Part shown: positions 1 through 43,489 of the stretch, one piece after another
How the letters are laid out: each line of letters begins with the position of its first letter
How positions within the stretch are numbered: position 1 is the stretch's first letter
DNA from: Deltaproteobacteria bacterium
Lineage (GTDB): Bacteria > Desulfobacterota > Desulfarculia > Adiutricales > Adiutricaceae
Reading direction: 5' to 3'
NCBI GenBank assembly: GCA_031264185.1
Contig: JAISEL010000120.1
Location: 1 to 43,489 of the forward strand
Length of the DNA: 43,489 bases
Notes under the pieces: generated by a model
Told to the model about the DNA's origin: nothing
The model's input: only the letters and a program-made list of their open reading frames with translations
Database searches by the model: none
Position numbers and translations under genes: made by a program

Positions 1-295
1 CATATTTTTTTGCTAAAAATAAATTTTATATGCTATATGATGTATTTTAGCATACTATTTGGCATTAAAGCTGATATGGATTTCTACGTTTTCGCAAGTT
101 ATTTCTTCACAGTTCCTTACTATTCGGTCAGGAAGGTTTGAACTGAAGGCTATTAAGGATGAGACCGCCGAATATTCAGCCGCCGTGTCAGAAATAAAAA
201 ATGCAGGGCTAACGGCACTTTAAACGCCTGCATTCAGGATGACGGATGCTCGGAGGCAAGAGCAGCAGGCTCTGATTACGGTTTAGCGCCTCAGT
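1..295. other. Gene-free left edge
   Basis: No reading frame here looks coding. The first 100 bases are AT-rich. The only recognisable element is the terminator hairpin at 200-234, which serves the minus-strand operon ending at 296. Confidence 0.6.
196..234 (-). terminator. Intrinsic terminator of the SDR/GMC/UbiA operon
   Basis: Perfect 8-bp inverted repeat AATGCAGG (200-207) / CCTGCATT (227-234) with a 19-nt loop. On the minus strand the stem is followed by a run of five T (positions 200-196) and more T/A. It lies about 60 bases beyond the last stop codon of the minus-strand operon, where a terminator is expected. Confidence 0.65.
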
Positions 296-655
296 CTATT
301 CAAAAGACAAAACAGTAATGCCGCCAAGTATCAAAATCATCCCTATGATTTTGGATAAATGCAGGCTTTCCCCAAAATACAAATTAGAAAGCCAAGCAAC
401 AAACACGAACCCCACCCCGGCAAAAACCGGATAAGCAACAGAAACCGGCAATTTGTCCAGAGCCTTTGCAAATAGAATAACGTTAATTCCGTAGAAGCAC
501 AGGCCTAAAATAAGCCAGGGTGAAGTGACCATGGGCCAAAATCCCGGTTTGGCCACTAACCTGGAGTGCTTGAGGAACAGATTTCCGATACAGGAGTTGA
601 AGCCGGCCACAGCCAAAAAAGTCCACGGAACCCATCTGGAATTTAAGACATCCAT
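296..655 (-). CDS. SMR/EamA-like four-helix membrane protein, possible lipid-carrier flippase subunit
   Basis: A 119-residue protein with four hydrophobic segments, the size and layout of small multidrug resistance (SMR) proteins. The third and fourth helices match the family well (LPVSVAYPVFAGVGFVFVAW, then FGESL and IIGMILILGG). Aligning by eye to E. coli EmrE puts Ser21 where the essential membrane-embedded Glu14 should be, so proton-coupled drug efflux is unlikely. SMR relatives without that Glu include the ArnE/ArnF-type subunits that move undecaprenyl-phosphate-linked sugars. The start codon lies inside the preceding SDR gene (13-base overlap), so it is translationally coupled and last in the operon. 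I infer a flippase for a lipid-linked product made by the upstream enzymes; the membrane topology is seen, the substrate is not. Confidence 0.75.
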   Translation of the reverse strand: MDVLNSRWVPWTFLAVAGFNSCIGNLFLKHSRLVAKPGFWPMVTSPWLILGLCFYGINVILFAKALDKLPVSVAYPVFAGVGFVFVAWLSNLYFGESLHLSKIIGMILILGGITVLSFE

Positions 656-1674
656 TTTAAAAGCCTCAGTATTCCCTGTTTCAGGGCTTTCCGGTGAGGG
701 CTGCCTCCTTGTTCGACGATCTGGTCACGGACATTACGATTTTCCAGAAACCAATCATACGATTCCCGGAACATCCGATCATTTGAGTACTGAGGTTTCC
801 AGCCGATATCCAGCAGATTCCGGACATCAAAATATAATGGCTTATGGTAGGTCAGGTAGTGCCACGGAGCCAGAGGCGAAAGGGAAAGCTTGTCAAGCAG
901 TTTAAGTAAGCCGACACTTAGGCTGACCGGCAGAGATTTAACCCGGCTTTTGGTTCCGGCGTGGACAATAACGTGTTCCAACGCTTCCCTCAAGGTCCCA
1001 AATTCGGCGGCTCCGACATTATAGACTCCGGGGCGCCCCAGTTTCAGGGCCAGCATATATGCATCCATAAGATCTGAGGCATGGACAAACTGATACCTGT
1101 GCCGGCCGTCGCCAATTACATAGACATTGCGGCCTTCGCTGATCCATTCGAACAGGATTTGAAAAATCCCCAGCCGGCCCAGTCCCAGAATGGTCCGGGG
1201 GCGGACTAAGACCAGCGGCATTTTAGCCTCACCGCAAACAGTCTTAACCGCTATTTCCCCTTCCATCTTGGTTTGCCCGTAAACCTCCACCGGACTGTAA
1301 GGCGTATCCGGAGTTACAGGACACCGCGCCCGGCCGAAAATTGAGGATGTACACATATAGACAAAATAACCGACCCCGGCTTTAACAGCTTCTTCCGCTA
1401 CTGTTCGGGAACCGTCGACGTTTATCTGGCGGAACAGATCGCCGCTTTTTGTAATGGGAACTTTGGCTGCGGTATGGTGAACCACTTCCACGTTCTTCAT
1501 GGCCCGGGCCACGGCATCGGAATTCCGGACATCTCCTTCCAGATACTCGGCGTCTTTGGAAATGGTGTCATCCCGCCAGATGTCCAATACTCTGACTTTT
1601 TCGCCGGCCTCCAGCAGTCTTTCTACAATCAGGTGGCCCAAAAATCCGCTTCCGCCGGTAACCAGATGTAACAT
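643..1674 (-). CDS. Extended SDR, NAD-dependent epimerase/dehydratase or 3-beta-HSD-like
   Basis: A 343-residue extended short-chain dehydrogenase/reductase. The N-terminus has the Rossmann nucleotide-binding motif TGGSGFLG (residues 6-13), an acidic residue at the end of beta-2 (Asp31, in VRVLDIW) consistent with NAD use, and the catalytic pair Tyr132/Lys136 in VYGQTK with the upstream Ser at 110-111. The C-terminal part is the substrate lobe, including the YQFVHASDL strand typical of sugar- or sterol-acting members. It is the fifth gene of a minus-strand operon, 32 bases after the second SDR and overlapping the SMR-like gene. A redox or epimerisation step on a lipid-linked intermediate fits the context, but the substrate cannot be read from the sequence. 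Confidence 0.85.
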   Translation of the reverse strand: MLHLVTGGSGFLGHLIVERLLEAGEKVRVLDIWRDDTISKDAEYLEGDVRNSDAVARAMKNVEVVHHTAAKVPITKSGDLFRQINVDGSRTVAEEAVKAGVGYFVYMCTSSIFGRARCPVTPDTPYSPVEVYGQTKMEGEIAVKTVCGEAKMPLVLVRPRTILGLGRLGIFQILFEWISEGRNVYVIGDGRHRYQFVHASDLMDAYMLALKLGRPGVYNVGAAEFGTLREALEHVIVHAGTKSRVKSLPVSLSVGLLKLLDKLSLSPLAPWHYLTYHKPLYFDVRNLLDIGWKPQYSNDRMFRESYDWFLENRNVRDQIVEQGGSPHRKALKQGILRLLKWMS

Positions 1675-1706
1675 TAAAAAAGTTCCTGTCCTGGGTTAAA
1701 TTCTAT

Positions 1707-2783
1707 TCAGGGATTAATAAGCTTAGCCCGTTCGGAAGGCCGGTCCATCAGCCAGGCAATACTCCGCCTCATGCCTTCCTCAAGCTCCACCTGGGGCCTG
1801 TAGCCCAGCTCCTTTTCAGCCAGAGCCGCAGAGCAGGCGATGGTTTTATTCATTTCCGAAAGAACGTGAATTTTCTGGTGATAAAAGCCCAGACCCTGCA
1901 GCCCCCGGTCCGCCAGACCGGCCAGGTCAGAGGCGATTGAAGGCAGACGGAGTCTTTTATGACGGCATTTAAGGGAGAAATCTTTTTCCAGAACCTTTTC
2001 CACTGTGTCTAAAATCTCGGCCATCGCGTAAGGCCTTTGATCGGCGATCCAGTAGGTTTTTCCGGCCGCCTGGGGCGCTTTCCCGGCCAGGATGAGCCCC
2101 TGAGCCAGATTATCAATATAGGACATAGACCGGCGGTTCCGGCCGGAACCGACCAGCGGACCCCGGCCGTCCCGAATCATGACAAAAAACTCAGTCTGCC
2201 GGGGAGGCTGAAAAGGACCGTAAAACCAGGGGGCTCTTATTAAAACCGTCTCAGGGCCTCCGGCTAGGCTTTTTTCCCTGATTTCCTTTTCCATGACCAT
2301 CTTGGAGCGGCCGTAACCCATGTAAGGATTGTAGGGGGACAGTTCATCAAAAAGATGATCTGGATGAGGATTATTGCCGCAGGGAGAGTTGGAGGAGGTC
2401 AGGACCGCTCTTTTGATTCCGGCCTGAGCAGCCGCTTCCCAGACATTGACCGAGCCTTGGGCGTTGACCTCAAAAAATTCCTTAGTCCTTTTTGGATGGA
2501 TAATGCCGGCGCAGTGAAAGAGAACCCCGCCCTCAGCCCCTTTAAAAAAAAGTTCTAAGGTTTCCTGTTTGGTCACGTCGCCCCTTATAAGCTCCATTTC
2601 TGGAGCAATTGCCGCCAGTTCCGTCTCCGAGTCCTGAGGTCCCAACAAACCTCTAACAGGCGAGGCGGAAAAAGGCGGACAGTCAAAAATACCGGGCAGT
2701 CCCCGGACCAAAGCCCGGACAAGCCCGAGACCCAGCCAACCGGCCGCCCCGGTCACCAATACGGGAGGATTATTGTCTGACAT
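1707..2783 (-). CDS. Extended SDR, NAD-dependent epimerase/dehydratase family
   Basis: A 358-residue extended SDR, distinct from its downstream neighbour. TGAAGWLG (residues 11-18) is the nucleotide-binding loop; the catalytic Tyr157/Lys161 pair lies in GYGRSK, with TSSNS (129-133) supplying the serine. RAPWFYGPFQPP matches the substrate-lobe strand of this family. A second SDR next to an FAD oxidoreductase recalls pathways in which one enzyme oxidises a ring hydroxyl and another reduces it, producing net epimerisation. It lies 26 bases after the GMC gene and 32 bases before the next SDR, so it is almost certainly co-transcribed. Sterol or aliphatic 3-oxo substrates (3-beta-HSD type) are an alternative. 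Confidence 0.85.
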   Translation of the reverse strand: MSDNNPPVLVTGAAGWLGLGLVRALVRGLPGIFDCPPFSASPVRGLLGPQDSETELAAIAPEMELIRGDVTKQETLELFFKGAEGGVLFHCAGIIHPKRTKEFFEVNAQGSVNVWEAAAQAGIKRAVLTSSNSPCGNNPHPDHLFDELSPYNPYMGYGRSKMVMEKEIREKSLAGGPETVLIRAPWFYGPFQPPRQTEFFVMIRDGRGPLVGSGRNRRSMSYIDNLAQGLILAGKAPQAAGKTYWIADQRPYAMAEILDTVEKVLEKDFSLKCRHKRLRLPSIASDLAGLADRGLQGLGFYHQKIHVLSEMNKTIACSAALAEKELGYRPQVELEEGMRRSIAWLMDRPSERAKLINP

Positions 2784-2809
2784 CTGGTATTAGACTTCTC
2801 CTTTTTTAC

Positions 2810-4324
2810 TCAGCCGCCCAGGTAGTGAGTCAAATTGCGCCTGGCCACTGTCAAAAGAGGTCCCTGAGGATTGACGCCCGGACCGGAACAGAGAACTGAG
2901 GCATCGGATATTAGCAGATTTTTATGCCCCCACAAAGCTCCCCACTGATCAGTCACTCCAAGTTCCGGCGTTTGGGCCATAGGATTAGTGGATGTCAGGT
3001 GAATGGTCATCAATTCACTCTTTCCGGCCGGTAAAACCGAAGGAATTTTGTCAAGATCCGAAGGATTTTCAAAGAAATCAAGGCCCCGGACACTGGGGAA
3101 AAGTCTTTTAGCTCCAGCCGCAAAAAGCAGCCGGCCCAGGCGTTTCATGGCCAGAGAAAGAGCTGCCAAATCCCTTTTAGTGAGTTTAAAACGAACCAGA
3201 GGCTCTTTAAAGCCCGGGATGGGAGTAACCGATCCGTATCCTTCGGGAACTATGGTGGCGTAATAGATAATCAGGTGAGGCCAAAGGTCCCGGACAATCT
3301 CCAGACCGTGAGGCTGAGAGGCCATTGAGACTGACATGTAATGAGGAGAACTTATGGAGCAGCCGAAGCTCATAGTCGAGCCGAACTCTTTAACCTGATG
3401 GACCGGCACTCCCAAGCCCGGATAATTTATGACCCGGTCAAACTGGGCAATCAGCTTGACTGTCGGATGAAGGTGCAGAAATTTACCGCTTTTAGCCGAT
3501 AAGCCGGAACGCCTGAGAAGCAGAGCGCTTCCGACGGGTCCGGCTCCCAGAATAACGGTTTTTGCCAAAACTTCGGCTCTTATTTTTGGATAATCAGGCT
3601 TATTTATATGGATATCCAGCTGATAGGCCCCGCCGTTTTTGGGCCTCTTGATTCTGACCGCCCTGGCTCCGTGGACAATTCCGGCTCCGGCGGCTTTGGC
3701 TCTGGGCAAATAAGTCTTAATCATGGTTTGCCGCTCACCGGTACTGTCATTGGGGCCAAAACGCCTGTACCGGGGGATTTCCGGACAACACCAGCCCAAG
3801 GATTCAGCGCCGTTCTTTAAAACCAAAGACGCCTCCGGGATAGCGCCTTCCGGCATAAGAGAAACGCTTAGATCCCTTTCAACAGCCTCTGAATGACTTT
3901 TCAGTTCAGCCGGATTAAAGTCCTCCAGACCATAACGGGCAGTCCAGTTCCAGACTGTCTCATCTGGCAGGCGGTGATGGAGGCCGCTGTTCACTTCACT
4001 TCCGCCACCCAGACACCGGCCCTCGACATATTGGATCGTAGGCCGGCCCAAAGCCATGGTTATACCGCCGTTTCGGTACTTGTATCTCATCTCGGAGGAG
4101 GAAAACGGTTCAATCGCCTCCAATGGCCAATAATCACCTTCTTCCAGAACCAAAACTTCACGTCCGGCCTCGGCCATAAGACAGGCGGCCAAACTGGCGC
4201 CCGGCCCGCTGCCGATGACTACCACATCATGTTCCTCAAATTGGCCCATATGCCGGAAAGCCGGAAGAGCCAGCGGCTCATCCTGGCTGTCCGCTTCAGA
4301 AGGAATAGGCAGCTTGTCTGTCAT
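2810..4324 (-). CDS. GMC-type FAD-dependent oxidoreductase
   Basis: A 504-residue flavoprotein. The ADP-binding fold is at residues 33-61 (VVIGSGPGAS with Glu61 ending beta-2), the second FAD contact is GRCLGGGSEVNSG (102-114), and the C-terminal GMC signature ends DASVLCSGPGVNPQGP. His442 (IHLTS) and Asn485 (GVNPQ) occupy the positions of the catalytic His and His/Asn pair of glucose-methanol-choline oxidoreductases. An extension of about 30 residues precedes the Rossmann fold. Its ATG overlaps the stop of the small upstream gene (ATGA at 4324-4321), implying coupled translation. Likely reaction: oxidation of a hydroxyl on a sugar or lipid alcohol. A cholesterol-oxidase-like or long-chain-alcohol oxidase role cannot be excluded. 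Confidence 0.85.
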   Translation of the reverse strand: MTDKLPIPSEADSQDEPLALPAFRHMGQFEEHDVVVIGSGPGASLAACLMAEAGREVLVLEEGDYWPLEAIEPFSSSEMRYKYRNGGITMALGRPTIQYVEGRCLGGGSEVNSGLHHRLPDETVWNWTARYGLEDFNPAELKSHSEAVERDLSVSLMPEGAIPEASLVLKNGAESLGWCCPEIPRYRRFGPNDSTGERQTMIKTYLPRAKAAGAGIVHGARAVRIKRPKNGGAYQLDIHINKPDYPKIRAEVLAKTVILGAGPVGSALLLRRSGLSAKSGKFLHLHPTVKLIAQFDRVINYPGLGVPVHQVKEFGSTMSFGCSISSPHYMSVSMASQPHGLEIVRDLWPHLIIYYATIVPEGYGSVTPIPGFKEPLVRFKLTKRDLAALSLAMKRLGRLLFAAGAKRLFPSVRGLDFFENPSDLDKIPSVLPAGKSELMTIHLTSTNPMAQTPELGVTDQWGALWGHKNLLISDASVLCSGPGVNPQGPLLTVARRNLTHYLGG

Positions 4325-4674
4325 TGGCCCCGGACCTGCACCAGAAATTCAAAGAGATAAAAATTCACCAAAACCCGGTGGAATCTTATGAACTCTCTGG
4401 TCGGGCCCGGCAAAATCTCGAAAATCTTAAACACCCTGGCCCGGACTTCCGGAGCAAGCCGGGTAAACCATCCGCGTCCGACCGGAAGAGCCAAAAATTG
4501 GAGACAGTATGCCAGTACGGCAAAGGGAGGTTTGAACCAGCCGGGAAGATTATGAATCTGAGCCAGAATGAACCGTTCGCAGCCGGAATAATCCGCCTGT
4601 AGATGGAACCGGCCGGCTGTCTCCTGACTGATCCCCCAGGCCAGGGCTGACGAAACCGCCAGAAGATTTTTCAC
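4321..4674 (-). CDS. Small helical protein preceding the GMC oxidoreductase
   Basis: No family recognised with certainty. The frame is open from 4728, but I favour the GTG at 4674: it forms a GTGA overlap with the stop of the HAD-UbiA gene (TGA at 4673-4671), and this gene's own stop forms an ATGA overlap with the next gene. The product is then about 117 residues. It appears mostly helical, with a moderately hydrophobic middle (FAVLAYCLQFLALPVG) and a C-terminal segment (REFIRFHRVLVNFYLFEF) recalling the helical segments or small subunits that accompany some GMC dehydrogenases. The strict coupling suggests a stable complex with the oxidoreductase, perhaps at the membrane. That is inference. 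Confidence 0.7.
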   Translation of the reverse strand: MKNLLAVSSALAWGISQETAGRFHLQADYSGCERFILAQIHNLPGWFKPPFAVLAYCLQFLALPVGRGWFTRLAPEVRARVFKIFEILPGPTREFIRFHRVLVNFYLFEFLVQVRGQ

Positions 4675-6107
4675 TGACCTACTCCAATGGTAGCCAACAG
4701 GTAAGCCAGGATGCCAAGACCTAGACAAAACCAGCTGACTTTGTCGGTAAGGGTAAAAAACACAGGGTCGTAAGGCATTTTTCCACCGTCAGCCAGTTTC
4801 AAAAGACGAGCCAGCCAGTAAAATAACACCGGACAGAAAAGAAGCAGAAGTTCAGGACTCCGGTACCTGGAAAACGCCGCCGCATCGCCAACATATATGG
4901 CCAGAGTCAAAACGGCGCTGCAAATACAACCGCTGGTCAAAGTCAGGAAAAAGACCGCATCGTTAGATTCATAAGGCCGCCGGGAATTTGATTCCGTTCC
5001 CTCAATGGATGTGCGCCTCAATTCTCCCAGCCTTTTAATAAGGCTCAGGGCAGCGAACACAAAAAAGGAAAAGGAAAGAAGCCACTGAGAAATTTCAACA
5101 TTAGTGGCGACTCCTCCGGCAAAGACGCGGAGACAGTATAATAATGTCAAAACGACAATATCAACTATATTAACTAATTTTAGACTTAAAGAATATAAAG
5201 CAGCAGCAATAAAATACAATAACGCTACAGTTAAAAAAGGCAAGCCAACTATCAGTGCTACCAGCAAACCGGCCGATAGAGAGACTGTGAACAAGAAAAA
5301 ACCTTGAGGCAAATCAACAGATCCTGAGGCAAAGGGACGATTTCGTTTTTCAGGATGCCGGCGGTCTGAGTCTATATCCAAAAGGTCGTTCAATATATAT
5401 CCGGCTGAAGAAATAAAACAAAAGGCCAAAAAGCCGGCCGCTGATTTAGCCAAGGCGTTCCAGGAGAAAAAATGACCCATTATTAAGGGAACAAAAAGCA
5501 AAAAATTCTTGGCCCATTGGTGCATTCTGGTAACTTTAAGAATTGGACGGAAGGATAAGAAGCTGGAAGAACCGGGAGCTAAGACAGTGACATTGGAATT
5601 AACCTGCCTGGCTTTGCTGGCCAGATTAGAATCACCGACAACAATTGCTTCCCCTGCGGCAGCCCAGACTTTAACATCCGCAGAACTGTTACCGGCGTAA
5701 ATAAAGCCGCCGGTTCCAAAACGTTTGACCAATTCCAAAGCTTTGGCTTCACCTTTAAGGTTTTGGCGGCCGTCAGAAGATATACAGCCGGAAAAAAAAT
5801 CAAAATGCTCAGTAACTTTTCTGGCCAGAATCTCATCTGAGGCTGTGGCCAGCCAAACTTGCCCCCCTTTTTCGCGGGAAACCCTGGCTAAATCAATAAC
5901 TTCCTGATTCCAGGGAAGAATGTTCAGATCCAGTTCTGTCGAACTGGCTAATCTATTTTTAAAATGAGCCCTTCCGGAGAGGAGCCAGATAAAAGACTCA
6001 AGATGTCCGTTTGACAGAGCTTTAAAAAAAAGCTCCCAAAGGGAATCCGTCTTAAGAAGAGTTCCATCAAGATCTATTACTAAATTTTTTGATTGTTGGC
6101 TAATCAT
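4671..6107 (-). CDS. HAD phosphatase - UbiA prenyltransferase fusion
   Basis: A 478-residue two-domain protein. Residues 8-175 are a HAD-like hydrolase: DLDGT motif I (12-16), ATASD motif II (87-91), conserved Lys near 119 and a GNSSADVKVW motif IV. Residues 190-478 are a polytopic UbiA-family domain with the diagnostic NDLLDIDSD (240-248) and KRNRPFASG. The spacing and the MHQWAKNFLLFVPL entry segment resemble UbiA enzymes that transfer phosphoribose from PRPP to polyprenyl phosphate (mycobacterial Rv3806c type) rather than quinone prenyltransferases. A fused phosphatase could then dephosphorylate the product. First gene of the six-gene operon; the ATG at 6107 has only a weak GGATT-like site. 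Quinone or haem prenylation is the alternative; neighbouring FAD and SDR enzymes favour the lipid-sugar reading. Confidence 0.85.
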   Translation of the reverse strand: MISQQSKNLVIDLDGTLLKTDSLWELFFKALSNGHLESFIWLLSGRAHFKNRLASSTELDLNILPWNQEVIDLARVSREKGGQVWLATASDEILARKVTEHFDFFSGCISSDGRQNLKGEAKALELVKRFGTGGFIYAGNSSADVKVWAAAGEAIVVGDSNLASKARQVNSNVTVLAPGSSSFLSFRPILKVTRMHQWAKNFLLFVPLIMGHFFSWNALAKSAAGFLAFCFISSAGYILNDLLDIDSDRRHPEKRNRPFASGSVDLPQGFFLFTVSLSAGLLVALIVGLPFLTVALLYFIAAALYSLSLKLVNIVDIVVLTLLYCLRVFAGGVATNVEISQWLLSFSFFVFAALSLIKRLGELRRTSIEGTESNSRRPYESNDAVFFLTLTSGCICSAVLTLAIYVGDAAAFSRYRSPELLLLFCPVLFYWLARLLKLADGGKMPYDPVFFTLTDKVSWFCLGLGILAYLLATIGVGQ

Positions 6108-6317
6108 ATAAATAATCCAAAAATAAAATATATCAGCACTTAATTATTATAATATTTAATATTATAAAAAAATCAATAAGTTTATATAATGATAATTTAA
6201 TTTCTGACATATTATTTTTCTGATGATTTCGCCAAAAATCTATTTTCAAAATATCTGTTTAAAAAGATAAAAAATAGTGTCAGTACTGAAAAGAAAAAAC
6301 AGCAGACTGAATTTAGG

Positions 6318-6800
6318 TGCTGGTATCAGACCATCCCATTCCTGGATAATTGGTGCCGCTAAACATCATCTCCGGCTCAACCCTTTCCCCTTTGGACTGG
6401 GAATGGAGCCACTGGCATCAAAAATTTAAACCGGTTAACTTCAGAAGCTTCTGAAGCGTAATCCACCGCCGCCAGATTAAAATCTGGGTGGCGGCGTTTA
6501 AATTCCATGACCACCTTTTTACCGGCGGTAAGATTAGACACAGACATCCGAAAGGAAAGGCTTAAGCCGAATATATTTTAATGCCTTTTTCCAGCATGAA
6601 CTATATCTGGCCAGATACCAGCCTTAGCCGTTTTAATCGCCAAAAAGACCTGGTTCTCCCTCTATATTTCTACGCAACTAAAAAAGCACCAGTCCCCAAC
6701 AATTAACCTCAGAAAATTATTGGCTGGCAAAAACTGACTTCAGACTGGCTTAAAAAAACTGGAGCCAAAAAACGCACTGGACTTCAATTATATCATATTC
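6318..6800 (-). pseudogene. Collapsed, decayed copy of the acyl-CoA dehydratase activase locus
   Basis: By eye, 6318-6697 aligns over its length with 15198-15590, the last roughly 130 codons of the large activase gene, with many substitutions and small indels. Shared landmarks include CTTTCCCCTT, GGAATG.GAGCCACTG.CATCAAAA, GTAATCCACCGCCGCCAGATTA and AGATACCAGCCTT. The match then jumps: 6700-6800 resembles 19611-19730, the start codon region and upstream flank of the same gene, including TATATCATATTCCG. A copy with both ends of the locus has therefore lost about 4 kb of its middle and accumulated stops. It cannot encode a protein. The intact gene lies 8.5 kb away in the same orientation. Confidence 0.8.
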
Positions 6801-7322
6801 CGGCTATTTTCCTGTTTGGGCCACATTATGGTCCTGCAGCTGTATCAAATGTCTTTTTTCTGATTCTTTTGCTGGGAGAACCTCCCTTGATGCCTTCTCA
6901 ACAACCTCTTATTTTCAGGAGTTGAGTAATAAAAAAATAATGATATCAAGTAATTATAAACCGTATTTTCAAGAAAATGGACTTTTTGCGAGGCCGTCTC
7001 TCTTGGCAAAAGGTCATTTGTCTAAATATTTTTGTTATTAACTGATATTTTAAACTATAAAAATATATTTTAGTAATTATTATATGATTAATTAATCTTA
7101 AAAGACTTTAACTTATATTTAAATATTAATAGAAATATATTTAGGTAATTTGTAGATTTTATATTACTTCAATTTTGTTCATCGTAAGGCATCGGATTCG
7201 CTCTGGGCAGGTCAAAGAAATATATAAATTTCGCTGAAAAACTCTGCTTCAAAAAATTTTGACTTTTCAGAAAAATTTCAGTATAAAACCCAAGGCACTA
7301 AAAACCTAATTTGATTTTCTGT

Positions 7323-7349
7323 AAAAAACCCCATTCGATGGGGCTTTTT
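7323..7349. terminator. Bidirectional intrinsic terminator
   Basis: Stem CCCCAT (7329-7334) / ATGGGG (7338-7343) with a TCG triloop, preceded by six A and followed by CTTTTT. It is usable in both directions. No intact gene ends beside it, so it may be left over from a lost gene or may shield the uxs operon. Confidence 0.6.
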
Positions 7350-7558
7350 AACATTAATAACACATATAACAGGATTTATTATTTTAATTTACTACGTAAT
7401 AATAAATAAAAAACTATTACAATATTAATTTTTTTGTTATAATAGTTAAAATTTATTGTTATTATAAATATTTACCATTTATAAAAACTTAACAACAAAT
7501 TAGTATAACTATTTTATTAACTGATACAGTACATAACATCAGGAATTCCAAAGTAAAT

Positions 7559-8506
7559 ATGAAAAAAATTGTTGTTACTGGTGCAGCTGGTTTTTTAGGT
7601 TCTCATTTATGTGATAAACTTTTATCTAACAATAATAATATTATTGGAATTGATAATTTTTATACTGGAAGAAAAGAAAACATAGCCCATTTACTTAACA
7701 ACAAAAATTTCACATTTATAAATCATGATTTAATTGACTTTATTAAACTTGATGCTGATGAAATCTATAATTTAGCGTGTCCGGCCAGCCCTCCCCAATA
7801 CCAAAAAGACCCCATACGGACATTAAAAACGTCCATATACGGCTCATTAAACCTTTTGGAAGAGGCTCGCCGTTTGAAAGCCAAAATATTTCAAGCCTCA
7901 ACTTCTGAAGTCTACGGCGATCCTGATGTAACCCCTCAGACTGAAGATTACCGAGGTTCTGTCAACCCCATTGGTATCCGGGCTTGTTATGATGAAGGTA
8001 AACGATGCGCTGAAACACTTTTTTTTGATTTTCACCGAACTTATGGTGTAAACGTTAAAGTTGTAAGAATATTCAACACTTATGGACCGAGAATGGACCC
8101 TAATGATGGTCGGGTCGTCAGCAATTTTATTACTCAGGCTCTTTTGGGTCAACCTATTACCATATACGGAGATGGCCAGCAAACAAGAAGTTTTTGTTAC
8201 TGTGATGACTTAATTGAGGGTTTATTTTTAATGATGAACTCTTCGGATCGTTTTACTGGGCCTGTTAATCTAGGAAACCCGAACGAATTTACTATCAGTG
8301 AATTATCTGAATTAATTCAGGACATCTTAGGCAAAAAGAGTAAAATCATCCATAAACCTCTTCCAATGGATGATCCGCGCCAGCGATGCCCAGATGTTAG
8401 TCTGGCCAAAAAAGAATTAGACTGGACTCCCAAAATTTCACTTAAAGAAGGTTTAAAGATGACAATAAGTTATTTTGATAAATTATTATCAGGAAAGGTT
8501 AACTAA
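7559..8506 (+). CDS. uxs: UDP-glucuronate decarboxylase (UDP-xylose synthase)
   Basis: A 315-residue extended SDR converting UDP-glucuronate to UDP-xylose with release of CO2, using bound NAD. The family-specific features are clear: [11 protein letters not shown] (residues 7-17), [12 protein letters not shown] (71-82), [10 protein letters not shown] (113-122), and [11 protein letters not shown] with catalytic Tyr144/Lys148. Length is right for soluble bacterial UXS. The stop codon shares one base with the ATG of the UDP-glucose dehydrogenase gene (TAATG), so the two enzymes of the UDP-Glc to UDP-GlcA to UDP-Xyl route are made together. An AGGA about 16 bases upstream is a poor ribosome site. 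The first 200 bases of the gene are very AT-rich. Confidence 0.93.
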
Positions 8507-9828
8507 TGAATATAACTGTTGTTGGTTCTGGTTATGTGGGGCTCGTTTGTGGGGCAGGTTTTTCTGAAATGGGCAACCATGTCATATGCATTGATTCTGA
8601 TAAAAATAAAATTGACCTGCTAAATAATGGTTCAATTCCGATATTTGAGCCCGGACTACAGGAAGTTATCAAGCATAATTTATCTTTGGGTTCTCTGAAA
8701 TTCACTACAGACCTCAAAGCCGGGTTGGACAGAAGCAACCTTTGTTTTATTGCTGTTGGAACACCTCAAGGAGAAGACGGCCGGGCGGATCTTTCCAATG
8801 TTCTAGATGTGGCTAAAAGTATTGGACGATTAGTGGAAAAAGATTTATATGTCATCAACAAGTCTACTGTTCCGATTGGGACTGCGGCTTTAGTGAAACA
8901 AACAATATATAATGAACTAAGATTACGAAATAAAGACCTTAAAATTGAGGTCATATCAAACCCGGAATTTCTCAGAGAAGGGGCCGCTTTAACGGATTTC
9001 CTCAGACCAGACAGGGTGGTAATCGGATCTGACAGCGATGAAGCGATTGCTGTCATGAAACAATTATATGCTCGTTTTACAATTAGAAACAATAATTTAA
9101 TTATAATGGATATTAAATCGGCAGAAATGACAAAATATGCTGCCAATGCTTTACTGGCCACCAAAATTTCGTTCATGAATGAAATCGCCAACATATGTGA
9201 ACGGGTCAAGGCAGATGTCAATCTTGTTCGCCTTGGTGTCGGAAGTGATTCTCGGATTGGTTATTCGTATATTTATCCTGGCTGCGGCTATGGCGGAAGC
9301 TGCTTTCCCAAAGATGTGCAGGCTCTGGTCCATACAGCCAAAGAACATGGCTACAATCCCATTTTGATTGAATCGGTAGAAATTGTTAACCAAAACCAGA
9401 AATTAGTACTGGTTGACAAGGTTACCAAACGTTTCGAAAATCAGATAAGCAATCTAACTCTCGGCATCTGGGGTCTTTCGTTCAAACCGGAAACAGATGA
9501 TATGCGAGAAGCTCCTTCAGTATTAATCATCAATGAATTAACAAAATTAGGTGCTACATTTAAAGTCTACGACCCTAAATCATCACCAATAGCTAAAAAA
9601 TACTACCTAAAAGATAATTTATCTATCGAATACCACACAAGCAAATACGATGCGCTTAAAGACGTTGATGCTTTGCTTTTGATAACCGAGTGGAAAGAGT
9701 TTTCATCTCCTGATTTTGAGGAAATGAAAAAACTAATGAAGCAGCCAATCATTTTCGACGGAAGAAACCAGTATAATAAAAACTTAATGCACGGTTTTGG
9801 ATTTGAATACTTTCAAATAGGAGTTTAA
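8506..9828 (+). CDS. ugd: UDP-glucose 6-dehydrogenase
   Basis: A 440-residue UDP-sugar dehydrogenase that oxidises UDP-glucose to UDP-glucuronate with two NAD. VVGSGYVGLVCG (residues 5-16) is the NAD fold. NPEFLREGAALTDFLRPDR (152-170), the conserved Lys220/Asn224 in ATKISFMNE and the catalytic Cys266 in YGGSCFPKD are all present. The C-terminal UDP-binding domain (about residues 315-440) is complete, with the FDGRN motif near the end. It overlaps uxs by one base and is followed 10 bases later by a glycosyltransferase, so it supplies the substrate of its upstream neighbour. Length is normal and no lesion is visible. Confidence 0.95.
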   Translation: MNITVVGSGYVGLVCGAGFSEMGNHVICIDSDKNKIDLLNNGSIPIFEPGLQEVIKHNLSLGSLKFTTDLKAGLDRSNLCFIAVGTPQGEDGRADLSNVLDVAKSIGRLVEKDLYVINKSTVPIGTAALVKQTIYNELRLRNKDLKIEVISNPEFLREGAALTDFLRPDRVVIGSDSDEAIAVMKQLYARFTIRNNNLIIMDIKSAEMTKYAANALLATKISFMNEIANICERVKADVNLVRLGVGSDSRIGYSYIYPGCGYGGSCFPKDVQALVHTAKEHGYNPILIESVEIVNQNQKLVLVDKVTKRFENQISNLTLGIWGLSFKPETDDMREAPSVLIINELTKLGATFKVYDPKSSPIAKKYYLKDNLSIEYHTSKYDALKDVDALLLITEWKEFSSPDFEEMKKLMKQPIIFDGRNQYNKNLMHGFGFEYFQIGV

Positions 9829-9838
9829 GATATCTATA

Positions 9839-10915
9839 ATGAAAAAATTATCTTTAATAATACCTTGCTACAATGAAGAAAATACATTAGAACTGTGCAT
9901 AAATAGAGTTTTAGATATAAAAGATTCAAATTTGGACCTTGAATTAATTATTGTTGACGATTATTCTAAAGACAATAGCCTTAATATTGCTTACAAGCTG
10001 GAAAAGGAACATCCGGAAGTAAAAGTCCTAAAACACGATGTAAACATGGGCAAAGGCGCATCCCTGCGGACAGGGTTCCTCTATGCTACCGGAGACTATG
10101 TTGGAATTCAGGATGCTGATAATGAATATAATCCTCAGGATTATAAGAAGTTACTTTCTCCGCTTAAAAACGGACAAGCCGATGTTGTCTACGGTTCACG
10201 ATATTTGCAACCAGAAACTCGCCGTATACTCTACTTTTGGCATACCTGCATGAACAAGTTTCTTACTTTTTTTTCAAACATGTTCACTGACCTCGGCATC
10301 ACTGATATGGAAACATGTTATAAATTATTTAAAAAAGATGTAATAAAGAAAATTGCTCCGCAATTAAAAGAAAATAGATTTGGTTTTGAACCAGAGATTA
10401 CTGCTTTAGTCTCTGAAAGCAAATGTAAAGTCTACGAATGCGCTATATCTTATAACCCACGTACATATGACGAGGGAAAAAAAATCGGTTGGATGGATGG
10501 TCTCAGGGCTATCTACTGTATTTTACACTATAGCGCTCATCGTGCTCCGCTACCAATGCATATTATAATGTATTTTATTATAAACACATTAAGTGCCCTC
10601 ACAAATGTTGTAGCTTTTTCTATATTTGTCAACTATTTTAATCTTTTATATGCTATTTTAATTTCTTTTGTTTTAGCAGCAATTTGCAATTATTTATTAT
10701 GCATAATTCTATTATTTAAACATTTATCCAGATGGAAAAAATATCCTGAAATATTTGTATATTCTTTATGTGTTATTGCTGTATTCTTTATTGATTATTA
10801 TATCACTTACTTTTTTATAAAATTTAACTGTCCTCCTTTAGTTGCTAAAAGTATTTCTATTATTCTTTGTTTCTTTCTTAATTATTCTTTTAGGAAACTA
10901 ATTGTTTTTAAATAA
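9839..10915 (+). CDS. GT2 glycosyltransferase fused to a GtrA-like membrane domain
   Basis: A 358-residue protein. Residues 1-235 are a GT-A fold of family GT2, closest to polyprenyl-phosphate sugar synthases (DPM1/GtrB type): LSLIIPCYNEE, IIVDDYSKD (37-45) and the nucleotide-metal site DAD (92-94). Residues 240-358 hold four predicted transmembrane helices in the GtrA arrangement, ending FFLNYSFRKLIVFK. Proteins of this layout load a sugar on undecaprenyl or dolichyl phosphate and are thought to help it cross the membrane. Being 10 bases downstream of ugd suggests the donor is a nucleotide sugar from this operon (UDP-xylose, UDP-glucuronate or UDP-glucose). The C-terminal half is notably AT-rich. 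Confidence 0.9.
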   Translation: MKKLSLIIPCYNEENTLELCINRVLDIKDSNLDLELIIVDDYSKDNSLNIAYKLEKEHPEVKVLKHDVNMGKGASLRTGFLYATGDYVGIQDADNEYNPQDYKKLLSPLKNGQADVVYGSRYLQPETRRILYFWHTCMNKFLTFFSNMFTDLGITDMETCYKLFKKDVIKKIAPQLKENRFGFEPEITALVSESKCKVYECAISYNPRTYDEGKKIGWMDGLRAIYCILHYSAHRAPLPMHIIMYFIINTLSALTNVVAFSIFVNYFNLLYAILISFVLAAICNYLLCIILLFKHLSRWKKYPEIFVYSLCVIAVFFIDYYITYFFIKFNCPPLVAKSISIILCFFLNYSFRKLIVFK

Positions 10916-11090
10916 AACTGTTCGCAAAATATCAATACTTAAAATTTTAATATTCAAGATGTCTTATTATCCACCACAATCAATATACGGACAGGTTCGG
11001 GGATTTCTGAGAAATTCATCCCAACAGAGGTGACTGTTTTAGAGGTAATTCGTATTTGGTGACCTACAGACGGGTAAAACAACTTCTCAT

Positions 11091-13064
11091 TTATATTACT
11101 AAAATAGCTCTAAAAGCATTGTAAATATTTTTTATATTAGCGAAATCAAAAGGAATAATACCTTGTATAATACTTTTTGTAAAAATTAAATTAACACAAA
11201 TCATTATAATAACAACTGCACTAAAAATTTTAAGGCTATTTCTTGCAAAAAAATGTTTGCTGTTTGAAAAAGACGACAAATAATTGAAAAAGACAGTCAA
11301 ACCTACTGCCAGCAAGCAGAGTACATCTACATATTCTCTTTGACCATAACTACCACCGTACCACCAACAATACCAGCTAGAACACATGTAAAATTTTAAA
11401 GCTAAAAAAATAGCCAGAGATAAACGCCAGTTCCGTGAAAGAGGATCTTTAATAAAAATCGCTAGGTATCCGAATAACCATAATGGTGTCCAAAAGAAGA
11501 GACCTTTATGAATACTGAAGGCAAAATTTAGAATTTCAGGGTTTAAAAAATTGAATCCTGTATCAATTTTTCCATACATATTAACAATAAAGTGCCCAGT
11601 ATGAGTGTACCACCAATAAATTTGTGGAATAAAGAAAATTAAAGAAATAATTAATGAAAGAAAATAGTATGGCAAATAACTTCTTATTCTTTTTTTAGCT
11701 TCATTTATAGAATTAATATTATAAAACAGAAAAACAATAACAAACAAACAATTATGCAGCCTTAAACAAGTAATAATACCAATTAAAATACCAATAATAA
11801 CTGAATAAACAACAATATTTTTTCCTTTTTCTTCATAAAATCCTGGAATAAGATATAAAAAAATTGAAATCAATGAAAAAGAATAAATATGTGAATAATT
11901 AAGACCCCAAGAACCTGAAGCATAAAACAACAGATTCGTTCCATAAACAAGACTTAGTATAATAAATATAGTAAATTTTTTGTTTGTTAACTTATTAATA
12001 AACTTATATATAAAGCATATACCTAGAAGAAAATAAAAAGCAGAAGAGATAGCACTAAAAAGTTGAAAAATTTCGTTTAAACCTTCTCGTAAGTGAAGGC
12101 CGGCTAAATTACTTATAGTACGGGCTGTTAGAAAGAATGGAGCCTCTAGTATTGCCACGCCGATCGGATAAATATTGCCTACCCGGCCGTTATCTAGAAT
12201 AAATAAACTGCCACCTCCCTCTGGTTTATAGCCATCAATAAATAATTCCTGAAGATAAGCATAATAACCGGAACCGTCATTCGTTACAAATATTCTTTGA
12301 GCCGAACTTGACCTGGGGGTATAGGGAACAATTCCAATTGGAGTAAAATCAACTATAAAAAAACACGTCAAACCAAAAACAATTAATAGAAATTGTAATT
12401 TATGTCTTTTACATAAAATTAATAAAATTATAGCTATTATAAATATAAATTTGAGAATAAAATTTATGCTATTAGATAAAAAATTTGAAAATATAGGCTT
12501 TATTTCAGGATAATAGGGAGCAGAAAAGGATAGCCAGCCTTGAGAATTTGAACTATCCCCTTTAGTAATTATCCTAAACTTAAAAGAACTTTCTGGTTTT
12601 AAATTAATATTAGCTGTATTATAATAAGATCTATTAACACCTGGAATAGCTACTTGATATAATTTATTATTAGAATCTTGAATAAATAACTGTAATTCTT
12701 GAGCATTATTTTCAAAATAACTATGCCCCAGCCAGCCTCCTACATCAACAGCAAAATCTCTATCGGCCAAATACCATGGCGACACAAAAGTCCCTTTAAA
12801 ACTGCCATTTATAAATTTAGAGGAATAGTATGTACGCTGATCATCAACTGTAATGTTGCTTTCTTGAATATTTGACTCTGTAGAATCAATTGCGGGGACT
12901 TGTTTGGGCGGAACAACAGACTGAAGGAATAAAATATAAAGACATAGCAACAATAAAAGTAAAAAAATTGTAATATATAGTATTTTATTACCAATATAGT
13001 CTAGAAAAATAGAATATATATTTTTAATTCTATTGCCAAAATTTAGTGATTCAATTTTATTCAT
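11091..13064 (-). CDS. Polytopic membrane protein, GT-C glycosyltransferase-like
   Basis: A 657-residue membrane protein. One helix (about residues 30-52) precedes a periplasmic beta-rich segment (about 70-185, aromatic and Asn-rich, possibly sugar-binding), followed by about ten further helices. The loop NDGSGYYAYLQELFIDG, the aspartate after the first helix of the main block, and GNIYPIGVAILEAPFFL closely resemble bacterial GT-C enzymes that use lipid-phosphate sugars (ArnT/PMT-like superfamily). It would use the lipid-linked sugar made by the GT2-GtrA protein, to which it is convergent with 175 bases between. It is AT-rich. I did not identify a named family, so donor and acceptor are unknown. 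Confidence 0.65.
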   Translation of the reverse strand: MNKIESLNFGNRIKNIYSIFLDYIGNKILYITIFLLLLLLCLYILFLQSVVPPKQVPAIDSTESNIQESNITVDDQRTYYSSKFINGSFKGTFVSPWYLADRDFAVDVGGWLGHSYFENNAQELQLFIQDSNNKLYQVAIPGVNRSYYNTANINLKPESSFKFRIITKGDSSNSQGWLSFSAPYYPEIKPIFSNFLSNSINFILKFIFIIAIILLILCKRHKLQFLLIVFGLTCFFIVDFTPIGIVPYTPRSSSAQRIFVTNDGSGYYAYLQELFIDGYKPEGGGSLFILDNGRVGNIYPIGVAILEAPFFLTARTISNLAGLHLREGLNEIFQLFSAISSAFYFLLGICFIYKFINKLTNKKFTIFIILSLVYGTNLLFYASGSWGLNYSHIYSFSLISIFLYLIPGFYEEKGKNIVVYSVIIGILIGIITCLRLHNCLFVIVFLFYNINSINEAKKRIRSYLPYYFLSLIISLIFFIPQIYWWYTHTGHFIVNMYGKIDTGFNFLNPEILNFAFSIHKGLFFWTPLWLFGYLAIFIKDPLSRNWRLSLAIFLALKFYMCSSWYCWWYGGSYGQREYVDVLCLLAVGLTVFFNYLSSFSNSKHFFARNSLKIFSAVVIIMICVNLIFTKSIIQGIIPFDFANIKNIYNAFRAILVI

Positions 13065-13194
13065 AAAAATGACTTTATTTATAATTATTATACATTATAT
13101 TATCAGTTAATTAACAAATAATTGCTATAAATTACAATAAAATTATGTTAGAATACAAAAAAATACTTTTTGTTAGACCAAAAACTCAGCACTT

Positions 13195-13223
13195 TATTTA
13201 CAGGACTTTTGCGATAATGTCAA
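13195..13223 (-). promoter_or_regulatory. Possible sigma-70 promoter for the GT-C-like gene
   Basis: On the minus strand TTGACA (13223-13218), a 17-base spacer and TAAATA (13200-13195). The -35 is perfect; the -10 matches at three of six positions. It lies about 130 bases upstream of the start at 13064. Confidence 0.35.
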
Positions 13224-13487
13224 GATAAATTAGCAGTATCCAATTTAAACAAGACTGGCAGTAAAAAAATTTATAATTTTCTCTTCTTTGAGAAGCCTTT
13301 CTTTTTAATCCTTTGTTTAAATTGTGAGCCAAAGCCCCTTATTTGACGCCTGATGTTAAAACCAATAATGAAAGACCTAAACTCTCTGTAGAGGAGGCGG
13401 AAGTTCCCTAAACCAAAATTTTTGATTGCCCAACAAACAAACCGGCAAAATTTCCTAATTTTATAATGGTGTTTTTACCGGGCAAAA

Positions 13488-13831
13488 TTGTCCTAAAACA
13501 GACAGATAATTTTGCCTTAGAATTGACGAAAAACTTGTCCAAGTATACATGAGTTTGCCACAGCTCCCATTAAAATTTCCCCATCTTCCTTTTAAAGAGA
13601 ACTGGTACGGACTTTTATATAGTGTCTGACAATTACCATGTCCGGTCACAAACTCCACCATCAATCAGAGTACTCATTTTTTTCCCTACAAGCATCTTTA
13701 ATAACTTCGCACCGTTATCGGTATGAAAGGCTGTTGGACATGCTTTTCAGTCTAATTTTAATCGTAAAGCCTGATTGGACAAGTTTTCCGCCAATTCTTG
13801 GACAAATTCACCCGTCTATTTTAGGAAAAAA
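13488..13831. repeat. Imperfect 53-bp inverted repeat, arms 240 bp apart
   Basis: The reverse complement of 13488-13540 matches 13779-13831 without gaps at about 42 of 53 positions, starting GGACAAGTTTT and ending with TTTTAGGA. Arms of this length around a short gene-free centre could be terminal repeats of a degraded MITE-like element or two opposed copies of an interspersed repeat. Confidence 0.6.
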
Positions 13832-14415
13832 CACGCCGCCCATAACAATAATGGAAAAGATAAACATGATGTCCTTGCAAAAAGCCCATTTTTTAGAAAA
13901 TTAGATTTATAGCTAACTGATATCATTCACTTTTTTAGTTCAACTTCTAAAGACAGAGGGGGTGCGAACGCATCAAACCTAAAAACCACAACTTATTTCA
14001 CGTTTTAGGACCAAGGGGCTCCAGCAGAATCGTTTATGTTGAGGCGGATATTTTTATGCAAAATAAACTAAAATAATTTTCTATAGTATAGGCAATTAGT
14101 TTTTTAATTTATAATTATGTAGCTTATAATAAGTTATATCACTTATTTAACTATTTATACTAAAATATAATATTACATTAAAAATACTTTTAGGCGATAG
14201 TCTGGATTAAGTTTCCAGAGTCCCTTAACCCATTTTTTTATTTTTTTGACTCTGTTGATTTTAAATGTTACTATAACACATGGTGGCTGACAGCATCAAG
14301 GCAATATAAAAACACTCTACAAAGAGATTATTGCCATAATTTTACTGCTTTTTTATTTTATTATTATAATTAATACTAATCAATCTTTAATTTAATTGTC
14401 TCCATATAATATTTT

Positions 14416-15099
14416 ATGACTGAATTAAAAGAAAAACATTATTTAAATGCTATTGTAGGCAATAAATTTGCTTCTAAATTTATTTATAGCGCAAGATTAA
14501 AAATTTTCAAACATCTTGAATTATTAATTGACTTTAATAGTTTAGATAATATTCTTGACGTTGGTGTTTGCTCTGTTAAAGATGAACTATCAACTAATTT
14601 TTTTGAGTTATTATTTCCAAACAAATCTAAAATTGTTGCTTTTTCAGATCAAGATGCCTCTTGGATGGAAAACGAATTTCCTGGTTTAAAGTTTGTTCAA
14701 GGTGATGGATGTAACCTGCCTTTTGAATCTGACTCTTTTGATTTAGTTTTTTCTTCAGCTGTTATTGAGCATGTTGGGAATTTTGAAAGACAGCTGGCTT
14801 TTTTGCGGGAATGTTACCGCGTATCAAAAAAATATGTTTTTCTTACGACTCCAAACAGATTCCATCCACTCGAATTCCATACTTCTCTGCCATTTATTCA
14901 TTGGCTGCCAAAGTCTGTCCACAGGAAAATACTTTCATTTTTAGGCTTTAAAGACTTATCTTTAGAAGAAAATATGAATTTATTAGATGCTAAATATTTA
15001 TCATTAATGTGTAAATCTATCCCTATAAATAGCTACACTATTTATAGAAATAAATTTTTTCTTTTTACTTCAAATTTGCTTCTTTTTTGTAAAAAATAA
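14416..15099 (+). CDS. Class I SAM-dependent methyltransferase
   Basis: A 227-residue methyltransferase of the Methyltransf_11 type. ILDVGVC is motif I (about residues 44-50), FSDQD lies at the end of beta-2, FVQGDGCNLPF is the acidic loop, and DLVFSSAVIEHV (about 111-122) is motif IV. It is followed by a typical helix and VFLTTPNRFHPLEFH. The C-terminal 60 residues likely shape the acceptor site. It stands alone between gene-free AT-rich regions and is very AT-rich, like the polysaccharide genes before it. Methylation of a sugar or lipid-linked glycan is a reasonable guess from location, but the acceptor is not visible. Confidence 0.85.
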   Translation: MTELKEKHYLNAIVGNKFASKFIYSARLKIFKHLELLIDFNSLDNILDVGVCSVKDELSTNFFELLFPNKSKIVAFSDQDASWMENEFPGLKFVQGDGCNLPFESDSFDLVFSSAVIEHVGNFERQLAFLRECYRVSKKYVFLTTPNRFHPLEFHTSLPFIHWLPKSVHRKILSFLGFKDLSLEENMNLLDAKYLSLMCKSIPINSYTIYRNKFFLFTSNLLLFCKK

Positions 15100-15197
15100 T
15101 TGATCAATTAGTCTAAAAATATAATATTATTATAATTCACCATAATAACAGTTACCGCACTATAATAACATAAAATAATTGCATAAATTAATTGTAA

Positions 15198-18100
15198 TTA
15201 TACCGGCAATACTATACCTGTGTAATTATTACCGTTGAACAAAATTTCAGGTTCCACCCTTTCCCCTTCGGCCTGGGAATGAGCCACTGACATCAAAAGC
15301 TTTATCCGGTTAATCTGGTTAACTTCAGAGGCTCCTGGATCGTAATCCACCGCCGCCAGATTAGAGCCTGGGTAGCGGCGTTTAAGCTCCTTGACCACCC
15401 CTTTGCCGGTTATGTGGTTAGGCAGACAGCCGAAAGGCTGGAGGCATAATATGTTTCTGATGCCTTTCTCCAGCATCAGAGCCATATCGGCCGCCAGATA
15501 CCAGCCTTCGCCGTTCTGATTGCCCAAAGAGAGCAGGTTCTCCCCCGAATTTTTAAGTTCCTCAAAAAAGTTCAGGTGCCCGAACTGGGGGTATTTCGCC
15601 AGAGCCCTGTGCATGGCCTTCCTGTAGTTTTCCACAATCCTGATTAAGCCTAAGGACTTCCATTTCTTAAGCCTGCCTCCGCCCATAGCCTCGGCTCGGA
15701 AGACATCATCATAAAGGCAGTAAAGGAAAAAATCGGTCAGTTCCGGCAAAACCGCCTGGCCGCCTTCCTGTTCAATTATGGCCACAGCCTGATTATTGGC
15801 CTCAGGGTGGAAATTTATTAAGATCTCCCCCACAACTCCGACCCGGGGCAGCTGGCCGGGGGCCTTTTCCATTGCGGCGAAATCGTCGGCCATCTCCATT
15901 ATGCACTTCTCGTAAAGGCCTTTATCCCCGTGCCTGACAGCCGGTTCGGCTTTCAGGACCCATTTTTCCAGGAGCTCTTCCGAGGTTCCGGCAGTTTTTT
16001 CGTAAGGCCGGGAACATAAGATAAGACGCTGGAGCATATCCCCCAGAAGCAGACCGATCATGGCCCGCTTATAGCCGGACATGCCCAGTTTAAGGCCGCC
16101 GGCCTCCCCGCCGGCCAAAGCCAGAGGCCAAACCGGAACCTGAGCCAAACCGGCTCCTTCCAAAGCTCTCCTCAAAAAAGCCACATAATTGGAAGCCCGG
16201 CAGCCTCCGCCGGTCTGACTCATCAGGATGGCAGTCCGTTCAAAATCATATGACTGAGTCTTCAGTTCGTGAATTATCTGCCCGATGGTGACCAAAGCCG
16301 GAAAACAGGCGTCATTATTAACATAACGGAGACCTTCATCAATCGCTTCCCGGTTGAAAGAGGAAATGATTTTCAGATTGTATCCCCCGGGCTCCACGGC
16401 CGGGGCCAAAAACCGCCAATGGACAGGCGACATCTGAGGACAAAGGATCGTATATTCTTTCTGCCGGCCTGATTCAGCTGCGGCGGGCTTATATTTGTAG
16501 ATAACCGGAGAGAAGTTCCGGGTTTCCTGGCGTTTTCTTTCCCTGATGGCGGCCAAAAGAGATCTGACCCTGATCCTGGCCGCCCCTAAATTGGCGCCCT
16601 CGTCTATCTTAAGGAGGGTGTAGACTTTACCGGCCGACTGGACAATCTCCGAGACCTGATCGGTCGTCACCGCATCAAGACCGCAGCCGAAAGAATTAAG
16701 CTGAACCAGTTCCAGTCCTTCGTTGGCCGCGCAGACCAAGGCCGCTCTGTATAAGCGGGCATGAGGAATCCACTGGTCCCGGACCCTTAAAGACACTTTG
16801 GAGGGGGCCAGGTGGTCTATGGCGTCGGCGGTTAAAACTCCCAGGCCGTTGGCGGTGATCAGCTCCGGAATCCCGTGATGGACTTCCGGATCTATATGAT
16901 AGGGATGTCCGGCCAGGATAATGGCCCGTCTCTTATTTCTGTTCAGATACGCCAGAGCCCGGCTGCCGGCCGAACGGATATCGGCTCTGAACCGGCCCTG
17001 TTCTTTTAAAGCCGCCTTAAGAGCCGTTCTGACTTCCGACTTGTCCAGCCTTAAAAAAGCCAGCTCTTTGATCAGCCGGTTAACCAGACGTCCGGGCGGG
17101 GAGGCCAGATCCAGAAAAGGACTGATCAGAGGAATGCCGGAGTCCTTAATGGCGTCCAGATTAAGACGGATAAGTTCCGGGTAGCTGCCGACCAGAGGAC
17201 AGTTATAACGGTCTTCGGTGTGATAAACCGCCGGCAGTTCAAGAGGAGTACAGGGAAAAAATATAAAATCCAGACTGGCGCTAAGAAGAGCCAGAATGTG
17301 GCCGTGGACCAGCTTAGCCGGGTAACAGACAGTCTGGGACGGTATGGTGTCCAGCGCCGAATTGAACAGCTCCTTGCTGGAAGGAGGCGACAGCACGACT
17401 CTGAAGCCAAGGGTATGGAAAAATGTGAACCAGAAAGGATATGTTTCATACATGCCCAGGGCCCGGGGCAGACCGACCCGGCCCCGGCTTTCACTGGCCG
17501 GTCTGGGATTGTAAACCTGAAAAAGCCGGTACAGATTCCAGGAGAAAAGATTCGGCGGCGGCTCAAAAGGAGATTTCTGGCTGCTTAAGTCCCCTGGCAG
17601 TTTTTCCAGATGCCGGGAAATTTCACCCAGCCTGGCTTTCTGGGCTAAGGCATCAATTTTGTCGACAGCCGGCCTTTTGACCGCCGCCCCTCTTTCGCAG
17701 CGGTTTCCGGATATGAAATTCCGGCCGTCCGAAAAACGGCTGACGGTCAGTAAGCAGCGGTTTTCGCACTTCTGACAGCGGCGGTTGCTGGAGGTCACGG
17801 AAAAAACCGCCAGATCCTGGCCGCTTATAACGGAAGACTGCCCCGGACGCTCCTGCCAGTCTTCTCTGGCCAGCAAAGCCGCCCCCAGGGCTCCCATCAG
17901 GCCGGCTACATCAGGCCGGACCACTTCCCGGCCGATGGACAGCTCAAAAGATCTCAGGACCGCGTCATTAAAGAACGTTCCTCCCTGGACCACCACCTTT
18001 TCGCCCAGTTCTTCGGGCCGGTTAATCCTGATGACCTTAAAAAGAGCGTTCCGGACCACTGAATAGGAAAGTCCGGCCGAGATATCCCCGACCAGAGCCC

Positions 18101-19613
18101 CTTCTTTCTGGGCCTGCTTGACCCGGGAGTTCATGAAGACCGTACAGCGGCTGCCGAGATCAGTCGGTCTTGAGGCCAGCAGAGCCACTCTGGCAAAACC
18201 CTCGGCATCCAGGCCTAAAGTCTGGGCAAAATTTTCCAGAAAAGAGCCGCACCCGGAAGAACAGGCCTCATTGAGCATCAGACGCTCAATAACTCCGTTC
18301 CGGACAGAAAGGCATTTGATGTCCTGACCGCCGATATCGACAATAAAACTGACCTCAGGCACAAAACTGGCCGCAGCCTTGTAATGAGCCACCGTCTCCA
18401 CTTCTCCGAGATCGACGCCCAGAGCCGACTGGATCAAAGCTTCCCCGTAACCGGTCACCCCGGCCCGGACCACCTGGCAGTGAGCCGGTTTAGCCTGATA
18501 AAACTGACTTAAAGCCAGAATGGCCGAATTCAGAGGATTTCCGTGATTATGCCCGTAATAGGAATGAAGAAGAGCCCCCTGCTCGTCCAGGGCCACCAGC
18601 TTAGTGGTAGTGGAACCGGCATCCAGGCCTAAAAAAATCCTTCCGGGGGCGTTATCTTTGGAAACCGGCCAGCCGGCCCTGTCTAATCTGGCTTTCTCAT
18701 GGCGGTCTCTGAATCTTTTAAGTTCTTCCAGGTTTTTAAATAAAGGCGGCAGAGGCTTCATTTCCGGGGAGGAATCAGATTTGGCCAGATCTTCCACTTT
18801 CCGGCCCCAGTATGAGGTCAGTCTGGGTTCTTCCCTGACAGAAACCAAAGCCGCGCCCAGGGCCACAAAAAGCTGAGCTTCCGGCGGACAGACAGCCTCC
18901 AGAGGACCCAAATGGAGGGTTTCCGCAAACCTCTTCCGTAACTCGGAAAGAAAAAACAACGGTCCGCCCAGGAAGGCCACCCTGCCCCGAATCCGGCGGC
19001 CGCAGGCCAGACCGCCTATTGTCTGATCGACTACTGACTGAAAAATTGAGGCGGCAATGTCTTCTTTGGCGGCTCCTTCGTTCAGCAGGGGCAGAATGTC
19101 TATCTTGGCGAAAACTCCGCAGCGGGCGGCGATCGGGTAAATAGTTCCGGCCCGGCGGGCCAGATCGTTCAGCCCGGCCGGATCGGTCTGCAAAAAAGTG
19201 GCCATCTGGTCGATGAAAGCCCCGGTCCCCCCGGCGCAGGTTTCGTTCATCCGCTGGTCGATCCCGGCATCAAAAAAGGTCAGTTTGGCGTCTTCCCCGC
19301 CCAGTTCAACGGCAACATTGGTTCGGGGCAGATAATGCCTGACCGCCTCGGCGCCGGCCACTACCTCCTGAACAAACATCACTTCCAGCTGCTCGGCGGT
19401 CCTGATCCCTCCGGAACCGGCCACAGCCACAGTGGCCGGACGGTCCGGAAACCGGCTGACGGTCTCCAGAACAGATTTAACTAAGGTCTTCCGAATGTCG
19501 GAATAATGCCGGTTGTAATTGAAATAAAGAAGCCGCCCGTTTTCTTCGGTCACCACAATCTTTAAAGTCGTGGAACCGATATCCAGGCCTATATGAAGAG
19601 GGGCTCCGCCCAT
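15198..19613 (-). CDS. Giant acyl-CoA dehydratase activase-related protein
   Basis: A 1471-residue fusion. Residues 5-260 and 325-585 are two BcrAD/BadF-type ASKHA ATPase domains, each with a DIGSTT or DAGSTT phosphate loop and the paired cysteines that in 2-hydroxyacyl-CoA dehydratase activators hold a bridging [4Fe-4S] cluster (Cys126/Cys165 and Cys451/Cys490). Cys613, 616, 620 and 639 form a third cysteine group. A DUF2229-like region follows, then a C-terminal part resembling the dehydratase (HgdB-like) subunit. Proteins of this layout are frequent in anaerobes; ATP-driven low-potential electron transfer is the family theme, but the substrate is unknown. A GAGG site lies 7 bases before the ATG. 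It stands alone; a collapsed copy is at 6318-6800. Confidence 0.88.
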   Translation of the reverse strand: MGGAPLHIGLDIGSTTLKIVVTEENGRLLYFNYNRHYSDIRKTLVKSVLETVSRFPDRPATVAVAGSGGIRTAEQLEVMFVQEVVAGAEAVRHYLPRTNVAVELGGEDAKLTFFDAGIDQRMNETCAGGTGAFIDQMATFLQTDPAGLNDLARRAGTIYPIAARCGVFAKIDILPLLNEGAAKEDIAASIFQSVVDQTIGGLACGRRIRGRVAFLGGPLFFLSELRKRFAETLHLGPLEAVCPPEAQLFVALGAALVSVREEPRLTSYWGRKVEDLAKSDSSPEMKPLPPLFKNLEELKRFRDRHEKARLDRAGWPVSKDNAPGRIFLGLDAGSTTTKLVALDEQGALLHSYYGHNHGNPLNSAILALSQFYQAKPAHCQVVRAGVTGYGEALIQSALGVDLGEVETVAHYKAAASFVPEVSFIVDIGGQDIKCLSVRNGVIERLMLNEACSSGCGSFLENFAQTLGLDAEGFARVALLASRPTDLGSRCTVFMNSRVKQAQKEGALVGDISAGLSYSVVRNALFKVIRINRPEELGEKVVVQGGTFFNDAVLRSFELSIGREVVRPDVAGLMGALGAALLAREDWQERPGQSSVISGQDLAVFSVTSSNRRCQKCENRCLLTVSRFSDGRNFISGNRCERGAAVKRPAVDKIDALAQKARLGEISRHLEKLPGDLSSQKSPFEPPPNLFSWNLYRLFQVYNPRPASESRGRVGLPRALGMYETYPFWFTFFHTLGFRVVLSPPSSKELFNSALDTIPSQTVCYPAKLVHGHILALLSASLDFIFFPCTPLELPAVYHTEDRYNCPLVGSYPELIRLNLDAIKDSGIPLISPFLDLASPPGRLVNRLIKELAFLRLDKSEVRTALKAALKEQGRFRADIRSAGSRALAYLNRNKRRAIILAGHPYHIDPEVHHGIPELITANGLGVLTADAIDHLAPSKVSLRVRDQWIPHARLYRAALVCAANEGLELVQLNSFGCGLDAVTTDQVSEIVQSAGKVYTLLKIDEGANLGAARIRVRSLLAAIRERKRQETRNFSPVIYKYKPAAAESGRQKEYTILCPQMSPVHWRFLAPAVEPGGYNLKIISSFNREAIDEGLRYVNNDACFPALVTIGQIIHELKTQSYDFERTAILMSQTGGGCRASNYVAFLRRALEGAGLAQVPVWPLALAGGEAGGLKLGMSGYKRAMIGLLLGDMLQRLILCSRPYEKTAGTSEELLEKWVLKAEPAVRHGDKGLYEKCIMEMADDFAAMEKAPGQLPRVGVVGEILINFHPEANNQAVAIIEQEGGQAVLPELTDFFLYCLYDDVFRAEAMGGGRLKKWKSLGLIRIVENYRKAMHRALAKYPQFGHLNFFEELKNSGENLLSLGNQNGEGWYLAADMALMLEKGIRNILCLQPFGCLPNHITGKGVVKELKRRYPGSNLAAVDYDPGASEVNQINRIKLLMSVAHSQAEGERVEPEILFNGNNYTGIVLPV

Positions 19614-19912
19614 TTATCAGCCTCAAAGGGTTTGGGGTCAGTTAAAAAATCAGACTGAAAGGCGGCTTGAAAAGAACCTCAAACCGAAAACCGCACAGGG
19701 ACCCAAGTATATCATATTCCGCCCGTTCTGCGGCCGGCCGGCATTCCAGCCGCATTCCAACCTCCAGCCTCCAGTCCCCAGTCTGCGGCCTCCGTCCCTC
19801 CGGCCGGCAGCCCCGGAACCTCCGCCGGCAGGTGAGCAGCAAAAAACCGGAGAAAAGGCGTTTTGACGACAGCCGGTCTTTCAGACTGGAAGGGCATATT
19901 TTAACATTATAT

Positions 19913-20265
19913 TGTGTCTATTTTTAATTCACCCTTATATTTTGTGCTTTTTTTGCTTTTACAGGTGATTTATCAGCTAATTAATTCGTAAGATATTTCT
20001 TTCAGATCAGACCAGTAAATAATTTGACAAAACACATTTATTGCGTTATTTTTTTAGTGTCTGTTAAATAAAATCTTGGATATAGACCAGAGTTCATAAA
20101 ATCAATTGATTTTTTTTCAGACAGAGGCTGAAAATTTCAGAAAAAGGCATTTGAAAACTTTTCCAGAGATTATTATATCAAGCAGTTGTGTTTAATTTTT
20201 ATTTGCCCAAATATATTGTATTTCTTTCTTTTTAAAGGTGAATTTCTCAGGCAATTGAATGCTAA
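19913..20265. repeat. Degenerate 79-bp direct repeat
   Basis: 19913-19991 and 20187-20265 both start TGTGT, share TTTTTA and AGGTGA with TCAG about ten bases later, and end TAA, at about 70 percent identity with two single-base gaps, offset by 274 bases. The AT-rich composition inflates the match, so this is tentative. Confidence 0.4.
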
Positions 20266-20503
20266 ATTAATTATTATTGATCATAATAAAATAGGTAAAA
20301 TTTACTAATTTAACAAGCAGTTATCAAAGCATAATAGACTTTATTTATTTTACAAGTTTACTGTAAGACTTATGAAATAATTAAATATCATAATATAATA
20401 CTATTAATAATAGTTATTATAGTCTTAAAAAAAATTAAAAACAATAAAAAGCCGTAAAAAAATTCAGACAATCAAGATAAATGCCGATAAAGTAAAAAAA
20501 CCA

Positions 20504-20530
20504 TTGACAAATAATTGTCTTTAAGATAAT
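20504..20530 (+). promoter_or_regulatory. Possible promoter upstream of the structured RNA
   Basis: TTGACA (20504-20509) and GATAAT (20525-20530), spacer 15 bases, which is short. It points toward the folded region at 20703-20837 and the tandem-HTH genes. Confidence 0.3.
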
Positions 20531-20660
20531 TTACTTGACGGGAAAATTGATTTGCTGCCAGCAGCAATATAAACGGTTAAGCAAATTAAATAAAAGCTAA
20601 TATATATAAAATAAATTAATATTTATATATAGCGCCAATATTAATTTATAACGGAATACA

Positions 20661-20694
20661 CAAGCTTTTCCTGACAGCAAGCTTTTCCTGACAG
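20661..20694. repeat. Perfect 17-bp tandem duplication
   Basis: CAAGCTTTTCCTGACAG occurs twice head to tail (20661-20677 and 20678-20694), directly before the folded region. It could be a recent slippage event or a tandem protein-binding site. Confidence 0.85.
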
Positions 20695-20702
20695 GATTAA
20701 CG

Positions 20703-20837
20703 AATCAACTGGCTTAAAGTCAGTTGGTTACTTGGCCAGCTAACCGCAGGAGGTTTTTAAGCCTCTCCCGCCGACCCGATAAGCGGGGCGGATTGCCGCC
20801 CCAGTTGGGACCATGTCTCAATTGGCTGTCCGCTTAT
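20703..20837 (+). ncRNA. Candidate structured RNA or leader
   Basis: Four local helices fit together. Hairpin 1: 11 pairs, 20703-20713 with 20719-20729, loop TTAAA. Hairpin 2: GAGGTT (20750-20755) with AAGCCTC-type bases to 20765. A closing stem ATAAGCGG (20779-20786) with CCGCTTAT (20830-20837) encloses two hairpins: GGCGG/CCGCC (20787-20800, loop ATTG) and a 9-pair stem 20802-20810/20816-20824 with loop CCATG. The enclosed part is therefore a three-way junction. Downstream DNA is T-rich. It matches no riboswitch, tRNA, SRP or tmRNA consensus I know. It could be the leader of the tandem-HTH genes (about 370 bases away) or a standalone RNA. Orientation assumed from the genes downstream. Confidence 0.4.
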
Positions 20838-21209
20838 AAATTTGTTTGATTTGTTTCTTTTAAGTTTTAGATTAGGTCTCAAAGTTTAAGTTTTTTTGAC
20901 TCTTGATTCATCGGTTAATCCTCTGTCCGCAGCCCCGCCTTCCCCAGAAGATCCCATGCCTTTGATATCCTTTCAGACCAGCATTCAACGAATCCTGCCA
21001 GCCGGACTTCTGGACCGAATATAAGTTGGCTGCCAGAAGTCCAAAAAAAAACTGTCACCGCCGGTCTTTGGCTGAACCGGCTTTACCTAACTGACGGCAG
21101 TACAGAGCTGTAAACCCCTGGAATAACAGCGGTCGCAGCCAGTCTGAACAGGTTAAAACTTTACCCGGCGGCCGCTGAAATTATCCGGCGGCGGCCTTGT
21201 GAGGGCATA

Positions 21210-22010
21210 ATGTCTCGCAAAAAGAAATCTCCCGATAAAACTGTCACCCACCAAAAGCCTTACGGCCTCATTACGGGCACAAATCCCGGCCGGCTGCCTT
21301 CTGGCCGCTGGACGGTGTCGGCTTCAGTCGAAGTTCCGGAGTCCGGCCTGTGTCCGAAAAACACCCGAAGCTGGCCTGGGGTATTTTCCGGCCAGCCGGA
21401 CTCTCCGGCCAAAGGAAAGAAAAAAACTGAGACGGCCTCGGTTAATTTCGGCCAGTCCGGTAAAATTGACTTTACGGTCAGGACTGGCAATCTGGCCGAT
21501 TTGTCTCCTCTTCTCTTAAGGGCCTGCAGACTCAGTCAGCTCAGTTCCGAGGAAAAAACCGTCCTCTTCAACTCAGGCTGTTCTCTGGTGGACGACGCTT
21601 CCGGCCGGAAAGCCGCCTCCGGCGCTCCGGGTCTGGAAGCGGTGCTCAGGCGGATTAAGGCCAAGCTTGGCTGTTCGACTAATGAACAGATGGTTCACCT
21701 CCTTTTCGCCGCAGTTCCGGTGCGCCGCGACAATTCCGCCCTGACCGAGGATCAAAAAACATACCTGGCCAATTTGGCCGGCGGGAAAAGCCCGAGCCAA
21801 ATGAGCCAGTCCATGGGTCTGGACCGCAGGCAGCTGCGGAACCTGCGCCGGGCCGTCAAAATTCTGTACGGAGCGGAAACAGGCTGCGCCATAGTGTACA
21901 AGCACCTGCTCAATACCGGCAATCTTAACCCTGACCGTAATGTCCGCCAGGATCTGGGTCTGCTTGGCAGCCGGACCTGCCAGGCGCCCGAAGACCGAAC
22001 GGCCTTATGA
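21210..22010 (+). CDS. Unknown protein with two tandem LuxR/GerE-like HTH units (paralogue 1)
   Basis: 266 residues, not assigned to a named family. The N-terminal 75 residues are basic and rich in Pro, Gly and Ser, probably disordered. Residues 80-110 look like a short strand-helix linker. Two segments then each follow the spacing of a GerE-type helix-turn-helix: 111-168 (LSSEEKTVLF to KLGCSTNEQMVHLLF) and 178-237 (LTEDQKTYLANLAGGKS, SQSMGLDRRQLRNLRRAV, ending GCAIVYKHLL). Unit 2 keeps the canonical turn; unit 1 is degenerate. No receiver or ligand domain is seen. GAGGGCATA precedes the ATG as a ribosome site. The next gene encodes a protein with the same layout. A DNA-binding regulator is the best inference. 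Confidence 0.65.
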   Translation: MSRKKKSPDKTVTHQKPYGLITGTNPGRLPSGRWTVSASVEVPESGLCPKNTRSWPGVFSGQPDSPAKGKKKTETASVNFGQSGKIDFTVRTGNLADLSPLLLRACRLSQLSSEEKTVLFNSGCSLVDDASGRKAASGAPGLEAVLRRIKAKLGCSTNEQMVHLLFAAVPVRRDNSALTEDQKTYLANLAGGKSPSQMSQSMGLDRRQLRNLRRAVKILYGAETGCAIVYKHLLNTGNLNPDRNVRQDLGLLGSRTCQAPEDRTAL

Positions 22011-22140
22011 AAACATAAGCCGGCCCGCGCCGCCTCCGCGCCTTTTTGGTCTTGCCGGGCGGCGCATCCGGCCGGCCTGCTTCAGGCTACGGCTAACAAT
22101 TAATACGCGGCGCCGGCTAAACTGCGCCCCTGGTCTTTAC

Positions 22141-22965
22141 ATGAAAGAAAAAAGCCCGCATCCACCTGAAATGCTGACACCGGCTGAACCGCCTCCCTCA
22201 GCCGGAGTTAAAACCAGTAACCTGCCGCCTTTGGGACCGGATTTTCTGGTAGTCTGTTTTCGAATCACCGTGTCTGAAGAAAACAGAAGACCGATCAGCT
22301 GGATTCTGAAAAAAACCGTCTGCAAGTCTGTTCTGGACAGGAATATTGAGAAAAAAGGCTGTCACCGGGTCGACTTCGGAATCTGCCGGGACGTCTCATT
22401 TGCAGTCACATTTTACGCCAAAATGACTGATCTGGTCATTGAGCTGAATAACCAAACCATAGCCGACAGTCTGGCCCCTGTTGACCGGGAGATAGTGAAA
22501 TATTTCTACTTTCATCCGGAGGCCTCCTGTGAGGCGATTGCCAGGGAATTCAGCCTGAAGCGCTTTTATCCGGAAAAACTTTTCAGGTTCCTGAAAGAAC
22601 AGACCAAATCTGAAAACCGGGGCCAGCTGTTTTTCAGGCTGTTCGGCAGAGTCCTGTTCTGGCCGCCTGACGATAAGCTGACCCGCCGCGTCAATAATAT
22701 TTTGTACGCTTTAACCGCCGGCTACTGTCTGGCTGACCTGCCCTCCTATTTCAGCGTCAACCGGAGCACTGTTTACCGGCAGGTTCTGGCGTTCAGAAAG
22801 AAGCTCAGGGTGAACGGAGAAAACTGCAGCAGCGTTTTCCAGCTAATTGACGCAGCCATGATAAATTCCGGGCACAAAATCACGCCTGCGGATTTGGAAC
22901 TTAGATTCGGCGCGTCTCCGACGGCCGGCCTGAACTCTGCGGAACCGGCCGGAGAAACGACCTAG
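22141..22965 (+). CDS. Unknown protein with two tandem LuxR/GerE-like HTH units (paralogue 2)
   Basis: The frame is open from 21940, but the first 67 codons overlap paralogue 1 and read as Arg/Pro-rich shadow sequence. ATG at 22141 gives 274 residues and puts the first HTH unit at residue 111, exactly as in paralogue 1, which also starts with a short basic stretch. Units: 111-170 (LAPVDREIVKYFYFHPEAS, AREFSLKRFYPEKLFRFL) and 180-240 (LTRRVNNILYALTAGY, YFSVNRSTVYRQVLAFRKKL). Unit 2 contains a recognisable turn, SVNRSTVYRQ. No clear Shine-Dalgarno site is seen. The last 65 bases overlap the 3' end of the convergent GT9 gene. Function unknown; probably a nucleic-acid-binding regulator acting with paralogue 1. 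Confidence 0.6.
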   Translation: MKEKSPHPPEMLTPAEPPPSAGVKTSNLPPLGPDFLVVCFRITVSEENRRPISWILKKTVCKSVLDRNIEKKGCHRVDFGICRDVSFAVTFYAKMTDLVIELNNQTIADSLAPVDREIVKYFYFHPEASCEAIAREFSLKRFYPEKLFRFLKEQTKSENRGQLFFRLFGRVLFWPPDDKLTRRVNNILYALTAGYCLADLPSYFSVNRSTVYRQVLAFRKKLRVNGENCSSVFQLIDAAMINSGHKITPADLELRFGASPTAGLNSAEPAGETT

Positions 22966-23977
22966 CCGCTTCTATGACTTCACAAGGACTGACAATGGGA
23001 TAACCGGTAAAAGGCCCGTCTGTCAGTCCGAAACGGGCCAGTGCCCAGTTATAGCAGAGCCTGGCCTGTCTGGGGCTTAAGGCGCCCCATTGGACCGGAT
23101 TGGTGGCCGTAAAAATAGTCACCAACGGGGTGGAAGTTAAGGAAACCAGATGAGCGGAACCGGTATCGACCGTTAAAAAAAGATCCGACCTGCGGGCTAA
23201 GGCCACAAAATCCAGCAGACCGGTCAGGCCGCAGAAATTACCCAGAAATGCACCGCCCAGACCGGCCAGATTATCGGCCAGAGGCCTTTCTCCGGCTTCA
23301 CCGGCCACATAGAATCTGGCATTATTTTCAGCCCCCAGAGTTTTTATCACTTCAGCCCAGAAATCCAGGGGCCAGCTTTTTTCCTTCTGGCGGCCCGACA
23401 AAGTCAGCCCTATGACAGGGCCCTGTCCGGGCAGGCTGTCCAGTAAAGCTCCGGCTTTTACAGCGGCTTCTTCCGGTACAGCCGGACCCGGCACCTCTAT
23501 ATCCGGCTCGGCCTCAAGGCCTAAAACCGCGGCCACCAGCTTCTGGTGACTTAAAGCCAAAGATTCCCAGGCCGAATTCTGATCTCTTAATATAATCCGG
23601 CGGTTATAAAGCCGGGGACACCTGAGCCCGCTGACTCCCAGCAAGCCCAGCCCCACCGCCCGGACGGGCAGACCGGCCAGATAAGCCAGAAGTCCGCCCC
23701 TCAGCTGACCGTCAAAATGAAAAGAAGCCGAATAGCCTTTTTTTTTAATGGAACGGGATAATTTATAAGAATTGAAAAGATCCAGGCCTCTGGGTTTAAA
23801 GCGGTGGACTATCACTTCGTCGACCAAAGGGTGATTTTCCAGAAGAGGTGCGGTCAAGGGCCTTAAAACCATTGATATCCGGCAGCCGGGGCGGTGTTTT
23901 TTAAGTAAAGCCAGGGCAGGCAGAGTCATTAAGACGTCGCCCAGATTTTTTAACTGGAACCCCAGATATTCTTCCAT
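22901..23977 (-). CDS. Glycosyltransferase family 9 (heptosyltransferase-like)
   Basis: 358 residues with the GT-B fold of LPS heptosyltransferases. The N-terminal LKNLGDVLMTLPALALLKKH is the acceptor-side signature. The C-terminal half has KSWPLDFWAEVI, LTVDTGSAHLVSLTSTPLV (nucleotide-sugar site) and TNPVQWGAL, typical of WaaC/WaaF/RfaQ relatives. It would add a heptose or related sugar from an ADP-heptose-type donor to lipopolysaccharide core at the inner face of the membrane. The start lies 5 bases after the amidotransferase-like gene with no separate ribosome site, so translation is probably coupled. The stop lies inside the convergent tandem-HTH gene. Which heptosyltransferase it is cannot be decided. 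Confidence 0.88.
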   Translation of the reverse strand: MEEYLGFQLKNLGDVLMTLPALALLKKHRPGCRISMVLRPLTAPLLENHPLVDEVIVHRFKPRGLDLFNSYKLSRSIKKKGYSASFHFDGQLRGGLLAYLAGLPVRAVGLGLLGVSGLRCPRLYNRRIILRDQNSAWESLALSHQKLVAAVLGLEAEPDIEVPGPAVPEEAAVKAGALLDSLPGQGPVIGLTLSGRQKEKSWPLDFWAEVIKTLGAENNARFYVAGEAGERPLADNLAGLGGAFLGNFCGLTGLLDFVALARRSDLFLTVDTGSAHLVSLTSTPLVTIFTATNPVQWGALSPRQARLCYNWALARFGLTDGPFTGYPIVSPCEVIEAARSFLRPVPQSSGRPSETRRI

Positions 23978-23982
23978 TTTTT

Positions 23983-24783
23983 TTATTTTGAACGGGCAGC
24001 CGAAACGAGAGCCTTAAAAAGAGCCAGCTGGACCGGGTCATGGGAAATCAGACCTTCCGGATGCCACTGAACCCCCAACACCATGGGAGCGCCGGTATAT
24101 TCCAGAGCCTCAATTAAGCCGTCCCCGCTGCGGCCTGTGATCTTTAAGCCCTGGGCCTTTTCCCGGACCCCCTGATGATGGCCGCTGTTGACGGAAATCT
24201 CTCTTCGTCCGCATATTTTATAGATCTGGCTGTCCGGTTCCAGAATAACCGAGTGGGAATGCTCATCCCTTCTGGTTCTCTGCTGATGCCTAAGCGCTTC
24301 CGGGCACTGCGAGGGAATGTCATCCCACAGGGTTCCGCCCAAAAAGACGTTCATGACCTGGAGGCCCCGGCAGACCCCTAAAACCGGCTTATGAAGCTTT
24401 AAAGCCCCCTCCAGCAAAGCCGCTTCCCAAAAATCCCGGTCCCGGTCCATTTCCCGGTCAGGCGGAGCTCCCGGCTCGTCGGCTAAAAGAACGTCACCCC
24501 CGCCGGTCAGTAAAAGCCCGGAAACCTTCGACATGACATCATAAGCCTCTTTGCGGACAGTGTCCAAAGTCCGGGGCGGAGACTTGGGCCATCCCCGGCC
24601 GGAAACATAAATCCCTCCGCTGCCGCTGAACGTCGGAATCACCAGAGGAATGCCGCCCGCCTGATAGACAGCCTCGGCGTACTGAGCCGAAATGCGGACC
24701 TGAATCAGACTGTTGGACCCGTCCCAGTCTTTGGTCGGTCTTTGGGTAGCGGAAACAGCAATTAAAGGCCTTGAACCGGACAT
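23983..24783 (-). CDS. Class I glutamine amidotransferase-like hydrolase (peptidase C26, PuuD-like)
   Basis: 266 residues. The nucleophile Cys138 is in VLGVCRGLQVMNV and the His241/Glu243 pair in VQWHPEG, completing the triad of gamma-glutamyl hydrolases. LLTGGGDV (91-98) supplies the oxyanion strand. GGTLWDD after the elbow is characteristic of gamma-glutamyl-gamma-aminobutyrate hydrolase relatives. Members hydrolyse gamma-glutamyl amides in the cytoplasm; without polyamine genes nearby the natural substrate is open. AGGGA five bases before the ATG is a good ribosome site. Probably co-transcribed with the GT9 gene 5 bases downstream, a pairing with no obvious biochemical logic. Confidence 0.88.
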   Translation of the reverse strand: MSGSRPLIAVSATQRPTKDWDGSNSLIQVRISAQYAEAVYQAGGIPLVIPTFSGSGGIYVSGRGWPKSPPRTLDTVRKEAYDVMSKVSGLLLTGGGDVLLADEPGAPPDREMDRDRDFWEAALLEGALKLHKPVLGVCRGLQVMNVFLGGTLWDDIPSQCPEALRHQQRTRRDEHSHSVILEPDSQIYKICGRREISVNSGHHQGVREKAQGLKITGRSGDGLIEALEYTGAPMVLGVQWHPEGLISHDPVQLALFKALVSAARSK

Positions 24784-25527
24784 AAAATTCCCTGCTTAGT
24801 TTTACTGAAAATTTAAATTTAATCCTATTATTACTGTGACAGGCGCTAGTCTCAGCACAACCGTCTGTATAACTATACGGCAAAATACCCAAAGGTTACA
24901 GGTCACGCCGGCCTCCAGGCAATCTTTCAAAGGTCATTTTCAGCCGGGAAACCAGCCGGATCTCCAGTCCGCACCAGAAACCGGCAGACTTTAAAACCAT
25001 GGCCTGGCCGTCTGTCTGCAGGCAGCCAGGGGTTACTTTTACAACGCGGGGCAGCGGAGAGCCGGAAGCCTGAAAAAGACCTGCTGAGTTCCCTGAGGCC
25101 GCCTCCGCAAGCCCGCCGCAATAACCGCATCTTTTTCCGTCAGAAGGCCGGCCTGGCAGCCGGTATCCCGGGCAGTTCGTTTTTCAGAGACCGCCGGCCG
25201 GATTAAGCGGCATTTTCAGGCAGTTTGTTCTCAGTCCCTGACCAAAACAATCTGAGGTCATTTATCTCAGCCTTTACTCTACTGTCTCAGCCGGATTCAG
25301 CTTCTGTGATTTTCCTGATTTCAGGATCCGCCTGTCCGGTGAAGCTGCAGTATCGTTTTTAAATATGCGTTAAAAGCCTAATGAACAGGTCCGCCCAAAT
25401 TCAATGATTTTTAAAATTAAACGCTTTTCCGTCCTGTTTGGAATTACGGCTATGAATCCTATGGACTATGAATCCTGTAAAAGAGTTCAGCATCACCGGG
25501 CCCTGCTCTCCGTCCGAGCACTGTATG

Positions 25528-25585
25528 CTGCCGGTCATTCCCCGCCTGCCCGGCGCAGAAGAAATGACCGGCAGGAATTTTTATT
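25528..25585 (+). terminator. Orphan intrinsic terminator
   Basis: Perfect 12-bp stem CTGCCGGTCATT (25528-25539) / AATGACCGGCAG (25563-25574), then GAATTTTTATTTC. It is a good plus-strand terminator, but no plus-strand gene ends here. Either an unrecognised small RNA precedes it or its gene has decayed. Confidence 0.6.
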
Positions 25586-26098
25586 TCATGCTTAAGGCCC
25601 TGCGTCAGCAGGGCATTTGACTCCTGAAGAAAGTTTGGAACAGCTTTCCGGGCACACGGATAAATGCGGAGCTGACGAAGGCCGGCCGGCAGTTTTTGCT
25701 CAGAACTTTAAAAGGCTCCGGAAGGCTCCGGAAGGAGAGAATCTTTTGAGAGACTAAAAAATATAAGGATCTGACCATCCGTGCGGCGGGGCGCTGAAAA
25801 TTGACCCCTGATGACCTTGGAGCGGGCTTACAGCATTCATCAGGCCGAACCGGGCAGAAGTGATTTAAGGCACGGGCTGTGCCCCGAGACAGGCAGTCAG
25901 CTCTGAGGCCTTATGAAACCAGGCCGAAGCCGGAGGCTTTTCCGGAGTAAAGCATGATTATAAAGATATCTTCGGCTCTGAATACAGAGTACGCGAACGC
26001 TTACGCCTTAAAGACAAATTTTCCGGGCTCAGCCGGAAAGTCCGCTTAAACTGACCGGGTCCTTCTGAAAAAACAGATCTGAACCAGCAAACTGACTT

Positions 26099-26118
26099 CC
26101 GGCAGGACGGCCTGCCGG
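26099..26118 (-). terminator. Hairpin downstream of the MaoC-like gene
   Basis: Perfect 8-bp stem CCGGCAGG/CCTGCCGG with loop ACGG (minus-strand CCGT), 34 bases after the stop codon at 26152. There is no real T-tract, so termination is only a possibility. Confidence 0.35.
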
Positions 26119-26151
26119 TCTAAGCAATCCACGGAAATCCAGGGAGGCTCT

Positions 26152-26562
26152 TTACCTGGTACACATCACCCAGGCCTCACCGGACAGGGCAATCTGACCG
26201 TCAGCTTTATAAACCGTGGTGACCAGGCGGATTTTCTTGGATCGGTTATTTTTGTCCATGACTTCCACCTTAGCGGTTATGTGCTCATCAATGAACACCG
26301 GCTTCCGGAAATTCAGGGTCTGGCTCAAATAGATGGTCCCTTCGCCGGGCAGGCAGGTTCCCAGGACGGTGGAAATCAAAGCCGCCGAAATAACGCCGTG
26401 AGCTACCCGATGACCAAAGACCGTAGCCGAAGCGTAGTTCTGGTCCAGGTGGACCGGATTGAAATCCCCGGACAAAGCCGCAAAGTTCCGGACCAGCTCG
26501 TCTGTCACCAACATGCCCTTTTCAGCTGCATCACCGACCTTAATATCTGCGTAAGCGGGCAT
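26152..26562 (-). CDS. MaoC-like (R)-specific enoyl-CoA hydratase
   Basis: The frame opens at 26586, but ATG at 26562 is preceded by GGGAGAG with good spacing and begins MPAYADIKVGD as in relatives, giving 136 residues. Single hot-dog fold. The hydratase-2 motif is intact: FAALSGDFNPVHLD with Asp33 and His38 as catalytic residues, then FGHRVAHGVISA. PhaJ-type enzymes hydrate trans-2-enoyl-CoA to (R)-3-hydroxyacyl-CoA, linking beta-oxidation to polyester or fatty acid synthesis; others act in anaerobic acyl-CoA routes. It lies about 230 bases after the membrane-anchored protein of the two-component operon, so membership in that operon is uncertain. Possible metabolic link with the distant activase is speculative. 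Confidence 0.88.
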   Translation of the reverse strand: MPAYADIKVGDAAEKGMLVTDELVRNFAALSGDFNPVHLDQNYASATVFGHRVAHGVISAALISTVLGTCLPGEGTIYLSQTLNFRKPVFIDEHITAKVEVMDKNNRSKKIRLVTTVYKADGQIALSGEAWVMCTR

Positions 26563-26792
26563 AATCTTTCTCTCCCATGAGGACATAACCCCCTGTTTTT
26601 AATAATGATCTCCCCAAAAACCGAACTGCTGAAAAAAATAAGTCTGCCCCCGGAACCGAAATAATGACCAAAAGGCAAAGCAAAAGCCCGGACAAAGAGC
26701 AAAACCAGGGCTGACCTGTCTGAGCAAAAAAACAATCGGGTCCGATAGTCAAGGCCTTTAACAAAATACCCGGCCTAAATTAAACCCGGTAT

Positions 26793-27392
26793 TCAGAAAT
26801 CTGACTCAGACTCCGGCGGTTCCGGCCTCTCCTCGTCCGGAAGCGACTGATTTTCATAAAAGGAAAAAAAAGCCAATGAGCCTTTTAACTGATCCAAAAA
26901 AAGCTGGCTCTCCCGATCGTCCAATCTGACCGTCAAAGCCCGGCCTGTTTTAACGACCGACGTTTCCCGGCGGGCTGAATCAACATAGTGAAGACGGACT
27001 GTGGCATCCTGATCTAAACTGTTGACAGCCACGACCGTCACTATAAGTCGGCCGGAAAAAAAATTCTTATTCTCCCCGACCCGGAAAGTGTAATTAACAG
27101 GTCCGGTCTTTTTCTCTCCGCTGCCGCTTTGACCGTCCGCCCTGGGAGCCGCTCCGGCGGTCACTCCGGGTATTACTCCCGGACAGGCCGCTTTCAGACC
27201 CTCCAGCTCCTGGTTCTGAAGTTCCAGCTGGAGCCTTAAGGACGAATTATCGGCCTCTTCCCGCGCCAATCTGGCTCGGGCAGCGGATCTGCCGTGATCA
27301 TAGCTGAAATAATACACTAAAAGACAAAGAACAAAAAGAGCCAGCACTCGCCAAAAACGGTCACCTAAGGGATGCTCTCTTTTCCGGGACAA
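26793..27392 (-). CDS. Membrane-anchored protein of unknown function
   Basis: 199 residues. Basic N-terminus, one helix (about residues 15-31, VLALFVLCLLVYYFSY), a likely coiled coil (35-66, Ala/Arg/Glu/Leu-rich), a Gly/Ala/Pro linker, a beta-rich domain (about 97-180) and an acidic tail. The start is TTG, the only candidate: an in-frame stop lies four codons upstream and the protein has no internal Met; GTGAGGG precedes it as ribosome site. Beginning 23 bases after the double-receiver gene, it is probably the last member of the CheA-like operon. Most of the chain would face the periplasm. It could be a sensor or scaffold for the kinase; no family recognised. Confidence 0.65.
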   Translation of the reverse strand: MSRKREHPLGDRFWRVLALFVLCLLVYYFSYDHGRSAARARLAREEADNSSLRLQLELQNQELEGLKAACPGVIPGVTAGAAPRADGQSGSGEKKTGPVNYTFRVGENKNFFSGRLIVTVVAVNSLDQDATVRLHYVDSARRETSVVKTGRALTVRLDDRESQLFLDQLKGSLAFFSFYENQSLPDEERPEPPESESDF

Positions 27393-27415
27393 AGACGGCC
27401 CTCACTTACGGCTGA

Positions 27416-28324
27416 TTACAAAAGAAGACCGGCAGCCACACTGGCTATAAATTCATTAAGCGACGAAGCCGGAGAAGGCTTTAAAACACAGTCGTCCACC
27501 CCGTTGCCCGGAGTCATTATGACTGATATCTTCTCCATGCTGGCGGTACAGACCACAAAGTAGCAAGGCCCGAATTTGTGGGTGAATTTCAAGGCCTTGC
27601 AGAAATCAACCCCGTTCTGGCCGTCTTCCAGGGTGTAGTCGCTGATCACTATCCTTGGCTTTTCGGCCAGAGTCACGGCCACCGCCTCATCAACGTTGGA
27701 GGCGGTCAGGACGACAAAATTATGATCTTCCAGGTGTTTCTTCAGCAGCTCCCTCTGGTAAGCCGAATCGGAGAGGACTAAAACCCTTCTGGGCTGAGTT
27801 GAGACAGGAGTGGATAGAAGATAGGAAATAAGCTTCTGGGCGCTGTCTAAATGAACTCTTATCCGGTTTAAGTTCGAATCGACTTTGCGGCTGATAATTT
27901 CGCTTTCCTCGCGGCTTAAGTCGCTCCGGAAACGGCCTGGACCTTCCAGGGCCCTGGTGACATAGTTGACCAGAGCTACGGAAGAGATATCCGGCGGCAG
28001 GAAAGCTCTGACGCCTTCGTTAAACGCCAGCATGATTTTATCGCGTTCTGCCTGCTGATGGGAGTCAACAAATATAAACTCGGTTTTAGGCTCGGAATTG
28101 GAGACATTTTGGAGGACTTTAACGCTGGCCTCATCCTCTCCGACATAATCCATAATCACCAGGTTGGGCGAGGCGGAGGCAATCTGACTGACCGTCTCTT
28201 CAACCGCAGAACTGGAATTAAGGGGCGCTCCCTCTGTCACCGCAAACCGATCGCAAGCCAGATAACCGGTCAGTTTGGCCCGCAGTTCCTCATTGCCTAT
28301 CAACATCAGTATGCTGGCCGTCAT
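27416..28324 (-). CDS. Double-receiver response regulator
   Basis: 302 residues. Receiver 1 (about 4-125) is degenerate: a possible phosphoacceptor Asp59 (IMDY) remains, but the acidic pair is replaced by IGNE and the conserved Lys by a Pro (FLPPD). A helical linker (130-170) follows. Receiver 2 (179-300) keeps Asp186, phosphoacceptor Asp229 (ISDY), Thr260 and Lys282 (LKPS), so it is probably phosphorylatable. No output domain. The start follows the CheA stop by 4 bases with GGAG upstream. It most likely receives phosphate from the CheA-like kinase and acts by protein contact, the first receiver perhaps for dimerisation or inhibition. Confidence 0.85.
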   Translation of the reverse strand: MTASILMLIGNEELRAKLTGYLACDRFAVTEGAPLNSSSAVEETVSQIASASPNLVIMDYVGEDEASVKVLQNVSNSEPKTEFIFVDSHQQAERDKIMLAFNEGVRAFLPPDISSVALVNYVTRALEGPGRFRSDLSREESEIISRKVDSNLNRIRVHLDSAQKLISYLLSTPVSTQPRRVLVLSDSAYQRELLKKHLEDHNFVVLTASNVDEAVAVTLAEKPRIVISDYTLEDGQNGVDFCKALKFTHKFGPCYFVVCTASMEKISVIMTPGNGVDDCVLKPSPASSLNEFIASVAAGLLL

Positions 28325-28328
28325 GAGC

Positions 28329-30512
28329 TTACTCCATGGACAAATTATCGTATTCCAGAACTTGGTAAAGCTTTTTCAGCTGCCGTTCGCAGAATCGGTT
28401 AACTTCGTCCAGACTGTGATTGGAAGCAAACATCACCTTAAGCTTTTCCGTCCCGAATCCCATTTCGATCTTATCCAGGCTGGGCACTGTGTCAATAAGA
28501 TCGCCGATCATTGCCAGACGCTTGATGATGAGGTAACCGACCAGGGAAACATCCTGAAAGGAGGGGCCTATCTTAAACATGGCCTGATAAACCCTTGACC
28601 CCTGGGTAATGAGCTTGGAATAGTAAAGGATTGTGCCCAGCGGCGAAAGATGGAACTGATCGTCGTCTTCTTCGGCCACAGCTTTTTCCCGGGTTTCGCT
28701 GCGTTTATACTTGGCCAGTTCGGCTATAAGTTCGGGATCATGGACTTCGTAACCCCGTCCGGCTCGGATCTCGGACAGACCCTGCTCCATATTCTTGACC
28801 GCGTCCAGCAGCAGATCAATAACTTCCTGATTTACTTTGAGTTCTTTTTCCCTGACCTGGTCCAAAACCGTCTCCACCTCATGGACAAAAGTGCCCACGC
28901 TGTTGAAGCCGGTCATGATGAAATTGCCTTTAATGGAATGGAAGTACCTGAAAATGGTATTAACCCGGCGGATATTTTCCGGATCTTTTTCCAGCTGGAA
29001 GATTTCCTCGCTGACCTCATTTAAGATGTTCTGGATCTCCACGAAAAATTCTTCGGCCATGGATTCTTCCATGACGTTTTCCGGAGGCGGGACAGCTTTT
29101 GTCTCAGCTGCGGCCTGAGGCGCTTCCGCCGCCGGGGCGGCCTGAGTCTGGGTAAAAAAGTCATCGCCGTCATCAGGGCCGATAACCGAAGAGCGGTCCA
29201 GAAAACTGTTGTCGGTCATATCCAAAGTCCGGCCGCTGGACATGGCGATCAAATCAAAGGGATCTAAAACCATGCCCAGCTGGTTGCCGCCTAGGATCGT
29301 TGTCCCGGCCACGCCCCTGACCGAAAAAATTTCCGGCAGAGGTATTAAAACCAGTTTCTGGGGCCTGATGAATTCCGAAACTTTTAAGGCTAAACGGCCG
29401 TTTTTGGCGTCAATGATGATGACCGGCAGATAGTCCTGAAAATCATCCTCCGGTAAAGGGGCGCCGGCCAGCAGGCCTCTAAGATCGTGAAGAGGCACTA
29501 TAGTTCCGAGATAAATAATGCTCTCAGTCCGCTCCATGGTTGTATTGATTTCTTTGGCATCAAAGGACTGGGTGGCCACCACATTGCCGATGGGGACGGC
29601 GTAATAGCTTTCTCCGCATCTTATAATCAGGGCATCGGTGATGTTAACCGCCGAAAGCTGGGGAATCTTATAAGTAAAAGTAGTCCCCTGGCCGGGGGCC
29701 GTATCTATGATTATCTCACCGCCCAGATTCTCCACCGTGCTTTTAACCACATCCATGCCCACGCCCCGGCCGGAAATCTCGGTAGCTTCCGAAGCCGTGG
29801 AAAAACCGGGCAGCATGATTAAATTCCAGCACTCGGCATTGGAAATGGCCGCCGCCGCCGCCTGGGGCAGAAAACCCTTCTCGACCGCCACCTGGCGGAT
29901 CTTGGCCCCGTTTAAGCCGTGGCCGTCGTCGCTGACTGAAACGTAAGTAAAACCTTCTTTTTTGTAAGCCGTTAAAGTCAGCTGACCGGTGGGGGATTTG
30001 CCGGCGTGTTTGCGCTCCAGAGGATCTTCCAGGCCGTGGTCAACCGCGTTTCTTATCTGGTGAGCCAGAGGTTCGTACAGGCGCTCGGCCACGGTCTTGT
30101 CAACCAGAGTATCTTCGCCTACTATTTCAAAATTAACCTGGCGGCCTCTTTTTTTAGCCAGATCCCTCACTAACCGGCGGAATCTTAAAAACGTATCCTT
30201 TATCGGCACCATCCGGATATCCATGACCAGATGATGCAGATCTGAGGAAATCCTGTTGGTCGTCAGGGCCACATTTTTGATCATCTCCATGGAATTTTTG
30301 TCAATATTGACAGAGGCCGTGGAAAGATGCCGCTGAAGAATGGAGATATTGGACGCTGATATGATTATTTCACCGGTCAGACCCAGAAGGCGGTCAAGAT
30401 GGGAAATCTTGACCGCCATGCGGTCGAGTTCCGGGGAAGCGGGCACGGAAACCTTTACCCCTTCCGGCGCAGCAGGGGGCTGGACCTCCGGGCTGTTACC
30501 GTTACCATTCAT
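28329..30512 (-). CDS. CheA-type histidine kinase with permuted domain order
   Basis: 727 residues. Order: dimerisation helices P3 (33-100), HATPase P4 (105-285; N box HQIRNAVDHG with Asn155, DDGHGL 195-200, GRGVGMDVV 248-256, GQGTTF 274-279), CheW-like P5 (290-430), an Ala/Pro-rich linker (455-485), an HPt domain (490-590) with phospho-His525 in FHSIKGN, and a C-terminal domain (about 642-720) resembling the P2 response-regulator-docking domain. Canonical CheA is P1-P2-P3-P4-P5, so here P1-P2 sits at the C-terminus and all parts are present. The start overlaps the single-receiver gene by 11 bases. No cheW, cheR, cheB or receptor gene is in the window, so a non-chemotaxis role is possible. 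Confidence 0.88.
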   Translation of the reverse strand: MNGNGNSPEVQPPAAPEGVKVSVPASPELDRMAVKISHLDRLLGLTGEIIISASNISILQRHLSTASVNIDKNSMEMIKNVALTTNRISSDLHHLVMDIRMVPIKDTFLRFRRLVRDLAKKRGRQVNFEIVGEDTLVDKTVAERLYEPLAHQIRNAVDHGLEDPLERKHAGKSPTGQLTLTAYKKEGFTYVSVSDDGHGLNGAKIRQVAVEKGFLPQAAAAAISNAECWNLIMLPGFSTASEATEISGRGVGMDVVKSTVENLGGEIIIDTAPGQGTTFTYKIPQLSAVNITDALIIRCGESYYAVPIGNVVATQSFDAKEINTTMERTESIIYLGTIVPLHDLRGLLAGAPLPEDDFQDYLPVIIIDAKNGRLALKVSEFIRPQKLVLIPLPEIFSVRGVAGTTILGGNQLGMVLDPFDLIAMSSGRTLDMTDNSFLDRSSVIGPDDGDDFFTQTQAAPAAEAPQAAAETKAVPPPENVMEESMAEEFFVEIQNILNEVSEEIFQLEKDPENIRRVNTIFRYFHSIKGNFIMTGFNSVGTFVHEVETVLDQVREKELKVNQEVIDLLLDAVKNMEQGLSEIRAGRGYEVHDPELIAELAKYKRSETREKAVAEEDDDQFHLSPLGTILYYSKLITQGSRVYQAMFKIGPSFQDVSLVGYLIIKRLAMIGDLIDTVPSLDKIEMGFGTEKLKVMFASNHSLDEVNRFCERQLKKLYQVLEYDNLSME

Positions 30513-30906
30513 GATTAAAAACCCTCGCTAGCACGATATTGACCATCTCGGGGGTGGGCGGTTTGATGAGATAATCATCGGCTCCCAGACGCAGGGCCCG
30601 GAATATATATTTATAATCAGCGTGCGTTGAAAGAATAACCAGGGGGACAGTCCTTAACTTGGGATTATTTTTAACCATCTCTGTCAGCTCAAATCCGTCC
30701 ATTTCCGCCATTACCAGGTCAGAAATAATCAGGTCAAAAGACTTAGGGCTGTTCAGATGCTCCAAAGCTTCAACTCCGTTGCCGGCCTCGGTAACCACCA
30801 GACCCATTGTGGCAAAAAGCTCTTTGATGGTCTTCCGAACGGCCTGGTAATCGTCAACCACCAAAACCGATTTACCCTGCCATAAATTTCCATCTGACCG
30901 AGACAT
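30502..30906 (-). CDS. CheY-like single-domain response regulator
   Basis: 134 residues from ATG at 30906, which has GGAG six bases upstream; a TTG two codons earlier is less likely. A complete receiver: Asp18/Asp19 (VVDDY), phosphoacceptor Asp63 (ISDLVMAEMDGFEL), Thr94 (LST) and Lys115 (LIKPP). Nothing follows the receiver. It overlaps the CheA-like gene by 11 bases and is first in the operon, about 70 bases after a recognisable promoter. As the best-preserved receiver here it is the natural phosphate acceptor of the kinase; the target is unknown. Confidence 0.92.
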   Translation of the reverse strand: MSRSDGNLWQGKSVLVVDDYQAVRKTIKELFATMGLVVTEAGNGVEALEHLNSPKSFDLIISDLVMAEMDGFELTEMVKNNPKLRTVPLVILSTHADYKYIFRALRLGADDYLIKPPTPEMVNIVLARVFNHEW

Positions 30907-30975
30907 CGTCAACTCCAGCCGCCACAGTCGGGTTTCCTTGCCACCGCTTCCAGAAACCTCTTAATAGCTAACAAT

Positions 30976-31004
30976 AGTATATCATTAAAATATCACTCAT
31001 TCAA
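30976..31004 (-). promoter_or_regulatory. Sigma-70-type promoter of the CheA-like operon
   Basis: Minus strand: TTGAAT (31004-30999), 17-base spacer, TATACT (30981-30976). It lies 70 bases before the first gene's ATG, with optimal spacing and near-consensus boxes. Confidence 0.55.
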
Positions 31005-31299
31005 TCAGGCCCGATCCGGCAGCCTGAGCGCGAGCACAGGTAAAATCAAGATAACCTGTTGAAAATAATTGGCTTTTTAAAAAAAATTCACCTTAACCCC
31101 AAGGAGCCGGACGAATACGGGCATTATATTTAAAACCCAAAAATAATAATTTTTAATTTATTTCATTTAAATACAGATATTGTTGTATTTCAGAAAACAA
31201 GAATTGATAAATATATCAAAAAATCAATAAAGAAAATTAGAAAAATAATCAAAAGTTCTTGGCCCGAATTCTACCAACAATTGATGAAAACTTCCATAA

Positions 31300-31326
31300 T
31301 TAAAAACCCGGGCCAGACCCGGGTTT
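31300..31326 (-). terminator. Intrinsic terminator after cpoB
   Basis: Nine-pair stem AAACCCGGG (31304-31312) / CCCGGGTTT (31318-31326), 5-base loop, followed on the minus strand by TTTTTAATT. It lies 26 bases after the stop codon. Confidence 0.8.
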
Positions 31327-31351
31327 GGACAATCAATTTTTATTCCGATTT

Positions 31352-32227
31352 TTAAATAGTCTTCAGACGTTCCCTGGCCACCCCGGCCGAATAGCTTTTG
31401 GGATATTCCCGGACCACTTTCTGATAAAAAAGCTTGGCGCTGGCCTTATCGCCCAAAGCCTGAAACGACAAGCCCTGCTTCAGAAGAGCCGCCGAGACGA
31501 GACTGTTTTTAGGATAACCGGTAACCAGATTCTGGTATTCCAAAATGGCGTCTTCGTACTGATTCTGGTTGTACAGACATTCACCGACATAAAACTGAGC
31601 CGCTCCGGCCTGACGGCCGCCGGGCTCACTGGCCAGATACTCTTTAAGTTTGGCTATGGCATCGGGATATCTCTTCTGATCAAACATAGCCTTTCCCTCG
31701 TCATAGGCGCTCTGGGAAGGAGGAGGAGGCGCGTCAGGCCCCTGACCGGCGGCCGGACCGACGGCGGGCGTACTGGGCGGCAAAGCCGGAGGGACGGCGG
31801 CCGGCGCCACAACCGGAGGTCCTACCGGCCCGGGTCCGGAATCAGCCACTACATCGGTACTTAAGGGCGGCAGATTGGCTCTTTTTTCCAAACGGTCAAT
31901 ACGGGCGCTTAAATATTCCAGCTGCTGACGGAGAGTTAACCCTCCTAAACTGGCGGTTTCCATATTTTCGGTCAGCCTCTGAAGAGACAGACGCAAATTA
32001 TCCACATCGACCCGGAGATTATTGGAAGACGGAACGCCGCCGCCCATATCCGAAAGACGGGATCTGTCCCTTAAATCAGCCACTTCCATCTTCAGGACAT
32101 CAACTTCCCTCTGAAGACTGGAAGAACCGCCGACCAAAGTTCCGCCGCCGCAACCGGAAGTCACCAGAATCAGGCCGACCAGAACCAGGGCCAATTTCAG
32201 GCTAGCACTTTTGAGCGACATTATCAT
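31352..32227 (-). CDS. cpoB: Cell division coordinator CpoB / Tol-Pal system protein YbgF
   Basis: 291 residues. A lipoprotein signal with lipobox VTSGC (about residues 22-26) is followed by a Gly-rich tether, a coiled coil (38-115, the trimerising part of YbgF), a long Pro/Ala-rich linker (125-172) and a C-terminal TPR block (about 173-291; AYDEGKAMFDQKRYPDAI, then three helix pairs). The family links Tol-Pal constriction to peptidoglycan synthesis in the periplasm; a lipid anchor in place of a cleavable secretion signal is common in deltaproteobacterial versions. Two ATGs lie two codons apart with AGGAG upstream; either could be used. No tol or pal gene is adjacent in the window. Confidence 0.88.
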   Translation of the reverse strand: MIMSLKSASLKLALVLVGLILVTSGCGGGTLVGGSSSLQREVDVLKMEVADLRDRSRLSDMGGGVPSSNNLRVDVDNLRLSLQRLTENMETASLGGLTLRQQLEYLSARIDRLEKRANLPPLSTDVVADSGPGPVGPPVVAPAAVPPALPPSTPAVGPAAGQGPDAPPPPSQSAYDEGKAMFDQKRYPDAIAKLKEYLASEPGGRQAGAAQFYVGECLYNQNQYEDAILEYQNLVTGYPKNSLVSAALLKQGLSFQALGDKASAKLFYQKVVREYPKSYSAGVARERLKTI

Positions 32228-32813
32228 AAAACTCCTGTTTCGTTCTATAAAAAACGGCTCAGGGCGTCCGGTCAGTCCGGCCCGCCTGACCCCTGGTCAA
32301 TTGCCGGCAAATAATTTAAGGAATTAATAAGGTATCGTTTTTCCGGTAATTGGCTCAAAAAACCGCTCAAAACCGAATTTATCCTTATATCTCTGTTTTC
32401 AGATACCACAAAGAGTCAAAAAAAGCAATTGCCGGAAAATTTAAACCCAAGACTTAAAGACAGAGATATACGTTAGAAACAATGCCTTTTCTGGCAGTAA
32501 AATTATAATAAGACTGAAATTAATATCTATACCGTGATTATATAAGCATAATTGTTATTTTAAGTCTGAATTTTATAATAGTTCTCTGTGAGCCTGAAAT
32601 GCAGGACCTGAAATCCCTGGCCTCCGATGCCGGGCCCAGAAGTCCCTGACTTCAAGATAAGAGGGCAAATTCGTTTAGGCAAATCTTGGCCTCTAATTTG
32701 CTTATAAACGGTCTAGCGGGAACCCTGAACCCGGGGGATCGGAAACTATTTTTGGTCAGCCAGTCATCTGCCGGCCGCACCGCCGGATGACCCGAACTTT
32801 CTAGGAGACAAAC
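32228..32813. other. Intergenic region between divergent genes
   Basis: No gene. It must carry the promoters for cpoB and for the plus-strand unknown pair. The central part (32460-32590) is AT-rich with several TATAAT-like boxes, none paired with a convincing -35. The AGGAG at 32803-32807 is the ribosome site of the gene at 32814. Confidence 0.55.
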
Positions 32814-33428
32814 ATGCAGTCTTTGACCGTAGACGGACAGGATATGGCTTTTGCCGATATAACCGGGACCAACCTTGAGGAGATCCTGGTCTGCCTCATG
32901 GATCACCCCAGCATTAACGGCCGCATCATCACCGGGGTCTACTTAAACGGCGAGCCTTACGAGGAAGAAGTGCCCCACGCGGCCTTGGAAGTGGAACGTC
33001 AGACCATTTCCAGTTTGTCTTTAAAGACCCTGACAATGGAAGACCTGGGTTTAAACTTCCTCCAGGCCGGTCCCGAATACCTGGAAACCCTAATAAGCGC
33101 CCTGCCTAAGATAGTGGAAAATTTCCGCTTAGGCGACGAACAGGAGGCCAACGAACACTTCCTTAATTTCCTGGAGGCCCTCCACCTTTTAATGAGCATG
33201 CTGGAGCAGACGAGGCACATTCTGGGCCTGTGGCAGGGTCAGAACAACGACAGCTCCTCCTCCCTGAACGGGTACCTGGAGTCCCTGGTGGAAATACTGA
33301 ACACCTTAATTAACCTTCAGGAACAAAAGGACTGGATCTTCCTGGCCGATGTCCTGGAGTACGAACTGACCGACTCTTTAGGCCAGCTTAAAGAACTTCT
33401 GCCTAAACTCTGCCAGAAAGGTCACTGA
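32814..33428 (+). CDS. Conserved-looking protein of unknown function, acidic and helical
   Basis: 204 residues with an excellent AGGAG six bases before the ATG. No family recognised. A small beta-rich N-terminus (1-65: LTVDGQDMAF, IITGVYLNGEPYEEEV) is followed by long amphipathic helices (75-200) rich in Leu, Glu and Asn. No signal peptide, no membrane segment and no catalytic motif seen. The next gene starts four bases after the stop and also encodes a helical acidic protein, so the pair probably act together. Helical bundles of this kind are common in flagellar or secretion chaperones and adaptors, but I see no specific signature. Confidence 0.7.
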   Translation: MQSLTVDGQDMAFADITGTNLEEILVCLMDHPSINGRIITGVYLNGEPYEEEVPHAALEVERQTISSLSLKTLTMEDLGLNFLQAGPEYLETLISALPKIVENFRLGDEQEANEHFLNFLEALHLLMSMLEQTRHILGLWQGQNNDSSSSLNGYLESLVEILNTLINLQEQKDWIFLADVLEYELTDSLGQLKELLPKLCQKGH

Positions 33429-33432
33429 CTTT

Positions 33433-33939
33433 ATGACCCGCAATGAAAAAAAAACCCTGCCCGTCAGAGGAGTAAACCGGTCTGACTGTCTTTGGTCCGA
33501 AACATTGGCCGCCTGTCAGGAATGTCTGGATCTGGACCGCCGTTTCGCGGCTGAGCTGGAACGCCAAATTGCCGGGCCGGACCTGGATCCGCTGGAACCG
33601 GCTCTTTGGGAAAGTTTTGTTGAAGCCCGGCGGGATCTTTTTGACTTCACCGCCGTAAATCTGACGCTTCTGGCCAAAACCGGTCCGAAATCAGCTGAGG
33701 GAAATAATGTTGATGAGGGAGAATCCAAGGAAGGAAGTTTTAGTCAGGTCCGAGGAGAGCTTTTAAAATCACTGGCTGAGATGGTGGCTTTGGAAGAAAA
33801 GCTGACTGCCTATCTTTCGGAAAACCTTGGAATCTTAAAGGAAACCATTGATGATCTTTCCAAAAGCCAGGCAATTTTCGCCGGTTACGCCAGTCTGGAC
33901 ACAAAGCCTTCGGCCATAAAATTAGACTCCCTGGCCTAA
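33433..33939 (+). CDS. Helical protein of unknown function, possible FlgN/FliT-type chaperone
   Basis: 168 residues, cytoplasmic, almost entirely helical: one helical region 20-90, an acidic linker (NNVDEGESKEG), another 100-150, and a flexible tail. The C-terminal helix (LLKSLAEMVALEEKLTAYL) and the tail with hydrophobic ends are compatible with flagellar chaperone-like proteins (FlgN/FliT), but no decisive motif is present. It starts four bases after the previous gene and is surely co-transcribed. The stop codon is inside the loop of the hairpin at 33925-33962, and an antisense promoter faces this gene from 34041. Confidence 0.65.
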   Translation: MTRNEKKTLPVRGVNRSDCLWSETLAACQECLDLDRRFAAELERQIAGPDLDPLEPALWESFVEARRDLFDFTAVNLTLLAKTGPKSAEGNNVDEGESKEGSFSQVRGELLKSLAEMVALEEKLTAYLSENLGILKETIDDLSKSQAIFAGYASLDTKPSAIKLDSLA

Positions 33940-34007
33940 AGAGATTGAAAAGCCAGGGAGTCAGGCGGAAAAGACAATCTAAAATCTGAACTACTCAGCA
34001 AGGTTCG
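33920..34007 (-). ncRNA. Candidate small RNA, partly antisense to the 3' end of the preceding gene
   Basis: A minus-strand promoter (34013-34041) would start RNA near 34007. About 45 bases later comes a perfect 11-bp stem (33962-33952 with 33935-33925; GACTCCCTGGC / GCCAGGGAGTC) followed by TAATTTTATG, which can act as terminator. A small GAAC/GTTC hairpin could form near the 5' end. The predicted RNA is about 80-90 nt and overlaps the last codons of the plus-strand gene in antisense. No protein frame is available. Confidence 0.4.
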
Positions 34008-34012
34008 AAAAG

Positions 34013-34041
34013 AGGATAACAAAGAAAATTTCCCTTGTCAA
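34013..34041 (-). promoter_or_regulatory. Near-consensus sigma-70 promoter facing left
   Basis: Minus strand: TTGACA (34041-34036), 17-base spacer, TATCCT (34018-34013), preceded by an A/T-tract like an UP element. It points away from argC and into the 3' end of the plus-strand gene, with no minus-strand protein gene downstream before 32227. Confidence 0.6.
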
Positions 34042-34086
34042 GAGTTTTTTTTCAAAAACCGAAAAAAAAATTATTTTTTTAAAAAT

Positions 34087-35127
34087 TCAGGGCCGCAGGG
34101 CCAAAGACGTCAGGCCGAGGTCTTCCGGCTGACCGGACATCAGGTTTAAATTAGCCACAGCCTGTCCTGAAGCCCCCCGGCAGATATTGTCAATAACCGA
34201 AACTATCTTCCAAAGTCCGGCGGCCGAATCCGGAAATAAGCCGATATCACAAAAATTAGTCCCCCGAACATCAGCCGTCTCGGGAACATAGTCCTGAGGC
34301 CTGATCCTGACGTAAGGGTCCTGAGCGTAAAAATCCTTGTAGATGGCTGTCAGGGTATTATATGGCATCGGCTGAGCCAAAGTCAGATAAATAGTTGACA
34401 ATATACCTCTGTTAATAGGCAAAAGATGCGGGGTGAAACTTAAAGAAACCGGATGTTCGGCCAGATTAGACAGTTCCTGGACTATTTCCGGAGTATGGCG
34501 GTGTCCGACGACTTTATAGGCTTTAAAGTTCTCCTGAACCTCGCAGAAGGTATTGCTTCGGGCCAGTCCCCGTCCGGCCCCGGTAACTCCGGACTTGGAG
34601 TCGGCAATTAAAGGACGCTCTAAATTAACCAGTCCGTTCTTTAACAAAGGGGCCAAAGCTAAAATAATACTGGTAGGATAGCAGCCTGGATTCGCCACCA
34701 GACGGGCTCTGGGAATATCCTGGCGGTAAATTTCCGGAAGTCCGTAGACCGCCTCCGGTAAAAGCTGGGGAGCTTTGTGATCTTCGTACCAATGTTTAAA
34801 CAGTTCGGGGCTTTTGAGCCTGAAATCAGCGGAGAGATCTATTACTCTGACTCCTGATTCCAAAAGATCCGGCACCATATTCATAGCCACACAGTGCTGG
34901 GCAGCCATGAAAATAAAATCAGCCCGACCGGCTAAATTCTCCGGTTTTTCCATCTTCAGAGCGTCATACTGCGGATAACCGGCCAGGGCGGGGAAAAAAG
35001 CGGTCAGGGGAGTTCCGGCATCCTGCCTGGAAGTCACAAAAGCAACCTCTGTCCCGGGCCGGTTGGCCAAAATTCTCAGCAACTCCAGGCCAGTATAGCC
35101 GCTGGCTCCGACAATACCTACTTTCAT
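34087..35127 (-). CDS. argC: N-acetyl-gamma-glutamyl-phosphate reductase
   Basis: 346 residues. The third enzyme of arginine synthesis: NADPH-dependent reduction of N-acetylglutamyl phosphate to the semialdehyde. GIVGASGYTGLELLRIL (residues 4-20) is the nucleotide fold; Cys149 in ANPGCYPTS is the thioester-forming nucleophile; the SKSGVTGAGRG loop and the GHRHTPEI stretch with the general-base His are present. Full length for the non-fused bacterial type. AGGA before the ATG is the ribosome site. A terminator separates it from rpsI, so it probably has its own promoter. No other arg gene lies in the window. Confidence 0.96.
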   Translation of the reverse strand: MKVGIVGASGYTGLELLRILANRPGTEVAFVTSRQDAGTPLTAFFPALAGYPQYDALKMEKPENLAGRADFIFMAAQHCVAMNMVPDLLESGVRVIDLSADFRLKSPELFKHWYEDHKAPQLLPEAVYGLPEIYRQDIPRARLVANPGCYPTSIILALAPLLKNGLVNLERPLIADSKSGVTGAGRGLARSNTFCEVQENFKAYKVVGHRHTPEIVQELSNLAEHPVSLSFTPHLLPINRGILSTIYLTLAQPMPYNTLTAIYKDFYAQDPYVRIRPQDYVPETADVRGTNFCDIGLFPDSAAGLWKIVSVIDNICRGASGQAVANLNLMSGQPEDLGLTSLALRP

Positions 35128-35171
35128 AGTTTTTTCCTGTCAGAAAAGTGAAACGGACAAAAACCCGGGAC

Positions 35172-35200
35172 AAAAAAACCCGACATGGAAATATCGGGTT
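35172..35200 (-). terminator. Intrinsic terminator after rpsI
   Basis: Stem AACCCGA (35177-35183) / TCGGGTT (35194-35200) with a 10-base loop. On the minus strand it is followed by a run of seven T (35178-35172). Ends the rplM-rpsI transcript before argC. Confidence 0.75.
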
Positions 35201-35270
35201 AATCAGACCGCCCGAGTCTGGGCAATCAAACCCGGGCCGGAACTTATATCAAACCTGGCGGAAAGCCGAA

Positions 35271-35666
35271 TTAACGCTTCGAATACTGATACCTGGCGCG
35301 GGCGCCTTTCTGGCCGTACTTCTTGCGCTCTTTCTCACGGGCGTCTCGGGTTAAAAGACCGGCTTTCTTCAAAACGCCCCTAAAGTTTACATCGTAATTC
35401 TGGAGGACCTTGGCTATGCCGTGACGGACAGCTCCGGCCTGACCGGAAATCCCGCCGCCTGAGGCCAGGATGTAAAAATCAAACTGCCCCTGAGTGTTAG
35501 TCAGAACCAGAGGCTGCTCGGCCACTAACTTTAAGGTGTCCCGGGCAAAATAGTCCTCAACAGACCGGAGATTAATCTTGATCTGACCGGCTCCGGGAGT
35601 CATCCAGACCCGAGCCACGGAGCTTTTTCTCTTGCCGGTGGCGTAAAACTTGTTGTGAGAAATCAC
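35271..35666 (-). CDS. rpsI: 30S ribosomal protein S9
   Basis: 131 residues, full length. N-terminal [15 protein letters not shown], central [19 protein letters not shown], and the basic C-terminus ending YQYSKR that reaches the P-site tRNA are diagnostic of bacterial uS9. DPRxxERKKxG-like [16 protein letters not shown] is also present. It follows rplM by 33 bases, the near-universal bacterial pairing, and is followed by a terminator and argC. Confidence 0.98.
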
Positions 35667-35699
35667 TTACACAAACTCCTCTGGGCCTAATGCCTGGGA

Positions 35700-36137
35700 T
35701 TATAGAATATCAATCTTCTCGGGTTTCTGGGCCGAATGGGGATGCTCTCCCCCGGCGTAGATCTTCAGTTTTTTCAACTGACGGCGGCCTAAACTGTTCT
35801 TCGGCAGCATGCCTTTGACCGCATGGGCCAGAACTTCGGTGGGCTTCTTGCTGAAAAGCCCCTTGGCCGAAATTTCTTTCATGCCGCCGATGAAGCCGCT
35901 GTAATGGCGATAAATCTTGTTGTCCAGCTTCCGACCGGTAAATACCACTTTATCGGCATTTATAACCACAATAAAATCACCGGTGTCGTTGTGGGGAGTA
36001 TAGATGGCCTTATTCTTCCCACGGAGCCGGTTAGCCAGTTCCGAAGCCAGCCGTCCGACCACTAAGCCAGCGGCGTCAACAAGATACCATTTCTTGTCAA
36101 CTTCAGGCTCTTTGGCCATAAAAGTCTTGTTGTTCAT
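35700..36137 (-). CDS. rplM: 50S ribosomal protein L13
   Basis: 145 residues. [18 protein letters not shown] (residues 15-32), [30 protein letters not shown] and [13 protein letters not shown] are the classic uL13 signatures. The chosen ATG gives [13 protein letters not shown], matching the usual MKTF start of this family, in preference to the Met at residue 7. A strong promoter lies 198 bases upstream and leaves a long leader. Co-transcribed with rpsI. Confidence 0.98.
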
Positions 36138-36420
36138 TGTACTGATTACCCTAAAGGATTATAGTAAAGCAGTCCGGCGGGCCAAAAATCAACTCAATAA
36201 TAATGGAAGATACTCCAAAACTGAATTGGCTGTACCAAATCAATCAGCCTAAAGACCGGTCAGAAAACCGCCAAACAGCCTAAATTCCTAAGAAACGCCT
36301 TAGTAATGTGCCTCTCCGGGCACACAGAATCATGCTTTATACCATAACAAATAAAGTTCTGTCAACAAAAATTTTTTCGGATTCAGCGTTTTTTTGATAT
36401 GTTTTTGAGGCAAAAATTTT
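36138..36420 (-). promoter_or_regulatory. rplM promoter and long leader
   Basis: Minus strand: TTGACA (36365-36360), 18-base spacer, TATAAA (36341-36336), preceded by an A/T-rich UP-like tract. The leader is about 190 bases and contains a hairpin (TGTGCC/GGCACA, 36308-36325) just after the expected start. A leader this long is compatible with r-protein autoregulation, but I recognise no known L13 leader motif. Confidence 0.7.
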
Positions 36421-36439
36421 ATTTAACGAACGCCTTTAT

Positions 36440-36849
36440 TTAGCAGCAGAGCAGCCGGCTGACGCAGTAACTTGCGTCCCGTTTCCTGCCGGCTCCCGTC
36501 AAGCCGGACAAGCGGATTTCCCGCATACGGCCTCCCGGCCATGACCTGACGACTTCGTTCACGAGCGCAGGTGGGCAGACGTTCCATCAGGCTGACCAGC
36601 CCAAACTCTTTCATCGGCCTTCCCAAATTTATTGGCGGGCCGGCTTCCGCAATTTCCATTTCGAGGCCTGTTCAGCGTTCACTCACGCTGCGGCCTGCGC
36701 GTTCGCGGCTCCCCTGAAAGAGGACTTTAAACCAAGGGCTCAAGCCATGCTGTTACTTCCATGTCCTCCTCAGACGCTGCCGGCCGGAGTAGTCCAGTTG
36801 CCGGCGGGCATCTCAGCCCACAAGGGAAGCGCACTTCTCCACGGCGCAC
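36440..36849 (-). mobile_element. ORF-less group II intron relic
   Basis: Read on the minus strand, the sequence starts GTGCGCC (from 36849), the usual 5' end of bacterial group II introns, and reaches a domain V-like hairpin at 36535-36501: AGGCCGTATGCGGG, GAAA-type loop, TCCGCTTGTCCGGCTT. A second hairpin (GACGCA/TGCGTC within GCCGGC arms, about 36489-36449) may be domain VI. Only about 310 nt separate the 5' end from domain V and there is no reverse transcriptase, so domains are shortened and the intron is dead or dependent on a protein in trans. It begins 20 bases after the stop of the acyltransferase gene. The 3' boundary is approximate. Confidence 0.55.
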
Positions 36850-36868
36850 ATTACGTCTGAAAAAATAA

Positions 36869-38812
36869 TTATTCAACTAAATAGTTTTTCAGTAATTTTT
36901 CGGCTTGAAATACGCTACCATAATAAGAAAAGTGGTCGTCATCAGAAAATAAAGGTCGGCCATTCTCGTCAGTAATTAAACATTTGTTATTTGGACATAA
37001 AACATCAAGAGAATATATAATTGTTGCGTTTTTAATATTATTAATCATATTTAAATACTTTTGCTGGTGATTAATAACATCTTGCTTTGAAAAAAACGTT
37101 TTATTTGGTTCTACTGTAGGTCTTAACAAATTAATTACAGGAACAGGTAAAACAGGGCTTTCAGTTACTATATAGACCTTTTTACCTGCTGAATTGAAAA
37201 TATCTACAGTTTTTTGTATTGCCTGTTCATATATTTCCGAAGGGATCGCTTTTATAAATTCAAATGTTTGGTAATCTGTATCTTTAGCATCCAGATACAA
37301 TGTTCCTCTCGTTATAATAAATACTTTATTTATTTTTTTTGTATTTATAATAGCATTATATATTATATGCGTTGTTGGCACCCAAATTTTTCTAATTACT
37401 TCTATATTTAGATAATCATATAACCCATTATATGGAAGAAAATGACCCGGACGTCCAATAAAAATTGTTCCTACTCCCCTATCAGAATTGATCTTTGCTA
37501 TTCCAGGGAAAGAGGCTAATCCATGACTATCGCCAAAAACTGCAACTAATTCCTCTGAATCAAGATCTGAATAACTACACATTAAATCAGGGAATTTACC
37601 TATTCCTTGTATAATATCAGAGCAATCAGACATCCATTCTATTGGCTTTGTATCAATAAGTATAGATTCAAAATTTTTCATATTTGATCTATTATTAAAT
37701 CCTTGATTTATATAAATTATATACCCCATAATTCCTATTATTGAAATGAAAGTAACCAAAAAAATTGTTTTTAATTTTCTATATTCAATATTAAATCTAA
37801 TATATTTTTCAATAAATTTAAAAGACAAAAAAGATAATATTATTGTTAAAATTATTAAAATAATTTTGTTATATATAGATAAAATTCCATTATTTTTAAT
37901 AATAAAACAAGAATAAAGAGGCCAATGCCATAAATACATCGGGTAACTAATTAATCCAATATTAACAATTAGTTTGTTTGAAAAGAATATACTATTAATA
38001 AAAGACTTTTTTCCAAGTGAAATAATAAAACAAGTTGCTGATATTGGCATTAAAGCCTTTAATCCTGGAAAAAGATTTGGTGACATTACAAAAATACAGG
38101 TTAAAATAGTGCATATAGATAAAACAGTTATTATATGTGTTAAAAAACTTATTTTAATATTTTTGACAAAATATAGTAAACTTCCAGCTAAAAGTTCCCA
38201 AAACCTAGTATGTGGATAATAAAAATTCTTTAAATAGTCAATTTTACAAAAATAGACATTATATAATAGTGAAAACACAAAAAATAAAACTATAAGAAAT
38301 AAATAATTTAATTTAATTTTTTTTGCAAAAAATAATAATAAAGGAAGACATAAATAAAATTGCTCTTCTATCCCGAGGCTCCATAAATGCAATAAAGGGT
38401 TAAATTTATTACTTACATCAAAATAATCATTTTCGCTTCCTAAAATGATATTATTGATATAAAAAGAACCTCCAAAAATATGTTTTCCCAATGATTTATA
38501 CTCGTCGGGAAATAAAAAAAAGTACCCAAAAATACAAACAGAGAACAATATTATTGTTAAAACAGGGAAAATTCGCCTAATACGTGAACCATAAAACTTT
38601 AAAAAGCTAAAATTAGAGTTATTAATATCATTTATAATTATAGAAGATATTAAAAAGCCTGATATAACGAAAAAGATATCTACACCAATAAATCCTCCCT
38701 TCACTGTCTCTGGAAAATAATGGAACCCGATGACAGATAAAACAGCGAGCCCCCTTAGACCATCAATATCTGGGCGATAATTAAGCGAATGAAAAGTATT
38801 ATTTTGACTCAT
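36869..38812 (-). CDS. OafA/YrhL-type O-acyltransferase with SGNH domain
   Basis: 647 residues. Residues 1-370 are an acyltransferase-3 membrane domain with 10-11 helices: YRPDIDGLRGLAVLSVIGFH supplies the R-X10-H motif (Arg20/His31), GVDIFFVISGFLIS and LWSLGIEEQFYL are further hallmarks. Residues 420-647 form a periplasmic SGNH esterase-like domain with GDSH (427-430, Ser429) and a C-terminal DDDHF (Asp/His near 624-627). Such proteins move acetyl or other acyl groups from the cytoplasm to O-antigen or capsule sugars. Strongly AT-rich compared with the ribosomal genes to its left, like the polysaccharide island, so acquisition by transfer is plausible. Confidence 0.93.
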   Translation of the reverse strand: MSQNNTFHSLNYRPDIDGLRGLAVLSVIGFHYFPETVKGGFIGVDIFFVISGFLISSIIINDINNSNFSFLKFYGSRIRRIFPVLTIILFSVCIFGYFFLFPDEYKSLGKHIFGGSFYINNIILGSENDYFDVSNKFNPLLHLWSLGIEEQFYLCLPLLLFFAKKIKLNYLFLIVLFFVFSLLYNVYFCKIDYLKNFYYPHTRFWELLAGSLLYFVKNIKISFLTHIITVLSICTILTCIFVMSPNLFPGLKALMPISATCFIISLGKKSFINSIFFSNKLIVNIGLISYPMYLWHWPLYSCFIIKNNGILSIYNKIILIILTIILSFLSFKFIEKYIRFNIEYRKLKTIFLVTFISIIGIMGYIIYINQGFNNRSNMKNFESILIDTKPIEWMSDCSDIIQGIGKFPDLMCSYSDLDSEELVAVFGDSHGLASFPGIAKINSDRGVGTIFIGRPGHFLPYNGLYDYLNIEVIRKIWVPTTHIIYNAIINTKKINKVFIITRGTLYLDAKDTDYQTFEFIKAIPSEIYEQAIQKTVDIFNSAGKKVYIVTESPVLPVPVINLLRPTVEPNKTFFSKQDVINHQQKYLNMINNIKNATIIYSLDVLCPNNKCLITDENGRPLFSDDDHFSYYGSVFQAEKLLKNYLVE

Positions 38813-38952
38813 TTTTATATTTTTATGTGTATTATAATAAATAAATTTAAAACAATATTATTAATTTAATTTAATAAAATATAATTTAATTATGTAATTA
38901 TATTAAAATAGACCTTTACCAATAATCATTGAATAAAAATGAGTAAAAAAAT

Positions 38953-39001
38953 AAAAAAAGCATAATTGTCTGCTAAAAAGACAATTATGCCAATTTTTTT
39001 G
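38953..39001. terminator. Strong bidirectional terminator
   Basis: Twelve-pair stem GCATAATTGTCT (38960-38971) / AGACAATTATGC (38979-38990) with loop GCTAAAA, flanked by an A-run on the left and by seven or more T on the right. Confidence 0.8.
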
Positions 39002-39036
39002 TATTAAAGACGGAGAATAATTTTTTAAAAAAGAAC

Positions 39037-39082
<46 letters not shown>

Positions 39083-39767
39083 AATAATCGTGCCAACATA
39101 GTCAGCGCGGGAACTAAATGAACTTTATTGTTACCAGTCAAAAGGTTCATAAGAGATGTACTCAGTTTTTACCATAAAATTATTAAAAAAATGCAGATAT
39201 TTTAATTTAAACAGCAACTACTTTAAATTTCACTCTGACGTATTCTGGAAATCACGGTTTTATCCCATAACAAAAGAGAAAAGTCAAGGTAAATCCGGCT
39301 GTTCGGCTGTTCAGCTACAGCAGCAACTCTAACACCAGTAATAGAATGAGTCCGGGCATTCAAATTTCACCTCGACCCATAAAAACCAATGAATTCACAG
39401 CTGAATTTCAACGCTGCAGCGGACTTTCTCAGGAATTTTCAATAATTAAGCGCTAATTCAACTGAGCAAACAGGTATTTTATTTTGGAGGGATTGAGTCT
39501 GATTTAAAGTTCTGAGCCCTGACTTATTAAGATTTTGGGGCAGGATTTTACAGGGCCTATATTTATCGTTCTCCGTTTTTTAAGCTCGCAGTCTGATTAC
39601 TTAGAGCCCCATCCTCATGAACTATCACCCCCCTGACGGAGGGTGATAGCTACCCCTGATACAAGCCTGCTCTTATGAGGGAATAAGATATAGACAGGGC
39701 CAGCAAGGGCACTGCTCTCTGCAGCCCGGCGGCAGAAAAACCGGGTTCCAGAGGCAGCCATTTCCTG

Positions 39768-39795
39768 AAGGCGGACCCTGCTAAAGATCCGCCTT
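39768..39795. terminator. Hairpin just after the autotransporter stop
   Basis: AAGGCGGA / TCCGCCTT, 8 pairs with a 12-base loop, 15 bases beyond the stop codon at 39810. No T-tract follows on the minus strand, so it may only stabilise the mRNA end. Confidence 0.35.
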
Positions 39796-39809
39796 TGTTT
39801 ACTTAAGAC

Positions 39810-42800
39810 TTAGAAATTGAAGCCAATTCCAGCCGCCGCGTTGTGGTTAACGAAGCTGCGGGAAGCATCCAGATCGTAATTCACAAAGATATCTACCTGA
39901 TCAGTGACCTCGAACTTGACCCCGGCTCCGGCCTGGAAGCTGCCCCGGGAAGGACGGACACCATCAATGGTGACCCGGTAACCGGGAGCGCCGGCAAAAC
40001 CGGCATTCAGCTCGCTGTCGGGTCTCTTGGCCACAAAGGTATAGCCTAAGCGCAGTTCAGGGATGATCCTGGTCTGGCCGGACTCAATGGCAGTATTAAG
40101 TTTCAGAAGGACAGGAATCTCGAAAATATTGTCCCTCTTCTTTTCAAAGGTGTTGGCCAAAGTAAAGGCCGCGTTGCCGGTGACACGTTCAGCCCAGCTG
40201 TCCTGCCGGATATTGACATACCGGAGCCCGACAGTCGGAGTCAGCTTGACGCTGCCTGAATCAAAGACATAACCGACCCGGGCGCCTAACTGCCAGGTAT
40301 TGATGTCGAAACTGCCTTTTTTCCGGCCGCCGCCCAAAACGTCTATAGTCGAGTCGTTTTCGGAATGGCCGTAGGACAGGCTGGCATCAAAGAAAAGGCC
40401 GCTGTCCAGCATGTAGCTGCCGTAGAGGCCCACCCCGGCGGTATTGACATCAACTTCGGCCCAGTTATTTTTGCTTTCAATTTTACCGAAGGAGAAAGCG
40501 GTGGCGATGCCGAAACGGAGACCGGGAACGCTTTCAGCCCGGCGATCGTAACCTAAGCTGAAGCCGCCGTGATTATAGTCATAGCCGAAGTGGGAACCGC
40601 GATTCTTCTGGCGGGCCCAGGAACCGAAACCGCCTACCCAGACCCGGTTGAAGGTATCAGTCGTTCCGGCTGACGGAGGCACAGCCGTCGCGGCCTCGTG
40701 GATCCGGTCCAAACGCCGGAATACGACGCCCTGAGCCTTCAGAGCTGAATCCAGGACCGCCGGGTAGACACTGACGATGCTCTCGCCGGAAATCTGACGT
40801 AAAAACGTTTCTATTACCGCCCCGCCGTCACCGCCGCGATTTTCCGCCTGCGCGGCCAGGTCAATGACATCACCCACAACAGTGTAAAAATGATCGGCCG
40901 CATCGATCAAATCCTGATCGCCGCTGTTCAGGTAATCATCGGTCACCCGGTCCATAAGACTGACAATCCGGCGATCGTTTCTGGTGGGATGTAAACCGTA
41001 CTCATCGGCGACTTCTCCGGCAATGTCTTCTATAGATTTAAGCTCAGGAAAAATCGAGCCGCTGTCATGTATAAAGGAATAAAATGCGGACTCGAAATTG
41101 TCCTCAGTAAATAAATTTAATCCTGAAGCCGCATCAATGATTGATTTGTCAGAATCAAGAAAGACAAAATTATTTGGATTAATCTGAATGACGTCATCAG
41201 GATCTGACAGACTGGCCGCTCCGGTGATGACCAGTAAACCTTGATCCGTTCCGTCGTTGCCGATGATAAGTGTACTGCCGTCAGTTAAACCAAGATTGCC
41301 GTTAATTGTAAGCGTATTGACCCTCAGAGCCGCAGTACCTCCCATAAATACACTGGGAGAAGCTATCATAGAATTAGCCCCGACATTAATACGGCTACTG
41401 GAATCGGCCGCTAACATCTGATTAAATGTCAGCGCAGCCCCGTCCAAATTGAAAATACTTGCAGCCGCAGTTACAGGAGAAGCAGTATCAATTGAAACGG
41501 CATTGTCAAAATTGTGAGTACCGCCATCAAAGCCCAGAGAAGCGGCCTGATAGGTACTGCCGTTATAGGTGTTAACAGAGGTCCCGCCGATAGTGGAATC
41601 AGTTGTTATAACGCTGGTAAACAGGTTGGCGCCGCCAGTTACTGTCAAATTACCGGTTGTGGTATTCAACAAGCCGGCAAAGGCCGTTTGACCTCCGGCA
41701 ATATCAGCATTCAAAACGGTAACAGACTGATTAATTCGGTTCGCACCGCCTGCAATGGAAAGATTACCGCCTTCATTCCTGATGCTGCCGTTAACAGTGT
41801 TTTGCCCGGAGCGGAAAATAATCTTATTATTGGCTGAGGAGACGTTTGTTCCGCCAATAACATCCCCGCCGATATTAGCGCCCTGCAAGGTGACGGTGTT
41901 ATTGTTATTGAGTTCAGAAGTATTATCAGAATAACCGCCGAACACATTTTCTTTAATAATGATATCTTCCAAAATTATTTCGTTGAATGAGGCTGAAGAA
42001 TTAACTGAATATCCGCCGAAAACATTAGCAATACTGGTCGCGTTTGCTATTGCCACGGTATTGTTATCTGCCAGACCTAAGCTTGACCGGCCGCCTGTCA
42101 CATTCCCGTTAATGTCGCCGCTGTAAATGGTGACTTTATTTGAAGTAACATTGTTTGCAGAATTATCGCCGGCATAACCGCCGAAAATTTGTTTGGCTGC
42201 AGCTTCAGAAAAGTAAACTTCGTTTGAACTGACACTGGCTCCTGTTGAATTTCCGCCGACACGGCCTCCGGCAATTTCACCGGCATCAGCAGGATCTGCA
42301 GCTGAAAGGTTCGTGATTGCTCCGCCGGTGATTATAACTTTGTTTCCAGTCACATTGCCGCTGTAATTGTCACCGGCATCACCGCCTTTGACATAATAAG
42401 CGAAGCCGCCGCTAAAATGAACTTCGTTTAAGTTAATATTTCCGGAAGCATTTTCACCGGCCCAGCCGCCGGCCACATGGCCTAGCGTCTGGCTGACAGT
42501 GCTGTTACCGATTTCACCGCCAGAGACATAAACTATGTTTTGAGTAACGTTGGCCGTGGTATTATCCCCGGCTGATCCGCCGCGAACATTCTTGGCATAG
42601 CCGCCCTGGAAGTTAACTGTGTTTTGAGTGACGGTACCGTTATTATTAGCCAAAATAGCACCGCCGGCCACGAGACCTGAGTCTGTATTAACAGAACGGT
42701 TGCCTATTTGGCCGCCGGTAACTGCGACCGTGTTTTCTTTGACTGTAGCATTAAGAATACTGGCAGTAGCGGTCCCGAGATAGCTGTTGTTGACCAGACC

Positions 42801-43340
42801 GCCGACAGCATCCGTAACAAAACCGCCACTGACGGCAACAGTGTTATTGCTGACGGAGTAATGCGACCTGATACTGCTGCCGCCGACGGTACCATTGGCA
42901 ATACGGACTTCGTTGTAACTGGCGTTTCCTTGATTGGAAATACCGCCGGCCACATAGTCATTGATTACCGCGTTTTGACCGTAAATCTCTACGCGGTTTC
43001 CCAAAACATCACCGGTGGAATTGGTTGTATTGGCTAAACCGCCAATTACCCGGTCGGCTGTGGCATTCGTATAATAGACTTCGTTATCAGTTATGTTTCC
43101 AGTAGAATTCTCACCGAGATACCCGCCTGTTACTGAGCCAGGAGTCAGCACAAACCGCCAGACAGCTGGTGAATTAGCATTTAAGATTGTACCGCCGGTG
43201 ACATTGACAACACTCCCGGTCACATTCCCGATCGTATTAATGCTGCCATAACCGCCGACTACAGAATCAGCCTGCCCGCCGGAAAAATCAACTTTTATGG
43301 GTATCGCGATCACGCATGTAAATATTTTTTTTGCGATCAC
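39810..43340 (-). CDS. Autotransporter (type Va), 5' end lacking signal peptide
   Basis: 1176 residues from a GTG. The passenger (about 18-720) is a repetitive beta-helix: units of roughly 35-45 residues with V.GG, AGDN, NVT and N.V.. motifs, very rich in Asn, Gly, Ser, Thr and Val. A helical region (about 750-895) may be the linker through the pore. The last 277 residues (from VWVGGFGSWARQ) are the 12-strand barrel, ending in aromatic GFNF as required for outer-membrane assembly. The first 17 residues are translated from a tandem 27-bp repeat and no signal peptide exists in any frame to the window edge, so export is doubtful: the gene is probably 5'-truncated or rearranged. A barrel with intact coding suggests recent damage or a switchable locus. 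Confidence 0.88.
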   Translation of the reverse strand: MIAKKIFTCVIAIPIKVDFSGGQADSVVGGYGSINTIGNVTGSVVNVTGGTILNANSPAVWRFVLTPGSVTGGYLGENSTGNITDNEVYYTNATADRVIGGLANTTNSTGDVLGNRVEIYGQNAVINDYVAGGISNQGNASYNEVRIANGTVGGSSIRSHYSVSNNTVAVSGGFVTDAVGGLVNNSYLGTATASILNATVKENTVAVTGGQIGNRSVNTDSGLVAGGAILANNNGTVTQNTVNFQGGYAKNVRGGSAGDNTTANVTQNIVYVSGGEIGNSTVSQTLGHVAGGWAGENASGNINLNEVHFSGGFAYYVKGGDAGDNYSGNVTGNKVIITGGAITNLSAADPADAGEIAGGRVGGNSTGASVSSNEVYFSEAAAKQIFGGYAGDNSANNVTSNKVTIYSGDINGNVTGGRSSLGLADNNTVAIANATSIANVFGGYSVNSSASFNEIILEDIIIKENVFGGYSDNTSELNNNNTVTLQGANIGGDVIGGTNVSSANNKIIFRSGQNTVNGSIRNEGGNLSIAGGANRINQSVTVLNADIAGGQTAFAGLLNTTTGNLTVTGGANLFTSVITTDSTIGGTSVNTYNGSTYQAASLGFDGGTHNFDNAVSIDTASPVTAAASIFNLDGAALTFNQMLAADSSSRINVGANSMIASPSVFMGGTAALRVNTLTINGNLGLTDGSTLIIGNDGTDQGLLVITGAASLSDPDDVIQINPNNFVFLDSDKSIIDAASGLNLFTEDNFESAFYSFIHDSGSIFPELKSIEDIAGEVADEYGLHPTRNDRRIVSLMDRVTDDYLNSGDQDLIDAADHFYTVVGDVIDLAAQAENRGGDGGAVIETFLRQISGESIVSVYPAVLDSALKAQGVVFRRLDRIHEAATAVPPSAGTTDTFNRVWVGGFGSWARQKNRGSHFGYDYNHGGFSLGYDRRAESVPGLRFGIATAFSFGKIESKNNWAEVDVNTAGVGLYGSYMLDSGLFFDASLSYGHSENDSTIDVLGGGRKKGSFDINTWQLGARVGYVFDSGSVKLTPTVGLRYVNIRQDSWAERVTGNAAFTLANTFEKKRDNIFEIPVLLKLNTAIESGQTRIIPELRLGYTFVAKRPDSELNAGFAGAPGYRVTIDGVRPSRGSFQAGAGVKFEVTDQVDIFVNYDLDASRSFVNHNAAAGIGFNF

Positions 43341-43347
43341 GCATGTA
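43306..43347. repeat. Short direct repeat at the autotransporter 5' end
   Basis: GCGATCACGCATGTA occurs at 43306-43320 and 43333-43347, a 27-base period including a T-run. The autotransporter frame begins inside it. The two copies and the abrupt end of passenger homology mark a likely recombination point. Confidence 0.85.
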
Positions 43348-43489
43348 TTTTTCTGGTAGTTGCTGAATTCCCTAGTACCCTGTAACCTTTAATTTGATGG
43401 ATAAAGACGCTTCAGTTTGACCTGTGCATCAGATGCAGTAAATTGCCATTTTATCCTGGAAGTCCGATTGTTCCTGTCTTTCTGCCAGG
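43341..43489. other. Right edge upstream of the autotransporter frame
   Basis: The frame stays open for only 16 codons above the GTG before a stop. No hydrophobic signal-like segment is encoded on the minus strand in any frame, and no promoter was recognised. Confidence 0.5.

Follow-up and report, generated by a model that had tools for sequence, protein, structure and literature searches.

A CheA with the permuted domain order P3-P4-P5-P1-P2 in a deltaproteobacterium and its relatives, mostly from the termite gut

In the classical five-domain CheA proteins of Escherichia coli and Thermotoga maritima, P1 and P2 precede P3. A cheA gene in a 43,489-nucleotide stretch of deltaproteobacterial DNA (contig JAISEL010000120.1 of assembly GCA_031264185.1, hereafter the window) encodes all five domains, the catalytic and phosphotransfer motifs and a P2 of the T. 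maritima type (PF07194), but P1-P2 follow P5. Is this order real, and does such a kinase still serve chemoreceptors, or does it belong to a separate signalling system, as the first-pass annotation of the locus had proposed?

Domain order of the kinase

Pfam, PDB sequence matches and an AlphaFold model all agree on the order P3-P4-P5-P1-P2 (Table 1), which is thereby confirmed for this protein. T. maritima P3-P4-P5 (1b3q) matches residues 33–417 at about 1e-67, the P1 domains of E. coli and T. maritima CheA match residues 487–583, and the complete E. coli CheA (6s1k) aligns in two blocks whose order is swapped relative to the permuted protein. The H-kinase_dim score just misses the cut-off of 23 bits in the CheA of the window and lies above it, at 25.1 bits, in the ortholog of a related genome (G026); the CheW-like P5 scores 52.1 bits against a cut-off of 23.5. 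A C-terminal Hpt domain, singled out beforehand as the point on which the proposed order might fall, was found at residues 485–577 with 40.6 bits (cut-off 24.6), behind P5 at 294–423 and not before P3 as in the usual CheA. The docking domain P2, likewise placed at the C-terminal end by the first-pass annotation, scores 27.1 bits (cut-off 23).

Table 1. Features of the permuted cheA locus in the window
Feature	Position	Strand	Basis
Permuted CheA, 727 aa, P3-P4-P5-P1-P2	28329..30512	(-)	ORF with ATG start; Pfam; PDB sequence matches; AlphaFold and VIA-align; 25-member alignment
P3 dimerisation domain (H-kinase_dim), residues 34–99	30216..30413	(-)	Pfam, 22.3 bits, marginal; T. maritima P3 aligned
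P4 ATPase/kinase domain (HATPase_c), residues 145–285	29658..30080	(-)	Pfam; VIA-align Z 25.4 to 1i58; kept motifs
P5 CheW-like domain, residues 294–423	29244..29633	(-)	Pfam PF01584
P1 HPt domain, residues 483–583, phospho-accepting His525 in FHSIKGN	28764..29066	(-)	Pfam Hpt; PDB P1 matches; VIA-align Z 18.8 to 1i5n
P2 response-regulator docking domain, residues 642–708	28389..28589	(-)	Pfam PF07194; fold in model; 2lp4 aligned over 478–726
RR1, single-domain CheY-like response regulator	30502..30906	(-)	ATG at 30906; Pfam PF00072, 90.7 bits
RR2, two receivers, first degenerate	27416..28324	(-)	Pfam; alignment; motifs
One-pass membrane protein: long helix (membrane part and coiled coil) and beta domain	26793..27392	(-)	Kept beside RR2; alignment; model mean pLDDT 85
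Sigma-70-type promoter, TTGAAT-N17-TATACT	30976..31004	(-)	Sequence; upstream-region alignment

The AlphaFold model, built with 25 sequences, has a mean pLDDT of 61.7, falls below 50 over residues 328–480 and models P5 badly; it contains a five-helix P1 at 483–608 and an alternating alpha/beta P2 at 640–726, both mostly at pLDDT 75–92. In addition to the P4 and P1 superpositions listed in the table, the E. coli P1-P2 construct 2lp4 covers the C-terminal part in VIA-align with Z 18.4. Since the internal order of P1 and P2 is retained, the arrangement is that of a circular permutation whose cut falls between P2 and P3.

With a draft assembly of 166 contigs, one might suspect an artefact of assembly or annotation. 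In 36 genomes, however, a single open frame encodes the same order, among them strain Smac51, whose record CP026657 bears the title of a complete genome; these independent assemblies refute the suspicion, leaving it a negligible probability, and the order is not a product of chance either.

Catalytic and phosphotransfer residues

P4 carries the N box HQIRNAVDHGLE and the G boxes DDGHGL and SGRGVGMDVVK. Across an alignment of 25 orthologs, 62–87% identical to the CheA of the window, His525, Lys528, His544 and Glu547 of P1 are invariant, as are the core of the N box (HQIRNA.DHGLE), the motifs DDG.GL and SGRGVGMDVV, and much of P5; the mean column identity of the kinase is 75%. The catalytic motifs, described earlier as intact in the one protein, are kept in these orthologs, and judging from these residues the permuted CheA is apparently functional, with all of its working parts retained. 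The idea that it is far better conserved than other CheAs was rejected: identity between the genome of the window and Smac51 is 72% for the permuted protein versus 70%, 78% and 57% for CheAs of the C6, C157 and C88 types.

Operon, response regulators and promoter

The end of RR1 and the start of cheA overlap by 11 bases, and 5 bases separate the cheA stop from the start of RR2. The phosphorylation residues of RR1 are kept in 33 orthologs, one of which is cut at its start by a contig end. RR1 lacks an output domain and is distant in sequence from motor CheY: its best PDB match reaches 66 bits, compared with 161.7 bits for the CheY of G026 against a solved CheY. One clean and one double receiver had been described for this operon, and both are there, but RR2 has a degenerate first receiver that lacks the acidic pair and the Lys; in the second, Asp229, Thr260 and Lys282 are invariant. 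The pattern of residues suggests that two receivers, not three, are likely to be phosphorylated. In layout RR2 is FrzZ-like, and the Frz system of Myxococcus likewise combines a CheA with a tandem-receiver partner. The permuted CheA differs from that system in having neither a CheA-receiver fusion nor an adjacent MCP, CheW, CheR or CheB, and in the degenerate first receiver of its RR2.

The membrane-anchored protein reported for the operon is indeed a one-pass protein, conserved next to RR2. Its well-modelled beta domain bears a weak likeness to the periplasmic parts of CcsBA and CcmF; at Z 8–10 and 10–16% identity, this is too weak for a name. Behind it lie genes for a MaoC-like protein, a class-I glutamine amidotransferase-like protein and a GT9-type protein, the last two named from sequence inspection. 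On the other side of the operon, two conserved ORFs lacking Pfam matches (32814–33939) adjoin ybgF, and by eye are possibly flagellar-chaperone-like.

The box TGNTATAMT is conserved at the -10 position 5' of RR1 in 32 aligned upstream regions, while sigma-28 or sigma-54 motifs were found in none of 34. As the first-pass annotation had noted, the operon is devoid of receptor and methylation genes: no MCP, CheW, CheR or CheB occurs among the scanned neighbours of the permuted cheA, which is thus not part of a classical chemotaxis cluster.

One reading of such a locus is a two-component system apart from chemotaxis, in which the membrane protein, or some other input, would drive the kinase, and RR1 and RR2 would act on an envelope process. 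RR1, RR2 and the membrane protein adjoin the kinase in nearly all relatives, neighbouring genes are envelope-related (the YbgF/CpoB family and GT9-type proteins), receptor genes are not nearby and the promoter is of the sigma-70 type. Against this, the P5 domain is retained and highly conserved, and the membrane protein evolves fast, with a mean column identity of 29% versus 75% for the kinase. We consider this reading unlikely, and the gene content of reduced genomes, described below, also argues against it.

Chemotaxis genes elsewhere in the genome and in reduced relatives

Outside the operon the genome of the window encodes six MCPs, three CheW proteins, two CheR matches and FliG. It has four CheA proteins in all, of which the three others show the usual domain order, one of them without an Hpt detectable by Pfam. 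The latter (L121:10676–13360, G000:C88) is an 894-residue CheA lying by CheW, CheR and CheB-like genes, with about 485 residues before P3.

Canonical CheAs stand alongside the permuted one in most genomes and may be the ones that control the motor there. The permuted protein might then play an accessory part in the main array, sharing its receptors and mainly feeding RR1 and RR2 as phosphate sinks or tuning outputs while the motor is not driven. That RR1 lacks an output domain and is unlike motor CheY, and that the MCPs of G026 and of the genome of the window are alike in their signalling part, are both consistent with this; in G026, however, the search turned up no second CheA as a phosphate donor for the retained CheY, and we regard an accessory role as quite improbable.

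G026 (genus g6) is a reduced metagenome-assembled genome (MAG) of 1.5 Mb, 81% complete, in which the permuted CheA is the sole CheA detected. It holds 10 MCPs, one CheW, a classical CheY and FliM; no CheR was found in it. Its FliM starts MAKILSQEEVDALL and contains LSQEEVDALL, that is, an N-terminus of the CheY-binding type. The chance that incompleteness by itself explains the absence of three further CheA loci, plus a CheW locus lying apart from them, is about 0.19^4, near 0.001, provided that the four are independent. A second member of genus g6, G023 (2.1 Mb, 91%), has neither the permuted nor any other CheA; RR1, FliG and FliM are missing too, and a single weak match is all that is left of the MCPs. 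Two receiver-domain remnants with several stop codons (L162 and L164) are present in G023, and neither matches RR1. The permuted gene is also absent from G002 (83%), which has one MCP and keeps three other CheAs, and in G037 (family f2) FliG is present, MCP and CheW are absent and only a fragmentary kinase-domain match remains. A separate system outside chemotaxis fits poorly with a gene that G023 has lost along with MCPs, flagella and CheA, and that alone represents CheA in G026, where MCPs, CheW, CheY and FliM persist. These few and partly incomplete genomes favour a kinase that acts with MCPs and CheW.

An orphan CheW (the sole CheW of G026; L116:7003–11746, which is G000:C40; L118, L127 and L128) lies beside genes for an MlaE permease, an ABC ATPase-like protein, MlaD and a TPR lipoprotein in the genome of the window, G026 and G029. 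It still adjoins a permease-type gene in G023, where all CheA is lost. This CheW is tied to the lipid-transport operon, and its survival in G026 within an MlaE/ABC/MlaD operon counts for the separate, envelope-directed system.

Proposed role

We think it rather probable that the permuted, catalytically intact CheA is coupled to receptors and feeds RR1, RR2 and, at least in G026, motor CheY. A role in the receptor array is favoured because G026 keeps this CheA alone with MCPs, CheW, CheY and FliM, and because G023 lost it together with RR1, FliG, FliM and nearly all MCPs. P3 would dimerise the protein and P5 would dock on CheW/MCP arrays, so that MCP and CheW could control P4 via P5. P4 would phosphorylate His525 on a P1 which, with P2, is tethered to the C-terminus of P5 and not to the N-terminus of P3. 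P2 would recruit response regulators, and phosphate would then pass to RR1 and to the second receiver of RR2; motor CheY would be a further acceptor in genomes devoid of any other CheA, at least in G026. The domain order, intact motifs, conservation, operon and co-occurrence were observed here, whereas autophosphorylation, the coupling of the kinase to receptors by way of CheW, its targets and the sign of its response are presumed.

Several observations weigh against a receptor-array CheA. No receptor, CheW, CheR or CheB gene adjoins it, neither sigma-28 nor sigma-54 motifs were found beside its sigma-70-type promoter, and RR1 is distant from motor CheY; G026 is a single incomplete MAG, and the gene is missing from G002 although three CheAs, with a single MCP, are kept there. 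The earlier view of a signalling system apart from standard chemotaxis survives in part: it has on its side the dedicated RR1 and RR2 and the absence of adjacent receptor and methylation genes, but the co-occurrence seen in G026 and G023 favours the receptor array. The dedicated response regulators leave room for an extra, non-motor branch.

Distribution and origin

A survey of homologues returned the permuted arrangement in 37 of the 41 genomes covered from the taxonomic order, as one closed gene in 36 and interrupted by a contig break in the remaining one (G031, of the window's own family). RR1-CheA-RR2 is kept at nearly every locus whose contig permits, with the membrane protein alongside in nearly all relatives. 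Carriers are Adiutricales-like and mostly from the termite gut (62–88% identity), and include termite-gut type Deltaproteobacteria MAGs, 'Candidatus Adiutrix' and Smac51. By family, the gene is present in 35 of 37 genomes of the window's own family, in both of family f3 and in neither of family f2; of the four genomes lacking it, G002, G023 and G037 were described above and G039 gives Hpt-type matches only. Among 395 genomes sampled from the phylum, no match at E 1e-25 or better to a P5-P1-P2 profile was found outside the family; the contig scan used short peptides of the permuted CheA, leaving room for diverged or independently permuted CheAs in other phyla.

In permuted CheAs 9–29 residues lie ahead of P3, versus about 280–520 in full-length comparison CheAs, and behind P5 the full-length non-permuted proteins have at most 37 residues, except L149 with 212. 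Two further ORFs, L132 (28) and L144 (47), have an N-terminal part too short for an in-frame P1. In G042 the CheA kinase cores of L132 and L133 are identical, one in a full-length CheA and the other in a 412-residue ORF with a nearby stop; this is a recent duplication.

The permuted clade is monophyletic, with a long stem (2.57 changes per column) and no firm sister in a CheA tree that was built without the full set of F1–F17 class references; the donor of P1-P2 is therefore untraceable. Whatever the function, an ancestor might have shed P1-P2 from its N-terminus before acquiring, at the C-terminal end, a P1-P2 gene that had been free-standing, which would not be a permutation in the strict sense. 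Such an origin is in keeping with the long stem and lack of a firm sister of the kinase part, and with the existence of CheAs whose Hpt is separately encoded, according to the sections of a large CheA survey covered here (PMC10782961). On the other hand, the internal order of P1-P2 and their linker are retained, which a simple permutation by duplication and truncation would give equally, and no intermediate was seen. We hold the loss-and-gain route to be possible, though somewhat doubtful.

Relation to other CheA variants

The survey just cited covers 13,673 CheAs, and its sections used here describe losses, duplications, fusions and split forms with no mention of a permuted order (PMC10782961). 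Likewise, the titles and abstracts listed by literature searches on permuted CheAs or a C-terminal Hpt contained no report of this order. In split CheAs (Rhodobacter sphaeroides CheA3/CheA4 and CheAs whose Hpt has its own gene), as described in the survey, P1 is also not tethered to P3 and must reach P4 otherwise; the permuted CheA, in contrast, keeps P1-P2 covalently joined, at the opposite end (PMC10782961). CheAs of the ChpA/Tfp and ACF classes share rearranged Hpt content, and ChpA too has a C-terminal Hpt (PMC10782961), but they mostly carry several Hpt domains and a receiver. Pfam finds a single Hpt and no PF00072 receiver inside the permuted CheA, which places it outside the ChpA/Tfp and ACF types. 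Because the core of CheA is defined in those sections through domain content and not order, the permuted protein is a variant that still belongs to the CheA family (PMC10782961).

Significance

Because P1 and P2 are flexible, the route by which P1 reaches P4 in a receptor array, and the role of the tether joining P1-P2 to P3, are hard to see. A natural CheA with that tether moved to the opposite end, kept in most of an order and seemingly the only CheA in one lineage, is a ready experiment on the importance of the tether. We suggest, tentatively, that most of the order may run an array-coupled CheA whose P1-P2 hangs from P5: within the core signalling unit, P1 would sit elsewhere than in solved arrays, the geometry of phosphorylation (in cis or in trans between subunits) may be changed, and a reduced lineage would use such a protein as its sole chemotaxis kinase. 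Variation among CheAs now includes domain order besides domain content. The order P3-P4-P5-P1-P2 is a natural test of how far the order of its parts matters to CheA, in a protein that is probably still linked to receptors and flagella.
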